Shown piece after piece: positions 1 through 64,000 of a stretch of 64,000 nucleotides of DNA. Source of the stretch: Porphyrobacter sp. HT-58-2. GTDB lineage: Bacteria > Pseudomonadota > Alphaproteobacteria > Sphingomonadales > Sphingomonadaceae. The DNA lies in assembly GCF_002952215.1 (NCBI RefSeq), contig NZ_CP022600.1, forward strand, positions 2,914,001 to 2,978,000, written 5' to 3'. A program made the position numbers and the translations under genes. The notes beneath the pieces were generated by a model. The model ran no database searches. It saw only the letters and a program-made list of their open reading frames with translations, and had not been told where the DNA came from. Each line of letters begins with the position of its first letter. The first letter of the stretch is position 1.

Positions 1-1326
1 GCGGTCGATGTCGATACCGGGGCCTATGCCAATGCCCGCCGGTTCCTGTCGCAGGGGATGATGCCCCCGCAGGACGCGGTTCGTACCGAGGAGATGGTCA
101 ACTACTTCCGCTATGATTACGCCCGCCCCAAGGATGGCAGCCAGCCCTTTTCGGTGACGACCGATGTGGCAAAGACCCCGTGGAACGATGGCACCTATCT
201 GATGCGCATCGGCCTGCGCGGTTATGATATCGACAGCGACGAACGCCCGCCTGCGAACCTCGTGTTCCTGATGGATGTCTCTGGGTCGATGAACGCGCCT
301 GACAAGCTGCCACTGGTCAAGACTGCGCTTGCCGGGTTGGCGGGCGAATTGTCGCCGAAGGACAAGGTGTCGATCGTGGTCTATGCCGGCGCGGCAGGAC
401 TGGTGCTTGAACCCACCAGCGACACCCCGAAGATCAAGCGCGCGCTCGACGGCCTTTCGGCGGGCGGATCGACCGCGGGCGGCGCGGGGATCGAACTGGC
501 CTATCGCATCGCCGAGGACAACTTCATCAAGGGCGGCGTCAACCGCGTCATCCTTGCCACCGACGGCGATTTCAATGTCGGCCTCTCGGACACCAAAGCG
601 CTGATCGAAATGATCGAGAACAAGCGCGACAAGGGCATCACGCTGACCACGCTGGGCTTTGGTCAGGGCAATTACAACGAGGCGATGATGGAGCAGATCG
701 CCAATCACGGGAACGGCAACTACGCCTATATCGACACGGCGCTGGAGGCGAAGAAGGTGCTGGCCGACGAGATGACCAGCACGCTGTTCACCATCGCCAA
801 GGACGTGAAGATCCAGGTGGAATTCAACCCTGCCGTGATCAGCCAGTACCGCCTTGTGGGCTACGAGAACCGGGCCTTGCGCGAGGAGGACTTCGACAAT
901 GATCTTGTCGATGCGGGCGAAATCGGTGCGGGCCATCAGGTGACCGCGATCTATGAAATCGTGCCGGTCGGCGGCAAGGGCTGGATCGCGCCGCGCCGCT
1001 ACGAGGATGCGCCCGACAAGGCCGCCGCCGCGCGGCTCGCCGAGGCCGCCAATGTCAAACTGCGCTACAAGCTGCCCGACGGCGACACCTCGAAGCTGAT
1101 CGAGCAGGCAGTGCCCTCCGCCGCGCTCAAGACAGCCGCTCTGCCACGGGGCGATTTCGCCTTCGCCGCCGCGGTCGCCGCGTTCGGGCAGGTGCTGCGC
1201 GGAGACGAGATGATGATGGGCTTCGACTTTGCCGACATCGACCGGCTCGCCGGCCAGCAGGACAATTACTGGCGCCAGGAATTCCTGCAATTGAACGCGC
1301 TGGCGGGCAGCCTGAAAGGCGGCTGA
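1..1326 (+). CDS. YfbK-like von Willebrand factor type A domain protein (3' part)
   Basis: The reading frame is already open at base 1, so the N-terminus lies outside the window; 441 residues are visible. A MIDAS-type motif DVSGSM, followed by a conserved TDGDFNVG segment, marks a vWA metal-ion-dependent adhesion domain. The start of the visible part (MMPPQDAVRTEEMVNYF) and the C-terminal block after the vWA domain match the layout of the YfbK family (N-terminal YfbK region, vWA, C-terminal DUF3520). Family members are usually lipoproteins or secreted; the signal peptide cannot be checked here. Biochemical role is unknown. The family call is strong, function is not. Confidence 0.88.
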   Translation, partial: AVDVDTGAYANARRFLSQGMMPPQDAVRTEEMVNYFRYDYARPKDGSQPFSVTTDVAKTPWNDGTYLMRIGLRGYDIDSDERPPANLVFLMDVSGSMNAPDKLPLVKTALAGLAGELSPKDKVSIVVYAGAAGLVLEPTSDTPKIKRALDGLSAGGSTAGGAGIELAYRIAEDNFIKGGVNRVILATDGDFNVGLSDTKALIEMIENKRDKGITLTTLGFGQGNYNEAMMEQIANHGNGNYAYIDTALEAKKVLADEMTSTLFTIAKDVKIQVEFNPAVISQYRLVGYENRALREEDFDNDLVDAGEIGAGHQVTAIYEIVPVGGKGWIAPRRYEDAPDKAAAARLAEAANVKLRYKLPDGDTSKLIEQAVPSAALKTAALPRGDFAFAAAVAAFGQVLRGDEMMMGFDFADIDRLAGQQDNYWRQEFLQLNALAGSLKGG

Positions 1327-1427
1327 CGCGGTGCCCGGAGGGTGCGCGACCCGAAGGGACTTGGGATTGACGCCTAGCCGCTGCTACAGCGGTGTTCTTT
1401 TCCGATTCCCCTAGGAGACGCGTGCTC

Positions 1428-2012
1428 ATGTCTGACCAATTTTCCGCTGCCCTGGCGCTAATCGTGCTGAGCCTTGCACTGCTGATCGTCGCGGTGTGGT
1501 TCCTGATGCGCGCCAACCGCAAGGCCAAAATTGTGGAAGACGGCAGTGCCCCGGCCCTCGCCCGCGATGTGCTGGCCGAAGGGGCGGCGCCCGCGCAGCG
1601 CAATCAGGCGCTGATTGATGCGGCTCCGGCGGTTGCCAAAGCTGTCCCGGCACCGGCACCGGCGCCTGCGCCTGCGCCAGAACCTATCTCTCAGCCGGCC
1701 CCAGCGCCCGAGCCCGCACCTGTGCCTGCGCCGGTTGCAGAGGCCCCTGCCCCCGCCCCCGCTCCGGTTGCCGCCGACGATCTGTCGCGCATCAAGGGCA
1801 TTGGCCCCAAACTGGTGGCACTTCTGGGCGAACTCGGCGTCACCAGCTTCGCCCAGATCGCCGGCTGGAGCGATGAGGACATCACCCGCGTCGACGCTCA
1901 GCTTGGCCGTTTTGCCGGACGCATCACCCGCGACCAGTGGGTGGAACAGGCCAGACTTCTCAGCGCCGGGGACGAGGCTGGCTTTGCCGAAAAATTCGGC
2001 AGGAACGGATAA
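1428..2012 (+). CDS. Membrane-anchored helix-hairpin-helix protein with Pro/Ala linker
   Basis: 194 residues. I place the start at 1428 (MSDQF) because an AGGAGA ribosome site sits just upstream; an ATG 36 bases earlier lacks one. Residues about 6-25 are a hydrophobic anchor, followed by a basic stop-transfer patch. Residues about 70-120 are a low-complexity Pro-Ala linker. The C-terminus holds a helix-hairpin-helix fold with the signature RIKGIGPKLVALLGELGV, like the extra domain found in some NuoE-like and ribosomal L21-like proteins. A tethered domain that binds nucleic acid or protein is likely; the partner is unknown. Confidence 0.8.
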   Translation: MSDQFSAALALIVLSLALLIVAVWFLMRANRKAKIVEDGSAPALARDVLAEGAAPAQRNQALIDAAPAVAKAVPAPAPAPAPAPEPISQPAPAPEPAPVPAPVAEAPAPAPAPVAADDLSRIKGIGPKLVALLGELGVTSFAQIAGWSDEDITRVDAQLGRFAGRITRDQWVEQARLLSAGDEAGFAEKFGRNG

Positions 2013-2085
2013 TATTCGCGCCAAGTTGACGTCCAAACCGTGATACACTCCCTGACTTGGGAGTCGTTTTTACGGGAGAGGGCCG

Positions 2086-2442
2086 ATGGCATTGCGAATA
2101 TTGGTCGCCGAAGACGAGTTCATAACCGCATTCGACTTGTGCGACACCTTTGAAGAAGCCGGCTACGAAGTCGAAGGCCCGCACGCCGGGATTTCATCGG
2201 CGATGCTCGCCTGCCAGAAGGAAAAGCCCGATCTTGCCATCCTCGATATCGAACTGGTGGACGGGCTGACCTTTGAACTGGCGCAGACGCTGATCGATGA
2301 AAACGTCCCGGTGATCCTCCATTCCGACCGCGCCAGCGCCGCCGCCCTTGCCGCGCGCTTCCCCCGCGCCACGACACTGGCCAAGCCCTGCCCCCCAGCT
2401 GAACTGCTCGATATCGTCAGCCGCGCGCTCACCCCGGCGTAA
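2086..2442 (+). CDS. Single-domain response regulator (receiver only)
   Basis: 118 residues, a complete CheY-like receiver and nothing else. The acidic pocket is ED at residues 9-10, the phospho-acceptor is D54 in ILDIELVDG, and the conserved lysine lies in the segment TLAKPC near residue 99. An alphaproteobacterial receiver of this kind usually works in a phosphorelay or general stress circuit with a histidine kinase encoded elsewhere. No kinase is adjacent. An AGAG-type ribosome site (gggagagggccg) precedes the ATG. Confidence 0.88.
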   Translation: MALRILVAEDEFITAFDLCDTFEEAGYEVEGPHAGISSAMLACQKEKPDLAILDIELVDGLTFELAQTLIDENVPVILHSDRASAAALAARFPRATTLAKPCPPAELLDIVSRALTPA

Positions 2443-2542
2443 GCGGTCAACGCGCCGCCGGACAGCGACGCTCGCCCCCTTGCCCTGATCTGCCAAGCCT
2501 GCGAAGGCAGTGTCCAAAGAAAACAAGGCAGGAGCAACCCAC

Positions 2543-3742
2543 GTGCACGGCACAACCCCGGCGCGGCTTTCCCCGTTCAACTGGGAAGACCCGTTCGACC
2601 TTGAAAGCCAATTGACCGAAGACGAGCGGATGATCCGCGACGCCGCGCACGGCTTTGCGCAAAGCCAATTGCAGCCACGCGTGATCGACGCCTTCCGCGA
2701 AGAAGCAGACGCGCCCGAACTGTTCCCGATGATGGGGGCCGCAGGCCTGCTGGGCGCTACCATTCCGGAAGAATTCGGCGGCGCGGGCGCCAGCTATGTC
2801 GCCTATGGCCTCATCGCCCGCGAAATCGAGCGCGTGGACAGCGGCTACCGCTCGATGGCGAGCGTGCAGTCGAGCCTCGTGATGCATCCGATCTACGCCT
2901 ATGGCTCGGACGAGCAGCGCCGCAAATACCTCCCCGGCTTGGCCAGCGGCCAATTGATCGGCTGCTTCGGCCTGACCGAGCCGGACGCCGGTTCCGACCC
3001 CGCAGGCATGAAGACCTACGCCAAGAAGGACGGCGATGATTACGTCATCTCCGGCTCCAAGACGTGGATCTCCAACGCGCCTTTCGCCGACGTCTTCGTG
3101 GTCTGGGCCAAGTCCGAGGAGCACGGCGGCGCGATCCGCGGCTTCGTGCTCGAAAAGGGCATGGCGGGGCTTTCCGCCCCCAAGATCAAGGGCAAGATTT
3201 CCCTGCGCGCCTCGACCACCGGCATGATCGTGATGGACGAGGTGCGGGTGCCTGCCAGCGCGCTGCTGCCGAACGTGGAAGGGCTGAAAGGCCCGTTCGG
3301 CTGCCTCAACCGCGCGCGCTACGGCATTTCGTGGGGCGCGATGGGCGCGGCGGAATTCTGCCTCGCTGCCGCGCGCCAGTATGGCCTCGATCGCCACCAG
3401 TTCGGACGCCCGCTGGCGGCGACGCAGCTGTTCCAGAAGAAGCTCGCCGACATGATGAGCGACATTGCGCTGGGCCTTCAGGCTTCCCTGCGCGTCGGGC
3501 GATTGATCGACGAGGGGCGGTTCGCGCCCGACATGATCTCGATCGTCAAGCGCAACAATGTCGGCAAGGCCTTGGACATCGCGCGGGCCGCGCGCGACAT
3601 GCACGGCGGCAACGGCATTTCCGAGGAATATCAGGTGATCCGCCACATGGTGAACCTCGAAACGGTGAACACCTACGAAGGCACGCATGATGTCCACGCG
3701 CTGATCCTCGGCCGTGCGATCACGGGACACGCTGCGTTTTGA
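2543..3742 (+). CDS. gcdH: Glutaryl-CoA dehydrogenase
   Basis: Acyl-CoA dehydrogenase fold of about 399 residues. It oxidises and decarboxylates glutaryl-CoA to crotonyl-CoA in lysine and tryptophan breakdown, passing electrons to ETF. Family-specific segments are visible: [16 protein letters not shown], where the arginine binds the glutaryl carboxylate, and the C-terminal [15 protein letters not shown] with the catalytic glutamate. I prefer the GTG start at 2543 because AGGAG lies 8 bases upstream; an in-frame GTG at 2510 would add 11 residues. It is followed by a 130-base gap rich in dyads. Confidence 0.92.
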
Positions 3743-3872
3743 CCTGCATCGGTCAAGAGGCCACCGGGCCGCAAAGCGGCCCGCAAGGCCGACTGGCCGC
3801 CCGCAGCGATGCGACCTTCAGGTCGCGTGAGCGAGGATTTCGCGCGCCGGACGGCGTGCGGGGAAACAAGAA
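3743..3872. repeat. Dyad-rich intergenic element, REP-like
   Basis: The gap between gcdH and maiA holds two perfect small hairpins: CGGGCCGC-AAA-GCGGCCCG at 3765-3783 and GCGACC-TTCA-GGTCGC at 3811-3826. A near-palindrome (gcgcgccggacggcgtgc) follows. No T-run follows the stems, so they do not look like classical intrinsic terminators. The composition resembles short dispersed intergenic repeats; only a genome-wide count could establish that. Confidence 0.4.
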
Positions 3873-4514
3873 ATGAAACTCTACGGCTACTTCCGCTCGT
3901 CCACTTCCTACCGCTTGCGCATCGCGCTGAACCTGAAGGGGCTGGCGTTCGAGAACGTCCCCGTCAATCTCGTCACCGCCGAGAACAAGAACGCCGCCTT
4001 CACGGCCCGCAATCCCTTCGGCTCGCTGCCGATGCTGGAGGCGGACGGGCGCGACCGGGCGCAATCCATGGCGCTGCTCGAATGGCTGGACGAGGCCTAT
4101 CCGACGCCTGCCTTCCTGCCCGCCGATATCGAGGCGCGCTACACGGTGCGCGAACTCGCCTATGGCATCGCGACCGAAATCCACGCGGTCAACAACCTGC
4201 CGGTGCTGAAATATCTCAAGGACACCCTCGGCCACGCACAGGACGAAATCGACGTCTGGTATCGCCACTGGCTGAAGCGCACGCTCGATCCCGTGGAGGC
4301 GCGGCTGGCGCAATTGGGGACGGGAGACTTCCTGCACGGGAATGCGCCGGGGCTGTTCGAGATTGTGCTCATCCCGCAGCTCGCGAATGCGCGGCGCTTC
4401 GAATACGACCTGTCGGCCAGTCCGCACATGACCCGCATCGAGGCTGCCTGCCTTGCGCTCCCCGCCTTCATCGCGGCGCATCCAGACAGACAGATCGACG
4501 CACCACAAACATAG
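3873..4514 (+). CDS. maiA: Maleylacetoacetate isomerase
   Basis: 213 residues, a zeta-class glutathione S-transferase fold. It isomerises maleylacetoacetate to fumarylacetoacetate in tyrosine/homogentisate degradation. The N-terminal thioredoxin-like half has the zeta-class SSTSYRLRIALNLKG segment (the serines and cysteine-free active site for glutathione) and the NPFGSLPMLE cis-proline region. A helical C-terminal half follows. The fumarylacetoacetase gene starts 24 bases downstream, so the two act in consecutive steps. Homogentisate dioxygenase is not in this window. Confidence 0.93.
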   Translation: MKLYGYFRSSTSYRLRIALNLKGLAFENVPVNLVTAENKNAAFTARNPFGSLPMLEADGRDRAQSMALLEWLDEAYPTPAFLPADIEARYTVRELAYGIATEIHAVNNLPVLKYLKDTLGHAQDEIDVWYRHWLKRTLDPVEARLAQLGTGDFLHGNAPGLFEIVLIPQLANARRFEYDLSASPHMTRIEAACLALPAFIAAHPDRQIDAPQT

Positions 4515-4538
4515 ACACCGTCTCGGGAGGACATATCA

Positions 4539-5549
4539 ATGAAGCTCGCAACCCTCGACAACGGCACGCGCGACGGGCGGCTGGTGGTGGTCAGCAAGGA
4601 TCTCACCCGCTGCTGCGCCGCCGGGTACATCGCGCCGACGCTGCAATATGCGCTCGACAATTGGGAGCGGGTCGCGCCGGAACTCGAAGTCCTCGCCCGC
4701 GATGTCGAGCATGAGGCCGTGCCGTGCGAGCGGTTCCACGAACGCCAGGCCCATTCCCCTCTGCCACGCGCCTATCAGTGGGCTGATGGCAGCGCCTATA
4801 TCAACCATGTCGAACTGGTGCGGCAGGCGCGCGGGGCCAAGGTGCCGGAGAGCTTCTACCACGATCCGCTGATGTATCAGGGCGGCTCGGACAGCTTCCT
4901 GCGCCCGCGGCAGGACATTCCGCTCGGCGATCCGGCCTGGGGCTGCGACATGGAGGGCGAGATCGCCTGCATCACCGGCGATGTGCCGATGGGCTGCACG
5001 CCAGAGGAAGCGGCGGGGCACATCCGGCTGCTGATGCTGGTCAACGACGTGTCCTTGCGCGGCCTCATCCCAGCCGAACTTGAAAAGGGCTTCGGCTTCT
5101 TCCAGTCCAAGCCCGCCAGCGCCTTCTCGCCCGTGGCGGTAACGCCTGACGAGCTGGGCGAGGCGTGGAAGGATGCACTGATCCACCTGCCGCTGATGGT
5201 CGATCTGAACGGCCAGCCCTTCGGCCGCGCCAATGCCGGGGTGGATGCGACCTTCAACCTTGCGCAGCTGGTGGCGCACGCGGCCAAGACCCGCAACCTG
5301 TGTGCAGGCACGATCATCGGCACCGGGACGATCTCGAACAAGGGGGCCGATGGCGGGCCGGGCCAGCCGGTGGCCGAGGGCGGCGCGGGCTATTCCTGCA
5401 TCGCCGAAATCCGCATGATCGAGACGATCACGGGCGGCGCGCCCAAGACGCCGTTCATGCAGGCAGGGGACACGGTGCGGATCGAGATGCGGGACGCGGC
5501 GAACCACTCGATCTTTGGCGCGATTGAGCAGCACGTCGTGGCAGTATAG
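4539..5549 (+). CDS. Fumarylacetoacetate hydrolase family protein
   Basis: 336 residues. It is expected to hydrolyse fumarylacetoacetate to fumarate and acetoacetate, the last step of tyrosine degradation. The core FAH fold is indicated by the segment around CDMEGEIACITGD (metal-binding acidic residues), VNDVSLRGLIP, the SKPASAFSP motif, and TIIGTGTISNKG near the C-terminus. Position directly after maiA supports the pathway. A GGGAGG ribosome site precedes the ATG. It is shorter than the roughly 420-residue eukaryote-like FAH, so it belongs to the shorter FAH-family branch. Confidence 0.9.
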   Translation: MKLATLDNGTRDGRLVVVSKDLTRCCAAGYIAPTLQYALDNWERVAPELEVLARDVEHEAVPCERFHERQAHSPLPRAYQWADGSAYINHVELVRQARGAKVPESFYHDPLMYQGGSDSFLRPRQDIPLGDPAWGCDMEGEIACITGDVPMGCTPEEAAGHIRLLMLVNDVSLRGLIPAELEKGFGFFQSKPASAFSPVAVTPDELGEAWKDALIHLPLMVDLNGQPFGRANAGVDATFNLAQLVAHAAKTRNLCAGTIIGTGTISNKGADGGPGQPVAEGGAGYSCIAEIRMIETITGGAPKTPFMQAGDTVRIEMRDAANHSIFGAIEQHVVAV

Positions 5550-5619
5550 CTTGGGTCTTGCCTCTGACTGGTCGGGGCTTGCCCCCTGCCAGACCCCTGT
5601 TAGACCCCCATCAGAACGA

Positions 5620-5635
5620 TGTTTCGCGTGAAACA
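5620..5635. other. Candidate parS (ParB-binding) site
   Basis: TGTTTCGCGTGAAACA lies in the gap before the aldehyde dehydrogenase gene. It differs from the widely conserved bacterial parS palindrome TGTTTCACGTGAAACA at one central base. The outer 6-base arms are perfect inverted repeats. parS sites cluster near the chromosome origin and are bound by ParB for segregation. A regulatory dyad for the downstream gene is an alternative. Confidence 0.6.
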
Positions 5636-5659
5636 CCACCCGGCTTCGAGGACCCTGCA

Positions 5660-7111
5660 ATGATGGCCTACCCCACCCCCAAGATGTTCATCGCAGGCCA
5701 GTGGATCACGGCTGGCGATGCGGGCGAAATGGCGGTGGTGAACCCGGCGACCGGCGCGGTTCTGGGCCACTGCCCCAAGGCGTCCGTCGCGCAGCTCGAC
5801 GCGGCGCTCAAGGCAGCCGATGACGCCTTCCCCGGCTGGAGCCGCACGTCGGGCGCGGAACGCCATGCCATCCTGCGCCGCGCCGCCGATCTGCTGCGGG
5901 AGCGAGCCGCTGACATCGCCCGGGTCATCACCGCCGAAATGGGCAAGCCCCATGCACAAGGGCTGGGCGAAATCCTTTCGGCCTGCGATACGCTTGATTT
6001 TCTTGGAGAAGAGGCAAAGCGCAGGGGCGGCCGGCTGATCCCGGTACGTGGCGGGCAACTGATCGCACAGATGGTAACACATGAGCCCATCGGCCCTGCG
6101 GTGCTGCTGACGCCATGGAATTTCCCGGTCAACCTGCCTGCCAAGAAGATCGGCGGCGCGCTCGCGGCCGGCTGCACGGCGATCTTCAAACCTGCTGAAA
6201 ATACCCCGGTTTCGGCGCAATTGCTGGTCGAATGCTTTGTCGACGCAGGTGTGCCGGCGGGCGTGCTCAACCTCGTCCACGGCGATCCCGGCCCGATTGC
6301 CGAGCACCTCATCGCCTCACCCGTCACCCGCAAGGTCAGCTTCACCGGATCGACCGCAGTGGGCAAGCAGCTCGGTGCGCTGGCGGCCAGTCACATGAAG
6401 CGTTTCGCACCGGAACTTGGCGGCCATGCTCCTGTTATCGTGAGCAAAAATGCCGATCTGGAACGCGCAGTGGCAATGTGCGCAAGCACCAAGTTCCGCA
6501 ACGCCGGGCAGGTCTGTGTATCGCCCACCCGCTTTCTGGTTGCCAAGGAAGTCTATGATCGCTTCGTCGCCGAGTTCGCGGAACGCGCCAGCAAGCTCAA
6601 GGTCGGCGACCCGGGCGCGGATGAGAGCGTGGATATGGGCCCCCTCGCCCATGGCCGCCGGATCGCCGCGATGGAGCAGGTGGTTGCCGATGCCGGGGGG
6701 AACCGCGGCGAAGTGGTCACCGGAGGCAAGGCACTGGGCGGAAAGGGCTTCTTTTTCCCGCCTACCGTCATCGCCAACCCCGCCGCCGACAGCCGCTTCA
6801 TGACCGAGGAGCCTTTCGGACCGATCGCGGGCATTGTCCCCTTCGACACGATCGAAGACGCGGTCAGGATTGCCAACGGGCTTCGCTATGGCCTTGCTGC
6901 CTATGCCTTTTCCGGCGATCTCGACGAAGCGCACTATCTCGCCGGGAGCCTCAGAGCCGGGATGGTCGGGATCAACCAGTTGATCGTCTCGTCACCCGAA
7001 ACGCCCTTTGGCGGCATCGGCGACAGCGGGTTCGGATCGGAGGGCGGCGAGGAAGGCTATCTCGCTTTCACCGATACCAAGCTGGTGATGCTGGCCAAGG
7101 CCGGCGGATAG
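5660..7111 (+). CDS. NAD(P)-dependent aldehyde dehydrogenase, succinate-semialdehyde dehydrogenase-like
   Basis: 483 residues from the ATG at 5660, which has a GAGGA ribosome site; a longer frame from 5558 would run through the parS-like palindrome and is unlikely to be translated. The catalytic cysteine is in NAGQVCVSPTRF and the general-base glutamate in APELGGHAP. The cofactor segment is TPWNFPVNL, and EEPFGPIAG is the usual C-terminal core. Family features fit class III aldehyde dehydrogenases such as GabD-type or 2,5-dioxovalerate enzymes. The exact substrate cannot be set from sequence. Confidence 0.88.
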   Translation: MMAYPTPKMFIAGQWITAGDAGEMAVVNPATGAVLGHCPKASVAQLDAALKAADDAFPGWSRTSGAERHAILRRAADLLRERAADIARVITAEMGKPHAQGLGEILSACDTLDFLGEEAKRRGGRLIPVRGGQLIAQMVTHEPIGPAVLLTPWNFPVNLPAKKIGGALAAGCTAIFKPAENTPVSAQLLVECFVDAGVPAGVLNLVHGDPGPIAEHLIASPVTRKVSFTGSTAVGKQLGALAASHMKRFAPELGGHAPVIVSKNADLERAVAMCASTKFRNAGQVCVSPTRFLVAKEVYDRFVAEFAERASKLKVGDPGADESVDMGPLAHGRRIAAMEQVVADAGGNRGEVVTGGKALGGKGFFFPPTVIANPAADSRFMTEEPFGPIAGIVPFDTIEDAVRIANGLRYGLAAYAFSGDLDEAHYLAGSLRAGMVGINQLIVSSPETPFGGIGDSGFGSEGGEEGYLAFTDTKLVMLAKAGG

Positions 7112-7382
7112 CGCCGCCCGACACGTCAGCCAATCAGGCTCGCAATCCTTGCGAGGATCGACTGGCGCGATTCCATCGGCTGGATACGCCCATAGCGCGC
7201 GCGGCGCGAATGTTCGTCATGGATGCAGACAGTCCGGCGCATGGGATCCGGCCCACTGGACCAGATAGTTGGTCTTGCCATTGATCGCGTCCCCGATTCG
7301 GATCTTGTTTATGCAAGCATACTAACCCGATTCCTGTGGAAAACACAGAGCAAATGTAGTTAACAGGTGTTACATCTGTGGC
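7112..7382. other. Intergenic gap with no convincing gene
   Basis: 271 bases between two convergent genes. The minus strand has short open stretches in different frames (for example one reading DAINGKTNYLVQWAG before a stop, and another reading RIQPMESRQSILARI), which may be a decayed gene. I do not recognise the parent. The end near 7290-7380 is AT-richer than its surroundings. Confidence 0.3.
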
Positions 7383-8549
7383 TTAGCGATCAGTGCGCCT
7401 CACCCCCGCGATGCGCACATCGGCAAGCGTCGGATAACCGTTAACGGCCATCAGCAGATCCGCCTCCGCGAGGATCGATCGTAACACCCAGGCAGCGCCT
7501 TCCGCACCGCCGAGCGCAAGTCCGTAAGTATAAGGTCGCCCCACCCCGACTGCGCGCGCACCCATGGCGAGAGCCTTGACCGCGTCCGTGCCGGAACGGA
7601 TCCCGCTGTCAAACAGGACGGGCGTGTTACCCGCAGCCTGTACCACGTCCTCCAGCAAGTCGATGGTCGCAATCCCGCCATTCGCCTGCCGCCCGCCGTG
7701 GTTGGAGCAATAGACAGCGTCAGCCCCGTGATCGACTGCGCGGCGGGCGTCGTCGGGGTGGCAGATGCCTTTGAGGACAACGGGCAGTTTGGTGACGGTC
7801 TTGAACCACGCCATATCCTCCCAGGTCAGCACCTGCCCGAAGGTTGCAGCCCAGGTAAAGATCGCTGCAGCCGGGTCTTCTTCCGGCGGCTTGGCGAGCA
7901 GCGAGCGGAACACCGGATCGGTAAAGTAGTTCTGCAGCACCTTGCCGCGCAGCTGCGGAAAGTTCGAGGCGTTGAGATCGCGGGGCCGCCAGCCTGTCAC
8001 CCAGGTGTCGAGCGTCACCACCAGCGCCTTGTAACCCGCATCCTCGGCACGGCGGATCAGGCTCGTTGCCAGTTCCCTGTTCTTAGGCGTGTAGAGCTGG
8101 AACCACGCGGGCGTATCGCCGCAAGCCGCCTTCACGTCCTCCAGCGGATCGTTCGCGAGCGTAGAGGCGCAGAACGGCACCCCCGTCAGCGCCGAGGCGC
8201 GCGCGGCGGCCATATCGCCGTGGCGGTCCTGCGAGGCCTCGCCGTTAAGGCCGATCGGAGCCATAAACAAGGGCGTCGGGTAGCGGTGGCCGAACAATTC
8301 GATGCTGAGATCTCGCACCGAACAATCAACCATCATGCGCGGCACCATCCCCCAGTGGTGGAAGGCGGCGGCGTTCTGGTCCTGCGTATGTTCGTCCCCG
8401 CAGCCGCCCGCGACATAATTGGTGAGCATCGGCCCCAACGCCTCGTGCGCGCGCATTTCCAAAGTGGCGAAATCGACCGGGAAGGTCGGCAGGATGCCGC
8501 GCAATCCGGCATTGTAGATCTCGTTCTGCATCGCGCCGAAATTGCTCAT
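7383..8549 (-). CDS. FMN-dependent alpha-hydroxy acid oxidase (lactate 2-monooxygenase-like)
   Basis: 388 residues with the TIM-barrel of the 2-hydroxyacid oxidase family. The flavin and substrate signature SNHGGRQ near residue 285 contains the catalytic histidine and a conserved arginine. VVLKGICHPDDA and DSGIRSGTDAVKALAMGA complete the FMN phosphate site. N-terminal and middle segments (TLDTWVTGWRPRDLN) are closer to lactate 2-monooxygenase than to L-lactate dehydrogenase LldD. It is a single gene with its own upstream gap; substrate is inferred only at the family level. Confidence 0.87.
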   Translation of the reverse strand: MSNFGAMQNEIYNAGLRGILPTFPVDFATLEMRAHEALGPMLTNYVAGGCGDEHTQDQNAAAFHHWGMVPRMMVDCSVRDLSIELFGHRYPTPLFMAPIGLNGEASQDRHGDMAAARASALTGVPFCASTLANDPLEDVKAACGDTPAWFQLYTPKNRELATSLIRRAEDAGYKALVVTLDTWVTGWRPRDLNASNFPQLRGKVLQNYFTDPVFRSLLAKPPEEDPAAAIFTWAATFGQVLTWEDMAWFKTVTKLPVVLKGICHPDDARRAVDHGADAVYCSNHGGRQANGGIATIDLLEDVVQAAGNTPVLFDSGIRSGTDAVKALAMGARAVGVGRPYTYGLALGGAEGAAWVLRSILAEADLLMAVNGYPTLADVRIAGVRRTDR

Positions 8550-8618
8550 GGCGGCGTTCTCTCCCGTTTGTGTTTGCGCGGGAGATCAGCCGATGCGGCG
8601 CGTCAGGGCAAGGGCTTT

Positions 8619-8960
8619 CTAAGCGAAGAAGCGTTGCAGCCGGGGGCGTATGCGCAGGAAGCGGACATAGGCCGCCTCCAGAATGCGCAGAACAGTGCGA
8701 TTCCGGGCCGCAAGCCCTACCGGGCGCAGCAAGGGAATCGCGCGCCACATCGCTGCAAAAGCCGCCGCGCCAGAATGCACCACTCCGTCCTCCTCGGCAT
8801 GGAAGCGGGCGAGCAACTTCGCGCGGTCGATCGGGCAGGAAGGGTCGGCATCGGCGGCGACATCGACGAAGGTGATGCTTCCTCGCCGGTCAAGCCGCCG
8901 CATCAGCGCGATTTCGCGCAGGCATAGCGGGCAGGCGCCGTCATACCAGACCTTGACCAT
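8619..8960 (-). CDS. DCC-family thiol-disulfide oxidoreductase-like protein (DUF393)
   Basis: 113 residues. The start at 8960 shares one base with the stop of the small gene upstream (TGATG), which decides the start. The N-terminus reads VWYDGACPLCLREI, containing the DxxCPxC motif that names the DCC family; a thioredoxin-like fold is predicted for this family. It is the last gene of the cytochrome bd operon, so a role in oxidase maturation or redox is plausible but unproven. Confidence 0.85.
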   Translation of the reverse strand: MVKVWYDGACPLCLREIALMRRLDRRGSITFVDVAADADPSCPIDRAKLLARFHAEEDGVVHSGAAAFAAMWRAIPLLRPVGLAARNRTVLRILEAAYVRFLRIRPRLQRFFA

Positions 8961-9094
8961 CAGGGGGCGATCCACAGGCGGATGACATAGGCAACCGCGC
9001 CCAGCACGGCGACGCTCGCCGCCCAGATACCCGCCATCCAGAGGAGGCGCTGCCATAAGGGGCCTTCAGGCTCGCGCTCAGGCGGCATCAGCAT
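8960..9094 (-). CDS. DUF2474 small membrane subunit of cytochrome bd (CydX-like)
   Basis: 44 residues. It begins MLMPPEREPEGPLWQRLLWM and then forms a single transmembrane helix ending WIAP. It overlaps cydB upstream and the DCC gene downstream by one base each (TGATG at both joints), strong evidence that it is translated. DUF2474 proteins accompany bd-type oxidases of the cyanide-insensitive branch and probably play the stabilising role that CydX plays in E. coli. Confidence 0.85.
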   Translation of the reverse strand: MLMPPEREPEGPLWQRLLWMAGIWAASVAVLGAVAYVIRLWIAP

Positions 9095-10089
9095 CAATGG
9101 TAACCTTCGTCAGCAACTTTCCCTCTGAACACCCAGTAAGCCCAGATCGTGTAGCCGATGATCAGCGGCATCGTCAGCGCCACGCCCACCAGCATGAAAA
9201 TCTGGCTGCGTTCCGGCGCTGCGGCGTCCCAGATGGTGACGCCGGGCGGCACGACATAGGGCCAGATCGTCACCCCCAGCCCGCTCATACCGAGAAAGAA
9301 CAGCGCGATGCCGAGCCAGAAGGGCTTGGAATTGCGGTCTTTCAGGATCGCCCGCAGCATCGACAGCGCAACGATCGCGGTAATGATCGGCACCGGTGCA
9401 ACCCAGTAGATCTCCGGCGCGGTCAGCCAGCGCGCGGCATATTCCGGCTTCAGTGCGATGTTGTAGAGGCTGACGGCACCCATCAGCACGATGGTCGCGG
9501 CGCCCCACCGGATCGCCAGTGTTCGCGCGTGGGCCTGCTCGTCACCGTCCAGTTTCCAGATCAGCCAGGCCGCACCCAGCAGCGCATAGCCCGCAACCGT
9601 GCCAAGGCCGGTGAGCAGCGTGTAAGGCGTAAGCCAGTCCCACCAGCTGCCCGCATAGGCGCGATCCACCACCTCGATCCCCTGAAGTAGCGCGCCGAGC
9701 GTCATCCCCTGTGCCAGCGCCGCTACAAAGCTTCCGCCAGTGAAGGCCATGTCCCAAAACCTCTGATGCGAGGGATCGCGCCAGCGGTATTCGAAAGCAA
9801 CACCCCGGAACACAAGGCCAAGCAGCATGGCGATGATCAGCGGATAGGTTGCCGGCAGGATCACGGCATAGGCCAGCGGAAAGGCGGCAAACAGCCCTCC
9901 TCCGCCCAGCACCAGCCAGGTCTCGTTCCCGTCCCACACCGGCGCGATGGAGTTCATCGCCCGGTCGCGTTCACGCCCGACGGCGAAAGCGGGGAAGAGG
10001 ATACCGATGCCGAGGTCGAAGCCGTCCATCACCACATAGGCGAAGACTGCGAAGGCGATGATGAAGGCCCAGATGACGGTCAAGTCCAT
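9094..10089 (-). CDS. cydB: Cytochrome bd ubiquinol oxidase subunit II
   Basis: 331 residues, polytopic, inner membrane. It pairs with CydA to reduce oxygen with quinol. The N-terminus has the family block YVVMDGFDLGIG, then PVWDGNETWLVLGGG and the FRGVAFEYRWR segment, all typical of subunit II. I use the ATG at 10089, which overlaps the cydA stop as TGATG; a GTG one codon earlier is possible. Gene order cydA-cydB-DUF2474 points to the cyanide-insensitive subtype. Confidence 0.93.
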   Translation of the reverse strand: MDLTVIWAFIIAFAVFAYVVMDGFDLGIGILFPAFAVGRERDRAMNSIAPVWDGNETWLVLGGGGLFAAFPLAYAVILPATYPLIIAMLLGLVFRGVAFEYRWRDPSHQRFWDMAFTGGSFVAALAQGMTLGALLQGIEVVDRAYAGSWWDWLTPYTLLTGLGTVAGYALLGAAWLIWKLDGDEQAHARTLAIRWGAATIVLMGAVSLYNIALKPEYAARWLTAPEIYWVAPVPIITAIVALSMLRAILKDRNSKPFWLGIALFFLGMSGLGVTIWPYVVPPGVTIWDAAAPERSQIFMLVGVALTMPLIIGYTIWAYWVFRGKVADEGYH

Positions 10090-11543
10090 CACACTGGCTC
10101 CTTTTCAACGGGCTTGGCGGCGGGGAGGGTCTCGGCGCCGCCCGGGTTCTGGGTTGGCCCCGGGGTGATGCCGGCAGTGCGGATCGGGCCGACATCGCCG
10201 CGCTTGACGCCGTACTCACCCGCGTGCGGGGCCTTGCCCATCAGCTTGAGGATGTACCAGACGCCGATCCCGAAGACAGTGAAATAGACCAGGATGAAGG
10301 CCAGCAGCGAGGCCGCCACCGCAGGCGCATCAAGCGGGCTGGCCGCGTCAGCCGTTCGCAATACGCCATATATCACATAAGGCTGGCGCCCGACTTCGGT
10401 GGTGATCCAGCCGGCCAGCACGGCGGCGAAACCGGAAGGCCCCATCAGCACAGCGGCGCGGTGCAGCCACGGCATATCATACAGCCGCCCGCGCACCCGG
10501 GCCCACAGGCTCCACAGCCCGATCCCCAGCATCGCAAAGCCGATGCCGACCATGATGCGGAAGCTCCAGAACACCATCCCGACCGGCGGTTCCTCGTCAT
10601 CAGGGATGGTGTCGAGCCCGGCGAGCGGCGCGTCCCAGTCATGCTTCAGGATGAAGGACGAGGCCTTAGGGATTTCGATCGCATAACGCACCGTCTTAGC
10701 CTCGGAATCGGGGATGCCGAACAGGATCAGCGGCGCGCCTTCGGGGTGGCTTTGGTAGTGCCCCTCCATCGCCATCACCTTGGCGGGCTGATGTTCGAGC
10801 GTGTTGAGGCCGTGCATGTCGCCGGCGAAAATCTGCAAGGGCGTGACGATGGCGGCCATCCACATCGCCATCGAGAACATTTTTCGCGCGTGGGGGTTGG
10901 CGCGGTCTTTCAGGAGGTGCCAGGCCCCCACCCCGCCGACGACGAAGGCGGTCGTCAAATATGCTGCCATCACTGTGTGGACGAGGCGATAGGGGAAGCT
11001 CGGATTGAACACGATGTCCCACCAACTCTCGCCCGGCATGAACTGGCCGTTATCGCCGATGAAGTACCCCGTCGGGGTCTGCATCCAGCTGTTGACGCTA
11101 AGGATCCAGAAGGCCGAAACGAAAGTGCCCAACGCCACCATCAGCGTGGCGGCGAAGTGCAGCTTCTTGCCGACCTTGTTCATCCCGAACAGCATCACGC
11201 CCAGGAAACCCGCTTCAAGGAAGAAGGCCGTCAGCACCTCGTAAGCCATCAACGGGCCGATCACCGGCCCTGCCTTGTCCGAGAACACCGACCAGTTGGT
11301 GCCGAACTGGTAGGACATCACGATCCCCGAGACCACGCCCATCGCAAAGGCAATCGCGAAGATCTTCAGCCAGTATTTGAACAGATCAAGATAGACGCTC
11401 TTGCCAGTCTTGAGCCACAGCCCCTCCAGCACAGCGAGATAGCTCGCCAACCCGATCGAAAAGGCCGGGAAGAAGAAATGGAAGCTCACCGTGAAGGCAA
11501 ACTGGATCCGCGCGAGCAGCAAGGCGTCGAGATTGTCAAACAT
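10089..11543 (-). CDS. cydA: Cytochrome bd ubiquinol oxidase subunit I
   Basis: 484 residues. It binds hemes b558, b595 and d and oxidises quinol. Conserved segments include RIQFAFTVSFHFFFPAFSIG with a heme histidine at the N-terminus, the segment GVVSGIVMSYQFGTNW, and GWITTEVGRQPYVIYG near the C-terminus. At about 484 residues it fits the short Q-loop (CIO-like) class better than the long Q-loop E. coli enzyme of about 520 residues. A low-affinity maturation partner pair such as cydDC is not in the window. Confidence 0.93.
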   Translation of the reverse strand: MFDNLDALLLARIQFAFTVSFHFFFPAFSIGLASYLAVLEGLWLKTGKSVYLDLFKYWLKIFAIAFAMGVVSGIVMSYQFGTNWSVFSDKAGPVIGPLMAYEVLTAFFLEAGFLGVMLFGMNKVGKKLHFAATLMVALGTFVSAFWILSVNSWMQTPTGYFIGDNGQFMPGESWWDIVFNPSFPYRLVHTVMAAYLTTAFVVGGVGAWHLLKDRANPHARKMFSMAMWMAAIVTPLQIFAGDMHGLNTLEHQPAKVMAMEGHYQSHPEGAPLILFGIPDSEAKTVRYAIEIPKASSFILKHDWDAPLAGLDTIPDDEEPPVGMVFWSFRIMVGIGFAMLGIGLWSLWARVRGRLYDMPWLHRAAVLMGPSGFAAVLAGWITTEVGRQPYVIYGVLRTADAASPLDAPAVAASLLAFILVYFTVFGIGVWYILKLMGKAPHAGEYGVKRGDVGPIRTAGITPGPTQNPGGAETLPAAKPVEKEPV

Positions 11544-11620
11544 GGTCAGCAGCTAATCCCTTGGCAGCACCGATCAATTGCAATGGCTGCACCGGATATA
11601 CGATTGGAAGCGAAAAGGGT

Positions 11621-11666
11621 TGCACCGCCGGACTGGGGGCCGGACGGGGGGATGTCCGGCGGTGCA
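11621..11666 (-). terminator. Probable intrinsic terminator after the peroxiredoxin gene
   Basis: A perfect 13-base inverted repeat (TGCACCGCCGGAC / GTCCGGCGGTGCA, 20-base loop) starts 13 bases past the peroxiredoxin stop. On the minus strand it is followed by acccttttcgc, a short T-run. It separates this gene from the cyd operon downstream. Confidence 0.7.
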
Positions 11667-11679
11667 CAGGAGGAGAGAA

Positions 11680-12309
11680 TCAGGCGACCTCGACGAGCCG
11701 CAGGTAGGGCTTGATCGTCTCGAAGCCCTGCGGGAACATTTCCTTCGCCTTTTCGTCGGGAATGGACGGCGGGATGATCACCTTGTCGCCCGGACGCCAG
11801 TCGGCAGGGGTGGCGATCCGCGCCTTGTCGGCGAGCTGCAGGCTGTCGATCACCCGCAGAATCTCGTCGAAATTGCGCCCGACGCTCATCGGATAGGTCA
11901 TGGTGAGGCGGATCTTTTTGGCCGGGTCGATGATGAACACCGAACGCACTGCCGCCGTTTCGGACTGATCGGGGTGGATCATGTCGTAGAGCTTGGCGAT
12001 TTCCAGATCGGGGTCGGCCACAATCGGGAAAGTCAGGGTAACGCCCTGCGTCTCGTCCACATCCTTTACCCATTCGAGGTGCTCCTCGACCGTGTCAGTG
12101 GAAAGACCCAGCGGTTTGCAGTTGCGCTTCTCGAACTCGGCGGCAAGGCGCGCGGTCATGCCCATTTCGGTGGTGCAGACCGGGGTGAAGTCCGCCGGGT
12201 GGCTGAAGAAGAACACCCAGCTTTCGCCCGCCCAGTCGTGCAGGGAAATCGGGCCGGTAGTGGTGTCGACGGAGAAATCCGCGGCGGTATCGCCGATGTG
12301 CAGGCTCAT
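11680..12309 (-). CDS. Peroxiredoxin, 1-Cys (Prx6) type
   Basis: 209 residues. It reduces hydrogen peroxide and organic peroxides in the cytoplasm. The peroxidatic cysteine is C45 in HPADFTPVCTTEMG. The length and the extended C-terminal domain after residue 160 fit the Prx6 branch. It stands alone between the cyd operon and the sulfur island, with a terminator hairpin behind it. It is related to, but clearly different from, the second peroxiredoxin at 17889-18539. Confidence 0.92.
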   Translation of the reverse strand: MSLHIGDTAADFSVDTTTGPISLHDWAGESWVFFFSHPADFTPVCTTEMGMTARLAAEFEKRNCKPLGLSTDTVEEHLEWVKDVDETQGVTLTFPIVADPDLEIAKLYDMIHPDQSETAAVRSVFIIDPAKKIRLTMTYPMSVGRNFDEILRVIDSLQLADKARIATPADWRPGDKVIIPPSIPDEKAKEMFPQGFETIKPYLRLVEVA

Positions 12310-12505
12310 GTCTTGGGCTCCTTTGCTTGAGTGGCATCGGTGTAGCAGCCAGCGTGAGCCGCGTATAATTCAATTACTCGGTTTATGAAATCGATTTTTC
12401 ATTATCTCGCGCATGATCGGGAATTGGCGCGAATCTGCACAGAAAAAAGGCCGTTTCAGCAGAATCACTTTCCGATTTTTCAAAAGTGTTTGGTGACGCA
12501 GCGGC

Positions 12506-14263
12506 TCAGATGAGTCCGCGCGCCTCGTCCGAAAGCGGCGCAGGTGCCTCTTCGCCCGTATCATTGGCGAGTTCGGCAAAGGCGCTATCCTGCGACAGGA
12601 ACACCTTGCCCGACAGATCGTCGAGGAAATGGCTGCGCTTGAGGCGATCCATCACCGGCCCCTTCACTTCGGAAAGGTGCAGGCGGATTCCGCCATCCTC
12701 CAGCCGGTGGTTAATCGCTTCGAGGCTTTCGAGCCCCGAGGCGTCGATCGCATTGACCGCGCTCGCCATCAGCACCACGTGGCGCAGGGTCGGGCGCTCG
12801 GCGACCTGTTCGAGGACATATTCCTCCAGCCAGCGCGCATTGAGATAGGTCAGGCTTTCGTCGACGCGGATGGTGAGCAGGTGCGGCAGGGTCAGCACCT
12901 TGTGGCGCTCGACATTGCGGAAATGTTCGGTGCCCGGCACCCGGCCGACAATCGCGGCATGGGGACGGCTGGCGCGCCAGAGATAAAGCAGGAGGCCGAC
13001 CGCGACGCCCGCAATCACGCCCATCTCCACACCCGCCAGCAAGGTGACGCCGATGGTCGCGGCGTGGGCGGCGAAATCGGCCTTGGAATAGGCCCAGAGC
13101 AGCCGCGGGGTCTTGAAATCCACGAGACTGAGCACCGCCACGATGATCGTCGCGGCCAGCGTTGCGTTGGGCAGGCTGTAGAGCAGCGGGGTGAGAAACA
13201 GGCTGGCGAGCGCAATGCCAACGGCGGTGAAGGCCCCCGCCGCGGGAGTCTGCGCGCCCGCATCGAAATTCACCACCGAGCGCGCAAAGCCGCCCGTCAC
13301 CGGATAGCCGCCCGACAGCGCCGAAGCGATGTTCGAGGCCCCCAGCCCGATCAACTCCTGATCCGGCGCAATCCGCTGACGCCGCTTGGCCGCGAGAGTC
13401 TGCGCGACAGAGACGCTTTCGACAAAGCCGATGACCGAAATCAGCAGGGCGGGTACCCACAACGCCTCGATCAGCGCAAGGTCGGCAGAGGGCAGCATGA
13501 AGGGCGGCAGGCCTTGCGGGATGCTGCCCACGATCGAGACGCCCCGCGCCTCCAGCCCGAAACCGATCACCGCGAGGATCGACAGCGCCACCGCCGCCAC
13601 CGGCCCGGCCTTGGCGCTCATGTCGGCGGCGCGGGGGGAAAGGCCCAGCTTCTGAAGCGCGGGCTTCAGCCCCTTCCTCACCCAGAACAGGAACAGCGTC
13701 GCCGGAATGCCGATGGCAAGGGTTGCGGCGTTGATGCTGCCGAAATTGCTTGCCAGACCGGAGAGCATCTCCGGCCAGGTCTCGCCCCCGGCCTTGACGC
13801 CGAGGATGTGCTTCAACTGGCTCGTGGCGATCAGCACGCCGCTGGCGGAAATGAACCCGCTGATCACCGGGTGGCTCAGCAGGTTGGCGAGGAACCCCAG
13901 TCGCAGCAGCCCCAGCACCACCAGCATCACGCCCGACAGTGCGGCAAGGGTAATCGCCGCCTCCCAATATTCCGCCGTCCCCGGCACCGCGACCGCTCCG
14001 GCCGCGCTCGCCGTCATCAGCGAAACCACCGCCACCGGGCCGACTGCCAGCGTCCGGCTCGTCCCGAAGATGGCATAGGCGAACAGCGGCAGGATTGAGG
14101 CGTAGAGGCCGACAACCGGCGGCAGTCCCGCCAGCATCGCATAGGCAAGGCTCTGCGGGATCAACATGATGGTGACGATCACCGCCGCCATCAGGTCACT
14201 GGTCAGCGCGGGCCGATCATAGCTGCGCCCCCATTCGAGGATCGGGAAGTAGCGTTGCAACAT
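12506..14263 (-). CDS. SulP-family anion permease with STAS domain
   Basis: 585 residues. The N-terminal two thirds are a SulP membrane domain, beginning with the family block YDRPALTSDLMAAVIVTIMLIPQSLAYAML; several more helices follow to about residue 410. The C-terminal STAS domain (from about 440) has the SAVNAIDASGLESLE segment, where the serine/aspartate loop binds nucleotides in anti-sigma antagonists. It transports sulfate or another anion. It is 10 bases downstream of the sulfide:quinone oxidoreductase gene, so it may export oxidised sulfur such as sulfite or sulfate. That is inference. Confidence 0.9.
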   Translation of the reverse strand: MLQRYFPILEWGRSYDRPALTSDLMAAVIVTIMLIPQSLAYAMLAGLPPVVGLYASILPLFAYAIFGTSRTLAVGPVAVVSLMTASAAGAVAVPGTAEYWEAAITLAALSGVMLVVLGLLRLGFLANLLSHPVISGFISASGVLIATSQLKHILGVKAGGETWPEMLSGLASNFGSINAATLAIGIPATLFLFWVRKGLKPALQKLGLSPRAADMSAKAGPVAAVALSILAVIGFGLEARGVSIVGSIPQGLPPFMLPSADLALIEALWVPALLISVIGFVESVSVAQTLAAKRRQRIAPDQELIGLGASNIASALSGGYPVTGGFARSVVNFDAGAQTPAAGAFTAVGIALASLFLTPLLYSLPNATLAATIIVAVLSLVDFKTPRLLWAYSKADFAAHAATIGVTLLAGVEMGVIAGVAVGLLLYLWRASRPHAAIVGRVPGTEHFRNVERHKVLTLPHLLTIRVDESLTYLNARWLEEYVLEQVAERPTLRHVVLMASAVNAIDASGLESLEAINHRLEDGGIRLHLSEVKGPVMDRLKRSHFLDDLSGKVFLSQDSAFAELANDTGEEAPAPLSDEARGLI

Positions 14264-14273
14264 CGAATGGCCT

Positions 14274-15500
14274 CTATTGCGCGATCAACCCGCCGGGACC
14301 GGCGAGCCATTCGCGGCCCCTGAGCATCCCGTTCCAGTAGAGCCACGGCAGAAGATCGGCCTTGAGCATCCATGACAGGCGCGCAGGCCGGGTGCCGTCG
14401 ACCAGCCATGTCGGGAAACTGGGCGCAAGCTTGCCGCCATAGGCGAATTCGGCGAGCACGATCTTGCCACGCTCGACCGTGAGCGGGCAGGAACCATAAC
14501 CGTCATAGCCCGCCGTCGGCCCCTTGCCGTCAAGCTGGCGCAGGGCGTTGACCGCCACCACCGGCGCCTGCTTGCGCGCGGCAGCGGCGGTCTTGGCATT
14601 GGGCATCGACCCAGCATCGCCAAGTCCGAAGACATTGGGCCAGCGCACATGCTGGAGCGTATGCTGATCAACGTCGGTAAAGCCGCTTTCCGCTGCGAGC
14701 GGGCTGTCGGCAAGGAACTGCGGGGCGACCTGCGGGGGGACGACGTGGAGCATGTCGAAGCTGACGTTTTCCTCGCCCTCGGCGGTCTTGAAGGTCGCCT
14801 GCCGCGCAGGGCCATCGACCGCGATCAGATTGCTGCCGAGTTCCAGATTGATGCCGTATTTCTCGACATAGCGCATCAGCGCCGGAACATAATCCGCCAC
14901 GCCGAACAAGACGGCACCGGCCGTGTGGAACTGGACGTCAATATCACCCAGCACGCCGTTGCGGTGCCAGTGGTCGCAGGCCAGATACATCGCCTTTTGC
15001 GGAGCGCCTGCGCATTTGATCGGCATCGGCGGCTGGGTAAAGATCGCCCTGCCCGACTTGGTGCGCTGCACCAGCTCCCAGGTGTAGGGCGCCAGATCAG
15101 CGCGATAATTTGAGGTGACGCCATTCTGGCCGAGGGTCGCCTCGAGCCCCTCGATTTTCTCCCACGCCAGCCGGATACCCGGGGCGACGATCAGCACCTC
15201 ATAGGTCAGCGTGCTGCCGTCGCCGAGAGTCACGGTATTGTTGTCGGGCTGGAAACCGGCGCAGGCCTGCTTCACCCAGGTGACGCCCCTCGGCATCACG
15301 CTCGCCATCGGGCGCGTGGTGGTGGCGACATCGAACACGCCTCCGCCCACCATCGTCCAGCCGGGCTGATAGGCGTGGGTATCGGACGGCTCGACGATCG
15401 CGATGTCGAGCCCCGGGCGGCGCTTCAGCATCGAGGCCGCGGTGGCGATCCCCGCCGCGCCGCCGCCAATGACGACGACGGTGTGTCTGGTGGTGCTCAT
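14274..15500 (-). CDS. Sulfide:quinone oxidoreductase (type II-like)
   Basis: 408 residues, membrane-associated FAD enzyme. It oxidises sulfide to persulfide or zero-valent sulfur and reduces quinone. The N-terminus has the dinucleotide motif VVIGGGAAGIATA. Two cysteines lie in conserved type II contexts: C163 in IKCAGAPQKAMYL and C338 in YGSCPLTV. The second FAD motif is FGLGDAGSMPNAKT. The third cysteine used by type I enzymes is not obvious, which fits type II. It sits in an operon with a persulfide dioxygenase. Confidence 0.9.
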   Translation of the reverse strand: MSTTRHTVVVIGGGAAGIATAASMLKRRPGLDIAIVEPSDTHAYQPGWTMVGGGVFDVATTTRPMASVMPRGVTWVKQACAGFQPDNNTVTLGDGSTLTYEVLIVAPGIRLAWEKIEGLEATLGQNGVTSNYRADLAPYTWELVQRTKSGRAIFTQPPMPIKCAGAPQKAMYLACDHWHRNGVLGDIDVQFHTAGAVLFGVADYVPALMRYVEKYGINLELGSNLIAVDGPARQATFKTAEGEENVSFDMLHVVPPQVAPQFLADSPLAAESGFTDVDQHTLQHVRWPNVFGLGDAGSMPNAKTAAAARKQAPVVAVNALRQLDGKGPTAGYDGYGSCPLTVERGKIVLAEFAYGGKLAPSFPTWLVDGTRPARLSWMLKADLLPWLYWNGMLRGREWLAGPGGLIAQ

Positions 15501-15523
15501 GTCCGACCCCCTCCCTAGCGCCG

Positions 15524-15943
15524 TCAGGCGGCGCTGTTCATTCGGTCGGCGAGGGCCGACAAGTCATATCCCGCCGCAGCCGCGCGGTTGAGGCGTTCGG
15601 GGACGCTCAGGCCGTGAACATTGGCGAGCGCGTCGAGTGTCGCGGCGCGGGTTCCGGTGCGGCAATAGGCCAGCACCTTGCCCTGCGTGCCGCGCCGGAT
15701 CGCGCCGAAGGCGGCGACCGAGGCGGGCGGGAACAGGCCTCCGCTGACGGGGATGTGGTGGAACGCGAGCCCCGCCGCCTGCGCGGCTGCGCGCATGTCG
15801 TCAAGCATCGGCTGGCCCGGCTCCTCACCGTCCGGGCGGTTGCAAATCACGGCGACAAAGCCTTCTCCGGCCAGCGCGGCCAGTTCTTCGGGCTGCATTT
15901 GCGCGGCCACCGCAAGGGTATCGTCGATCACCTTGAGTTCCAT
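15524..15943 (-). CDS. DUF442 / TIGR01244-family sulfur transferase or phosphatase-like protein
   Basis: 139 residues. The family is the N-terminal half of Blh (BigR operon) proteins. The signature loop LAYCRTGTRA contains the reactive C94 in a C-x5-R arrangement like that of dual-specificity phosphatases and rhodaneses. In known Blh proteins this domain is fused to a metallo-beta-lactamase domain; here the two are encoded by separate genes of one operon (the other at 16883-17815). A sulfane-sulfur transfer role is inferred from this context. Confidence 0.85.
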   Translation of the reverse strand: MELKVIDDTLAVAAQMQPEELAALAGEGFVAVICNRPDGEEPGQPMLDDMRAAAQAAGLAFHHIPVSGGLFPPASVAAFGAIRRGTQGKVLAYCRTGTRAATLDALANVHGLSVPERLNRAAAAGYDLSALADRMNSAA

Positions 15944-16440
15944 CAGGCATTTCCTTCCATAAGCCGTACCAGCAGCATTCCGCCAAGCATGGCAGCCACG
16001 AAGATCGCCGCTGAGACAGGTTCAATCGCCAACGCCGCAAACCCGGGGCCTGGGCACAACCCGGCGATACCCCAGCCCATTCCGAACAGCGCCGATCCGC
16101 CGACCAGCCGAGGGTGAACGGGCCGGGGCCTGGGCACAACCCGCGATACCCCAGCCCATTCCGAACAGCGCCGATCCGCCGACCAGCCGAGGGTGATGTC
16201 GCTGCGGTCGGGCAACGAGAAACTTGTCGCAAACACCGGACGCTGCATCCGGCGCTGGATGAGCCATGCCGCCGCCATCACCAGCACCGCCCCGCCCATC
16301 ACGAAGGCGAGCGTGGGATCCCAGGCGCCGAACAGGTCGAGAAAGCCCCGCACCCTCGACGGATCGGTCATCCCGCCGAGCGCCAGCCCCGCGCCGAAGA
16401 TCGTGCCAGAGGCCAGCGAAACGATGAGATCGCGCGTCAT
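15943..16440 (-). CDS. YeeE/DUF6691-family half-transporter with internal out-of-frame duplication
   Basis: 165 residues from MTRDLIVSLASG, whose start overlaps the upstream half-transporter stop (ATGA). The N-terminal half is normal, with helices around GTIFGAGLALGGMTDP. After SLPDRSDIT comes about 27 residues (LGWSADRRCSEW to VHP) unlike the family, and only then the expected RLVGGSALFGMGWGIAGLCPGPG. The DNA shows why: about 75 bases are duplicated in tandem and the first copy is read in the wrong frame. The protein may be impaired. An assembly error is an alternative. Confidence 0.8.
   Translation of the reverse strand: MTRDLIVSLASGTIFGAGLALGGMTDPSRVRGFLDLFGAWDPTLAFVMGGAVLVMAAAWLIQRRMQRPVFATSFSLPDRSDITLGWSADRRCSEWAGVSRVVPRPRPVHPRLVGGSALFGMGWGIAGLCPGPGFAALAIEPVSAAIFVAAMLGGMLLVRLMEGNA
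16043..16196. repeat. Imperfect tandem duplication inside the second YeeE gene
   Basis: Copy A spans 16043-16117 (75 bases) and copy B 16123-16196 (74 bases). They match except for one base missing in copy B (acccggcgata against acccgcgata). The offset is 80 then 79 bases. Because 79 is not a multiple of three, the copies are read in different frames in the minus-strand gene. Confidence 0.93.
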
Positions 16441-16886
16441 TGCAGCACCTCGATGCCCAAAGCATTCATTGCCGCGACGGTGGCAAAACCGGTCGCCATG
16501 AAGGTCGCCGTGGCGACCAGAGAGCGCTGCGAGAAACGGCTCATGCCGCACACTCCATGCCCGCTGGTGCAGCCCGAACCGAGCCGCGTGCCAATGCCGA
16601 CAATGACACCTGCAACAATCAGCGGCACTGGCCCTGCAAAGTTCGGCGCAGCCGCGCCCGTGAACCCCGCCACAATCAGCGCGCCCAATGGCAGACCGAT
16701 GAGGAAGGCAAAGGCAGCCGAACGCGGGAGCGAGCCCGACCCGATCCCGAAGGCCCTCGCGGCAATGCCCGATACGCCCGCGATCCGCCCAGCTCCGATT
16801 AGCATCAGCGCCGCCGCGAGCCCGATCAGCACGCCGCCGATCAGGCCCGCCAGCGGGGCCGCATCAGGAAAGCCCGGCAGGATCAT
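16437..16886 (-). CDS. YeeE/YedE-family half-transporter
   Basis: 149 residues, four predicted helices. The family, related to TsuA thiosulfate transporters, has the conserved cysteine loop seen here as GSGCTSGHGVCGMSRFS. Proteins of this length work as a pair with a DUF6691 half encoded next door, and that half follows with an ATGA overlap. Upstream it overlaps the MBL gene by four bases. It probably moves thiosulfate or a sulfane-sulfur species across the inner membrane. Confidence 0.9.
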   Translation of the reverse strand: MILPGFPDAAPLAGLIGGVLIGLAAALMLIGAGRIAGVSGIAARAFGIGSGSLPRSAAFAFLIGLPLGALIVAGFTGAAAPNFAGPVPLIVAGVIVGIGTRLGSGCTSGHGVCGMSRFSQRSLVATATFMATGFATVAAMNALGIEVLQ

Positions 16887-17815
16887 ACCGCGTTAACCGG
16901 CAGTTTGAGGTATACAACCCCATTGTCATCCGGCGGCGGCATGTGGCCGGCGCGCATATTGACCTGCACGCTCGGCAGGATCAGCCGCGGCATGTCGAGC
17001 GTCGCATCACGCGCTTCTCGCATCTGCACGAACTCGTCCTCGGTAATGCCGTCATGCGCGTGGATATTGCCCTCGCGCTCAGCGGCAACGGTGGTCTCCC
17101 ACACGTATTCTGTGCGGCCCTTGGGCAGATAGTCGTGGCACATGAACAGCCGCGTCTCGGGCGGGAGCGACAGAATGCGCCGCAGCGAGCGGAACAACTG
17201 GCGCGCATCGCCACCGGGGAAGTCGGCGCGCGCCGTGCCATAATCGGGCATGAACATGGTATCGCCCACGAATACCGCCTCGCCCACAACGTAGGCGATG
17301 CAAGCGGGCGTATGGCCGGGAACATGCATGACCGTCACCGGGAGGGTCCCGATGGTGAAGGTGTCACCATCCTTGAACAGGGCGTCGAACTGCGAGCCGT
17401 CGCGCTCAAACTCGGTGCCGGCGTTGAACAGCTTCCCGAACACGGCCTGAACCCTGGTGATGTCCGCACCAATAGCGATTTTCCCGCCGATCTTTTCCTG
17501 CAGGTAAGGCGCCGCCGAGAGGTGATCGGCATGGGCGTGGGTCTCGAGCAGCCAAGTCACTTTCAGATTTTGCGAAGTGACATAATCAATCACCGCGTCA
17601 GCAGATGCTGTTGACGTACGCCCCGACGCCGAATCGAAGTCTAGCACCGCATCAACCACGGCCGCCTCAAGCGTCGCAGGATCATGGACAACGTGGGTAA
17701 CCGTAAAGGTTGCCGGGTCAAAGAAACTCGCAATTTCAGGCCGGAGTGCCGGATCCTGGCCGGCACGCAACACCTGCTCGGTCGCCAGTTGCAGAACAAT
17801 ATCACTCTGTGTCAC
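16883..17815 (-). CDS. MBL-fold persulfide dioxygenase / Blh-type hydrolase
   Basis: 310 residues from a GTG at 17815 with GGAGAT 8 bases upstream; an ATG at 17872 would lie in the AT-rich divergent promoter. The metal site is the THAHADHL motif, then HVPGHTPAC, and the aspartate of VGDTMF. A C-terminal block (HDYLPKGR) is typical of ETHE1/Blh-like proteins. Such enzymes oxidise glutathione persulfide to sulfite using iron. First gene of the sulfide-oxidation operon, divergent from a peroxiredoxin. Confidence 0.9.
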   Translation of the reverse strand: MTQSDIVLQLATEQVLRAGQDPALRPEIASFFDPATFTVTHVVHDPATLEAAVVDAVLDFDSASGRTSTASADAVIDYVTSQNLKVTWLLETHAHADHLSAAPYLQEKIGGKIAIGADITRVQAVFGKLFNAGTEFERDGSQFDALFKDGDTFTIGTLPVTVMHVPGHTPACIAYVVGEAVFVGDTMFMPDYGTARADFPGGDARQLFRSLRRILSLPPETRLFMCHDYLPKGRTEYVWETTVAAEREGNIHAHDGITEDEFVQMREARDATLDMPRLILPSVQVNMRAGHMPPPDDNGVVYLKLPVNAV

Positions 17816-17888
17816 GGGACATCTCCATTTATTTTCATAAATTGTGTATATGTATTGCAATCCTGAAGTCAAGTGCTATGAATGCGGC
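17816..17888. promoter_or_regulatory. Divergent promoter region of the persulfide island
   Basis: 73 bases between the MBL start and the second peroxiredoxin start. It is much AT-richer than its surroundings (tttattttcataaattgtgtatatgtattgcaat). The segment ATTGTGTATATGTATTGCAAT has imperfect dyad symmetry and is the best place for an ArsR-family operator, since an ArsR gene sits two genes away. The exact operator is not proven. Confidence 0.5.
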
Positions 17889-18539
17889 ATGGATACAGCC
17901 ATTGCCAATTCACCCCCGTGCTCCGGCCTCAGGATCGGGGACTTCGCGCCCGATTTCGAGGCGCGCAGCACGATCGGTCCGGTGCGCCTTTCAACCTTCC
18001 GCAAGCGCTGGTTGGTGTTGTTTTCGCATCCGGCGGATTTCACCCCGGTCTGCACCACCGAGTTCGTCGCCCTCGCCCGTGAGGCGGCGGCCTTCGAAGC
18101 GCGTGACTGCGCGCTGATGGCGCTGTCGGTGGACAGTCTGTTCTCGCATTTTGCCTGGCTCAGGATGATCCGCGACCGCTTCGGCGTCGAGGTTCGCTTT
18201 CCCATCGTCGAGGACCCCACACTCGTGATCGGCCGCGCCTTCGGCATGGTCTCAGCGCAGGACAGCGACAGCGCCACAGTGCGCACGACTTTCTTTATCG
18301 ACCCCAAGGGCGTCATCCGGGCCATGAACTGCTACCCGGCAAATCTCGGGCGTTCAGTCCCCGAAATGCTTCGCATCCTCGACGGACTTCAGGCCATCGA
18401 CGCGCATGGCGCGCTGGCGCCAGCCAATTGGCATCCCGGCGAGCCGCTGCTCAACCCGCCGATCCATAATCTGGATGAAGTCTTCGATGCCGAGGACGCC
18501 ACCAGCTGGTTCCTGCGCGAACACGAGAGGCAGGATTGA
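17889..18539 (+). CDS. Peroxiredoxin of the sulfur island
   Basis: 216 residues from the ATG at 17889. The peroxidatic cysteine is C55 in HPADFTPVCTTEF, with the usual extended C-terminal region. Its sequence diverges from the other Prx6-like protein (11680-12309). An in-frame ATG at 17844 would add 15 residues with three cysteines (CNPEVKCYECG), but it lies in the divergent promoter and no clear ribosome site supports either start. Its stop overlaps the ArsR gene as TGATG, so the two are co-transcribed. A persulfide or peroxide protective role is likely. Confidence 0.88.
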   Translation: MDTAIANSPPCSGLRIGDFAPDFEARSTIGPVRLSTFRKRWLVLFSHPADFTPVCTTEFVALAREAAAFEARDCALMALSVDSLFSHFAWLRMIRDRFGVEVRFPIVEDPTLVIGRAFGMVSAQDSDSATVRTTFFIDPKGVIRAMNCYPANLGRSVPEMLRILDGLQAIDAHGALAPANWHPGEPLLNPPIHNLDEVFDAEDATSWFLREHERQD

Positions 18540-18886
18540 TGGCCGACGATACACTCATCGAGGCGCTCAAGGCCCTCGCGCACCCGCTGCGCTGGCGCAT
18601 CTTGACGACACTATCGGGGGGCGAACGCAATGTCGGGGAGTTGGAACAGGCGACGGGGATCAGCCAGCCGGGCCTGTCGCAACAGCTCGGCGTGCTGCGC
18701 AAGGCGGGGCTGGTGGACACCCGCAAGGACGCCAAACTGGTGTTCTATTCGCTCGCACAGAAGGAAGTTGCGAGGGTTTCCACCGCGCTGGTTGATCTCG
18801 CACCGGGATCTGCCATGCCCACCAGCGAAGCTCCCATCCAGCGCACGGCCGCTCCCGGGGTCGCCAATTTCGCTCGGCTGACCTGA
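18539..18886 (+). CDS. ArsR-family transcriptional regulator without cysteines
   Basis: 115 residues. A winged helix-turn-helix spans about residues 6-75, with the recognition region QATGISQPGLSQQLGVLRK and the wing DAKLVFYSL. Neighbour genes point to the persulfide-sensing BigR/SqrR group. Those sensors use two cysteines that form a disulfide or tetrasulfide, but this protein has no cysteine at all. It also has a long, proline-rich tail after residue 90. It may sense another signal, or work as a partner of another sensor. Confidence 0.87.
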   Translation: MADDTLIEALKALAHPLRWRILTTLSGGERNVGELEQATGISQPGLSQQLGVLRKAGLVDTRKDAKLVFYSLAQKEVARVSTALVDLAPGSAMPTSEAPIQRTAAPGVANFARLT

Positions 18887-18912
18887 TCAGGATCGCCGAA
18901 AACGCAATGAAA

Positions 18913-18947
18913 GAGGCGCGCGGGGCAAAGGGACCCCCGCGCGCCTC
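18913..18947. terminator. Bidirectional terminator hairpin
   Basis: GAGGCGCGCGGGG pairs with CCCCCGCGCGCCTC in the 100-base gap between the convergent ArsR and TonB receptor genes. On the plus strand it is followed by aattctgtt, and on the minus strand by ttcattgcgttttc, so neither T-run is long. The strong GC stem placed exactly between convergent stops supports the call. Confidence 0.72.
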
Positions 18948-18986
18948 AATTCTGTTCCCTTGTGCGACGCCCGAAGGGCTCGGGAA

Positions 18987-21524
18987 TCAGAACTTGTAAC
19001 CGAGCTCGATGCCGAACCGCTGGAGCCCACCGGGCGAGATGAACGAACCGCCGAACTCGACCGCAGTAATGACCTCGTTGAGGTACTTCTCGTTGAACAG
19101 GTTCTCGGCATAGGCGATCACCGACCAGCGATCACTCTCGAACCCGATACGCATATCGACAATCCCGAAGGCATCGCGCTGCGTCACCGAGTAGTCCGCG
19201 TCGCCCACGAAGGCCGGCAGGGCCAGCGCCGATCCGGGCAGCAGTCCGCTGAAAAGGGTCGGGTTGGGATCGTCCTGCAAGGTGTGGAACCACGTCGGGC
19301 CGGTAATGCGGTAATCGGCACGGGTGACGAAATCGATGGTGTCATTGATCGGCAGATCGATCTGCGTGCCGAGGTTGATGGTGTAATCGGCGGTGTGCGG
19401 CGACTTGTTGCCAACTGTCACCGGGCGCGACGCATTGGCCTTGATTTCGCTTTCGGTCACGTTGGCCGAACCGAACACGGTCCAGCCTTCAAGTATCTTC
19501 GCGGTCAGGTTGAGTTCGGCACCGTAGAGCTCAACCTCGTCAATGTTCGAAACCACGCGGAGCAGGCCGAAGCCGCCGACGAAGAATTCGAAAAACTGCA
19601 TATCCTCGACATTGGTGTAGTAAGTGGCAAGGTCGAAAGTGATCGCGCCATCGACAAGACTACCCTTGATCCCCGCTTCGAAGGCATTTGAGACTTCCTT
19701 GCGGTACTGGTCTTCGATCAACACGTTGGTCCCAATGAACTGGTTGAACGACTGATCGACGATCGCGGCGGAGCCCTGGTTGTTGAACCCACCCGATTTG
19801 AAACCGATACCCCAGTTGCCGTAAAGGTTGATGTCGGGCGTCAACTCATACCGCAGCGACAGCTTGGGCTGGAATTGCCGGAAGGTTTGTGACTGCGGGC
19901 CAAGCGGCTGCACCGCGCCGTTCACGACCTGCTGGCCGGGATTGATCGGGCCACCGGTGAAAGGATCGAATACCGCCGGCACGAGGCTGCGCACGCGCCG
20001 ATCCTCGATGTCATAACGACCGGCAAAACCGACATGGAAGCGGTCGGTCAGATCCGCGTCGATCGAGGCAAAGACAGCGTAGACATCGGTCTTGAAGGCA
20101 TCGTTGTAGAGCTGTGTGGTCGGATTGTCACTGTCCGGCGCATTGTAGAGGCGGCGGATAACGCCGCGCCCAAGGTCTGCACCAAGACTCACGCCTACCT
20201 CACGGTCGATATGGAGGTAATAGGCCCCGACCTGCCAATTGACGTCGCCATCACCGTTAGAAGCAAGACGGATTTCAGCGCTGATGTCGCTCTGGCTGCG
20301 GGTCTGGTACTGCGTACCGTCACAGGTCGTCGGGCTAAAGCCGCCAAAAGTTGACCCCGTAGCCGGATCGAAAATGAACGGAATGGGCGTCTGACCGATA
20401 AAGGTCGGTGCGTTGAGCGGGAAGCCAGTCAGCTGCGCGGTACTGGCAAAGCAGGCATTGGAGGCAGCCACAGAAGCCGGCGTCGCTCCAGGAAAGGTGA
20501 AGCGCGCAAAATCGGCTGAAGTGCCATCGGCAGTCAGCGACTGGTCGACATCGCTGTAAAGCGCCCAGGCGGTCAGCGTCATGCTTTCGAACTGGTGCTC
20601 GATCTTGGCAGAGGCCTCGAAGGTGGTCTGGTCATTGGTGGGGCGGATGTTCGAATAGAAGCCGAACGGGTGCGTATTCACATCCTCGAAAAAGGCCGGA
20701 TCCACGCCCGCGAAGTTGGGCAGATGGAAGCTCGTGTTGTAGTTGATCGAGGCGCCGGTCAGATCGGCGTATCGTGCCTTTAGATCGAGCTCCGTATTGG
20801 GGCCAAGATCAGCTACAAAGCGCGCGTCGACGCCCCAGACCTCCTGATCATCGATAGTCTTCGAGTTGCCGAGAAAGCGGTTGCGGAAGAAGCCGTCGGT
20901 GGTCGAGTAGTTGCCCGAGACGACAAGCCCCGCATTGTCACCGATCGGGGTCGAGATGTAGCCGTTGGCGAGATAGGTATTGTCCCGTGCCGCACGCACC
21001 AGCATCCCGCCCTCAAGCCGATTGCCGGGCTTCAGCGTCTGGAGCACAATCGCCCCTGCCGCCGCGTTGCGACCATAGAGGGCGCCCTGCGGGCCTTTCA
21101 GGATTTCGACCTGCCGCAGCGTCCCCTGGTTCTGGTTAAGCTGCGCCGTGTTGGTCTTGAGGATGCCGTCCACCACCAACGCAACCGAGCTTTCCGCGTC
21201 GCGCGCGCCGTTGATGCCGCGGATGTTGATCTGCGTGTCGCCCGCCTCGGCAGTACCGGTGACGATGGTAACGCCAGGCGTCAGCTGAATGAAATCATCC
21301 GCACGCTGGACACCCGTCTTGGCGAGGGTCTCGGCACCGAACACGGTGACGGCAGCCGGGACATCCTGCAGGCTTTCTGACTGACGGCGAGCAGTGACGA
21401 CGATACCGCCCGGCTGCTCCTCTTCGGCAACCGGATCACTGGGCGCATCCTGCGCCAGGGCGGGGGAAGAAAAAGCAATGGCGCCAAGAGCCGCGCCAGA
21501 GGCAAGAACCAAACGGATATTCAT
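18987..21524 (-). CDS. TonB-dependent outer-membrane receptor
   Basis: 845 residues. A signal peptide ends near ALAQ (residue 25). The plug domain follows, with GGIVVTARRQSESLQDVPAAV and then the GPQGALYGRNAAAGAI segment. A beta-barrel fills the rest and ends in an aromatic residue (GIELGYKF), as expected for outer-membrane assembly. The ligand is not set by sequence. The regulator and catabolic operon on its far side share an identical operator with it, so the ligand is probably the substrate of that operon. Confidence 0.93.
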   Translation of the reverse strand: MNIRLVLASGAALGAIAFSSPALAQDAPSDPVAEEEQPGGIVVTARRQSESLQDVPAAVTVFGAETLAKTGVQRADDFIQLTPGVTIVTGTAEAGDTQINIRGINGARDAESSVALVVDGILKTNTAQLNQNQGTLRQVEILKGPQGALYGRNAAAGAIVLQTLKPGNRLEGGMLVRAARDNTYLANGYISTPIGDNAGLVVSGNYSTTDGFFRNRFLGNSKTIDDQEVWGVDARFVADLGPNTELDLKARYADLTGASINYNTSFHLPNFAGVDPAFFEDVNTHPFGFYSNIRPTNDQTTFEASAKIEHQFESMTLTAWALYSDVDQSLTADGTSADFARFTFPGATPASVAASNACFASTAQLTGFPLNAPTFIGQTPIPFIFDPATGSTFGGFSPTTCDGTQYQTRSQSDISAEIRLASNGDGDVNWQVGAYYLHIDREVGVSLGADLGRGVIRRLYNAPDSDNPTTQLYNDAFKTDVYAVFASIDADLTDRFHVGFAGRYDIEDRRVRSLVPAVFDPFTGGPINPGQQVVNGAVQPLGPQSQTFRQFQPKLSLRYELTPDINLYGNWGIGFKSGGFNNQGSAAIVDQSFNQFIGTNVLIEDQYRKEVSNAFEAGIKGSLVDGAITFDLATYYTNVEDMQFFEFFVGGFGLLRVVSNIDEVELYGAELNLTAKILEGWTVFGSANVTESEIKANASRPVTVGNKSPHTADYTINLGTQIDLPINDTIDFVTRADYRITGPTWFHTLQDDPNPTLFSGLLPGSALALPAFVGDADYSVTQRDAFGIVDMRIGFESDRWSVIAYAENLFNEKYLNEVITAVEFGGSFISPGGLQRFGIELGYKF

Positions 21525-21982
21525 GGAACGGCTCTCCTGAAAGGGATCGAGAGGATACTAAACCGGATAGGATGAGGGCTTCGGCGTCAGCGGCGAAGCG
21601 ATGAAAACCGAGGCAGTCAGTGACAGGCAGTTCGGTGCAGTAGGATTGGAATAAGTGATTTCTGCCCGCGCGCTTGCGCGATGCCACAAGGAGCGACGTC
21701 CACGCAGGCGCATTCCACGCGGTGCGGCCTGCGCCTCCAACTCATCGATCGTGATTGCCTCGGCGGCCTCACTGCGTCGCACGGCAAACTCCCCTGTTGC
21801 CTTTGCAGGCTGCGTTATTGTATACAAATAGCGTCCGTCAAGTGCTTTCCCTAAAAGTGTGAGGATGGCACAACGAGGTGTGTTTTTGGTGCCGCAGGAC
21901 TTCCCGTCAGTGGGTCACTGCCATAGATTGAGAGAGGCATGATGAAACCCCTCCCCCGCTTCACCCCGAAAGCCCGTTGCCG
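21525..21982. other. Intergenic region upstream of TonB receptor and GntR gene
   Basis: 458 bases between divergent genes. It contains a TTGTATACAA operator at 21818-21827 and, beside it on the minus strand, a TTGACG that could serve as a -35 box. About 290 bases then separate the operator from the receptor start. The only open frame there starts inside the operator and matches nothing I know; I treat the stretch as a long leader. No riboswitch pattern was recognised. Confidence 0.55.
21818..21827. promoter_or_regulatory. GntR-type operator TTGTATACAA (receptor side)
   Basis: Perfect 10-base palindrome in the promoter region of the TonB receptor gene. The pattern (T-n-GT-n-AC-n-A) matches the half-site spacing of FCD-subfamily GntR operators such as that of FadR. 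An identical copy lies upstream of the catabolic operon at 22713-22722. Confidence 0.75.
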
Positions 21983-22654
21983 ATGAGCCGCGCTTCGGAA
22001 CAGGCCTATGCCAAGATTCGCGCCCACCTCTTGAGCGGGGCAGTAAAGCCCAGCGAACAGCTCACCGAAGATCAACTGTCCCAGATCACTGGGGTCAGTC
22101 GCACCCCTGTGCGCGAAGCTGTGAGACGGCTGGAGGATGAATTGCTTCTGGTGCGGTCGGACACCAAGCGGTTGTTCGTGGCCGACTGGAGCCGCGACGA
22201 TATCGAAGAAATGTTCGCGCTCAGGCAGATGCTCGAATGTCACGCCGCAGAGCGAGCAGCGCTTCGACTTTCTCGAGAGCAACTCGCCAATCTTGAGGTC
22301 ATCAATCAGGAGTTGAAAGGTGCGACAGATCAACAGCAGCCCGATGTAGCGCGCTTCCTTGATGCCAACCGCGCTTTCCATGAGGTGATCATCGATGCGG
22401 CCCACTCGCCCCGGCTGGGCCAACTATTGGCCAAGCTGGTCGAAGCTCCGGTGGTGCTGCGGACGGCCCGAAACTATTCACCTGAAGATTTGCGGCAGTC
22501 AGCGCGTGATCATGACGAACTGATTGCTGCATTCGAAGCCCGAGATGCCGAATGGGCGCGTGCCGTAATGGGCAGTCACCTGCGCCGCGCATTCCACACC
22601 TTTGCCAAGGCCGTCGGTCCAAACGGACATGAACTGAACGATGGCGGGTCGTAA
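21983..22654 (+). CDS. GntR-family (FCD subfamily) transcriptional regulator
   Basis: 223 residues from the ATG at 21983; a TTG two codons upstream is weaker. The N-terminal winged helix has QLSQITGVSRTPVREAVRRLEDE, where the RTPVREA segment is the GntR recognition hallmark. The C-terminal FCD domain binds a metal and ligand, with the segment ANRAFHEVIIDAAHSPRL and a second histidine in ARDHDELIAAFEARD. It lies between two identical TTGTATACAA sites and most likely represses both the receptor and the operon until the substrate or its product binds. Confidence 0.92.
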   Translation: MSRASEQAYAKIRAHLLSGAVKPSEQLTEDQLSQITGVSRTPVREAVRRLEDELLLVRSDTKRLFVADWSRDDIEEMFALRQMLECHAAERAALRLSREQLANLEVINQELKGATDQQQPDVARFLDANRAFHEVIIDAAHSPRLGQLLAKLVEAPVVLRTARNYSPEDLRQSARDHDELIAAFEARDAEWARAVMGSHLRRAFHTFAKAVGPNGHELNDGGS

Positions 22655-22712
22655 AAACGCGTCACCTCCCAGGTTGTTCCCACCTGACTTGACGCCGGAA
22701 CGATGATTGCAA

Positions 22713-22722
22713 TTGTATACAA
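22713..22722. promoter_or_regulatory. GntR-type operator TTGTATACAA (operon side)
   Basis: Second copy of the palindrome, 50 bases upstream of the HMG-CoA lyase start. It lies close to where a promoter would sit: a TTGACG box is 18 bases upstream, so the operator may occlude the -10 region. This suggests repression. Confidence 0.75.
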
Positions 22723-22772
22723 ACTAGGTAATTGGTGAGCCACGCTCTCGCAGCAGGAACAGGCGATTCACC

Positions 22773-23681
22773 ATGTCCCCCGAAACGATAGAACTCGTCG
22801 AGGTCGGCCCACGCGACGGGCTCCAGAACGAGCCGGACATCATCGCCACCGAGACGAAGCTGGCGCTGATTCACCGGATGATCGAATATGGCGCGCGGCG
22901 GCTGGAGGTGGCGAGCTTCGTCCATCCGCAGCGCGTGCCGCAGATGGCCGACGCCGAAGCCGTGATCGCCGGCCTGCCTGACAATCCCGACTGCACCTAT
23001 GTCGGGCTCGTGCTCAACAAACGCGGCGTGTTGCGTGCGCTGGCGACGCGCGAAGGGGGCAAAAGGGGCGTCGATCAGGTCGGCTGCGTCGTGGTCGCCA
23101 GCGACACATTCGGGCAGAAGAACCAGGGCCAGACCATCGAACAGGGCATCGCCGAAACTCGCGAAATGCTGCGTTTTGCCCGGGAACAAGGGCTGCGCGC
23201 GCAAGTCACCATCTCCGCCGCCTTCGGCTGTCCCTTCGAGGGCGCGGTGAAGCACGACACCGTCCTCGCCATCGCCGAGGAACTCGCCGCCGAAGCCCCT
23301 GAGGAAATCGCGCTCGCTGACACCATCGGCGTCGGCACGCCGTGGGAAGCGGGGGAATTGTTCGGCAAGCTGGGCGAATTGCTCGCAGGGCGGATCCCCA
23401 TGCGCGCCCACTTTCACAACACCCGCGGCACCGGCATTGCCAATGCCTGGGAGGCGTACAAGGCGGGCGTGCGGGTGTTCGACGCCTCATTGGGCGGCCT
23501 CGGCGGCTGTCCCTTTGCCCCGCGGGCGACCGGGAACATTGCGACGGAAGACCTCATTTACATGATGAAGCGTTCCGGGGTGAACAACGGCATCGATCTC
23601 GACGCGGCGATTGCCGCCAACAAGTGGTTTGCAGGCGTGCTGGGGCGGGAACTCCCCTCGGCAGTCGCCCGCGCGGCATAA
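22773..23681 (+). CDS. Hydroxymethylglutaryl-CoA lyase family protein
   Basis: 302 residues, a TIM-barrel of the HMGL-like (isopropylmalate synthase) superfamily. It cleaves HMG-CoA to acetyl-CoA and acetoacetate or a similar branched acyl-CoA. The N-terminal metal and substrate loop is EVGPRDGLQNE. The active-site cysteine loop near residue 250 is GGLGGCPFAPRATGN. First gene of an operon with hydantoinase-like genes, which is not the usual leucine-degradation context, so its substrate may differ from HMG-CoA. Confidence 0.9.
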   Translation: MSPETIELVEVGPRDGLQNEPDIIATETKLALIHRMIEYGARRLEVASFVHPQRVPQMADAEAVIAGLPDNPDCTYVGLVLNKRGVLRALATREGGKRGVDQVGCVVVASDTFGQKNQGQTIEQGIAETREMLRFAREQGLRAQVTISAAFGCPFEGAVKHDTVLAIAEELAAEAPEEIALADTIGVGTPWEAGELFGKLGELLAGRIPMRAHFHNTRGTGIANAWEAYKAGVRVFDASLGGLGGCPFAPRATGNIATEDLIYMMKRSGVNNGIDLDAAIAANKWFAGVLGRELPSAVARAA

Positions 23682-23696
23682 GCAAGAGGAAACGGC

Positions 23697-25754
23697 ATGA
23701 CGTACAGGCTGGGTGTGGATGTGGGCGGGACTTTTACCGACCTGCTGCTGTTCGACGAGGCGAGCGGGGCCTTCTGGCGGCACAAGACCCCCTCGACCCC
23801 GCATGATTCCTCGGAAGGCATCCTCAACGGGGTAAAGGCGATCATGGCGACGGCCGGGATCACAGCCGAGGACATCACCTACTTCCTCCACGGGACGACC
23901 GTGGCGACCAACGCAGTGCTGGAAGGCAAGGGCGCGAAGGTCGGTCTGGTGACGACGCAGGGCTATCGCGACATCATGCAGATCGCGCGCTCCTATGTGC
24001 CCGGCGGGCTGGCAGCGTGGATCGTGTGGCCCAAGCCGCAGCCTTTGGCGCGGCTTGAGCATACCGTCGAAGTGCCGGGGCGCATGGATGCACAAGGCCG
24101 CGAAGTCGCCCCGCTTGATGAAGACGCGGTGCGCGCCGCATTGCGCAAGCTCAAGGGCGAGCGTGTAGAGGCGCTGACCGTCAGCCTGATGAACGCCTAC
24201 CTCAACGGCGCGCACGAAGCCCGCATTGGAGCAATCGCTGCCGAGGAACTGCCCGGCATCCCGGTCTCGCTCTCCCACGAAGTCCTGCCCGAAATGCAGG
24301 AGTATGAGCGCACCCTCTCGACCGTCGCCAATGCCGCGGTGCGGCCGGTGGTGTCGAAATATGTCTCGAACCTTCGCACCAAGCTGGAGGCCGAGGGGCT
24401 CAAGGGCCGCCTCTCGCTGCTGCGTTCCGATGGCGGCCTTATGAGCAGCCAGAAGGCCGAAGAGCACCCCGTCAACATCCTCATGTCCGGCCCCGCCGGC
24501 GGGGTGACGGGCGCGTTGTGGGTGGCGAAGAATGCGGGCTTTGAAAACATCCTGACGCTCGATGTCGGCGGCACCTCGACCGACGTGGCGCTGATCCAGG
24601 GGCTTGAGCCGCGCCGCCAACGCACGACCGAGGTCGGCCATCTGTCGGTCCGCGCCTCGGCATTGGATGTGAAGACCGTGGGCGCAGGCGGTGGCTCTAT
24701 CGCCCACGTGCCGCAACTCACCGGCGCGCTGCGCGTCGGGCCGGAGAGCGCGGGCGCGGTGCCCGGCCCGGTCGCCTACAACAAGGGCGGCACGCTGCCG
24801 ACCGTGACCGACGCCAACGTGGTGCTCGGCTACCTCCCCGAAGACCTCCTCGGCGGCAGCTTCAAGCTCGACCGCGAGGGCGCCAAGGCGGCGGTCCAGA
24901 CCATCGCCGATGCGCTGGGCGTGACGCTGATGGAGGCCGCGCGCGGGATCATCGACATCGTCAACGAGAACATGTTCGGCGCGTTGCGGATGATCTCGGT
25001 GCAGCAAGGCTACGACCCGCGCGAGTTTGCGCTGATGGGCTTCGGCGGGGCGGGTCCGCTGCATGTCAATGCGGTGGCGCGGCTGATGGGCAGCTGGCCG
25101 GCGATCTCGCCCGTCTCGCCCGGCGTGCTCTGCGCCTTGGGCGATGCCACCACCCGGATGCGCACGGAAACCGCGCGCAGCTTCTCGCGCCTCGCCAAGG
25201 ACACCACCATCGCCGATCTCGTCGCGGTGCTGGACGAAATGGCCGCCCAAACCCGCAGCGAATTGCTGGCCGATGGCATCCCCGAAGACCAGATCACATC
25301 CCTGTTCGAAATCGACGTGCGCTATGCCGGGCAGGCCTTCGAGGTGCCGCTGACGATCACGCAGGACATTCTCCAGACAGACGGCATCGAAGGCATCCTC
25401 GCCCGTTTCGACGAGGAGCACCTGCGGCTGTTCACCTTCAACATGGATACTCCGCATGAAATCGTGAACCTGCGCGCCGTGGCGCAGGGGCAGGCCCCTG
25501 CCCTCCCCGCCGCGCAGCTCCCCAAGGGCGATGGCAACCCCGCCGCCGCCAAGATCCGCGACCACGTGATGTGGATCGGCGGCGAGGAGCGGCCTGCCGT
25601 GATCTACGACCGCGCCCGCTTGCGTCAGGGCGACGTCATCGAAGGCCCGGCGATCATCACCGAGATGGATTCGACCACGCTGGTCGAACATGATTGCCGC
25701 GCCACGGTCGACGCAGTCGGCAACATTCTGATTACTCTCAAGGCGGAGGGCTAA
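23697..25754 (+). CDS. Hydantoinase/oxoprolinase family protein, subunit A
   Basis: 685 residues. An actin-like ATPase fold, with an N-terminal phosphate loop RLGVDVGGTFTDLLLFD and a second nucleotide-binding segment LTLDVGGTSTDVAL. The family includes the ATP-dependent N-methylhydantoinase and 5-oxoprolinase A domains and acetone/acetophenone carboxylase beta subunits. It forms a complex with subunit B, whose gene begins 4 bases downstream. Substrate is unknown; hydrolysis of a cyclic amide or carboxylation of a ketone are the known reactions of relatives. Confidence 0.9.
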   Translation: MTYRLGVDVGGTFTDLLLFDEASGAFWRHKTPSTPHDSSEGILNGVKAIMATAGITAEDITYFLHGTTVATNAVLEGKGAKVGLVTTQGYRDIMQIARSYVPGGLAAWIVWPKPQPLARLEHTVEVPGRMDAQGREVAPLDEDAVRAALRKLKGERVEALTVSLMNAYLNGAHEARIGAIAAEELPGIPVSLSHEVLPEMQEYERTLSTVANAAVRPVVSKYVSNLRTKLEAEGLKGRLSLLRSDGGLMSSQKAEEHPVNILMSGPAGGVTGALWVAKNAGFENILTLDVGGTSTDVALIQGLEPRRQRTTEVGHLSVRASALDVKTVGAGGGSIAHVPQLTGALRVGPESAGAVPGPVAYNKGGTLPTVTDANVVLGYLPEDLLGGSFKLDREGAKAAVQTIADALGVTLMEAARGIIDIVNENMFGALRMISVQQGYDPREFALMGFGGAGPLHVNAVARLMGSWPAISPVSPGVLCALGDATTRMRTETARSFSRLAKDTTIADLVAVLDEMAAQTRSELLADGIPEDQITSLFEIDVRYAGQAFEVPLTITQDILQTDGIEGILARFDEEHLRLFTFNMDTPHEIVNLRAVAQGQAPALPAAQLPKGDGNPAAAKIRDHVMWIGGEERPAVIYDRARLRQGDVIEGPAIITEMDSTTLVEHDCRATVDAVGNILITLKAEG

Positions 25755-25758
25755 GACC

Positions 25759-27648
25759 ATGCCGGCTCGCATCATCGAACCCAACACCACTCCTTTTGCC
25801 AAGGTCGCAATCGACCCGGTGACGCTCGACATCATCGAGAACGCGCTGAGGAACGCCCGCATCGAAATGGACGCGACCCTCGTGCGCACCGCCATGAGCC
25901 CCGGCATCCGCGAACAGGGCGATGCCTTCCCGCTGATCTCCGATCCCGCCGGCAAAATGATCGTCGGCCAGTTCGGCAGCTTCATCGACGGCTTCCTGCA
26001 AAGCTATGACGGCACGATCGAGGACGGGGACATGATCTTCCTGTCCGATCCCTATTCCTGCGGCGGCGCGATCAGCCACTCGAACGACTGGCTGGTGCTG
26101 CTCCCGGTGTTCAAGGACGGGCGGTTGCTCGCCTACACTGCGATGTTCGGCCACCAGAGCGACATCGGCGGGAGCGTGCCGGGTTCGATGCCGATCGGCG
26201 CGTCCTCGATCTTCGAGGAAGGCGTGCGCATCCCCCCCGTCAAGATCTGGAAGCGCGGCGAATATAACGAAGACCTGATGAAGCTGGTGATGCACCAGAC
26301 CCGCAAGCCCGACTGGTGTCAGGCGGACCTCAACGCCCTGATCGCCTCGTGCCGCGTCGCCGCGCGCCGCGTGATCGAGATGGCCGACCGCTTCGGCGAC
26401 GATGTCTATGTCTCGGCCACGCAGGAGCTGCTCGCGCGCAACCACCGCGCGATGAAGGCGCTGCTGGCGATGGCGGTGGCCGAGGAACCGGTGAGCTTCG
26501 AGGATTACATCTGCGACGACGGCAAGGGCTACGGCCCCTACAAGATCCGCTGCACCATGTGGCGCGAGGGTGACCGCGTGATCCTCGATTTCGAGGGCAC
26601 GGACCCGCAATCGGCCGCCTCGATCAACTTTTTCCTCAATGAAAACATGTTCAAGATGTTCTTCGGCATCTACATGATCATGGTCTTCGATCCGCAGATC
26701 CTGTTCAATGACGGGTTCTACGATCTGATCGAGGTGCGCATTCCCGAAGGCTCGCTGCTGAAGCCGCACTTCCCCGCCGCGCTTTCGGGCCGCACCCATG
26801 CGCTGGGCCGGATCTTCGACATTCTCGGCGGGCTGCTCGGGCAGAAGACGCCGGAATTCCTCAACGCCGCAGGCTTCTCCTCCTCCCCGCACCTGTTCTA
26901 TTCGGGCTGGGACGCGCGCGAGGATGGGACGCGCGACTGGTTCCAGCTGTTCCAGATCGGCTTTGGCGGGATTCCGGGCCGTCCCCTCGGTGACGGGCCG
27001 GACGGGCATTCGCTGTGGCCGGGCTTCACCAATGTCCCCAACGAGTTCCTCGAACGCTACTTCCCGCTGCGCATCGAGCGTTACTCGACCGCGCCCGACA
27101 GCGGCGGGGCGGGGCTGCATCGCGGCGGCAACGGCATCCACATGACCTACCGCTTCCTCGCCGACGGCGAGATCGCGATCCATGACGACCGCTGGTTCGT
27201 GCCGCCCTGGGGCGTGAATGGCGGCCATCCGGGCGCGCGGGCGAGGAAGGTGCTGGAGCGGGCCGACGGCACCTCCGAAATCGTCGGCAACAAGGTCGAG
27301 AGCGTCGCGGTGAAGGCGGGTGATCTGCTGCACTTCATCACCTGGGGCGGCGGCGGCTGGGGTGACCCGCTGGCGCGCGATCCGGAACTGGTCGGCCTCG
27401 AAATCCGTCAGGGCCTCGTTACCCCCGAAGGCGCGCGCGCCTATGGCGTCGTGGCGGATGGCGAAGGCGTGGTGGACACCGCCGCAACTGCCGCCCTGCG
27501 CGCCGACATGTCGGCCAACAGGGGCGATCTGCCGCTGTTCGACTATGGCCCCGGCATCGAAGCCCTGCGCGCCAATTGCGAGGCCGAAACCGGCCTCCCT
27601 GCCCCGATCCAGCCGGTGTGGACCACCTTGCGGGAGGCAGCGGAATGA
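25759..27648 (+). CDS. Hydantoinase/oxoprolinase family protein, subunit B
   Basis: 629 residues, a complete HyuB domain. Family segments include the N-terminal DPVTLDIIENALRNARIEMDATL region, SDPYSCGGAISHSNDW, and the near-C-terminal GGWGDPLARDPELV. It is the partner of HyuA in N-methylhydantoinase or of acetone carboxylase-type complexes. Its stop overlaps the CoA-transferase start (ATGA), showing tight translational coupling. Confidence 0.9.
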   Translation: MPARIIEPNTTPFAKVAIDPVTLDIIENALRNARIEMDATLVRTAMSPGIREQGDAFPLISDPAGKMIVGQFGSFIDGFLQSYDGTIEDGDMIFLSDPYSCGGAISHSNDWLVLLPVFKDGRLLAYTAMFGHQSDIGGSVPGSMPIGASSIFEEGVRIPPVKIWKRGEYNEDLMKLVMHQTRKPDWCQADLNALIASCRVAARRVIEMADRFGDDVYVSATQELLARNHRAMKALLAMAVAEEPVSFEDYICDDGKGYGPYKIRCTMWREGDRVILDFEGTDPQSAASINFFLNENMFKMFFGIYMIMVFDPQILFNDGFYDLIEVRIPEGSLLKPHFPAALSGRTHALGRIFDILGGLLGQKTPEFLNAAGFSSSPHLFYSGWDAREDGTRDWFQLFQIGFGGIPGRPLGDGPDGHSLWPGFTNVPNEFLERYFPLRIERYSTAPDSGGAGLHRGGNGIHMTYRFLADGEIAIHDDRWFVPPWGVNGGHPGARARKVLERADGTSEIVGNKVESVAVKAGDLLHFITWGGGGWGDPLARDPELVGLEIRQGLVTPEGARAYGVVADGEGVVDTAATAALRADMSANRGDLPLFDYGPGIEALRANCEAETGLPAPIQPVWTTLREAAE

Positions 27649-28829
27649 GCGGCGCCCTGCAAGGGATCAAGGTCGTCGAAATGGGCCAACTCCTCGCCGG
27701 CCCCTTCTGCGGCCAGCTGCTCGGCGACATGGGCGCGGATGTGGTGAAGATCGAGCCGCCGGGCGCGGGCGATCCGATGCGCAACTGGGGTCAGGGCGAC
27801 GAGAAGGTGCAGTGGGAAGTGATCGCGCGCAACAAGCGTTCGGTCACCTGCAATCTGCGCGTGCCGGAAGGTCAGGCGCTCGCCAAGCGGCTGATTGCCG
27901 AGGCCGATGTGCTGATCGAGAACTTCAAACCCGGCACACTGGAACGCTGGGGCCTCAGCCCTGCCGAACTCCACGCCATCAACCCTGGCCTCATCATCGC
28001 CCGCATGTCGGGTTATGGGCAGGACGGGCCGTACAGCGACCGGGCCGGTTTCGGCGGGATCGGGGAGGCGATGGGCGGCTGGCGCTATATCGTCGGTGAG
28101 CCGGACCGTCCGCCCTCCCGCATGGGCATCTCGATCGGCGACACCCTGTGCGCGACCTATGGCTGCATGGGCGTGCTCGCCGCGCTCCATCACCGCGAGA
28201 AGACCGGCGAGGGGCAGGTAGTGGACTCTGCGCTTTACGAAGCGGTGTTGCAGGTGATGGAGGGCTTGGTCCCCGAATATGACCGCAACGGGGTGATCCG
28301 CGAACGCACCGGAGCAATCCTGAAGGGCATCGCGCCGTCGAACGTCTACACCTGCAAGGACGGCGTTTACATGATCGGCGGCAATGGCGATGCGATCTTC
28401 GCGCGGCTGTGCCAGGCGATGGGCCGCCCCGAACTTGCCAGCGACGAGCGTTATGCCACTCATATCGCCCGCGGGACCCATCAGGACGAGCTGGACGTGC
28501 TGGTCAATGCATGGACCAGCACGCTGACGGTGGACGAGGTCGATGCGCTGATGACCGAATATTCGATCCCCGCAGGCCGGGTCTACCGCGCGCCCGAAAT
28601 GCTCGCCGATCCGCATTTTCAGGCGCGTGAGGCGATCATCGAGGTCGAGACGCAGGCGCGCGGCAAGATCAAGATGCAGAACGCCTTTCCCAAGCTCTCC
28701 AAGACCCCCAGCACCATCCGCCGCCCTGCCCCCGCTAAGCCGGGGCAGGACAATGCCGAGGTGTTTGCCGAGCGACTCGGTATGGGGACTGATGAACTTG
28801 CCCGACTGGCCGAGGCAGGAATCATCTGA
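27645..28829 (+). CDS. CaiB/BaiF family (class III) CoA-transferase
   Basis: 394 residues. I place the start at 27645, which overlaps the upstream stop by four bases. The family N-terminal block is VVEMGQLLAGPFCGQLLGDMGADVVKIE, followed by NKRSVTCNLRVPEG and then GIAPSNVYTCKDG. These enzymes move CoA between acyl groups through an aspartyl-CoA intermediate. Next to an HMG-lyase family enzyme it probably activates the organic acid that the lyase then cleaves. The acid is unknown. Confidence 0.9.
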   Translation: MSGALQGIKVVEMGQLLAGPFCGQLLGDMGADVVKIEPPGAGDPMRNWGQGDEKVQWEVIARNKRSVTCNLRVPEGQALAKRLIAEADVLIENFKPGTLERWGLSPAELHAINPGLIIARMSGYGQDGPYSDRAGFGGIGEAMGGWRYIVGEPDRPPSRMGISIGDTLCATYGCMGVLAALHHREKTGEGQVVDSALYEAVLQVMEGLVPEYDRNGVIRERTGAILKGIAPSNVYTCKDGVYMIGGNGDAIFARLCQAMGRPELASDERYATHIARGTHQDELDVLVNAWTSTLTVDEVDALMTEYSIPAGRVYRAPEMLADPHFQAREAIIEVETQARGKIKMQNAFPKLSKTPSTIRRPAPAKPGQDNAEVFAERLGMGTDELARLAEAGII

Positions 28830-29464
28830 TGAGCGACCCTTCGGCATCGGACAATTACGCCGGGGTCTATGAAGGGCGACTCCAGCCCGGCAGCCGCCCG
28901 GCACTGGTGATTGTCGATGTGGTGATGGCGTACCTCACCGAAGACTCGGCGCTGTTCATGGACACCGCCGCCGCCGCGCGAGACAGCAATGTGCGCCTCG
29001 CAGCAGCGGCCCGCGCAGCAGGCGTGCCGGTGGTGTTCACCAATGTCCAGTACAAGCCCGACGGGTCGGACGGCGGGGTGTTCTACCGCAAGGCCCCGGT
29101 GCTCAAGGCCTTCATCGAAGGTTCGCCGCTCGGCGCTTTCCCGCCCGAACTCACCCCGCAGCCGGGCGACAAAGTGTTCACCAAGCAATACCCCAGCGCC
29201 TTCTTTGGCACGGGTCTGGCCGAGACGCTCCATGCCGAGGGCATCGATACGGTTCTGATCACCGGCTATTCGACCAGCGGCTGCGTCCGCGCCAGCGCGC
29301 TCGACGCGATGCAATATGGCTTTATCCCGCTCGTCGTGCGCGAGGCCTGCGCTGATCGTCACCCCGCCCCGCACGATGCAAACCTGTTCGACCTTCAGGC
29401 CAAATATGCTGAGGTCATCTTCGAAACAGACGCGCTGGCGGTAATCGGTCGTTCCAGCGCCTGA
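28829..29464 (+). CDS. Isochorismatase-family cysteine hydrolase (N-carbamoylsarcosine amidase-like)
   Basis: 211 residues. The fold is alpha/beta with a catalytic triad: aspartate in LVIVDVVMAYL, a lysine in KQYPSAF, and the cysteine in TGYSTSGCVRASA. The layout, including the SAFFGTGLAETL segment and DRHPAPHDANLFD, is closest to N-carbamoylsarcosine amidases among the families I know. Such an enzyme would take the carbamoyl product of a hydantoinase, which fits the HyuAB neighbours. The start overlaps the CoA-transferase stop as TGATG. Confidence 0.88.
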   Translation: MSDPSASDNYAGVYEGRLQPGSRPALVIVDVVMAYLTEDSALFMDTAAAARDSNVRLAAAARAAGVPVVFTNVQYKPDGSDGGVFYRKAPVLKAFIEGSPLGAFPPELTPQPGDKVFTKQYPSAFFGTGLAETLHAEGIDTVLITGYSTSGCVRASALDAMQYGFIPLVVREACADRHPAPHDANLFDLQAKYAEVIFETDALAVIGRSSA

Positions 29465-29559
29465 CCGGGGCAGATCCCGGCCGCCTGCGAGGCGCTTGAC
29501 GCTGGGCTTGCGGCTGCGGCACAAGCGGCCCCTGCTATCCTTCAGGGAGCGTGCCGGGA

Positions 29560-31164
29560 ATGCCAGCAAAAGCTTTCGGCCTGAGCGCAGCGGGGGTGCT
29601 TGCCGCGCTGGCCGGTTTTGCGTGGCTGGCGGCCGATCATGATACCCCTTCCCTCTCCCAGCCAAAACTCGGTGAGGATGCTGATGCGGCCATGCGGGGG
29701 GCAGCAGTTTTTGCCGGGGGCGCGTTCGGCGGCATATCTCTGACCGCACTCGAAACAAACGCCGTGCCGTTCAAGCTGGTGGCCGCGGCGCTTGTGCTGG
29801 AGGAACAGGCCCGCGACCCTGCCACCCCAGCCGACCTTGCGACCTTGCGTCGTGTGATGCAGCGGTTCGGCTTTCTGTACCCAATCGAGGTCGATGGTCT
29901 GCCTGACGGGGTACGTCTGACATTGGCGGAAAAGCCGCTTGGCATGACCCATGGCATGATCGCGCCGATTGGCGGAGCGCAGGTGGAGATCGCCAATCTC
30001 GGCTGTGCTGCGTGCCATGGCGGGGTCGCCTACGCCTCGGACGGAACCCCTGAGCCGCAGCGCGCAGTGCTGGGCATGCCCAACACCTCACTCGATCTCG
30101 AAAGCTACACTCAGGCGGTGTTCGTGGCGCTGCGCCGCCATGCCGACAGCCCGGCGCTGCTGGAAATGGCCGAGCGATTGTTCCCCGAAATGGGGTGGCG
30201 GGAACGTGTCTCGCTGCGCTGGATCGTGCTGCCGCTGGCGCGCGATCGGCTTGACAGGCTGGCGGGAAAAGATCGTGCTCTGCCTTTTCCCAATGGCCTG
30301 CCCGGCGCAACCAATGGCGTTGCGGCACTCAAGCTGCAGAGCGGTACACCGTTTCTCGGCGGAGGCATGGAAGATCGCGGCTTTGTCTCGATTCCCGACC
30401 TTGCGCTGCGCCATCGCCGCAGCCGTCTGCTGGCCGATGGTGCCTACGCCACCCCGTCGGGCACAGCAAACCTGCGCGAGCTGGCGGCGATCACCAGCTT
30501 CTTCACCGTGCCGAGCATGGGGGTAAAGCCCGAAGAAGCCCGCCGACATATCCCTGATGCCGAAGCGATTTTTGCGTGGCTTGCCGATTACCGCCCACAG
30601 GCCTTTCCAGGCCCTGTCGATTTGGGCGATGCCGAACGCGGGGCCGCGATCTATGCTGCTGGCTGTGCCGCATGCCATGGGCGGGTCGACTGGAATGGGG
30701 GAGCGCCCCGGCTATTATCCTACCCTGACTGGATCGGCGATGTCGGCACTGACCCGCTGCGCGCCGCCGCGATTGACGAACCGCTCGCTGCAGCGATCCG
30801 CGGTTCGGCCTATGGCAAGGCGATCATCGTCAGGCCGGGCGATGGCTATGCCGCACCGCCGCTGGCGGGGGTCTGGTCTTCGGCACCCTACCTTCACAAT
30901 GGTTCAGTGCCGAGCCTTGCTGCGCTGCTTGATCCGCGCCTGCGCCCGGCGCGCTTCATGGTCGGTGGCCACGCGCTGGACTGGGAGAGCATGGGCCTGC
31001 TCCTGACGCCAGAGGGCACCTATCCCGAAGGCTATCTGCCCTTCGCCATGCCGCAATGGGTAGACACCAGCCAGCCCGGACTGAGCAATAGCGGGCACCG
31101 CTATGGCAGCGAACTGACCTTGCAGGAGCGGCGGGCGCTGATTGAATTCCTTAAGCTGCTTTAG
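29560..31164 (+). CDS. Di-heme c-type cytochrome (peroxidase / RoxA-like superfamily)
   Basis: 534 residues from the ATG at 29560; a GTG at 29551 is directly against the ribosome site. The N-terminus is a signal peptide or anchor (AAGVLAALAGFAWLA). Two CxxCH heme sites are visible, CAACHGG near residue 150 and CAACHGR near residue 370. The C-terminal APYLHNGSVPSLAALL segment is typical of the MauG/CcpA and rubber oxygenase RoxA superfamily. It acts in the periplasm. The substrate is not known. Its stop overlaps the convergent nitroreductase gene by four bases. Confidence 0.85.
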   Translation: MPAKAFGLSAAGVLAALAGFAWLAADHDTPSLSQPKLGEDADAAMRGAAVFAGGAFGGISLTALETNAVPFKLVAAALVLEEQARDPATPADLATLRRVMQRFGFLYPIEVDGLPDGVRLTLAEKPLGMTHGMIAPIGGAQVEIANLGCAACHGGVAYASDGTPEPQRAVLGMPNTSLDLESYTQAVFVALRRHADSPALLEMAERLFPEMGWRERVSLRWIVLPLARDRLDRLAGKDRALPFPNGLPGATNGVAALKLQSGTPFLGGGMEDRGFVSIPDLALRHRRSRLLADGAYATPSGTANLRELAAITSFFTVPSMGVKPEEARRHIPDAEAIFAWLADYRPQAFPGPVDLGDAERGAAIYAAGCAACHGRVDWNGGAPRLLSYPDWIGDVGTDPLRAAAIDEPLAAAIRGSAYGKAIIVRPGDGYAAPPLAGVWSSAPYLHNGSVPSLAALLDPRLRPARFMVGGHALDWESMGLLLTPEGTYPEGYLPFAMPQWVDTSQPGLSNSGHRYGSELTLQERRALIEFLKLL

Positions 31165-32150
31165 CTTACGAGCACTTCGGACAGCGGCAGACGAGCGCGA
31201 AGGAAGGGCGCGCCGTCGCGGCGACCGATGCGCAGGGCGCTGACGAGGCGGCGCTCGGGGCCAATCCCGTGCGCCTTGCACAAGGCCATCGCCGCCTCCT
31301 GATCGTCAGCGAGCGCAGCAAGAACATTGCCTCCCAGCCCGCCCGCATCGACTTCCAGCCACAAGCGGTGGAAGGCGCGGCCACTGTCAAACGGGTCTTC
31401 GTCAGCAGGCCGGTGGAACAGCACCACGGCGGCGGCCTTGGCAAAGCCCTTGGCCTCGGAAAGCAGAGCAGGCGCAAGGCCCAGCGCGGCGAGCGGGCGG
31501 AACAGCGGCCCAAGTACCGCGCCAGCCCCGGCCGCCTCGATCCCTGACAGCTGCATGGCGGCGGCATTAAGCCCGTCACGCGCCCAATCGGGATGGCGCC
31601 GGTTCAGCCGCATCCAGTGGCGCAGTTCAGCGCGGAAGCCATGCCCACGCATGATACCGAAGCTGGCGCGGTCATAGAGCGCGGCGGCTTGCGCGATCTG
31701 CGCGGGGTCAGCGATGATCACCCGGTCCTCTCCCGCCAGCGCCTGCGCCGCCGTGTGGTCCTGCGGCGTGGGCGGCAGGAAGCCACCGCGCCACGAAGCC
31801 CGCGTCTCCAGCACCGCCAGCAGCGGGTCGGGCGTGGCCCCGTCCGCGAAAGTGAGGCGAGCAACAGGTCGCAGCCCTTCCGCCTCCGCTCCTGAAAGTC
31901 GCTCGATCCGCGTCGCCAGCCCCGCGCCCGAGGCGGCAATCGCCACCCCTTCGGCCGCCGCGCCAAGGCTGATGGCGGCATCATGGCCGCGGGGATCGCC
32001 CACCGTCAGCCGCCGCGTGGTGTCCTCCAGCAGCACCAGCGCCCCATGCTCACTAACGCCCTCGATCCGCCAGCGCGCCGGCTGGACGTTGTGGACGCTG
32101 GGCGAGGCAATGGCGGCAGCGACGAAGGCGCGCAGGTCATCGGCGGTCAT
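31161..32150 (-). CDS. Nitroreductase-family (Acg-like) FMN protein
   Basis: 329 residues from the ATG at 32150, which overlaps the upstream GNAT stop as ATGA. The N-terminal FMN-binding region has ASPSVHNVQPARWRIEG, the hallmark of Acg-type and nitroreductase-like proteins. The sequence is Ala-rich and longer than classic NfsB enzymes (about 217 residues), fitting the Acg or MoeY-C-terminal branch. It is the last gene of a five-gene operon with a ThiF-like enzyme. Fused ThiF-nitroreductase proteins exist in mycobacteria, so a linked function is plausible. Confidence 0.8.
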   Translation of the reverse strand: MTADDLRAFVAAAIASPSVHNVQPARWRIEGVSEHGALVLLEDTTRRLTVGDPRGHDAAISLGAAAEGVAIAASGAGLATRIERLSGAEAEGLRPVARLTFADGATPDPLLAVLETRASWRGGFLPPTPQDHTAAQALAGEDRVIIADPAQIAQAAALYDRASFGIMRGHGFRAELRHWMRLNRRHPDWARDGLNAAAMQLSGIEAAGAGAVLGPLFRPLAALGLAPALLSEAKGFAKAAAVVLFHRPADEDPFDSGRAFHRLWLEVDAGGLGGNVLAALADDQEAAMALCKAHGIGPERRLVSALRIGRRDGAPFLRARLPLSEVLVS

Positions 32151-33238
32151 GCAAGCACCTTCCGGAACAAGTGCAGCTTGTGAAGCCACCGGCCATTCAT
32201 TTTCTCGACCTGCCTGAGGCTCGCCGGGTTCTCGTCGGCAATCCATGTCCCGCCGACCGTGTCATACCCCGCCGCGCGCACCCGGGCGAGCGTTTCGGCC
32301 AGCATCGCGCTCATGATCCCCTGCCCGTGTGCCGCGCGCGCGACCGAGTAGAAGATGATCACCGCGCGCTTGCGGTTCATGCGGTAACGCAGGAAGTGCC
32401 ACGGGGTCGCCAGGCCGATCCGCGACCGGGTCGCCTTCAGGAAACCGTTGAGGTCGGGGATGGCGATGATCACCCCCACCGGCTCCCCATCGCGCTTCAC
32501 CACCGAGGACAGGCGCGGGTCGAGGATCGTGCTAAGCTCGCCGGCCTGAAACTGGAACTCCTCCGCGGTCAGGGGGACGAACATCGGATTGTCGTGGAAG
32601 CCATCGTTCAGCAGCAGGCGGGCTTCCTCCATGCGCTGTGGGAAGGTCGATTTGCGGATCGGGGCGAAGGTGAAATGCGCAGGGTCCAGCGGGGCGGATG
32701 CGGGGGTCGCCTTGGCGAGGTCGATCTCGAAGGTGGTCATCGGAAAGAACCGGGCGAAGCCGCTGGCCTCCAGCATATCGGGAAGCCACGGCGCGCCCAC
32801 GATCATGTCGGTATAGGCGGTCTGATCGAAGCCCCCGGTCATCACCCCGCATTGCTGCATGGCGGTAAGATTGAAGTTGCCGACCAGTTCGTCCATCCCC
32901 TGATCGCGGGCAAAGCCCTCGGCAGCGTCCAGCAGCATTCGCCCAGCCTCGGGATCGTTGGCGCAATCGAAGAAGCCGAACTGCGCACGGCTCCAGCCCC
33001 AGCGTTCGTTCGACTGGCGGTGCAGGTGGGCGATGATCCGCCCCACCGGCGCGTCGCCACGATGGGCTGTCCAGAAGCGGAAAGGATTGCCTGCCCGCCA
33101 CAGCGGGTTCTTGGCCGGATCGAGCATCCGCTCAATATCGCCCCGCATCGGTGAAACATAACCGATTGCGGGCGAATAGGCGTGGAAGGGCGCTTCGAAG
33201 AAGGCTTGGCGGTCGCCTTCGCGCAAGGTCAGGGTCAT
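32147..33238 (-). CDS. GNAT-like acyltransferase, YghO-like
   Basis: 363 residues. The N-terminal half has HAYSPAIGYVSPMRGDIERML and PVGRIIAHLHRQSNERWG, typical of the YghO-like large GNAT group. The C-terminal half carries a GNAT-type motif around YSVARAAHGQGIMSAMLAETL, where the Q/R-x-x-G-x-G/A pattern binds acetyl-CoA. Both neighbours overlap it by four bases. The acceptor is unknown. In this operon it could modify a peptide, polyamine or lipid. Confidence 0.75.
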   Translation of the reverse strand: MTLTLREGDRQAFFEAPFHAYSPAIGYVSPMRGDIERMLDPAKNPLWRAGNPFRFWTAHRGDAPVGRIIAHLHRQSNERWGWSRAQFGFFDCANDPEAGRMLLDAAEGFARDQGMDELVGNFNLTAMQQCGVMTGGFDQTAYTDMIVGAPWLPDMLEASGFARFFPMTTFEIDLAKATPASAPLDPAHFTFAPIRKSTFPQRMEEARLLLNDGFHDNPMFVPLTAEEFQFQAGELSTILDPRLSSVVKRDGEPVGVIIAIPDLNGFLKATRSRIGLATPWHFLRYRMNRKRAVIIFYSVARAAHGQGIMSAMLAETLARVRAAGYDTVGGTWIADENPASLRQVEKMNGRWLHKLHLFRKVLA

Positions 33239-34374
33239 GGCGCACGCTCCAGCAGCCGAGCGACGATGGTAAGCTCCTGCGTCAGTCGCGCTTCATCGAG
33301 CGCCCCGCCCGAAACGGCAAGGAAGCGCGGCGCGGGCGCAGGGGCGAGGCGCAGCAGGTGGCTGGCCCCGTAACGGGCGAGCAGCTCGCGCGCGGCGTCG
33401 GTCAGCGTCTCGTTCGCGGGATCGCGGGCAGCGGTTACTACCGGGCGGGCTGCAAGCGCGACGACCAGATCGTCCGGCAGATCGGCCAGTGCCTCGGCGG
33501 TGACGGGCACGGCATGGGCGAGCAGCGGATGCGCGGCGAGGATCGCGGCTTCGTCAGGCGCAGCGCGGGCAATCGGGAGCAGCAGGCCCTCGCCGCGCGC
33601 CGGGGCAGCGGCAAAGCGTTCTGCCAGCAACACCAGCGCTGCCGCCGCACTCGCCGTGGCGGCTATGGCCGAGGCGAGCGCTGCGGGCGCCGCCGCTAGC
33701 TGCACCGCAAGCGCCGTCAGCCCGCCCGCACCTGCGACCAGCGCAAGGTCGCCCAGCAGCCGCAGCGGGCGGCTCGCTGTGCCGGCAAGCCGCGAACAGG
33801 CAAGCACGAACACCAGCGCCGCGAACGGCCCCCCTCGGAAGGGCAGATCGGGGAAGGCGAAGGCGAAATCGGTCGCCAGCAGCGGGAGTGCCAGCGCGAA
33901 GGCGAGCGCGAGCATATCGCCTGCGCGCCGTTCGGCCAGCGACACGGAGCCGCGCTGGCGCAGCAGGTGGAGCAGGATCGCCACCACCACCGCCGCCTGA
34001 AACAGCGCGAGCGCGATCAGGGCCGGGCCTGTCCACACCAGCCCGAACGTCACCGCCAGCAGCGAAAAGCCCCCCGCCCCGAACAACGCCAGCAGCTTGA
34101 GCCAGCGCGGCGCGTGGCGGCGCACCAGTTCCTCGGCAAGGCGCAGTGTGACGAGCGGCAGCCACGCCGCCACCACCATGATTGCCGCCACGATCAGCGG
34201 CGAGGGCAGCGCCAGTCCCGCCAGCCGCAGGGCCAGCAACAGCCCGATCAGCGTCAGCAGCCGCGCGAGATAGCCCGCCACGCCGCCCCCGCGCGCCGCT
34301 TCGGCCACGCCTGCGCGCGCGACCAACGCCGCAAGCAGGCCGATCATTGTCAGCAGCGCTCCGATGGCGGTCAT
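33235..34374 (-). CDS. Polytopic membrane protein of unknown function
   Basis: 379 residues, very rich in Ala and Leu. I count about nine to ten hydrophobic stretches over residues 1-250, then a basic, more soluble C-terminal region ending near a NALTDAARELLARYGASHLLRL-like segment. I recognise no family motif. It overlaps ThiF upstream and the GNAT-like gene downstream by ATGA, so it is certainly part of this operon. A channel, or a membrane anchor of the complex, is possible. Confidence 0.65.
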   Translation of the reverse strand: MTAIGALLTMIGLLAALVARAGVAEAARGGGVAGYLARLLTLIGLLLALRLAGLALPSPLIVAAIMVVAAWLPLVTLRLAEELVRRHAPRWLKLLALFGAGGFSLLAVTFGLVWTGPALIALALFQAAVVVAILLHLLRQRGSVSLAERRAGDMLALAFALALPLLATDFAFAFPDLPFRGGPFAALVFVLACSRLAGTASRPLRLLGDLALVAGAGGLTALAVQLAAAPAALASAIAATASAAAALVLLAERFAAAPARGEGLLLPIARAAPDEAAILAAHPLLAHAVPVTAEALADLPDDLVVALAARPVVTAARDPANETLTDAARELLARYGASHLLRLAPAPAPRFLAVSGGALDEARLTQELTIVARLLERAP

Positions 34375-35243
34375 GCCAGCAGTCTTGCCATGAAGCGCCG
34401 CACCAGCGCGCGCTTGGCAAAGGCCAGCGGCGCGGCCAGCGGACGCTCGACACGCTGGGCGTGCGGGTTGAAGAAATAGCCGCGATAGTCGGTGCCGCCG
34501 GGCCTGCGCAGGATCACCCGGATCGCCTCCTCGGCCATCATCGTGCCGGCCATTGTCACCATCGTCGAGAAACTGAAGCGTGACCGCTTGCCCGCCGCAA
34601 CTTCAGCAGCGACGTCCAGATCGACATGCTTATGACTGGAGGAATGGACGAGCACATATTCGATCTCGCGCATCAGACATTCGACGCCCATTTCCTTGGT
34701 GATCGCCTGCCAGGGCACGCCCAGCGTCGGGTAGCCGAGCCGCTCCTCCAGCCGGGGGTCGTGCGGGCGCACCACCGTCACGGAAGGCAGGGGTGAGGCA
34801 TAGGCATCGATCAGCGTGCGCCCATGCGTGCGGCACTGGCGATAATATTCCGCGCCCGCTGCGGCATCATCGGTGCCGTTGATCGCCACAGCGACGCGCG
34901 GGAGAATGTCTGGCAGGCGCTCAGTCCATTCCGCGCCCAGCACCTCGATAGTGACGTCAGGATTGATCTCGCGTGCCAGCCGGGCGGCGGCCTCTGCCTT
35001 CAGTTCGCCGATGGTGTCGGCGCGGGCGAACAGCTGGCGGTTGAGGTTCGACACCTCAAACATGTCGATATCGGCGATCACGAAGCGGCCGACACCGGCC
35101 CGCACCAGCGCCATGAAAGCGGCGCCGCCCATCCCGCCCACGCCGGGGATGAAGACGCAGGCCTCGCGCAACTGGGTCTGTTCGCCCTCAGTCACGAAGC
35201 CGCGATTGCGAGTGGTCATCTCGGGATAGCTGAACGCGGTCAT
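34371..35243 (-). CDS. ThiF/E1-like adenylyltransferase (MoeW/MoeY-like)
   Basis: 290 residues. A Rossmann-type E1 fold: nucleotide loop GVGGMGG at residues 34-40, ADIDMFEVSNLNRQ with the acidic ribose residue and the arginine of the NRQ motif (residues 66-70), and K82 in the next helix. No CxxC zinc pairs are visible, and the only cysteines are in YYRQCRTHG and MGVECLMRE, so the classic ThiF zinc ribbon is missing. It probably adenylates a carboxyl group, by analogy with MoeB/ThiF, but its protein or peptide substrate is unknown. Confidence 0.85.
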   Translation of the reverse strand: MTAFSYPEMTTRNRGFVTEGEQTQLREACVFIPGVGGMGGAAFMALVRAGVGRFVIADIDMFEVSNLNRQLFARADTIGELKAEAAARLAREINPDVTIEVLGAEWTERLPDILPRVAVAINGTDDAAAGAEYYRQCRTHGRTLIDAYASPLPSVTVVRPHDPRLEERLGYPTLGVPWQAITKEMGVECLMREIEYVLVHSSSHKHVDLDVAAEVAAGKRSRFSFSTMVTMAGTMMAEEAIRVILRRPGGTDYRGYFFNPHAQRVERPLAAPLAFAKRALVRRFMARLLA

Positions 35244-36208
35244 GCAATCGGCCTCAGGCGATTATACGGACGAGAAGAATCGAGCCACTGGACCAGCGGT
35301 GCCATCACCGCGCCAGTCAGCAGCATCAGAGCCTGTACCGCGAGCTGCGGCAGGGCCGAGCGCGGGACGCTGCGGGACAGAAACCGCTGTCCGGCGGCAA
35401 GGTCGATCTTGCCAACCTGCAGCACATCATCGCCGCGCGCATAATCCAGCTCGCGCGCGCAAAAGGCGTTGTAGTCATCATGCCGGTGCTTGGCCGCCAC
35501 TTCGAAGCTCTTCTTCAGATTATCCGATCCGCCGGTGTAAGCATCAATGATGATCTGCCGTTCGGGATCATAGCCAGCATCCTCCCCCACCCCGAACGCG
35601 TGGCGATGCCGACGCATGATCTGATGCGCAAGGTGGCGATGGGTAAAGGATTGCGGGGTGGCACCTTGCGCAGGAAAAACCTCGCTGAAGGTCTCGGCCA
35701 CCATGCCGACCACGGCTGGAACCTGCGTTACGCTGCTCACCCATAAAGGCCTCAAGCCCTGTCGCAGGAACAGCGCAAAACAGGTAAGCCCATAGAGAAT
35801 CCAGGACAGCCCGCCGCTGCGTTCTGCCGGATCGACCATCACAAGGCCAAGATGCAGCACCGCCTCTTCGCGTCCGCCGCGAACAACTGCCAGCTGCGGC
35901 ATGGCGTTGAACGCCACAGGCCTGTCGTCAGCGATCCGGGTGACGAGGGTGATCACACTATGGTTCCAGGCCGCGCCATCAGCAGCAAACAGACCATAAT
36001 CGAGACTTTGCCCGGCAAGACATGAACGGACTACCGTTTCGCAATCCTGCTTGAGCGCGGCAAGAACAGCGGGCGCAAGGCAGGCACCTGGCCGTTCGAT
36101 GATCCACACGCGATATTCGCGTGACGCCTTAAAGGAGAGCGATAGCGTCTCGCCGCCCAGCGCCTTCAGAATAGCGATCAAGCGCACCCCCGTGTTACCA
36201 CAGGGCAA
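35240..36208 (-). CDS. Conserved unknown, possibly GNAT-like fold
   Basis: 322 residues, or 315 if translation starts at the GTG at 36187, which has a purine-rich acacgggg upstream. It opens the five-gene operon. A segment LHLGLVMVDPAERSGGLSWILYGL is faintly like the acetyl-CoA region of GNAT proteins. The C-terminus is hydrophobic (PQLAVQALMLLTGAVMAPLVQWL) and may bind membrane. I do not recognise a defined family. Its ATGA overlap with ThiF argues that the two work together. Confidence 0.6.
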   Translation of the reverse strand: MPCGNTGVRLIAILKALGGETLSLSFKASREYRVWIIERPGACLAPAVLAALKQDCETVVRSCLAGQSLDYGLFAADGAAWNHSVITLVTRIADDRPVAFNAMPQLAVVRGGREEAVLHLGLVMVDPAERSGGLSWILYGLTCFALFLRQGLRPLWVSSVTQVPAVVGMVAETFSEVFPAQGATPQSFTHRHLAHQIMRRHRHAFGVGEDAGYDPERQIIIDAYTGGSDNLKKSFEVAAKHRHDDYNAFCARELDYARGDDVLQVGKIDLAAGQRFLSRSVPRSALPQLAVQALMLLTGAVMAPLVQWLDSSRPYNRLRPIA

Positions 36209-36270
36209 GGAAATACCCGGAAAAGGTCAACAATCAACTGCACGCTGTGACCAGCGTCGGCAAAGCCGCG

Positions 36271-37068
36271 CTAGAGGTCGTCGAGCACGTCAGTCCACGG
36301 CCCGCTGGGGAACTGGCCCGCGCAGACCCTGACCCGGCCAGCCAGTTCGTCGAGCGGATCGGATGCCTTGGATTTTGCCCATCCGCGCAACTGGGCCATC
36401 AATTCGGCGCGGCCCGGAGGGGTGGGGTCGAGACGCAGGATGTTCTTGATCGCAAGCCCCATCAAACCGCCCAAAGCAGTCTGCAACTCCGGTCGGCGTT
36501 CGCCCAGAGCAAGGATATCGGACGCACAATCACGCGCATCGTCGCGCTCCGTTATGCTTGCGCCGGTGCGATAGACAAAAGCGGGGGTGAACCCGAACTT
36601 GGCGTCACAGCCCGATACCAGCGTGGCAAACGGCGGTGCGGTTACGCCATCGGGATCGATGCCATCCTCGTAACGATAAGGCCCCCGCGGCACGGCGGTC
36701 TGGCCGGTCTCCTTGGTCCAGAGAGTCCGCATGTCCCTGTCCCTTGCAAAGTACAAGTCTCCCTTAGGGCCAAGCGCACGATCGGATACGGCGCGCGCAC
36801 GACGGTCCCACTCAGATTTGCTTATCGTACGAAAATTGCTGAACTTCTCGAAGGGGAAGACTGGTGGCTCTGATGCATGCCGATCCCAGCCCGCCTCGAG
36901 TTCAAGGCTGCGGTAAACGAAATAACACACAGCCGGTGTCGGCTTGAGCGGTACGCACGGAGCAGCGACGGTCGCCTTGTCAGGACTGTCGTGCCACAGC
37001 TGAACGCAAGGCTGCTCGACTTGCGGCGCGACAGTGCTGGCGGCCAGCGCAGCAATGAACAGCGACAT
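36271..37068 (-). CDS. Secreted protein of unknown function
   Basis: 265 residues with a short signal peptide at the N-terminus (MSLFIAALAASTVAP). Six or so cysteines are spread through the mature part, suggesting disulfide bonds in the periplasm. Otherwise no family was recognised. It is monocistronic, with its own gap on each side. Confidence 0.6.
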   Translation of the reverse strand: MSLFIAALAASTVAPQVEQPCVQLWHDSPDKATVAAPCVPLKPTPAVCYFVYRSLELEAGWDRHASEPPVFPFEKFSNFRTISKSEWDRRARAVSDRALGPKGDLYFARDRDMRTLWTKETGQTAVPRGPYRYEDGIDPDGVTAPPFATLVSGCDAKFGFTPAFVYRTGASITERDDARDCASDILALGERRPELQTALGGLMGLAIKNILRLDPTPPGRAELMAQLRGWAKSKASDPLDELAGRVRVCAGQFPSGPWTDVLDDL

Positions 37069-37354
37069 CGGTTTCCCCCTCCCGCATCATCACAATTCCT
37101 GATGGGATTAGCCGGTCAATTTTCCTCTGCCCATCCCCTGTTCAAGTGAGAGCATTGCCGTGTCGGAGATGGTATTGCGGCGGCGCTGCAGAAACAGGAG
37201 ACCTCCGGCCATGGACTTGAATTCGGCCTCGCATGACTTGTCTTCGAACCTTCCCCCGGTAACATGGGAAGCAGAGGGCGCACGCTGGCAAAGCGTCGCT
37301 TGCCAACGGGGCAGGCTGCCCATGGCCCGGGCTGTCAATGGGGGAATTATGCAC

Positions 37355-37870
37355 ATGAAGCATTTAAAGACTGCCGCACTCTCCTTCCTGGGTCTGCTCA
37401 TCGCCAGCCCGGCAATGGCCAACGACCGCGGGGAAATGGTCACCGCCAGCAACCCTGCGGGGATCGTGGTGGCCATGCTCAATGCAGGGCACAATCCCGA
37501 ACTGACGACCGACAGGGTGGGCGATCCTCTGATCATTTCCAGAGGGCCCGGCGCGAACCTTGTCGTCTATTTCTTCGGTTGCGATGCGACCACGCATGAC
37601 AGGTGCCAGTCAATCCGCCTGCAGGTCGGTTATGACCGTGCCAAGCCGTGGAGCGCGCAGGAGGCGATGAAGCTCAGCGATGAATTTCCATTCCTTGCCG
37701 TTCGTCTCGATCAGGAAGGTGATCCATACGTACACTGGGATCTGGTTCTGGGTGATGGGATCCCGGTTCCGACCTTCGTCAAGAACCTTCGTGCCTTCGA
37801 GGAGTCGGTGACGCTGGCGGCTGACCTTGTCTATGCCGAGGAAAAGGCGGAACAGGCCAAGGGCCAGTAA
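37355..37870 (+). CDS. YbjN-domain secreted protein
   Basis: 171 residues from MKHLKTAALSF, where GGGGA lies 9 bases upstream; an ATG two codons earlier is possible. The N-terminus is a signal peptide cleaved near SPAMAN. The mature part follows the YbjN pattern: GIVVAMLNAGHNPELTTDRVGDPLI, a beta segment, FFGCDA and NLRAFEESVTLAADLVYA. YbjN proteins are chaperone- or sensor-like, but no reaction is known. It is 24 bases before a histidine kinase gene and may be co-transcribed with it. Confidence 0.8.
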   Translation: MKHLKTAALSFLGLLIASPAMANDRGEMVTASNPAGIVVAMLNAGHNPELTTDRVGDPLIISRGPGANLVVYFFGCDATTHDRCQSIRLQVGYDRAKPWSAQEAMKLSDEFPFLAVRLDQEGDPYVHWDLVLGDGIPVPTFVKNLRAFEESVTLAADLVYAEEKAEQAKGQ

Positions 37871-37894
37871 CGACGCACTTGGGCTCCCCCGACG

Positions 37895-39772
37895 ATGCCG
37901 CAGGCTTCTGCCCGAATGTCCGGTTCCGCTCGTGCCAGCAGACGGCGGCTTTCGCCAGCGGGACTGTTCGGCCTGATTGCCGTCGTGCTGGCACTGCCGG
38001 TGGCAATGATGCTGCTGATGGCGAGCGGGACAGGAACTGCAACAGAGCGGTTGTGGCCTGACCCTCGGCTGCTTTCCTGCCTCCTGACGGGGTCGTTTGC
38101 GGCGCTGCTTTCAGCTTGGCTGTTCGCCTTGCAGCCGCGTGAGGTCGCCGTCAGACTGTTCGCAGCCAGCGGCCTTGCGACTTACGGTTTCTGCCTTGGG
38201 GCAGCCGTGTTTCTGTTGCCGGTCGATCTGTCGCCGGAAACGCTTGCTCAGGCGGGGATGCTCAACGTCTTTGCGGCGAGCGGCTTTGGCTTGGCCATGA
38301 TTGCCCTCTTTGCGCTCTACCCTCGCCCGCTTCGGAGCAGCCGATGGATCATCGGCACGAGCGTCATCATCTTTCCGATCTGGACCCTCATGGGGTGGTT
38401 CGGCCCTTTCGAACCCTTCGTCGAAATCCACCGCATCACCCTTGTCGAAATGGCGGTTATCCTGCTGCTGGCGGGCGTGCAGGTGCGCGCCGCCCGGCAC
38501 GACCCGGTCGACCGGGCCATAGCATTGTGGCTGGGTGCCAGCGTGATCATCGGCGCGGGCGGCTTCATCGCGCTGGTTGCTTTGCCTTCCGCGCTGCTGA
38601 AAGCGCCATTTATCGCGCATGAATACGGTTTTGGGTTGTTCAGCATTATCTATGCCGCGCTGACGGTGGCCTTGTTGCGGTACCGGGTTTTCGGCCTGGG
38701 TCGCTGGGCTTTCCAGCTGTTGTTTCTGGCCGCAGCGGTGCTGAGCGTGCTGCTCATCGATGGCGTCATGATCGTGTGGCTCGCGCTCGATCCGGCAAGG
38801 GCGACGGGAATCACCCTGCTTCTGATCGCGCTCACCTATCTGCCAGCGAGAAACTACCTTTGGGTCAAGCTGGTCGGAAGGCGGCAGAAGGACGAGGCGG
38901 AGCTGTTCCGGGCGGTGGCTGACGTGGCGCTGGCACCCACGGCAACAGAGCGGATCGAAGCATGGCGGCAGCTGCTGACGCAGACATTTGCACCGCTGTC
39001 CATCATGCCGGCCCCAATCGAGGTCGGGGATGTTGTCATCGATGAAGAGGGGCGTTCGCTGCTCGTGCCGGGATCGGATGGGCTCCCCAGGCTGGCGATG
39101 CGCGACCCCCACGCAGGCCGTTCGCTGTTCAGCCCCACCGATGCTCGCATGGTGAGCGAGATGCTGGCGCTGATCACCTATCTCAGCGAGGCTCGCGGTG
39201 CCTATGATCGCGGGGTAGCGTCAGAGCGCGCCAGGATCGCGCAGGACATTCATGACAATATCGGCGCACAGCTCCTCACTGCCCTGCATGCCTCGGGGGG
39301 CGAACGCAAAAACGAGCTTATCCGAGAAACAATCGGCGATCTGCGCGACGTGATCCGTAACGCCGATGCCGAGGAGCAGAGCCTCGCCACGCTGCTTGCC
39401 GACCTGAGGATCGAGACCGCCGACAGGGTAGAACTAGCCGGGCTCACGCTGACTTGGGAGAGTGCAGATTTCCCCGCAATCCAGCCCCGGCGCGACACGC
39501 TGCGGGCGCTGCGTTCCTTCGTACGCGAGGCGGTGAGCAATACCCTGCGCCATGCCGAAGCCAGCCACATTGCCATCGTCGTGACCGCCCGGGGGAAACA
39601 GCTTTCGCTTGAGATCATCGATGATGGCAAGGGGTTCGACGCGGCCATTGCCCGCGCGGGTCATGGGCTGGGCAATATGCGCGGGCGGATCGAAGGACTG
39701 GGTGGCAGCTTCGCCCTCGTCAGCGGTTCGGATGGCACCAGCATAAGCGCGCGTCTGCCGCTTACGCCCTAA
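37895..39772 (+). CDS. Membrane sensor histidine kinase, NarL type
   Basis: 625 residues. Residues about 20-320 contain around eight hydrophobic helices forming a membrane sensor without a clear periplasmic domain. A linker leads to a HisKA_3-type dimerisation helix with phospho-acceptor H453 in RIAQDIHDNIGAQLL. The HATPase_c domain has an N-box VREAVSNTLRHAEA and G-boxes DDGKGFD and GHGLGNMRGR. It is encoded tail to tail with a LuxR-type regulator, its likely partner. Starting at 37916 instead would remove only seven residues. Confidence 0.9.
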   Translation: MPQASARMSGSARASRRRLSPAGLFGLIAVVLALPVAMMLLMASGTGTATERLWPDPRLLSCLLTGSFAALLSAWLFALQPREVAVRLFAASGLATYGFCLGAAVFLLPVDLSPETLAQAGMLNVFAASGFGLAMIALFALYPRPLRSSRWIIGTSVIIFPIWTLMGWFGPFEPFVEIHRITLVEMAVILLLAGVQVRAARHDPVDRAIALWLGASVIIGAGGFIALVALPSALLKAPFIAHEYGFGLFSIIYAALTVALLRYRVFGLGRWAFQLLFLAAAVLSVLLIDGVMIVWLALDPARATGITLLLIALTYLPARNYLWVKLVGRRQKDEAELFRAVADVALAPTATERIEAWRQLLTQTFAPLSIMPAPIEVGDVVIDEEGRSLLVPGSDGLPRLAMRDPHAGRSLFSPTDARMVSEMLALITYLSEARGAYDRGVASERARIAQDIHDNIGAQLLTALHASGGERKNELIRETIGDLRDVIRNADAEEQSLATLLADLRIETADRVELAGLTLTWESADFPAIQPRRDTLRALRSFVREAVSNTLRHAEASHIAIVVTARGKQLSLEIIDDGKGFDAAIARAGHGLGNMRGRIEGLGGSFALVSGSDGTSISARLPLTP

Positions 39773-40401
39773 AGCCCAAGCTTTGTGGCATGCCAAGCCG
39801 CCTCGGCACGGGACGAAATCCCGAGCTTGGCATAGACCGCCTTGATGTGGGCAGCGACCGTGTTGGTGCCGATCCCGAGCAGTCCTGCGACTTCGTGGTT
39901 GCGCAACCCCTTGCCGATATGGCCCAGCACTTCGCGCTCACGCGGTGTGAGCTCGGCTTCCTCGGTCACCGGGCCGGTGTTGCGGAAATGAGTCATGATC
40001 CGCCGCGCGATGGCAGGAGAGAGTGCGGGCACCCCATCGAGCATCTGCCTGATCTGGCGTACCAGCAGCGCGCTGGTCTGATCCTTCAACAGATAGCCAT
40101 CCGCACCTGCGGCCAGCGCCGCTACCACCGTCGTGTCATTTCCGAGGATCGTCGCCACGCAAGCGAGGGTCTGCGGGCTTTTTGCCTTGATCGCGCGCAG
40201 AACTTCCAGCCCCGAACCATCAGGCAAGCCGAGATCAACCAGCGCCAGATCGAAGGATTCATGCTGCGCAAGCAAGTCGAGCGCGGTGCGCATGTCGGGG
40301 GCGGTCAAGATCCGTGCGTCCGGCGCAGCTTCCAGCACCACACCCGTCAGCCAGGCGCGCATGTCGGCATGGTCTTCGAGGATGAGGACGCGCAGGCTCA
40401 T
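39769..40401 (-). CDS. LuxR-type DNA-binding response regulator
   Basis: 210 residues. An N-terminal receiver has the acidic pair ED at 9-10 and the phospho-acceptor D56 in LALVDLGLPDGSG. The C-terminal helix-turn-helix of the NarL/FixJ type reads LTPREREVLGHIGKGLRNHEVAGLLGIG and then NTVAAHIKAVYAKLG. Its stop overlaps that of the convergent kinase by four bases. The kinase is HisKA_3-type, which normally pairs with exactly this regulator type. Confidence 0.92.
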   Translation of the reverse strand: MSLRVLILEDHADMRAWLTGVVLEAAPDARILTAPDMRTALDLLAQHESFDLALVDLGLPDGSGLEVLRAIKAKSPQTLACVATILGNDTTVVAALAAGADGYLLKDQTSALLVRQIRQMLDGVPALSPAIARRIMTHFRNTGPVTEEAELTPREREVLGHIGKGLRNHEVAGLLGIGTNTVAAHIKAVYAKLGISSRAEAAWHATKLGL

Positions 40402-40979
40402 GGCGTGCCGGTGTCCTGACCGTCGACCTCCTGCTCTTCATCGGCGATCACGGGCTTGCCGTCGGCGACCGAGCGAAACTTGCCATCGCCCCAGATCAGG
40501 GCCTCAACGCAGGGCAGCGCCCCCGCGCCATCGCAGGCGGTGCCATGGACGAGCTGCACCCACACCGGAACATGGCCCATCACCACCACCCGTCCTGCAA
40601 AACCGCCAGTGGTGTGTTCGTCCCAGCCGCCTTCGGCGTTCGAGACGAAAATCCGCACCGGCGCGCCGCCCGTCCCCGACCACAGCACCGCCGACCCATC
40701 ACACCCGACCTTGCTCTGATCGAGCACCGGGTCAATCCGTCCATCGCCGTTGAAGTCGACGCTGGCGATCACTTCCTGCGGATCATAGGTGAGCGGCAAG
40801 TCCATCTCGCTCCGGCATTCCATCGCCAGAGCCGCAAGACGGGCATTGACGGCAGCCTCGCCCGGGCCTTCCCAGCGATCATGCTCCTGCGCCTTTGTCG
40901 GCGCAACACCAGCCGCCAACAGGAAGGCGCCAGCAAGCAGATGAAGCGGGCCGGCAATTCTGGCAGGGCTGGCGGACAT
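40398..40979 (-). CDS. Secreted protein with an EF-hand-like loop
   Basis: 193 residues. I use the ATG at 40979, giving a clean signal peptide (LHLLAGAFLLAAGVAPTKAQ); an earlier ATG at 40994 is possible. The mature part includes DFNGDGRIDPVL, an EF-hand/dockerin-like calcium loop. Four or five cysteines suggest disulfides. It overlaps the regulator gene that follows by four bases, so the two are co-transcribed. No family beyond the calcium loop was recognised. Confidence 0.65.
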   Translation of the reverse strand: MSASPARIAGPLHLLAGAFLLAAGVAPTKAQEHDRWEGPGEAAVNARLAALAMECRSEMDLPLTYDPQEVIASVDFNGDGRIDPVLDQSKVGCDGSAVLWSGTGGAPVRIFVSNAEGGWDEHTTGGFAGRVVVMGHVPVWVQLVHGTACDGAGALPCVEALIWGDGKFRSVADGKPVIADEEQEVDGQDTGTP

Positions 40980-41079
40980 GGCTGACTTCCTCAAGTGATT
41001 GCTTGCATAAAAGCATCAAGCCAGCACCAGCGCCATCCCCCGTTCGGGTGATCGCTGCCGGAGCTGCCCGGGTTTTTTC

Positions 41080-42132
41080 TTAGCAGGTCGGGGCAGAACG
41101 CCGGGCCACAGCCGCGATGACAAAGGCTAGCCACACGGCCGAGCCGACAAGGAAGACGATCATCGCATAAGGCAGCAAGCCGCACAGGCTCGCCAGCATG
41201 AATGCAAAGCAATAGAAATCGCGGCTGGTCAGATCCTTGATCAGTCCGCCTACGCCGCCCGGCACTGAGGCCACGACGGGTTTCGCACCGTCGAAATGCA
41301 CCACCCTTTCGAGCAGCCAGGCGCGCTTGCCAAGGATCGTCAGCCCCGCAACCTGCAACACTGCCGCAGCCCAACATATCGTGGCGATCCGCAGTTCGCC
41401 CTGCATCGTAAAGCTTGCCCCCGCGCCGGCAAGGAAGCCACAATTGGTGAAGGCGTCGATCAGACTGTCGAGCGATGCGCCAAGGCGAGAAGTGCGATAG
41501 GTGGCACGCGCTATCTCGCCATCGACCCCGTCCAGCACCGAGGCCAGCTGGAACAGAACCGCTCCTGCTGCGAGCCCGGCTGGCGTGGGAAACGCAAGCA
41601 GGCAAAAAACCATTGCGAGCGCCGTCAACGCGGTGAGCGCCGTCGCATGGCCCGGCCGTACCCCGCCTATCCGCAGCAGTTGTGCCGAAATCGCCTGCGA
41701 GACTGGACGATTGATATGGCGGGAGATGAGCCCGTCTCCCGGCTTTGCAGTCGCCCGGATGATGGCCCGCGACGCAGCCTCCAGCGCTGCTTCAGGGTCG
41801 GTCAAGCGCAGCACGGCCCCCGTCGTCGGCAGAGCGGCGATCATGACCGGATCGGGCAGTGTTTCAGCAGGGATTGCTCCCTCAGGCAGATGGTCGGCGA
41901 CAATCACCTGCAACCCTGGCGCAAGCCGAGCGACCTCCGCACAGGTTCTGGCCGTCAGCGCCCCTGCCTCACTATCGCCCTTTCGCCGATCCCAGCCAAT
42001 CGCCAGCACCAGCGGTGCATCGGGGCAGGCGATGGCATAGGCTCGCGCAAGCCGGGCCGCGGCAGGAACGCCTGCCACCAGCCGGTTGGCAGTGCCTGTC
42101 GAAGCGAAGTGGAAGGCGCAAGACTGTGTCAC
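41080..42132 (-). CDS. CDP-alcohol phosphotransferase with degenerate N-terminal domain (DIPP-synthase-like)
   Basis: 350 residues from the GTG at 42132; the longer open frame to 42369 would read through the divergent promoter. The membrane part carries the family motif DGEIARATYRTSRLGASLD, which is D-G-x2-A-R-x8-G-x3-D-x3-D. In front of it is the linker ATAKPGDGLISRHINRPVSQAIS, characteristic of bifunctional enzymes that make di-inositol-phosphate phosphate. The N-terminal 110 residues resemble a decayed nucleotidyltransferase. Inositol-3-phosphate synthase and a nucleotidyltransferase are encoded 2-5 kb away. Confidence 0.78.
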   Translation of the reverse strand: MTQSCAFHFASTGTANRLVAGVPAAARLARAYAIACPDAPLVLAIGWDRRKGDSEAGALTARTCAEVARLAPGLQVIVADHLPEGAIPAETLPDPVMIAALPTTGAVLRLTDPEAALEAASRAIIRATAKPGDGLISRHINRPVSQAISAQLLRIGGVRPGHATALTALTALAMVFCLLAFPTPAGLAAGAVLFQLASVLDGVDGEIARATYRTSRLGASLDSLIDAFTNCGFLAGAGASFTMQGELRIATICWAAAVLQVAGLTILGKRAWLLERVVHFDGAKPVVASVPGGVGGLIKDLTSRDFYCFAFMLASLCGLLPYAMIVFLVGSAVWLAFVIAAVARRSAPTC

Positions 42133-42233
42133 TGGATACCGTAGCCTTGCGGAGTTGAGCCGGATGCCTTGCGGACATATTGTGCCCATCGCTGACAGGC
42201 CGCAACTCCGCGGTCGCCCTGATCCGGTGACGC
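42133..42233. promoter_or_regulatory. Divergent promoter between two CDP-alcohol phosphotransferase genes
   Basis: This gap contains two GCCTTGCGGA direct repeats 22 bases apart (42144-42153 and 42166-42175), about two helical turns. It also holds a 9-base inverted repeat, GCGGAGTTG at 42149-42157 and CAACTCCGC at 42203-42211. These could be regulator sites controlling both genes. No known regulator motif is matched. Confidence 0.45.
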
Positions 42234-43136
42234 GTGACGACCTCTGGGCCTTCTTCCTGTCCGAACAACACCAATAGGCCGCCTGGCCGTCCGCCTGAAT
42301 TGGAAGACTGGCTGAACGCGCGGCTCTACCATCCCCTCGCTGCGCGCCTTGCCCGCTCTCTCTCGGCAACGGGGGTTACACCCGATATGGTCTCTGCGCT
42401 CGGCGCGCTGGCAATCATGCTGGCCGCGCTCGCCTATGGCGGGCTTGCAGGGCCATGGGGAGCCCTGCTGGGCCTTGCGCTGCACATGACATGGCACGTG
42501 CTGGACGGGGCGGATGGCGACCTTGCCCGGATGACGGGCCGCGCATCGCCACATGGCGAACTGTGGGACGGTATCTGCGACTATGCCGGACATATTGTAC
42601 TTTATCTGACGCTCGGCACCCTTGCGGCAGCGCAGATAGGAACCGCAGGATGGATACTGATGCTGGCAGCCGGAGCCAGCAGGGTGGTGCAGGCTGCCCA
42701 CTATGAAGGGGCGCGGAGACAATACGGCCTCGCTGTCTACGGCACCGGCTGGATGGCGAGCGAGGAACCGCCCAGCGATAACGCAGGAAGGCGCCACCCC
42801 TTCGTTACCTATTACCTTTGGCTTACCGGCCTGATCGTGCCGCATGGCCCTGCCTTGATCGCGGCGGCCCATGATCCGGCCCTTGCCGCCCCCCTGCGCA
42901 ATGCGATGCGCGCGGGCAGTGTTCAGTGGCTTGGCCGGATCAGCCCCCTCAGCGCCAATTACCGAACCCTTGCCGTGGGGGCTGCGATGCTCGCGGGACA
43001 GCCGCACTGGTATTTCCTGGTCGAAGTGGTGGTGCTCGGCGGCGTGCTCGTTCTCTCGCTGGTTCGGGTACGGCAGGCGTTTGGTGATGCTCTCGCTCAG
43101 GCTCACGCCGCTCGGGCCTCCAGCACCCGGCGGTAA
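42234..43136 (+). CDS. CDP-alcohol phosphatidyltransferase family protein
   Basis: 300 residues from a GTG at 42234. The polytopic core has the motif DGDLARMTGRASPHGELWDGICD, matching D-G-x2-A-R-x8-G-x3-D-x3-D. Such enzymes join a CDP-activated group to an alcohol (lipid head group or inositol phosphate). Around it lie inositol synthesis genes and glycan genes, so inositol is a candidate alcohol. Its 3' end overlaps the convergent glycosyltransferase gene by 34 bases. Confidence 0.85.
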   Translation: MTTSGPSSCPNNTNRPPGRPPELEDWLNARLYHPLAARLARSLSATGVTPDMVSALGALAIMLAALAYGGLAGPWGALLGLALHMTWHVLDGADGDLARMTGRASPHGELWDGICDYAGHIVLYLTLGTLAAAQIGTAGWILMLAAGASRVVQAAHYEGARRQYGLAVYGTGWMASEEPPSDNAGRRHPFVTYYLWLTGLIVPHGPALIAAAHDPALAAPLRNAMRAGSVQWLGRISPLSANYRTLAVGAAMLAGQPHWYFLVEVVVLGGVLVLSLVRVRQAFGDALAQAHAARASSTRR

Positions 43137-44251
43137 AGCGCGAGATAGGCTTCGGCGCAGGCGCGCCAGTCGAACACCTTCGCCCGTGCAAGACCGCGCT
43201 GGCGCAGCGCCATGCGCAAGTTGGTATCCCCCATAACCCGCATCAGCGCAGCGGCAATATCGCCGACGTCATGCGGATCAACCAGCACCGCAGCCTCACC
43301 CGCGACCTCGGGCATCGCACTGCAATCGCTGGTGATCACGGGGCAGCCACAAGCCATCGCCTCCACAACGGGATTGCCAAAACCCTCGCAAAGCGATGGG
43401 TGGAGCAATACTTCGGCTGCTGCATAGAGCCGCACCAGATCGGCACGGGCCAGCGCTGGGAGCAAGTGCAACCGCTCACCGATTCCGAGATCTCTGGCCA
43501 GCCGTTCGAGCCGCGCGCCACTGCTCCCCCGGCGCCGAACCATCACAAGATCCATGTCGCCGCGCACGCCGGATCCCAAAGCGAAGGCGCGCAAGGCTCT
43601 TTCATGGTTCTTGTAGGGCGCGCCTTGACCAACAACGAGAACGAAGCGCCGACCGACAGGCAGGCCAATCCGCTGCAAAGCGTCCTCTTCCCGCACCCCG
43701 GGGATAAAGTCCTGCGCGACACCAGAGGGTATCACGCTGACACGTTCCGCCAATAAGGGGGCCTGTCCGAGAATCGCCTCCCGGCTGGCGGCGCTGACAG
43801 TCGCGATATGCACTGATCGGCGCAAAGCGCGGGTAATGCCGTGACCGTAGAATGCCCGCTCGACCCGCCCCCATAGCCCGAGATTGCACCATTCCGGATG
43901 CGTCAGCCACATCACATCGTGGATGGTTGTGACGGCAGGCATGGTCAGACCACCGGGCAGAATGTTCGCCGGGGCATGAAACAGATCTATGCCCGCCAGA
44001 TCGACGGCAAGGGGCAGATGGAGCAGGGTAACGGGGCCATTCGCCGCAGCGGCCACTTCGATCTCGCGGACATTGGCTGCGCGGCTAAGCGGCGCAGGGG
44101 CGCGGGATTGGCGCAGCAATACGAATTCACAGTCTGGTGCCAGCGAGGGCAGATGCTGGACCAAAGCAGTCACGAACTCGCCGATTCCGCTGGGACGAGG
44201 CCCGATGTAGCGACAATCAAGCGCGATGCGCCAAGGCCGTGAAACGGTCAT
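43103..44251 (-). CDS. Glycosyltransferase, GT4 family
   Basis: 382 residues from the ATG at 44251; earlier ATGs would extend into a promoter with a palindrome. It is a GT-B enzyme. The N-terminus reads RIALDCRYIGPRPSGIGEFV, the acceptor-side loop. The donor-side motif near residue 285 is PSLCEGFGNPVVEAMACG, an E-x7-E type signature. It acts on nucleotide sugars at the cytoplasmic side of the membrane. The sugar is unknown. Confidence 0.88.
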   Translation of the reverse strand: MTVSRPWRIALDCRYIGPRPSGIGEFVTALVQHLPSLAPDCEFVLLRQSRAPAPLSRAANVREIEVAAAANGPVTLLHLPLAVDLAGIDLFHAPANILPGGLTMPAVTTIHDVMWLTHPEWCNLGLWGRVERAFYGHGITRALRRSVHIATVSAASREAILGQAPLLAERVSVIPSGVAQDFIPGVREEDALQRIGLPVGRRFVLVVGQGAPYKNHERALRAFALGSGVRGDMDLVMVRRRGSSGARLERLARDLGIGERLHLLPALARADLVRLYAAAEVLLHPSLCEGFGNPVVEAMACGCPVITSDCSAMPEVAGEAAVLVDPHDVGDIAAALMRVMGDTNLRMALRQRGLARAKVFDWRACAEAYLALYRRVLEARAA

Positions 44252-44561
44252 GGTCCTTACCTTCGACAGGAAACTGGTTCGGAACCGGTGATCCGAAGCA
44301 GGGCACACCCCGGTGCGCAGAATGCGCCGATTGGCGGGCGCAAGCACCCTAGGGTTTTTACTTACGCGCTAACCCTAGGGGGTCGAACGCGGCGCAACGG
44401 TTTACCGAGGATATGCAGAACCGAATGGCGGCGTGTTTCCAGTCGCTTGAGCAAAAATTGCGCGGATCATTCTGCCGATTTGGCAGCATCCGCACGAAAA
44501 CCGCCCAGGTCGAGGATGTCTAGATTTTTTTTAATTGTTCTTCAGCCCAAAGGATGAAGAG
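44252..44561. promoter_or_regulatory. Divergent intergenic region upstream of inositol synthase gene
   Basis: 310 bases between the divergent GT4 and inositol-3-phosphate synthase genes. Its prominent feature is the CCCTAGGG pair at 44347-44380. An AT-rich run (tagattttttttaattgttc) lies just before the synthase gene, whose ribosome site is aaaggatgaagag. No coding frame is convincing here. Confidence 0.6.
44347..44380. promoter_or_regulatory. Paired CCCTAGGG palindromes, candidate operator
   Basis: CCCTAGGGTT at 44347-44356 and AACCCTAGGG at 44371-44380 form a perfect 10-base inverted repeat with a 14-base spacer. CCCTAGGG is also palindromic by itself, so the site could be bound by two dimers. 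It lies between divergent genes, 182 bases before the synthase start. A hairpin terminator is possible but no T-run follows on the plus strand. Confidence 0.6.
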
Positions 44562-45662
44562 ATGAATACAATACGGTCAGCTATTGTCGGATTGGGCAAT
44601 TGTGCTGCATCTCTGATACAGGGCGCAGAGTATTACCGAGAAAATTCAGAAAAGCATGGCCTTATCTTTCAGTCAGTCGGCGGATTTTCGCCCGACGACG
44701 TCAGGTTTGTCCTGGGAATTGACGTCGACAAACGAAAAGTCGGCAAATCGCTTGCTGAGGCCATTTTTTCAAAACCCAACAATACGGCGACATTTCACTC
44801 CCGGATCGAATCGCCGCCAGCCAAGGTGATGATGGGTCGTGTGCTTGATGGGGTGGCCCCTCACATGACCGAAGCTGGTGAGCGCGGCTTCATGATCGCC
44901 TCGGAGCGCGAAGCCACGCGGGAGGATATCGTCGCCGCACTCCGGCGCGAGCGGGTGGATGTGCTCGTCAACTTCCTTCCGGTCGGCTCGCAGGCGGCGA
45001 GCGAGTTCTACATGGAATGCGCGCTCGAAGCCGGGGTTGGCGTGGTCAATGCCATACCGGTGTTCATCGCCAGCGATCCTGTCTGGGAAGCACGCTTCCG
45101 CCAGCGTGGCCTGCCGATCGTGGGTGATGACATCAAGGCTCAGATCGGCGCGACGGTGATCCACCGTTCCCTGTCGGCCCTGTTCGCCAGTCGCGGGGTC
45201 AACGTGGCGCGCACCTACCAGCTCAATACCGGCGGCAATACCGATTTCATGAACATGCTCGATCACGACCGGCTGACCGCGAAGAAGGTATCCAAGACCG
45301 AAGCTGTGCAGGCCGCACTTGCTGCCCGGCTGGACGACGAGAACATCCGTATCGGCCCAGCGGATTACGTGCCGTGGCAGAAGGACAACAAGATCTGCTT
45401 CCTGAGGCTGGAAGGTGCAGGGTGGGGCGGCGTGCCAATGCACCTCGAACTGCGCCTGTCGGTCGAAGACAGTCCCAATGCCGCTGCTTGCGTGATGGAC
45501 GCGATCCGGTTCTGCAAGCTCGCCCGCGACCGCGGTGAGGGTGGTGCGCTGATCGCCGAGAGCGCCTTCTACTGCAAGCACCCTCCCCGCCAGATGGCCG
45601 AAGACGCGGCGCTTGCGCTGTTGGATGCGCGTGCCGCGCCGCAGCTGGATGCAGCCGAGTAA
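44562..45662 (+). CDS. ino1: Inositol-3-phosphate synthase (myo-inositol-1-phosphate synthase)
   Basis: 366 residues, matching the short actinobacterial and archaeal type. It converts glucose-6-phosphate to inositol-3-phosphate using NAD. The dinucleotide loop is IVGLGNCAASLIQG at the N-terminus. Other family segments are VNFLPVGSQAASEFYM, GDDIKAQIGATVIHRSL, and YQLNTGGNTDFMNML, which includes catalytic-pocket residues. The start at 44562 has an AAGAG-like site. The first 70 codons are clearly more AT-rich than the remainder. Inositol synthesis beside CDP-alcohol phosphotransferases suggests an inositol lipid or compatible solute. Confidence 0.93.
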   Translation: MNTIRSAIVGLGNCAASLIQGAEYYRENSEKHGLIFQSVGGFSPDDVRFVLGIDVDKRKVGKSLAEAIFSKPNNTATFHSRIESPPAKVMMGRVLDGVAPHMTEAGERGFMIASEREATREDIVAALRRERVDVLVNFLPVGSQAASEFYMECALEAGVGVVNAIPVFIASDPVWEARFRQRGLPIVGDDIKAQIGATVIHRSLSALFASRGVNVARTYQLNTGGNTDFMNMLDHDRLTAKKVSKTEAVQAALAARLDDENIRIGPADYVPWQKDNKICFLRLEGAGWGGVPMHLELRLSVEDSPNAAACVMDAIRFCKLARDRGEGGALIAESAFYCKHPPRQMAEDAALALLDARAAPQLDAAE

Positions 45663-45725
45663 GGTGCTCCGGCAATCCGTCTGCCCGCCCTGCCTGTATT
45701 CCTTGCTGCCCGAGTTCGTATCGCC

Positions 45726-46499
45726 ATGAACGCTCTGATCCTTGCCGCAGGTTTTGGCTCGCGCCTTGCCAAGGCCACGCCCTTTCCCAAACCGCTGGTT
45801 GGAGTGGCCGGACGCAGCCTGCTGGAATGGTCGGTGCTGCAGGCGGCCCGTGCAGGCGTGCGCCGGGCCGTCATCGTCACAGGTCACCGCGCCAGCGAAA
45901 TCGAGTGTCTGCTGCCGGAAATGGCCGCACGAACCGGGGTAATGCTGGAAAGCTGCCGTACGGCCGATTGGTCGATGCCCAATGGCCATTCGGTATTGGC
46001 CGGAGCGCAGCGGATCGAGGGCAACTATCTCCTCATGATGGCAGATCACCTGTTCTCCGTGTCGCTGCTGACGAGGTTGGTAGCCGAGATGGACCATGTC
46101 TCTGGGGCCTTGCTGGCGATTGACCGCAACTGCACAGGTCCGACGATCGATCCGACCGACGCGACCTGGGTCAGTACCCGCCACGATGGCATGATTGCAT
46201 CCATCGGCAAGCATCTGACCAATCGCGACGCGGTCGATTGCGGTGCGTTTATCGCCACCCCCAATCTGGCCGACGCGATCCGTGAAGCGATTGCCGCTGG
46301 TGCTGCGGGCAGCCTGACAGACGGGATGCAGCACCTCGCCGCCTGTGGAACCGCAGCGACCCTCGACGTCACGGGCAATTGGTGGATCGATGTTGACGAT
46401 CCCGGAATGCTCGCGCTGGCCGAACAGATGGCTCCGGCCTTTCTCGATCCGCCTGCTGCTGCCCCTTTGCACATCGCTATCGACAGGACGGCAGCATGA
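45726..46499 (+). CDS. Nucleotidyltransferase, candidate CTP:inositol-1-phosphate cytidylyltransferase
   Basis: 257 residues, a sugar-1-phosphate nucleotidyltransferase fold. The nucleotide loop is ILAAGFGSRLAKATPFPKPLVGVAGRSLLEW, with the G-x-G-x-R-L signature and conserved lysine of cytidylyl- and thymidylyl-type enzymes. A metal-binding aspartate lies in YLLMMADHLFSVSLL. Bacterial and archaeal CTP:inositol-1-phosphate cytidylyltransferases belong to this group. The neighbour 63 bases upstream makes inositol phosphate, so that function is favoured. A sugar phosphate is the alternative. Confidence 0.75.
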   Translation: MNALILAAGFGSRLAKATPFPKPLVGVAGRSLLEWSVLQAARAGVRRAVIVTGHRASEIECLLPEMAARTGVMLESCRTADWSMPNGHSVLAGAQRIEGNYLLMMADHLFSVSLLTRLVAEMDHVSGALLAIDRNCTGPTIDPTDATWVSTRHDGMIASIGKHLTNRDAVDCGAFIATPNLADAIREAIAAGAAGSLTDGMQHLAACGTAATLDVTGNWWIDVDDPGMLALAEQMAPAFLDPPAAAPLHIAIDRTAA

Positions 46500-47752
46500 C
46501 CATCGCGGCACCGATCATGCTCGATTGCACCCGCATGGTAGCGACTGGCTGGAGCGGCCGAATGCCGACCGGAATCGACCGCGTGTGCGATGCCTATCGT
46601 GCGCATTTCGCCCCCCGCGCGCGCGCCGTCGTGCAGGTGCGCGGTCGTGCAAGGGTCTTGTCTGCGGCCCATTCGGCGCGGCTGTTCGATCTGCTTGAAA
46701 ACCCTGGCGCTGGCTTCCGGAAACGCTTTGCCGAGCTTGCCGCACGGGCGCTGGTGAGCAGGTCAACGAACACCCGCGGGGGGCTCTATCTGAATGTGTC
46801 GCACTCCGACTTCGATCTGATGCATCATCGGCGCTGGGTCAGGCAAAGCGGTGTGCGGCCAGTCTATCTCTTGCATGACCTGATCCCGATCGAACATCCG
46901 CAGTTCACCACAGCGCACAAGGCAGCGCGTCATGCCGGACGGGTGCGTCACGCGCTCAGCGCGGCGAGCGGGATCATCGCCAATTCGCGCGACACGGCGC
47001 GTGCGATCCGAGCCTTTGCGCAAGAGCAAGGGCTGGCGCCGCCGCCCCTGCTTGAAGCGCCGCTCGGCGCCCCTTTGCTGCCGGATCCCGGCCAGCGGGC
47101 TCCGGCACGCGCGCCAGTCTTTGTCTGCGTGGCGACAATCGAGCATCGGAAGAACCACATGATGCTGCTTGATGTGTGGCAGCGCTTGATCGCTGAGTAC
47201 GGAGAAGGCGCGCCGCAGCTGGTCCTGATCGGTCGCTGGGGCCTGGGTTCGGAGGCGGTGCGACGGCGCTATCGGGCCGACCCACAACTCCACCGCTTCG
47301 TGAAGATCCACAGCCACTGCAGCGATGCCGAGGTCGCCCGGCACCTGCGAAAGGCGCGCGCGCTGCTTGCACCGAGCAGGGCCGAGGGTTTCGGCCTTCC
47401 GGTGGCCGAGGCGCTTCGGCTCGGTGTCCCGGTAATTGCCAGCGACCTGCCTGCCTTCCGTGAGGCTGGCGGCAGCGTTCCGACCTTCCTCAATCCAGGC
47501 GCGAAAGAGGCGTGGGCGCGGATGATCCGAGAATTTGTCTCTGACGGGCCGGAGCGTCAGCGTCAGCTTGCAGCTCTCAAGGGATGGCGCGCACCTGACT
47601 GGCGCGACCATTTCGCGCTGGTCGACAACTGGCTCGAGAGCCTTTTGCGCCCATTTCCCGAGGCGACAAGCGGGCTACCGCGCGCTGATAACGACGGACA
47701 TCGACAAGCAGAACCGCAAACGCTTGGCACCATGGCGGGAGCACGGCGATGA
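46496..47752 (+). CDS. Glycosyltransferase, GT4 family
   Basis: 418 residues. The N-terminal acceptor domain reads WSGRMPTGIDRVCDAYRAHF, a start shared by capsule-associated enzymes that work on the conserved GT4 template. The C-terminal donor domain has SRAEGFGLPVAEALRLGVPVIASDL. It overlaps the nucleotidyltransferase gene by ATGA. It probably adds a residue to the capsule or lipid-linked glycan. Confidence 0.85.
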   Translation: MTIAAPIMLDCTRMVATGWSGRMPTGIDRVCDAYRAHFAPRARAVVQVRGRARVLSAAHSARLFDLLENPGAGFRKRFAELAARALVSRSTNTRGGLYLNVSHSDFDLMHHRRWVRQSGVRPVYLLHDLIPIEHPQFTTAHKAARHAGRVRHALSAASGIIANSRDTARAIRAFAQEQGLAPPPLLEAPLGAPLLPDPGQRAPARAPVFVCVATIEHRKNHMMLLDVWQRLIAEYGEGAPQLVLIGRWGLGSEAVRRRYRADPQLHRFVKIHSHCSDAEVARHLRKARALLAPSRAEGFGLPVAEALRLGVPVIASDLPAFREAGGSVPTFLNPGAKEAWARMIREFVSDGPERQRQLAALKGWRAPDWRDHFALVDNWLESLLRPFPEATSGLPRADNDGHRQAEPQTLGTMAGARR

Positions 47753-48945
47753 GCCAACTGGCACCGATCCTGCACTCTGAATTGCCGGACGACGAGAGTG
47801 ACGCGGAAACAGGCGAGCAGTCCACCCCGCCCGCCAAAGCCCGGTTGAGCCTGCTGGCGCGGGTGCGCGCGCTCGATCCGCTGTTTGCCTCGCTGGTGAT
47901 CCTGCCGACCTTGATCGCGGCGCTCTATTTCGGGATCTTCGCCAGCGATGTCTACGTGTCGGAAAGCCGCTTCATCGTGCGCAGTCCGACCAAGCCCAAT
48001 CTGTCTCCGCTGGGCGTGGTGCTGAGCGGGGGCAACATCGTCGGGGCGAGCGAGGAAAGCGCCGCGGTCAGCGAGTTCCTCGGCTCGCGTCAGGCGCTTG
48101 GCGCGATCAACGAGGATGGCTTTGCCACCCGTGCATGGGGGAACGAGCATGTTTTCCGTTTCGATCGTTTCGGCGGGCTGTGGTCCGACAGCGCCGAGGA
48201 TCTGTTCGATTACTACCGCCGCAAGGTTGCTGCAGAGGACGCCAAGAGCACCGGGGTGACTGTGCTTCGGGTGCAGGCCTTCGATCCGGTAAGCGCCCAG
48301 ACCATGAACCGGCGACTGCTCGAAGCCTCGGAAGTGCTGGTCAACACCCTTTCGGAACGCGCCCGCGGTGATGGCATCGCCGCGGCTGAAGAAGAACTGG
48401 AGCAGGCACGCAAGCAGGCCCAGAATGCGGCTCTGGCTCTGGCCGCCTACCGCAATGCCGAGGGCGTAATCGATCCCGAACTGCAGGCCAGCGCAGGCCT
48501 GCAGATGGTCGGCAAGCTGCAGGATCAGCTGATCGCCGCACAGACCCAGTTGCTGCAGCTCGAAACCTACACGCCGCAGGCCTCGCAGATCCCCTATCTG
48601 CGCACCCAGATCCGCAAGCTGGAAGGCGAGATCGCTGTCCAGACCGCACAGCTTGCCGGTGGACGGGGCTCTTTGTCTTCAGCATCGGTGCGTTATCAGG
48701 AACTGCGGCTGGCATCGGAATATGCCGAAAGGCAGCTGGCCATTGCGCTTACCGCCTATCAGGAGGCGCAAGCCGAAGCCCGACGCAAACAGGCCTATGT
48801 CGAACGGATTGCGCAGCCGAGCCTGCCTGACGATGCCGCCTATCCTCGGCGGTTGCGCGGAGTGCTGGCGACCCTGGTGCTGGGCCTGATCGCCTGGGGC
48901 GTTGTCGCAATGCTGCTGGTCGGCGTGCGCGAGCACCGGGATTGA
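47749..48945 (+). CDS. Capsule export inner-membrane protein (KpsE/BexC/CtrB family)
   Basis: 398 residues. Two membrane helices, one near residue 45 and one near the C-terminus, flank a periplasmic coiled coil. The N-terminal SRFIVRSPT segment after the first helix is typical of the polysaccharide co-polymerase (PCP-3) class. It links the inner-membrane ABC transporter to the outer-membrane Wza protein. The next two genes encode that transporter, and a Wza-type lipoprotein lies at 58343. Confidence 0.9.
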   Translation: MSQLAPILHSELPDDESDAETGEQSTPPAKARLSLLARVRALDPLFASLVILPTLIAALYFGIFASDVYVSESRFIVRSPTKPNLSPLGVVLSGGNIVGASEESAAVSEFLGSRQALGAINEDGFATRAWGNEHVFRFDRFGGLWSDSAEDLFDYYRRKVAAEDAKSTGVTVLRVQAFDPVSAQTMNRRLLEASEVLVNTLSERARGDGIAAAEEELEQARKQAQNAALALAAYRNAEGVIDPELQASAGLQMVGKLQDQLIAAQTQLLQLETYTPQASQIPYLRTQIRKLEGEIAVQTAQLAGGRGSLSSASVRYQELRLASEYAERQLAIALTAYQEAQAEARRKQAYVERIAQPSLPDDAAYPRRLRGVLATLVLGLIAWGVVAMLLVGVREHRD

Positions 48946-48947
48946 CC

Positions 48948-49745
48948 GTGGCTGGCCCTGCCCCCCTTTCGCTTGTTGCGCATCTGGCTGTCCAGCGCCG
49001 GGTGCTTGGCGCGCTGCTGATCCGCGAACTGCTGACCCGTTACGGTCGGCACAATATCGGCTTTCTGTGGCTGTTCGTGGAGCCGATGATGTTCACCCTT
49101 GGGGTGACGGCACTTTGGACCGCAACCAAGTCGGTCCACGGCAGCGACCTGCCCATCGTCGCCTTTGCACTGACCGGCTATTCAAGTGTGCTGCTGTGGC
49201 GCAACATGCCGGGCCGCTGCATCGGCGCGCTCGAAGCGAACCTGTCACTGTTTTACCATCGCAACATCCGCGCGCTGGATATCTATCTCACGCGCATCGC
49301 GATCGAATTCTCAGGGGCGACAATTTCGTTTCTCGTGCTGGGCCTCGTGTTCATTCTGATGGGCTGGCTTGCGCCGCCAGAAGACGTGCTGACCGTTGTC
49401 GGCGGATGGTTGCTGATCGCATGGTTCGGCGCGGCCCTTGCCATGACGCTGGGCGCGCTGAGTCACGAATTCGAGCTGGTCGACAAGTTCTGGCACCCCG
49501 CCTCCTATTTGCTGTTTCCGCTATCGGGTGCGGGCTTTCTGGTTTCGGGAGTGCCCCCTGCGGTGCGCGAAGTGGTGCTGTGGATACCCATGGTCCACGG
49601 GGTGGAGATCATCCGCGACGGCTTCTTCGGCTCGAAGATCGAGGCAATCTATGATGCTGGTTACGCGGCGACTTTCGCACTTGTGTTGAGCGCGACAGCG
49701 CTGATTGCTGTGCGTTGGGCTGCGGGTCGGGTGGCGCCGCAATGA
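48948..49745 (+). CDS. Capsule ABC transporter permease (KpsM type)
   Basis: 265 residues, six hydrophobic stretches, the ABC-2 class of permease. It begins near RRVLGALLIRELLTRYGRHNIGFLWLF, which resembles the cytoplasmic interface helix of KpsM/Wzm. I prefer the GTG at 48948; a TTG at 48942 overlaps the upstream stop. It pairs with the ATPase that follows to export lipid-linked polysaccharide. Confidence 0.88.
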   Translation: MAGPAPLSLVAHLAVQRRVLGALLIRELLTRYGRHNIGFLWLFVEPMMFTLGVTALWTATKSVHGSDLPIVAFALTGYSSVLLWRNMPGRCIGALEANLSLFYHRNIRALDIYLTRIAIEFSGATISFLVLGLVFILMGWLAPPEDVLTVVGGWLLIAWFGAALAMTLGALSHEFELVDKFWHPASYLLFPLSGAGFLVSGVPPAVREVVLWIPMVHGVEIIRDGFFGSKIEAIYDAGYAATFALVLSATALIAVRWAAGRVAPQ

Positions 49746-51169
49746 TCGTGGTCGAGGACATCGCCAAGTCGTATCGCACCCGCAACGGCCCGCGCCAGGT
49801 GCTTGAGGGGGTCAGCTTTACCCTCGAAATGGGCGAAAGGCTCGGGGTGCTGGGGCGCAACGGGGCGGGCAAGTCCACCTTGATCCGGCTGGTTGGCGGC
49901 GCGGAACAACCGACCAGAGGGCGCATCACCCGCGCCATGTCGGTTTCCTGGCCACTGGCCTTCGGCGGTGCGTTTCAACCGCAGCTGACCGGGGCCGACA
50001 ACATTCGCTTCATCAGCCGGCTCTATGCACAAGACCCAGAGGCCAACCTCGCCTTTGTCGAAGCTTTTGCCGAACTTGGTGCCTATCTGCGCGAGCCGGT
50101 ACGAAGCTATTCCTCGGGTATGCGCGCAAGGCTGGCCTTCGCGATTTCGATGATCATCGAATTCGACTGCTTCCTCATCGACGAAATCGCCGCCGTCGGC
50201 GATGCGCGCTTTCACGAACGCTGCAATTACGAACTGTTCGACCGTCGCGGCGAACGCGCGATGATGATCATCTCGCACGATCCGGGGTACCTGCGCGATC
50301 ATTGCAACCGCTGGGCAGTGCTAGACGCAGGGTGCCTGACCACATTCGACGATTTCGACGCTGCACAATCCCATTTCCTCGCGCTGGTCGGTGCTGGAGA
50401 AAGCGCGGACGGAAGAGGGGCCAGGGGCAGCGTCCAGCCATTTGCGCGGCGACTGACCGCGATCGATTCCTTGCGCCGTGTGGCCCATGCCGATGCACAG
50501 TTCATGGCCTTGGTGCGCAAAGCTGACAGTGCCCGGGATCGGCACGACTGGGCCGAGGCAGAGGCAGCCTATGTCGCCGCCTTGACCTTGCACCCTTACG
50601 AGCGAAGCTACTGGGCGCAACTCGGCCACGTGCTGCGCGAACAGGGGCAACTCGCGCGGGCAGAAATCGCCTATCGAACCGCCTGCGCCTATGGTGAAGC
50701 AGCGCGGGTGCTGGCCCCGTTCATCACGGCAGTCGCCCCGCCGGGGGCGGACGCACAAGCTCTTGCTTGCCCCGTTCCTGATGGCGGCCCTACCCGCCTG
50801 CAGCCGCCCGGCTATCCTGACCTCGCTTTGCTGGCGGCTATGCTGCACGGCGCTGAGCGGCTGGACGAGAATGATGCCTTGCGCTTGCTTCGGAGCGGAC
50901 AGAGCCTTGAGGCAGTGCTGGCCGGAATGGGCGGCGGCAGCAGGGTCCTCGCGCCCGACGCGATTGTCGTCGTCCCGGGGAACACGGCACCATTGCGGCA
51001 CGACTGGCGCGATGATCTTGCCCGCATGGCAGGCATACGTCCCGAAGCGCTCGATGATGCTCTGAACCGTTCGGAAAGTCTGCTGGCTGCGCTGCGCATG
51101 GCCGGAGGGCTGAACGGCTGGACGCTGCCTGACCTCGCCTCCGCACCTCTACAGGAGCATCAGCCATGA
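49742..51169 (+). CDS. Capsule ABC transporter ATPase (KpsT type) fused to a TPR-like extension
   Basis: 475 residues, about twice the usual 220. The N-terminal half is a complete ATPase: Walker A GRNGAGKST near residue 40, signature YSSGMRARL near 122, and Walker B FDCFLIDEIAAVGD near 145. The C-terminal half has TPR-like helices (DSARDRHDWAEAEAAY, LHPYERSYWAQLGHVLREQG near 283) that resemble the whole of the separate gene at 52062. The extension ends in an acidic region. It may link export to chain synthesis. The start overlaps the permease stop. Confidence 0.88.
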   Translation: MIVVEDIAKSYRTRNGPRQVLEGVSFTLEMGERLGVLGRNGAGKSTLIRLVGGAEQPTRGRITRAMSVSWPLAFGGAFQPQLTGADNIRFISRLYAQDPEANLAFVEAFAELGAYLREPVRSYSSGMRARLAFAISMIIEFDCFLIDEIAAVGDARFHERCNYELFDRRGERAMMIISHDPGYLRDHCNRWAVLDAGCLTTFDDFDAAQSHFLALVGAGESADGRGARGSVQPFARRLTAIDSLRRVAHADAQFMALVRKADSARDRHDWAEAEAAYVAALTLHPYERSYWAQLGHVLREQGQLARAEIAYRTACAYGEAARVLAPFITAVAPPGADAQALACPVPDGGPTRLQPPGYPDLALLAAMLHGAERLDENDALRLLRSGQSLEAVLAGMGGGSRVLAPDAIVVVPGNTAPLRHDWRDDLARMAGIRPEALDDALNRSESLLAALRMAGGLNGWTLPDLASAPLQEHQP

Positions 51170-52065
51170 GCGCGCTTCGCCGCATCCTTCTTGAACAACC
51201 GCGGCCGGCGGCCGAAGCCCATTTCGTCGCACGCACCCGAAGCCAGTATCTCGGGCAAGGAACAGTGCTGTGTCAGGTGCTCGGCAACCTTAAGCTGTTC
51301 GCGATCGGCGAGGATGTCGGCTTCACCCCGCATATGCTGTTCGAAGGGTACTGGGAGTATTGGCTGACCCGCCATTTCGCCCAAGCGATTCGTCCCGGCG
51401 ATACCGTGATCGATATCGGCGCCAACCTGGGCTATTACACTCTACTTGCTGCCGACCTGGTCGGCGAAGGCGGCCGGGTGGTGGCGATTGAGCCCAATCC
51501 GGAGGTTTTTCGTCGGCTTGCCTCAAGCATAGCTGTCAACGGTTTCACGGGTCGGACCGAGGCACGCAACATCGCACTTGCTGCACCGGGCGAAAGCGGT
51601 TCACGCCGGTTTTTCATTCCCGCAGGCGAGCCCAAGAATGGACGCTTCATCGCTCCGGGCGAGGATCCGGCTTGGCTCGCAGCCCATGGGACGCTTAGCG
51701 AAGTCAAGCTCGGAGAGCTAAATCTCCATGAATTCCAGAGCGTTGACTTCATAAAGATCGATGTTGAGGGCGCAGAATTGGCGGTGCTTGCTCATTTAGG
51801 CCCGATCCTTGAACGTTTCCGCCCCAAAGTGGTGTGCGAAGTGAATTTTGCGCGCGGCTACGGTTGGGACGATGTCGTCGCGGCCTTCGGCACCGATGCG
51901 CTCAAATTCCTCGACTACGACAGCTCCGTAAAGCCCCTTACTCGCGCGATGGTCGAAACCCGGCAATGCGGAGAGGACTGGCTGGTGTGCGTCGACCTTG
52001 CCGAAGTCGCGACCGACAAAACCAGTCCAGATGACCCAGATGCGGTTCGAGGAGTAGCGGCATGA
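51166..52065 (+). CDS. FkbM-family SAM methyltransferase
   Basis: 299 residues. A class I methyltransferase: the SAM-binding motif I is VIDIGANLGYYTLLA, with the acidic ribose residue in VVAIEPNPEVF. The FkbM family usually O-methylates sugars or polyketides. In this locus methylation of a capsule sugar, perhaps a terminal signal for export or chain length, is plausible. Overlaps the KpsT-like stop by ATGA and the next gene as well. Confidence 0.88.
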   Translation: MSALRRILLEQPRPAAEAHFVARTRSQYLGQGTVLCQVLGNLKLFAIGEDVGFTPHMLFEGYWEYWLTRHFAQAIRPGDTVIDIGANLGYYTLLAADLVGEGGRVVAIEPNPEVFRRLASSIAVNGFTGRTEARNIALAAPGESGSRRFFIPAGEPKNGRFIAPGEDPAWLAAHGTLSEVKLGELNLHEFQSVDFIKIDVEGAELAVLAHLGPILERFRPKVVCEVNFARGYGWDDVVAAFGTDALKFLDYDSSVKPLTRAMVETRQCGEDWLVCVDLAEVATDKTSPDDPDAVRGVAA

Positions 52066-52718
52066 AGCCTGCCCGAGACATTTTTGCCCTTACGGGTGCC
52101 CGGCGGCGCCCGGCCCGGAGCGGCCCGCCAGCGGCTCCGCGCGTGGCCCCGCTCTCCTACGCGAGCCGCCAAGCCCACCTCGATTCCGCGCAAGACGCCG
52201 CGCTCGCCGATCCAGCCTTCCGCGATCTGGTCGCTAAGGCCGACGCCGCGCGTGACGAAGGCCGCTGGAAAGATGCTGCCGATGCCTATGGCACTGCGCT
52301 CAAGATCCATCCCTATGAACGCAGTTATTGGACCCAGCTCGGGCATATGCTGAAGGAGCAGGGCTATTTCGGACTGGCTGAGATCGCCTATCGCACTGCG
52401 GCTGCTTTTGGCGCGGAGCCGCTGGATGTGCGCGCGCACCTTAACTTCGTGATGGAGCGGCAGGGTGAAGTCGAAAGCCGTTACCCGATCCGCTTTCACG
52501 CACCCGTCGCTCAGCATAAGCAGGTGCCCGGACGCCCCGACCTCCTGACACTCGCCCGATTGCTTTGGGATGCGCATGACGTCGCTGAGGATGAACAACT
52601 CGCTCTGCTCCGCTCCTGCGACAGCCTTGACGCATTGGCCGCCGCCATGATCGCGGATCCCCGCTTCGAGAAGGCAAACCGCGTCTGGCTGGAACTGCTG
52701 TCGGAGGATGAACTGTGA
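52062..52718 (+). CDS. TPR-like protein related to the KpsT-type extension
   Basis: 218 residues, without signal peptide or membrane helix. Residues about 60-120 (ADAARDEGRWKDAADAY, IHPYERSYWTQLGHMLKEQG) parallel the C-terminal extension of the ATPase encoded at 49742. The last part, PGRPDLLTLARLLWDA, also has a counterpart there. It may form a complex with the ATPase. No catalytic motif is visible. Both neighbours overlap it by four bases. Confidence 0.75.
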   Translation: MKPARDIFALTGARRRPARSGPPAAPRVAPLSYASRQAHLDSAQDAALADPAFRDLVAKADAARDEGRWKDAADAYGTALKIHPYERSYWTQLGHMLKEQGYFGLAEIAYRTAAAFGAEPLDVRAHLNFVMERQGEVESRYPIRFHAPVAQHKQVPGRPDLLTLARLLWDAHDVAEDEQLALLRSCDSLDALAAAMIADPRFEKANRVWLELLSEDEL

Positions 52719-54970
52719 CCCGCTTTCTGCCTGATCATGCCTCACCGCCGGTCTCCGTGGTCATCAACACGCTCAACCGCGCTGATCTGCTCGACGATGC
52801 GATCGCTGGGGTCATGCAACTCGATTACCCGGCCTTTGAACTGGTGGTGGTAAACGGCCCCTCGACGGACCATTCAGAAGAGGTGCTGGCACGCTGGCAA
52901 GGGCGGATCAAACATCTGCGCTGCGAGGTTGCCAACCTGTCAGTGTCCCGCAATGTCGGGATTGCTGCAGCATCCGGGGAGATCGTCGCCTTTCTGGATG
53001 ATGACGCAGTGCCGCACCCGCAATGGCTGCGCCATCTGGCCAAGGCCTTCGCCGATCCGACGGTCGGCGGTGCGGGTGGCTTCACTGTCGATAACACCGG
53101 ACAACGCTGGCAGGTGCGCAAGACCGTTTGCGACCGGTTCGGCAATGCTCACTTTCCACCCGACACCTTCGACGAACGGGTGCTCAATTGGCCGGGCACC
53201 CCCCTCTACCCAAGTCTGCTCGGCACCAATTCGAGCTTTCGGATGGAGGCGTTACGCGCGATCGGCGGGTTCGATCACACCTTTGCCTATCTGCTTGATG
53301 AAACCGACGTTTGCCTCAGGCTGGTCGATGCTGGCTGGGGCATCGTTTACGAACCGTCTGCCCTGATCTTCCATCAGTTCGCTGCCAGCCATATCCGCTC
53401 CAGCACGCGCAAGGCGCGCACGTTGTACCCGTCAGTTGTCAGCAAGACCTATTTCATAAATCACCACGGCCGCGCCGAAGGCTATGGCAAGGTCGCGCAG
53501 GCGCTGCAGGACTACCGCGAGGAACTCTTGCGCGCCAATGCCTGGCTGGAAGAGCATGGCGAGATTTCGCCGCGCCATCGCCAGACGCTGGATGGCGATG
53601 TCGAAGCCGGAACCGAGGTCGGGATGGTGGCAAGCAGCCGCGCCCGACTTGAACACAAGGTGCAGGGCGATCTGGCTGCACATGCGGACGTCGACGCCGG
53701 GTCGTTTCTTGCGTCCACAGATCCGCGGCCGCTCCGAGTTGCGCTGGTTTCACAAGGACTGCCACCGGATAACGAAGCCGGAATTGCGCGCTGGACGATG
53801 CTGTTGGCAGAGGGCCTGCGCGATGAAGGCGTGGCAGTGCACATCATCACCCGCGCCCGCGAACTGCCCAGTCGCCGCTTTGTCGGCGGGATCTGGTATC
53901 ACGCCATCGCCGCTGCGCCCGAAGAAGCCGATGCCCTTGCTGCAACCTACCGCGTGCCGCGATCGGGCGTGGCTGACTGGATGGCCGGGGTCATGCGCGA
54001 GATCGCGTTCCTCAAGACTTTCGGCCTCAATCTCGTCTCTTTCCCGATCTGGGATCTCGAAGCGTTACCCGCACTCGATGATCCCGAAATTGCCACAGTA
54101 ATGAGCCTGCACACCAGCTACCGGCTGGCCCGTCCATTCAAACCGGAATGGACATCGAGGGTGATCTATGCCCGCAGTTTCATCGATCCAATGATCGCCG
54201 CCGAAACCGCAGCGCTCGCACGCGCTCCGCATATTCTCGCCAATAGTCAGGCAGTGATTGACCAGATTGAGCAGGAATATGCTGTATCGCTGAGCGGACG
54301 GGCGCAGATCGTGCCGCACGGAACGCCCGACATCCTCGAACGGCTGCAGGTGGACATCGAAGACAAGGTCGCCCGCCAAAAGAAAGGCGATCCATTACGG
54401 GTGCTGTTTGCGGGACGGTTCGAGGCGCGCAAGGGCTACGATCTGGCACTGCGGGTTGCCGCGCGGTTTCAGGGCGATACCCGCATTCGCTTCGAATTCG
54501 TCGGTGCGACACCCGATGCCGCGCTGCTTGACCGGATCGGGCGCGAATTCGGTCTCGACCCTGCGCGCAATGCGGGGCTGGTATTTCATGGCGAAGTGAG
54601 CCGCCCTACGCTTGAGGCGCTGTATCTGGCAGCCGACGTCGTGCTTATGCCGAGCCGGTTCGAATCCTTCGGTCTGGTGGCGATCGAAGCCATGTCCGCA
54701 GCCACCCCGGTGTTGGCGCTCGCAATTGGCGGGTTAGGCGAAGTGGTCGAGGATGGCGTTTCCGGCTTCCTCTTCCCTGACGAGGAAGCTTTCGTAACCG
54801 GGAGCACCGAAAGGCTGACGGCACTGATGACCGACCGCGCTGCGCTCGCGAAGCTGGCGCGCGGCAGCCATGCCGCCTTCTGCGCGCGCTTCTCCGACCG
54901 GGTCATGGCCCGCGAAGTAGCTCGCTTCTACCGTCAGATCATGGATGAAACGGGAGCCGAAAATGCTTGA
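52715..54970 (+). CDS. Bifunctional glycosyltransferase, GT2 N-terminus and GT4 C-terminus
   Basis: 751 residues. Residues about 8-250 form a GT2 domain, with VSVVINTLNRADLLDDAI and the metal-binding triad in IVAFLDDDAVPHPQW. A linker follows. Residues about 345-740 form a GT4 domain, with a donor-side motif MPSRFESFGLVAIEAMS. Such double enzymes can alternate two linkages in one repeat unit. The start is a GTG overlapping the previous stop. Confidence 0.88.
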   Translation: MTRFLPDHASPPVSVVINTLNRADLLDDAIAGVMQLDYPAFELVVVNGPSTDHSEEVLARWQGRIKHLRCEVANLSVSRNVGIAAASGEIVAFLDDDAVPHPQWLRHLAKAFADPTVGGAGGFTVDNTGQRWQVRKTVCDRFGNAHFPPDTFDERVLNWPGTPLYPSLLGTNSSFRMEALRAIGGFDHTFAYLLDETDVCLRLVDAGWGIVYEPSALIFHQFAASHIRSSTRKARTLYPSVVSKTYFINHHGRAEGYGKVAQALQDYREELLRANAWLEEHGEISPRHRQTLDGDVEAGTEVGMVASSRARLEHKVQGDLAAHADVDAGSFLASTDPRPLRVALVSQGLPPDNEAGIARWTMLLAEGLRDEGVAVHIITRARELPSRRFVGGIWYHAIAAAPEEADALAATYRVPRSGVADWMAGVMREIAFLKTFGLNLVSFPIWDLEALPALDDPEIATVMSLHTSYRLARPFKPEWTSRVIYARSFIDPMIAAETAALARAPHILANSQAVIDQIEQEYAVSLSGRAQIVPHGTPDILERLQVDIEDKVARQKKGDPLRVLFAGRFEARKGYDLALRVAARFQGDTRIRFEFVGATPDAALLDRIGREFGLDPARNAGLVFHGEVSRPTLEALYLAADVVLMPSRFESFGLVAIEAMSAATPVLALAIGGLGEVVEDGVSGFLFPDEEAFVTGSTERLTALMTDRAALAKLARGSHAAFCARFSDRVMAREVARFYRQIMDETGAENA

Positions 54971-55349
54971 TCCCCAATGGCTTTTGAAGGCGGCGATGGT
55001 CGCCGGCGCACCGGTGGATGAAGGCGCAGCCCGGCAACTCTCCACCGAACTAGGCGACCCACGCGAAGTGCTACCGCACCTGCTGCTGCTGCGCGGCGCT
55101 TTTGCGGACTGGCCTGCCACCCGCGCTGCCCTTCGCACAGCAAGCAAAGCGGTGATCCGTCCCCGCGAACAGATCGAGGCCGCAGGCGCAGCAGCAATGC
55201 AGCAAGCGCGCGAGGTGGCCCGCGAGGCAATAGAGCGCGCACTCACTCAGCGGAGCGAAGGCGACGGCTGGCCGGTAGACACCATGATCAGCCTGCGACC
55301 GCGCCTGTCGCGCGTGCCGCAACCCAATGACTTCATCAGCGCGGGCTGA
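54963..55349 (+). CDS. Small helical protein of unknown function
   Basis: 128 residues, overlapping the end of the glycosyltransferase by eight bases; the GGGAG upstream decides the ATG at 54963. It is rich in Ala and charged residues, with a predicted helix around EQIEAAGAAAMQQAREVAREAIERAL. I do not recognise a family. Position inside a glycan operon argues for a helper role. Confidence 0.6.
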   Translation: MLDPQWLLKAAMVAGAPVDEGAARQLSTELGDPREVLPHLLLLRGAFADWPATRAALRTASKAVIRPREQIEAAGAAAMQQAREVAREAIERALTQRSEGDGWPVDTMISLRPRLSRVPQPNDFISAG

Positions 55350-55383
55350 CCCTCAGGGGCGCGCAGCCAGGACAGAGACAAGC

Positions 55384-56220
55384 GTGACCAGCATCATCAA
55401 CTACCACCGGCTCAACACCCGAAACATCGGCGACCTGATCTGCGCGCCATCGCTCTGGATGCCGGAACTCGCCGATGCGACCCGGGACGAAATTCTCGGT
55501 TTCAAGGGAAGCGAGAATGCTTCGGTCGCCGCTGCTCAGGAATGGAAGGAGCGCCTTGCCCAAGCCGATCTCATCATTATCGGCGGCGGAGGCTTGCTGG
55601 AGATCGACTTCTTCAAGCCCGGGCTCCAGCATATTGCCGAAAACCGCAAGCCCGGCAGCCGGGCGGTCGTTTGGGGTGCAGGTCACAATAACTGGCAACT
55701 GGGCGACTGGCGCGGTCTGAAGCAAGGGCTTGATCTTGACGCCTACGGCTTCGATCTGGTCGGGGTCAGAGATACCGATTGCGGCTATGACTGGGTGCCA
55801 TGCGCGTCCTGCATGGCACCGGATCTGGACGCGCCTGCAGACCCGGTCTTCGACGTGGTCATGTATGCGCACACCGGCACGATCCAGAATTCATCACGCG
55901 CCGCGGCCCTGCCTTCTGGCCTGCCGATGCTCGACAATTCCGCTCCCTTTGAACAGGTTATTCCCTTCCTCGCGAGCGGGGATCTGGTGCTTACCGACAG
56001 TTTCCACGGCATGTACTGGGCCACGTTGCTGGGCCGCAAGGTGGTGGCCTTCCCATCCTCCTCCAAATTCTACAGCATGAAGCACCCCGTGCCGCTGTGT
56101 GATCCGAGCGATTGGCAGCGTTTTGCTCCGTTGGCCCGGACCTATCCCGATGCGCTCGCAGAATGCCGGGACAGCAATCGCGCCTTTGCCGCAAAGGCAT
56201 TGGGGCTGATCCATGGCTAA
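55384..56220 (+). CDS. Polysaccharide pyruvyltransferase family protein
   Basis: 278 residues from a GTG at 55384, preceded by an AGGACAGAG stretch. The N-terminal NYHRLNTRNIGDLICAP and the middle GGGGLLEIDFFKPG segment, together with TDSFHGMYWATLLGRKVVAF, follow the CsaB/PssM pattern. The reaction transfers pyruvate from phosphoenolpyruvate to a sugar as a ketal. It would give the polymer a negative charge. The gene overlaps the following glycosyltransferase by eight bases. Confidence 0.85.
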   Translation: MTSIINYHRLNTRNIGDLICAPSLWMPELADATRDEILGFKGSENASVAAAQEWKERLAQADLIIIGGGGLLEIDFFKPGLQHIAENRKPGSRAVVWGAGHNNWQLGDWRGLKQGLDLDAYGFDLVGVRDTDCGYDWVPCASCMAPDLDAPADPVFDVVMYAHTGTIQNSSRAAALPSGLPMLDNSAPFEQVIPFLASGDLVLTDSFHGMYWATLLGRKVVAFPSSSKFYSMKHPVPLCDPSDWQRFAPLARTYPDALAECRDSNRAFAAKALGLIHG

Positions 56221-57568
56221 ATTATTGATCGACGCCTATAATATCGCGCGCCCGCATGGCACGGGGGTGGCGACCTATGCGCGCAATCTTGCGCGGGCTG
56301 CGGCGGGGCTGGGACATGGGGTGAACCTGCTATTCGGCACCCGCGCGGGTCATTCGAAAAAGCAGCCCCTGCTCAACGAGATCGCGCTGGCCGAAGGCGG
56401 CGAGGGCGCCGCTGCCAATGCCCCCAGAACGCGCCTGGCCGGGCAGATCGCCGCTGCCGCGCGCGGCGTATTGTCAGCGCGACCTGCGCACGAGATTGCA
56501 CTGACGGGCGAGGTGATCCTGCCCCCGAACTTGGGGCTCGATGGAGCGCGCTACTGGAACGCTGCGGAACTCTATGGCCTTGCCCATGGGGCGTTCCGCG
56601 TCACCGGGCAGTTCACGCGCGTCACCGGCATGCCCGTCACGCTGGCCCATTGGACCTATCCGCTTCCGGTCAGGGCCAAAGGTGCCGCCAATGTTTACAC
56701 CTTGCACGATCTGGTGCCGCTACGCCTGCCCTACACCACGGCTGATCGCAAGAAAACCTACCTCGCGCTCTGCCAACGCATCGCGCGCGAGGCCGATCAC
56801 ATCCTGACAGTCTCCGAGCATTCGCGCGCCGATATCATCCGCATCCTTGGGGTGGAGGAGAAGCGCGTCACCAATCTCTACCAGTCGACCGATATTGCCG
56901 CGCTGGTCAAAGGCGTGCCGCAAGACCAGATCGCGCGCGAGGTCGAGGGGCTGCTGGGCGTCGAGATGCGCGGCTATTACCTGTTCTTCGGCGCGCTCGA
57001 ACCCAAGAAGAACCTCGCCCGCCTGCTCGAAGCCCATCTTGCAAGCGGGTCGAAACACCCGCTGGTGATCGTCGGCGCACCCGGCTGGGGGAGCGAGCGG
57101 GACGTCAAGCTGCTCGAACAGCTTGCCGAGCTGGATCGCCATGACCGCATCAAGTGGCTTGGCTACCTCCCGCGCCAAACCCTGGCGACAGTGATCGCCG
57201 GCGCACGGGCGGTGGTGTTCCCATCACTCTATGAAGGCTTCGGCCTGCCAGTGCTGGAAGCCATGTCGCTCGGCACACCAGTAATTACCAGCAAGACTTC
57301 ATCGCTGCCAGAGGTGGCTGGCGCGGCGGCGCTGCTGGTCGATCCGATGAAGGTGCGCGGCATGGCGCGGGCGATCCATGCCCTTGATGGTGATGATCGC
57401 GCCGTCGCAGAGCTTTCCCGGCGCGGCCTTGCACAGGCCGAAAAGTTTAGCCCGGCCGCGTATCGCGCGCGATTGGCCGATTTCTACGATGGAATTCTGG
57501 GCTGCGCGTCGCCGGCAACGGCCACCCATCCCCTGAGGCACAAGGTGGGAGCACTGCAGTTATCATGA
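56213..57568 (+). CDS. Glycosyltransferase, GT4 family
   Basis: 451 residues. The N-terminal acceptor loop is AYNIARPHGTGVATYARNLARAA. The donor side has FPSLYEGFGLPVLEAMSLGTPVITSKTSSLPEVAG, a classic E-x7-E block. It is somewhat longer than its GT4 neighbours. Sugar and linkage are unknown. Confidence 0.88.
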   Translation: MAKLLIDAYNIARPHGTGVATYARNLARAAAGLGHGVNLLFGTRAGHSKKQPLLNEIALAEGGEGAAANAPRTRLAGQIAAAARGVLSARPAHEIALTGEVILPPNLGLDGARYWNAAELYGLAHGAFRVTGQFTRVTGMPVTLAHWTYPLPVRAKGAANVYTLHDLVPLRLPYTTADRKKTYLALCQRIAREADHILTVSEHSRADIIRILGVEEKRVTNLYQSTDIAALVKGVPQDQIAREVEGLLGVEMRGYYLFFGALEPKKNLARLLEAHLASGSKHPLVIVGAPGWGSERDVKLLEQLAELDRHDRIKWLGYLPRQTLATVIAGARAVVFPSLYEGFGLPVLEAMSLGTPVITSKTSSLPEVAGAAALLVDPMKVRGMARAIHALDGDDRAVAELSRRGLAQAEKFSPAAYRARLADFYDGILGCASPATATHPLRHKVGALQLS

Positions 57569-57667
57569 GACGCAGAGCATCTCGGTTTCACACCGAACCG
57601 CGCCATCCGCTTCGATGAAACAACACAAACTTCAACACTGAATTAAAGCAGGAAAGGCAAGCACCCG

Positions 57668-58336
57668 ATGTTGGATGAGAAGGACCTTCACATAGCGGTC
57701 GATCACGCCGTCAACAATCTTCGCCGGGCCGTTCGCAACGTGCGCAAATTCTCCGCCGGTCGCACGCCCAATTTCCCGCCCAGTCTGATTGATCACCCGG
57801 TTGTCCACCTGCGGGACGACCTGCTTGGAAATGCAAGGGTCTTTGCCAACCGGGAGTCAATGCTTTCTCGGATGGCATTCCCCCAAGGCGGAGTTTGCGC
57901 AGAAATCGGAACCTCCACCGGTGTTTTCGCAAAGCGGATCATCGAGGCTTTGAAGCCGCGCGAGTTGCATATCTTCGACATCGACTTCTCACGCTTTGAT
58001 CAAACGATCCGCAAGCATCCCGGGGTCGCAATTCACGAAGGGGACTCGGTCAGAAATCTAGAAAAGCTGCCAGACGACTTCTTCGACTTTGTCTATGTGG
58101 ACGCGGACCACTCGTACAAATCCGTCAAGGCAGAGATCGCGGTGCTGAAACGGAAGGTCAGGAACGGCGGTTATCTGATGTTCAACGATTACACCCGCTG
58201 GTCTATTTCTGAGGTTCTTTCTTACGGCGTCATGTCGGCGGTCAACGAATTTCTTGTTGAGGACAATATCCCGCTGCTTGGCATCGCACTCTCGGGAACG
58301 GGCCACTTCGATGTCGCAACCCAGATCAGGAAATAG
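57668..58336 (+). CDS. Class I SAM-dependent methyltransferase
   Basis: 222 residues. The SAM site is GGVCAEIGTSTGVFAKRII, with an acidic residue in HIFDIDFSRF, and the later DFVYVDADHSYKSVKAE resembles members with an aspartate pair. It is a Methyltransf_24-like protein. The gene is less GC-rich than its neighbours and is separated from the glycosyltransferase upstream by about 100 bases. It may have been acquired separately. Confidence 0.82.
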   Translation: MLDEKDLHIAVDHAVNNLRRAVRNVRKFSAGRTPNFPPSLIDHPVVHLRDDLLGNARVFANRESMLSRMAFPQGGVCAEIGTSTGVFAKRIIEALKPRELHIFDIDFSRFDQTIRKHPGVAIHEGDSVRNLEKLPDDFFDFVYVDADHSYKSVKAEIAVLKRKVRNGGYLMFNDYTRWSISEVLSYGVMSAVNEFLVEDNIPLLGIALSGTGHFDVATQIRK

Positions 58337-58342
58337 CGATCA

Positions 58343-59545
58343 ATGATGGCGTGGCCCCCACTTTGCGAAAAGGTTAGAGCTTTGTCTGCCGCAGGGCTCG
58401 CCGTTTTGGCGGCGGGTTGCACATCGCTCGGCGCAGCGGGCCCTTCGGCCGGTCAAGTGACCAGGATCGCCGGCCAGGCTTATGCCGGCGAACAGATCGC
58501 ACTTATCGACCTCGACGCGGAGAGCCGGCAGCGCATCGCCACTTACGAACGCTCACGGGGACTTGCCCAGACGCTGGGAGACGCAGGTTCCGCAGCGTGG
58601 CTGATCGGGCCGGGTGACGCGCTGGAGATCGCCTTGTGGGAGGCCCCGCCTGCTGTTCTGTTTGGCGGCGGCGCAGTGATCCCCGGGCTCGATGCAGGCG
58701 CCCAGAGCCGCACGGTGGTCAGCCAGGTGGTCGATAGCTCGGGTGCGATAACCGTGCCCTTCGCTGGCGAGATCATGGTTGCGGGGCGCTCGACCGCCGA
58801 GGTGGAGCGCGCGATCGTACAGCGCCTGATTGGCCGCGCCAATGATCCGCAGGCCAGCGTGCGGCTTGCACAGAATGACTCGCGCAATGTCACCGTTCTT
58901 GGAGAAGTCGCGACGAGCCGCAGGGTACCGCTCGGCCCGCGAGGAGAGCGCCTGCTCGATATCATCGCCAACGCCGGAGGGCCGCGCGCCCCAGTCCACC
59001 AGACCACGGTGCAGGTAAGCCGCGGTGGCACTTCGGCCACGCTTCCGCTCGAAGCGATCATTGCCGATCCTGCGCAGAACATCAGGATGCACCCTGAAGA
59101 CGTGGTGACCGTGCTGCATCAGCCTTACAGCTTCATCGCACTTGGGGCGGTGGCGCGCAGTGCGGAAATCCCGTTCGAAGGGCGCGGCATCTCGCTGGCG
59201 CAAGGGCTGGCGCGGGTGGGTGGCCTGCGTGACGACAAGGCAAGTATCCGCGGCGTGTTCGTGTTCCGCCTGGAAGATCCATTGGCGCTCGAACCGTCCC
59301 TTCGCGACCCAAGCATTGTAACCGAAGGCGGTAAGGTGCCGGTGGTCTACCGCCTTGACCTCTCCGACGCCCGCGGCTTCTTCATCGCACAGGATTTCAT
59401 GATCCGCGACCAGGACGTGATCTATGTCTCAACTGCGCCGGGGGCAGAGCTACGCGAATTCATCGCCACAGTCAGCAGCCTTGCCTTCTCGGCAGTTGCC
59501 ATCGGCAATGTCGTGGGCCCAGGCGGATCGGGCGGCAATCAATAG
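58343..59545 (+). CDS. Outer-membrane polysaccharide export lipoprotein (Wza/KpsD type)
   Basis: 400 residues. A lipoprotein signal ends in AVLAAGC, with the lipidated cysteine at C26. The polysaccharide export domain follows from about residue 75, starting IGPGDALEIALWEAPP; it is followed by SLBB-type repeats around VTVLGEVATSRRVPLGPRGE and ALGAVARSAEIPFE. It forms the outer-membrane channel that works with the KpsE-type protein. It ends the glycan operon. Confidence 0.92.
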   Translation: MMAWPPLCEKVRALSAAGLAVLAAGCTSLGAAGPSAGQVTRIAGQAYAGEQIALIDLDAESRQRIATYERSRGLAQTLGDAGSAAWLIGPGDALEIALWEAPPAVLFGGGAVIPGLDAGAQSRTVVSQVVDSSGAITVPFAGEIMVAGRSTAEVERAIVQRLIGRANDPQASVRLAQNDSRNVTVLGEVATSRRVPLGPRGERLLDIIANAGGPRAPVHQTTVQVSRGGTSATLPLEAIIADPAQNIRMHPEDVVTVLHQPYSFIALGAVARSAEIPFEGRGISLAQGLARVGGLRDDKASIRGVFVFRLEDPLALEPSLRDPSIVTEGGKVPVVYRLDLSDARGFFIAQDFMIRDQDVIYVSTAPGAELREFIATVSSLAFSAVAIGNVVGPGGSGGNQ

Positions 59546-59625
59546 CGGCCAGATGTGGCCACAAACTGCCGGAGATCGGGTAGCGAACAGATCGGGCGGG
59601 TAATCAGACGCACCAAAGTCGGCGC

Positions 59626-60270
59626 TTACCAGCGCACCAGCGGCGGCACGATGACACGGCCCAGGCCCGCCATCAGCAGCACGACGCCGCTATGCCAGAT
59701 CCCGATATGGACAATGTCATTATCCGCGCAATGCAGCGAGAAGGCAAAGATACCGATGCTCCCGGCCGCAACGCCGCTGAGCAGGCCAGCCCGGTCAGGC
59801 GCGGTAGGAGCTCCCTTGCGCAGCCATATTGCCAGGATTGCCAGCACCAAAAGTGATGAACCTCCCCCGATCACCAGGCATTCTACCCCGTGCGCGATGC
59901 TTTCGCGCGCCAGAATGTCGCTCCCGCCGCCTAGCCCGACAATGATCGCTGCTGCCGGCAATAAACCCGCCATCGTCGCTGCCCAAAGCCAGCCACTATG
60001 ATCATTGCCCACCTGAGGGCGGCTCATCACGATGACTGTGACCGCCGCTGCCATGCCCAGCACCAGAAACAGGCCGGCTGCAATGAGATGGACAGGATCA
60101 AACTGTCCAGCCAGCAAATCGGCGCGCATGCCGAATACGGCGACCACCGCCAGCGTCGTTAACGCGCCGCCTGCCACGGCAAGGCCCAACCCTCTTGCAA
60201 AGCGCAAGGGCTTCACAGGCTGGAGATCGCCGACCAGACTGGCAATCAAGGCATCATTTTCTGGGGTCAT
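59626..60270 (-). CDS. nrsF: NrsF-type anti-sigma factor (DUF1109)
   Basis: 214 residues, six hydrophobic helices. DUF1109 membrane proteins hold SigF inactive. Two cysteines are placed at 131 (HGVECLVIG) and 181 (FSLHCADND), matching the pair I recall as needed for metal response in Caulobacter NrsF. The gene follows sigF by three bases. Metal or oxidant stress on the cysteines would release SigF. It ends the bufferin operon. Confidence 0.88.
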   Translation of the reverse strand: MTPENDALIASLVGDLQPVKPLRFARGLGLAVAGGALTTLAVVAVFGMRADLLAGQFDPVHLIAAGLFLVLGMAAAVTVIVMSRPQVGNDHSGWLWAATMAGLLPAAAIIVGLGGGSDILARESIAHGVECLVIGGGSSLLVLAILAIWLRKGAPTAPDRAGLLSGVAAGSIGIFAFSLHCADNDIVHIGIWHSGVVLLMAGLGRVIVPPLVRW

Positions 60271-60273
60271 GTG

Positions 60274-60798
60274 TCAGGCTTTCTCGACCGTGTGGGCCAG
60301 CTTTCTGAGGCCGCGGTGAATATTGACTTTGACGAGGGATTGGCTTTGCCCGGTCGCCTCGGCTGCTTCGGCAATGCTGAGCCCTTCGATCTTGACCAGC
60401 GCAATGGCGCGGGCCTGTGCATCCGGCAAGATGCCAAGCAGCCGATCAAGGCTGATCCGCGCGGCAATCGCGGGTTCTTCGTCCAGCCCTTCATAATCGG
60501 TCACCAGCTCGCATTCGTCGGCTCGGTACAAACGGCGCAAGTGATCGACCCAGCGATACCGCGCAATCGCTGCCAACCAGGGCAGGAACGGGCGGGTGGA
60601 ATCCCAGCTGGCCCGCTTGTTGTGCAGCGCCATCAGCGTCTCCTGCACCAGATCATCAAGCTGTGCTGGCGCAATCCGGCGGCTGTAATAGCGCCGCAGC
60701 CAGGCTTGGCATTCGGTAAGCAGCGTGGCGTAGGCTTGGCGATCGCCTTTTTGCGACATCGCCATCAATCGGGCGAGCGAGGCCTCGTCGGCTCTCAT
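60274..60798 (-). CDS. sigF: ECF sigma factor, SigF type
   Basis: 174 residues. Region 2 is seen in [18 protein letters not shown] and [20 protein letters not shown]; region 4 in [42 protein letters not shown]. No region 3, as expected for ECF factors. It is encoded before nrsF, its likely antagonist, and overlaps the doxX gene by four bases. The matching promoter GTAACC-N16-CGAA lies upstream of bufA1 in the same operon, which fits autoregulation. Confidence 0.9.
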
Positions 60799-61253
60799 TT
60801 GCCGCGCGCCTTCACCAGAGCCGCATCAAGGGCAAGCCGCCCGCCGCCCTGCGTGATCAGAATCAGCGTCAGTGCTGCCCACAGCGCGTGCACACTCCAC
60901 CAGGCATCGGGATAAACAAATATCTGGATGACCAGCGTCATCCCCAGCAAGGCGAGCGCTGAAAGCCGCGTGAACAGGCCGAAGACAAGCAGGATCGGAA
61001 AGACATGCTCCGACATCGTCGCTGTCACCGCTGCAATGTCGCTCGGCAGGGGAACGCCTGCATATTCCTCGGCGAACAGGAAGTAGGTGGTGTCGCTGAT
61101 GCTAAGCCAGCTGCCCTCTTCGACCTTGGTACGGGCCGAACGCCAGAAGATCCCGGCCAGCACAATGCGGGTCAGGAGCAGCGCAAGGCTTCGCAAGGCA
61201 ACACCGCTGACCCATGCAGCGGCACGATCATAGTGGGACAGAATGGCTTGCAC
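60795..61253 (-). CDS. DoxX-family membrane protein
   Basis: 152 residues with four predicted helices. It contains a conserved core around [22 protein letters not shown], the segment [20 protein letters not shown], and [20 protein letters not shown]. DoxX-like proteins often accompany MNIO (DUF692) clusters and are probably electron-transfer partners in the membrane. The start is 31 bases beyond the bufC stop. Confidence 0.87.
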
Positions 61254-61284
61254 GATATTTCCTTAATAGCTCGCAACACCGTGA

Positions 61285-62028
61285 TCACGCTGCAATCAGC
61301 GCGCCGGCTGTGATAATGGCAGCGAGCGACTGCATCATGGCATCGGCCTGCGCTGCTGCGTCATCGGGGCATTCGCGGCTCTGCCGGAGAAGGTTACCGA
61401 TGGTGACGGGATTTTCTGCGGCGGCCAGCACGTCTGCCATCAGCACGCTGGCAGGGGATACCAGCACATCGGCGTCGGGGCGGGCGATCAGAATGGCATC
61501 GGCATCGGCCACGCCGGGAACCTCTGCACCAATCACGCGCTGCACCAGCGGCGCAAACCGCCCGGCACAGGCCGCAGGATGGCGCTGCACCACGCAATCG
61601 AGCAAGGCTTCGGGCGCGAGGCCCGCGAGCTGTTCAAGCTTCAGCGGGACAGCATCGGCGGCGTGATAGGATGTAAGCCAGCACCATTCGAAGCGCGCCA
61701 TATCGGCAACCCCTGCGCTTTCGCCAGCATCGCTCAAGAACGCATCAAAGCCTGCACCAATCTGTCCCAGCGCCGCCGCAGTCCTGCCCGGCTGCACAAT
61801 GAACCGCCTCGATAGCGCGTTGAAAGATTCATGCCCCAGCATGTCCCGCGTGCGCGGAAATGTATCTTCCAGCGCCACCAGCCGGGCATGGGAAATGGTG
61901 TTGGCGTGCACTTTCATCCCCGCCAGCACGCGTTCGGGCAAACCGGCAAACAAGCCTTCTGGCAAATAGGCCGGGCCATGATCGAGCGCCTGCATCACAG
62001 CGCTCTGCCCGCCATCAAGCCAGCGCAT
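61285..62028 (-). CDS. bufC: BufC-type MNIO partner protein (DUF2063)
   Basis: 247 residues from MRWLDGGQ at 62028, overlapping bufB by 14 bases; a longer frame to 62115 lies wholly within bufB. The DUF2063 putative nucleic-acid-like domain fills the N-terminal half, with HARLVALEDTFPRTRDMLGHESF. A second domain fills the remainder. In studied systems this partner presents the peptide to the MNIO enzyme. Cysteines are present but no metal motif is clear. Confidence 0.88.
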   Translation of the reverse strand: MRWLDGGQSAVMQALDHGPAYLPEGLFAGLPERVLAGMKVHANTISHARLVALEDTFPRTRDMLGHESFNALSRRFIVQPGRTAAALGQIGAGFDAFLSDAGESAGVADMARFEWCWLTSYHAADAVPLKLEQLAGLAPEALLDCVVQRHPAACAGRFAPLVQRVIGAEVPGVADADAILIARPDADVLVSPASVLMADVLAAAENPVTIGNLLRQSRECPDDAAAQADAMMQSLAAIITAGALIAA

Positions 62029-62920
62029 GGGATCGTTCCTGCCGGGCCGCTGAGGCCGTGATGATCGCGCCTGCCCTAGCCGCTTCGCCGAGCAGAACAT
62101 CGAAGGCAGGCACATCCGTATCCCATTCGATCAGCACGGGGCGCGGGCCGGCACGTTGCACGAATCTCTCGAACAGTCGCCATGTCTCGCCTGACACGGG
62201 CGAGCCGTGATCATCGATCAGCAAACGCCCATGCGCGTGATCTTCGCTGGCATGACCTGCCAAGTGAACCTCGCCCACCAGCGCCGGATCAATCGCATCC
62301 AGCATGGCACCGGCATCAAGACCGAGATTGGCGGCGGAAACTTCGATATTGTTGATGTCGAGCAACAGCCCGCAACCGGTGCGGATGCACAGCGCATGGA
62401 GAAACTCCGCCTCGGACATCTCGTCGCCTGCAAAAGCAAGATAGCGCGAAGGGTTCTCGATCAGGATCGTGCGCGCAAGGCGATCCTGCACGCGGGCGAC
62501 TTGCCCTGCAAAATGATGGAGCGCGTCTTGGGTGTAGGGCAACGGCAACAGATCGGGATAACGATTGGAAGCGCTGCCGCTCCAGCTCAGGTGATCGGAA
62601 ACCATGGCCGGCGCATAGCGATCGCATAGCACGGCAAGCTGATCCAGCTCGTGCAGATTGACGCCATCGGCGCTGCCAAGTGACAAGCCGACCGAATGGA
62701 AGCTGAGCGGGACGCGTTCGGCAAAGGCGCTGAGCCAACGATGTGGCGGGCCACCTGCGCCAAAATAGTTTTGCGGATGAACTTCGAACCAAGCGGGAAT
62801 GTATCCCGCAGGGTGGATGCTGGCCGACACGGACTCAAGCGCCTCGGCATAATGCTGAGGTTTGAGGCCGACCCCTGCGAGGCGGGGGAGAGAGCGCGGG
62901 GTTGGCATATCAGCCAGCAT
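62015..62920 (-). CDS. bufB: BufB-type MNIO enzyme (DUF692, multinuclear iron oxidase)
   Basis: About 301 residues from MLADMPTPRS; an ATG four codons later is equally possible. The TIM-barrel of DUF692 enzymes carries the iron ligands in LSFHSVGLSLGS, VSDHLSWS, LIENPSRYL, LLDINNIEVSA, EVHLAGHA and LLIDDHGSPV, which supply the histidines, glutamate, aspartates and asparagine of the metal site. Such enzymes oxidise cysteine residues in a substrate peptide. The gene starts 19 bases after bufA1. Confidence 0.92.
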   Translation of the reverse strand: MLADMPTPRSLPRLAGVGLKPQHYAEALESVSASIHPAGYIPAWFEVHPQNYFGAGGPPHRWLSAFAERVPLSFHSVGLSLGSADGVNLHELDQLAVLCDRYAPAMVSDHLSWSGSASNRYPDLLPLPYTQDALHHFAGQVARVQDRLARTILIENPSRYLAFAGDEMSEAEFLHALCIRTGCGLLLDINNIEVSAANLGLDAGAMLDAIDPALVGEVHLAGHASEDHAHGRLLIDDHGSPVSGETWRLFERFVQRAGPRPVLIEWDTDVPAFDVLLGEAARAGAIITASAARQERSHALA

Positions 62921-62939
62921 CCGGGGCGACCCGAGGGCG

Positions 62940-63236
62940 TCAGGCCTTCGGGGGAACAGGCTTGGCATTGCCCGCCTTGGCGGTCAGCGATCCGCCCATC
63001 TTCACGCATTCGCCCTTGCCGACATATTTCCAGGCGTTGCCTTGATAATCGACCGTCGAGGTACCGGCGCAGCTTGTGCCGGGGCCGGCGGCGCAATCAT
63101 TCTTGCCCTTGAGCGATACGCCATAGCACTTTTCCTTGGCGCCCTTGTTCTGCGCAACGGCGGGGGATGCGGCGATCAGGGACGCGGCAGCGAGGCTGGC
63201 GAGCGATGCCGCAGCAATGGCGAGGGATGATTTCAT
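62940..63236 (-). CDS. bufA1: Bufferin-family RiPP metallophore precursor (BufA1, DUF2282)
   Basis: 98 residues from [10 protein letters not shown]; an ATG five codons earlier is possible. It has a long signal peptide up to SPAVAQ, unusual for a RiPP precursor but typical of bufferins. The mature part has exactly four cysteines at 37, 48, 56 and 77, in [19 protein letters not shown] and KGEC. In related proteins two are converted to heterocycles by MNIO and the mature peptide chelates copper in the periplasm. The whole maturation system follows it in the operon. Confidence 0.9.
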
Positions 63237-63646
63237 GACGATTCCTTTCACGTATCCTGGGTGGGCCTTGCTGGCTCACATGAACCCGTTCGACGCCGCG
63301 TGTGTGAAGGTTACACTTGCGGTCAAAACGCCGACCACGAAGTCTTCGCCAAGGGTCTCGTTTCGCGAATCTGTTTTTTGCAGCACAGGGAGGCGACCGC
63401 TTCGGGGCGCTTGCCGAATGGCAACTATGCGGCGGTGACGTGCCACAAGCGGTTCAAGACGCACGGCAGAGCCAATTCCGGCAAGCCTGTCCGCCGCCAG
63501 CCTCTAACATTACTGCCGTGATCAATGCGGCCTGTCACGACGCGGTTCATTTGTCCCGACCGAAATTCCCCATTGCCCCCGCACCAGGGAGCCTCACTTG
63601 GAACCAGCCGGAACACCGATAAATTAGGTCGCCAATCATGGATGTG
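63237..63646. other. Intergenic region upstream of bufA1
   Basis: 410 bases between bufA1 and a tRNA gene. It contains the SigF promoter (63289-63314). Beyond it, 63320-63640 shows no convincing coding frame or RNA; it is less GC-rich than the surrounding genes. Confidence 0.6.
63289..63314 (-). promoter_or_regulatory. SigF-type promoter of the bufferin operon
   Basis: On the minus strand GTAACC, a 16-base spacer and CGAA. This equals the pattern I recall for Caulobacter SigF promoters (GTAACC-N16-CGAA). It ends 53 bases before the bufA1 start, a sensible distance for a leader. The sigF gene is in the same operon, so this predicts autoregulation. Confidence 0.8.
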
Positions 63647-63736
63647 TGGCGGAGAGGGTGGGATTCGAACCCACGTTACCGTTGCCGGTAAACCGCATTT
63701 CGAGTGCGGCGCATTCGACCACTCTGCCACCTCTCC
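63647..63736 (-). tRNA. tRNA-Ser (anticodon CGA)
   Basis: Minus-strand gene of 90 bases including an encoded CCA. The acceptor stem pairs GGAGAGG with CCTCTCC, followed by discriminator G. The anticodon loop contains CGA within CTCGAAA, and a long variable arm (ttaccggcaacggtaa) marks a class II serine tRNA. The T loop is GTTCGAAT. It would read UCG codons. Confidence 0.95.
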
Positions 63737-63920
63737 GCGAGGCCTGACACGCCCTGTAATTGGCCGCCTGGTCGAAGGCGGCAGGGCGACAGGAAGCGCG
63801 CCCGTTAGCCCAAGGCGTAAGGCTTGCCAAGACCCGCAAGCATACAAAATGCGGGCATATCCGGCACACCGCGCGGATGCCGTGCTTGTTTTGCGGCACG
63901 AAACATCCATATTGGCCGCC

Positions 63921-64000
63921 ATGGAACGCGCAGAGTTCTTTTCGAGTCAGGCGGGCCGCACCATTGTCGCCCCGCGCCAGACCCGCGCCCGCTTCAGCAT
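63921..64000 (+). CDS. Start of a coding region cut by the window end
   Basis: An ATG at 63921 opens a frame reading MERAEFFSSQAGRTIVAPRQ and remains open to the last base, 26 codons. Nothing can be said about family or length. It could be spurious; 185 bases separate it from the tRNA gene. Confidence 0.4.
   Translation, partial: MERAEFFSSQAGRTIVAPRQTRARFS

Follow-up and report, generated by a model that had tools for sequence, protein, structure and literature searches.

The window, a 64,000-nucleotide stretch of the Porphyrobacter sp. HT-58-2 genome, contains a complete bufferin-1 (Buf1/DUF2282) cluster that includes genes for an ECF sigma factor and an NrsF anti-sigma factor; it is formed by six minus-strand ORFs between positions 59626 and 63236. 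Two exact copies of a sigma-F type promoter motif accompany the genes, one upstream of bufA (P1) and one inside bufC (P2). As judged from the sequence, sigma-F most likely drives two nested transcripts, one for the whole operon and one for the sensor unit, and we put at about 0.8 the probability of this reading, a bufferin-1 metallophore operon whose sigma-F control is self-amplifying and acts through two nested promoters. The features are as follows.

bufA, 62940..63236, minus strand: Buf1 precursor, 98 aa, Sec-type signal, Cys 37/48/56/77; Pfam DUF2282 (PF10048), 83.5 bits
bufB, 62015..62968, minus strand: MNIO maturase; Pfam MbnB_TglH_ChrH (PF05114), 309.1 bits; NCBIfam MNIO_BufB; PDB 3bww
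bufC, 61285..62028, minus strand: DUF2063 and RRE-like partner protein, 247 aa; Pfam DUF2063 (PF09836), 41.8 bits
doxX, 60795..61253, minus strand: membrane protein of the doxX family, GTG start; Pfam DoxX (PF07681), 59.3 bits
sigF, 60274..60798, minus strand: ECF sigma factor; Pfam Sigma70_r2, 40.4 bits, and Sigma70_r4_2, 45.6 bits
nrsF, 59626..60270, minus strand: anti-sigma factor, six hydrophobic segments, Cys131 and Cys181; Pfam NrsF (PF06532), 143.8 bits
P1, 63289..63314, minus strand: sigma-F type promoter motif GTAACC-N16-CGAA, exact, upstream of bufA
P2, 61372..61397, minus strand: second sigma-F type promoter motif GTAACC-N16-CGAA, exact, in bufC codons 211-219

Gene content of the bufferin-1 cluster

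All the Pfam scores listed are above the curated cut-offs, and the six-gene bufferin operon described in an earlier note on this DNA is thus confirmed. The profile searches proposed there (DUF2282, DUF692, DUF2063 and DUF1109) were run and matched families including DUF2282, MNIO, DUF2063 and NrsF; DUF2282, MNIO and NrsF have one match each in the whole genome. In the extent first given, 59626..63314, the upper end coincides with the first base of P1; the bufA ATG lies at 63236. The sigF ATG and the doxX stop codon overlap by 4 nt, bufC starts at ATG 62028, and the candidate starts of bufB are 62968, which overlaps bufA, and the in-frame ATGs 62920 and 62908. Among the NCBIfam models, MNIO_BufB was passed by bufB (337.4 against a cut-off of 310), and scores below cut-off were obtained for bufA with BufA2 (34.9 vs 60), bufC with HvfC (30.8 vs 142), doxX with HvfX (49.9 vs 80) and nrsF with AntiSigF_NrsF (59.5 vs 300); in both the Pfam and NCBIfam queries bufC was entered as 61285-62025, lacking its start codon.

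The precursor has a single hydrophobic N-terminal segment (residues 3-25), and its Sec-type signal is called from hydropathy only. Its four cysteines, numbered from ATG 63236, were as previously described, and columns 37, 48, 56 and 77 hold Cys in 86/86, 86/86, 85/86 (one X) and 86/86 of the bufA ORFs from 80 fetched loci and the window. BufB matched PDB 3bww (E 5.5e-37), and the MNIO metal-ligand segments attributed to it are indeed present: the candidate ligands H91, H126, E171, D204, N206, H235, H239, D252 and H254, which are our own selection with the site-3 N/D/H equivalents mapped from the 3bww alignment and passages of the HvfB literature, are conserved in 79-82 of 83 sequences. For BufC, a single-sequence search of the PDB gave no match and a profile search reached 3dee with E 0.064. 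Comparison of folds gave clearer results, the AlphaFold model (mean pLDDT 91.4) matching 3dee (E 8e-06) and 8hi7_A of TglHI (1.7e-03) in Foldseek. The structure alignment of BufC used 38 of the 39 prepared sequences, L011 being left out. The partners that characterise Buf1, a DUF2063/RRE protein and a DoxX protein, are both found here. Pfam matches and residue columns likewise reveal the SigF-NrsF arrangement of an ECF sigma factor adjoining a six-segment NrsF/DUF1109 protein with two conserved cysteines; Cys131 and Cys181 are each Cys in 129 of 132 NrsF ORFs (the fetch left out the places G240:C48, G227:C23, G213:C60, G020:C5, G179:C26 and that of the window itself).

Bufferins are a recent family of copper-protection peptides, and the earlier remark that the family was already known agrees with Antoine et al. 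2025 (PMC12452194), who report that Buf1 but not Buf2 clusters carry sigma and NrsF genes. Their Buf1 clusters likewise combine DUF2282, MNIO, DUF2063, DoxX and sigma/NrsF genes, and neither promoters nor an intragenic promoter are mentioned in the parts of that paper covered here. Sigma/NrsF genes having been published for Buf1 clusters before, the operon by itself adds one more member to a known kind, and a copper-binding-peptide operon with its own stress sensor is in itself ordinary. A literature search, which did not extend to the founding bufferin paper, found no report of P2, and little was found on the control of bufferin clusters outside Caulobacter and Sinorhizobium.

Sigma-F type motifs upstream of bufA and within bufC

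GTAACC-N16-CGAA is reported to be the sigma-F promoter of C. crescentus, backed by 5'RACE and lacZ fusions (PMC3511200), and its presence before the target genes, as in ECF16/SigF-NrsF systems, was established here by sequence only. The -10 end of P1 lies 53 nt from the bufA start. A P1-type motif with at most one mismatch precedes bufA in 31 of 36 loci with a sigF match, versus 1 of 42 loci without, this single locus being cut off by its contig end; on these sequences, P1 tracks the presence of sigF across loci. The motif alone is not rare, with 14 sites genome-wide at spacers of 16-17 versus 19 for the reversed control, and a genome-wide sigma-F regulon drawn from the motif alone was therefore rejected. 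Each of the 12 sites besides P1 and P2 falls, on one of the two strands, within a frame that runs for at least 156 codons without a stop, an indication that they are coding. A sigma-70 scan gave 2 matches versus 1.4 in shuffles and terminators numbered 7 versus 4.2, neither of which was used as evidence; an Rfam scan found the tRNA alone.

P2, read from 61397 to 61372, is directed at doxX-sigF-nrsF, its -10 end being 119 nt before the doxX GTG. The proposal that the metallophore genes and the sensor pair share "one transcript" accordingly needs revision: they do share a gene cluster, but the single-transcript part looks incomplete because the P2 motif points at doxX-sigF-nrsF from within bufC. 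A single promoter with a silent P2 would agree with genus g12, which keeps the gene order without P2; a relic would however be expected to decay, and P2 has been kept over a tree with a total length of 13.56 amino-acid substitutions per site, so that we consider this explanation very unlikely. P2 could also be served not by the operon's own SigF but by another ECF sigma factor or by a sequence-recognising regulator, as the Caulobacter sigF promoter is reported to be partly sigF-independent (Kohler et al., PMC3511200). P2 nevertheless shares its motif and 16-nt spacer with P1, which tracks sigF, and recognition by another factor appears unlikely.

Conservation of P2 in the Sphingomonadales

Conservation was assessed in 40 distinct sphingomonad operons of the same gene order, excluding genus g12. 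An exact P2 is present in 38 of them, and the other two (L014 and L028) differ by one mismatch. L011 and L151 were dropped from this count, being identical to L010 and L021 over the final 600 nt of bufC, and L045, which has a sigF-like match and no bufA match, falls outside the sphingomonad count. L013, L026 and L223 were skipped in a separate survey of 50 colinear loci because sigF or nrsF is missing; L013 and L026 are among the 40, both with an exact P2.

If P2 were a protein motif only, BufC would require [G/S/C/R]-N-L...E and the DNA would simply follow. All 40 sequences do have the Asn and the Glu, and nearly all have the Leu. Against this, none of the 30 minus-oriented bufC in the order sample has Asn at the corresponding position, and of 53 more distant bufC whose alignment covers this position only L057 has Asn (as AAT). 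Moreover, the third bases are frozen exactly where the residues vary most: the Asn is preceded by one of four residues (G, S, C or R), whose codon is NGT every time in the 40 bufC, and the residue before the Glu is any of 10 amino acids, yet its third base is C in 39/40, this column showing 22 amino-acid changes and 1 third-base change on the tree. Synonymous recoding predicts 0.64 exact loci, compared to the 38 observed (n=40), and the protein-only explanation is hardly credible. Third-base changes on the tree number 0, 0, 1 and 0 in the four codons that bear the promoter, versus a median of 13; these codons rank 2, 5, 12 and 15 of 1151 in third-base conservation, the top-ranked codon being another bufC column. 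P2 is thus conserved at the nucleotide level beyond protein constraint.

Loci of other organisation serve as built-in controls, as bufC with other neighbours lack P2. In the order sample, none of 42 bufC without sigF downstream contains the exact motif, and one has a one-mismatch match elsewhere in the gene. Across the 50 colinear loci, a same-length stretch of sigF gave no match and the reversed pattern two one-mismatch matches. Among 45 sigF-nrsF units without an adjoining doxX, the motif lies just upstream in 26 exact and 10 one-mismatch cases, the controls giving 1 exact match in sigF and 1 one-mismatch match for the reversed pattern. Where bufBC is divergent from doxX-sigF-nrsF, the motif was found within ~330 nt before doxX in 0 of 27 loci, and 17 of the 27 have an exact motif farther upstream on the doxX strand. 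P2 is absent from its place in all nine colinear loci of genus g12, one of which (L204) has an exact motif elsewhere in bufC, and in two Hyphomonadaceae.

One-mismatch strings also occur in nine other bufC of the first sample (L055, L057, L062, L070, L074, L077, L078, L081 and L083), eight with Mesorhizobium titles and L077 being a Hyphomicrobiales MAG. They lie at a different place in bufC, the third base of their first element being C or T, and we read them as a probable shared lineage coincidence. Of the two Oxidored_molyb loci, one (L225) lacks the motif even when one mismatch is allowed, and the other (L226) has two candidate sites with one mismatch each.

Proposed circuit and related systems

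In the proposed circuit, NrsF would sense copper or a similar metal stress through its two conserved cysteines, by analogy with Caulobacter, and release sigma-F. Sigma-F would then fire P1, giving the precursor, maturase, partner protein, DoxX and more sigma-F and NrsF, as well as P2 in bufC, giving DoxX, sigma-F and NrsF only. P1 and P2 are candidate promoters predicted from their sequence, and P2 would allow the sensor pair to sustain its feedback without depending on the biosynthesis genes that occupy the 2 kb ahead of it. If the chemistry follows that of the family (PMC12452194, in the parts covered), BufB and BufC would turn the central cysteines into thiooxazoles, and the peptide, once exported, would bind copper. 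The candidate signal, copper, is taken from Caulobacter only, where the bufferin operon is reported to be copper-induced (PMC8224329).

With P2, the "operon with built-in sensor" would become a circuit of two transcripts that can be tested, for which genus g12, of the same gene order and without P2 in place, provides a further control. We think it likely that the coding sequence of a RiPP partner protein carries an overprinted autoregulatory ECF promoter, kept across much of an order, which dictates two or three BufC amino acids for DNA rather than protein reasons and uncouples the expression of the sensor pair from metallophore output within one operon. P2 would then be a natural example of a promoter constraining both codon choice and protein sequence.

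Caulobacter crescentus/vibrioides sigF-nrsF with the bufferin operon CC3254-CC3257 comprises the same six gene families and the same promoter motif, and its NrsF has identical cysteine numbers, 131 and 181. The comparison of gene order suggested earlier showed that the order found here is common to many sphingomonads, but differs from that of four Caulobacter/Phenylobacterium/Caulobacterales loci (L034, L035, L041 and L042), in which sigF-nrsF is divergent and bufC lacks the motif even at one mismatch. The RpoE7-EcfR7 (ECF16) system of Sinorhizobium meliloti likewise includes DUF692/DUF2063 genes (SMb20527-SMb20530) and similar, GTAACA-type promoter motifs; its targets are reported to be divergent from rpoE7-ecfR7, each side having its own upstream motif (PMC6180224).

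Gene content and order of the bufferin-1 operon

The genome holding the window is a single contig of 3.28 Mb, in which DUF2282, MNIO and NrsF have one match each. The six minus-strand genes from bufA to nrsF proposed in the earlier note were all recovered by the profile search it had suggested, each with a Pfam match above the cut-off. They are closely packed: bufC and bufB overlap by 14 nt, sigF and doxX by 4 nt, and nrsF begins 3 nt past sigF.

Features of the bufferin-1 (Buf1) operon and its surroundings
63647-63736, minus strand: tRNA-Ser(CGA), immediately preceding the operon
63314-63289, minus strand: P1, exact GTAACC-N16-CGAA, predicted promoter
63236 (bufA start) to 59626 (nrsF end), minus strand: operon of six closely packed genes
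61397-61372, minus strand: P2, exact GTAACC-N16-CGAA, bufC codons 211-219, 119 nt before doxX, predicted promoter
Next gene downstream, opposite strand to the operon: polysaccharide-export protein gene

BufB belongs to MNIO_BufB (NCBIfam), can be aligned to PDB 3bww and is nearest, among the matches listed, to that of Porphyrobacter sp. TH134 (89% identity; Erythrobacteraceae, Sphingomonadales). The predicted structure of BufC (mean pLDDT 91.4) resembles 3dee (E 8e-06) and the TglHI chain 8hi7_A (E 1.7e-03); its similarity to chain C of the MbnABC complex and to small RRE proteins is weak. The four cysteines noted earlier in the BufA precursor are present and are conserved in 86, 86, 85 and 86 of the 86 bufA ORFs from the window and 80 loci fetched by BufB similarity. 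Cys131 and Cys181 of NrsF are each kept in 129 of 132 NrsF ORFs, and cysteines are reported at the same numbers in Caulobacter NrsF (PMC3511200). Since sigma/NrsF genes were already known from Buf1 clusters (Antoine et al. 2025, PMC12452194), the operon taken alone is of a known kind, as the earlier note had said of the family.

The exact order bufA-bufB-bufC-doxX-sigF-nrsF in one direction occurs in 19 of the 81 loci of this first sample (window counted). Five more are colinear with two bufA genes, 35 carry bufABC-doxX with sigF not found, sigF-nrsF is divergent in six and in one more with two bufA, and the remaining 15 are other variants or incomplete. A second sample was based on NrsF, present in 98 of the order's 246 genomes, instead of on BufB. 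The 98 regions fetched show several arrangements: colinear operons, bufBC divergent from the doxX-sigF-nrsF strand (n = 27), and others with sigF-nrsF alone or with buf genes otherwise placed.

The sigma-F type motif before bufA

For the Caulobacter sigma-F promoter, GTAACC-N16-CGAA, the evidence comes from 5'RACE and lacZ fusions, with earlier primer extension in the case of sigF (PMC3511200). P1 matches it exactly. The motif by itself is not rare across the genome; within the window, 8 sites have no more than one mismatch, versus 1.37 expected, and none of 100 shuffles gave 8 or more. The bufA gene was hit in 78 loci, window included. Of the 36 that also have a sigF hit, 31 show a P1-type match (at most one mismatch) before bufA, versus 1 of the 42 lacking a sigF hit: L026, whose contig ends after doxX. 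The misses have two mismatches (L044, L058 and L082) or three (L060 and L072, with a sigF-like hit and no nrsF).

Further exact motifs lie upstream of or past the operon in L010 and L011 (at 3771 and 9637), L004 (8087), L015 (6441) and L013 (2200), and are possible additional regulon members.

A conserved second motif within bufC

P2 came to light when the window was first scanned for the motif; extending the scan to all loci with sigF showed it in most bufC genes of sphingomonads. Of 40 distinct operons in colinear order, 26 drawn from the first sample and 14 from the second (one sphingomonad genus, g12, and Hyphomonadaceae set aside), 38 carry it exactly, and L014 and L028 are each one base off. 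A P1-type match (GTAACC or GTAACA) lies within 1.3 kb before bufB in 39 of the same operons, the exception being L020, which starts too near its contig end. When codons were randomly replaced by synonyms according to the codon usage of the locus concerned, 0.64 exact loci were expected at the place of P2 and 0.68 anywhere in bufC.

In the codon alignment the pattern is xGT AAC Cxx, followed by four codons and xxC GAA. As related sequences are not independent, third-base changes were counted along a tree built from five concatenated proteins. The four P2-bearing codons show 0, 0, 1 and 0 changes versus a median of 13 (1060 columns). When columns that hold Met or Trp in the window are excluded, eight columns have no more than two changes, and the P2-bearing codons are four of them. 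Amino-acid changes number 22 at the residue before Glu and 9 at that before Asn; Asn and Glu themselves are invariant in all 40 operons. In a per-codon score over six genes, the P2 codons rank 2, 5, 12 and 15 of 1151, and the codons of the spacer are unremarkable. The most frozen of all is bufC codon 42 (Ala of KVHANTI; window 61903-61905), whose third base is 95% one base across the 40 operons.

Where no sigF follows in the same direction, bufC contains no exact copy of the motif in 52 cases of the first sample (L026 set aside) or 42 of the order sample; one-mismatch motifs occur at other places in 9 of 52 and 1 of 42. Upstream of sigF-nrsF units without adjoining doxX, the motif is found in 26 exact and 10 one-mismatch cases of 45. 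Where bufBC diverges from doxX-sigF-nrsF, none of 27 regions has it within about 330 nt before doxX, and 17 have an exact motif further upstream on that strand.

No earlier report of P2 was found among the papers listed for bufferin/MNIO, NrsF/ECF16 sigma, DUF2063/DUF692 and intragenic promoters, nor in the portions consulted of PMC12452194, PMC3511200, PMC13097082, PMC8224329, PMC13419390, PMC8315932 and PMC6180224; the founding bufferin paper, which may mention it, lay outside this scope.

A putative circuit and lineages without P2

By analogy with Caulobacter, metal stress would most likely cause NrsF to let go of sigma-F; there, this release has been shown for chromium (PMC3511200), the regulon is copper-induced and a sigF mutant is copper-sensitive (PMC8224329). 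Sigma-F would then transcribe the entire operon from P1 and doxX-sigF-nrsF from P2, giving positive feedback with built-in damping through NrsF. In the BufC model, residues 211-219 lie in a less confidently predicted region (block pLDDT 78), a short helix with a loop that precedes the final long helix and may tolerate residues imposed by the DNA.

P2 is absent from its place in all nine colinear loci of g12 (L200, L203, L204, L208, L213, L215, L216, L218 and L221), with an exact match elsewhere in bufC of L204, and from two colinear Hyphomonadaceae loci (L050 and L056). These absences count against its generality, and g12, which keeps the gene order, is a natural comparison lineage.

Eight of the nine g12 loci (L200, L203, L204, L208, L215, L216, L218 and L221) have a lipobox (such as LAAC) in the second or only Buf1 precursor, as do L010 (5644-5982), L011, L012, L013, L014, L015, L023 and L147. 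The lipobox pattern matches 18 of 166 bufA ORFs, two of which (L060 and L173) look spurious. Lipoprotein signals are mentioned for Buf2 by Antoine et al. (PMC12452194), and the sequences of these precursors suggest a membrane-anchored lipoprotein form of bufferin-1.
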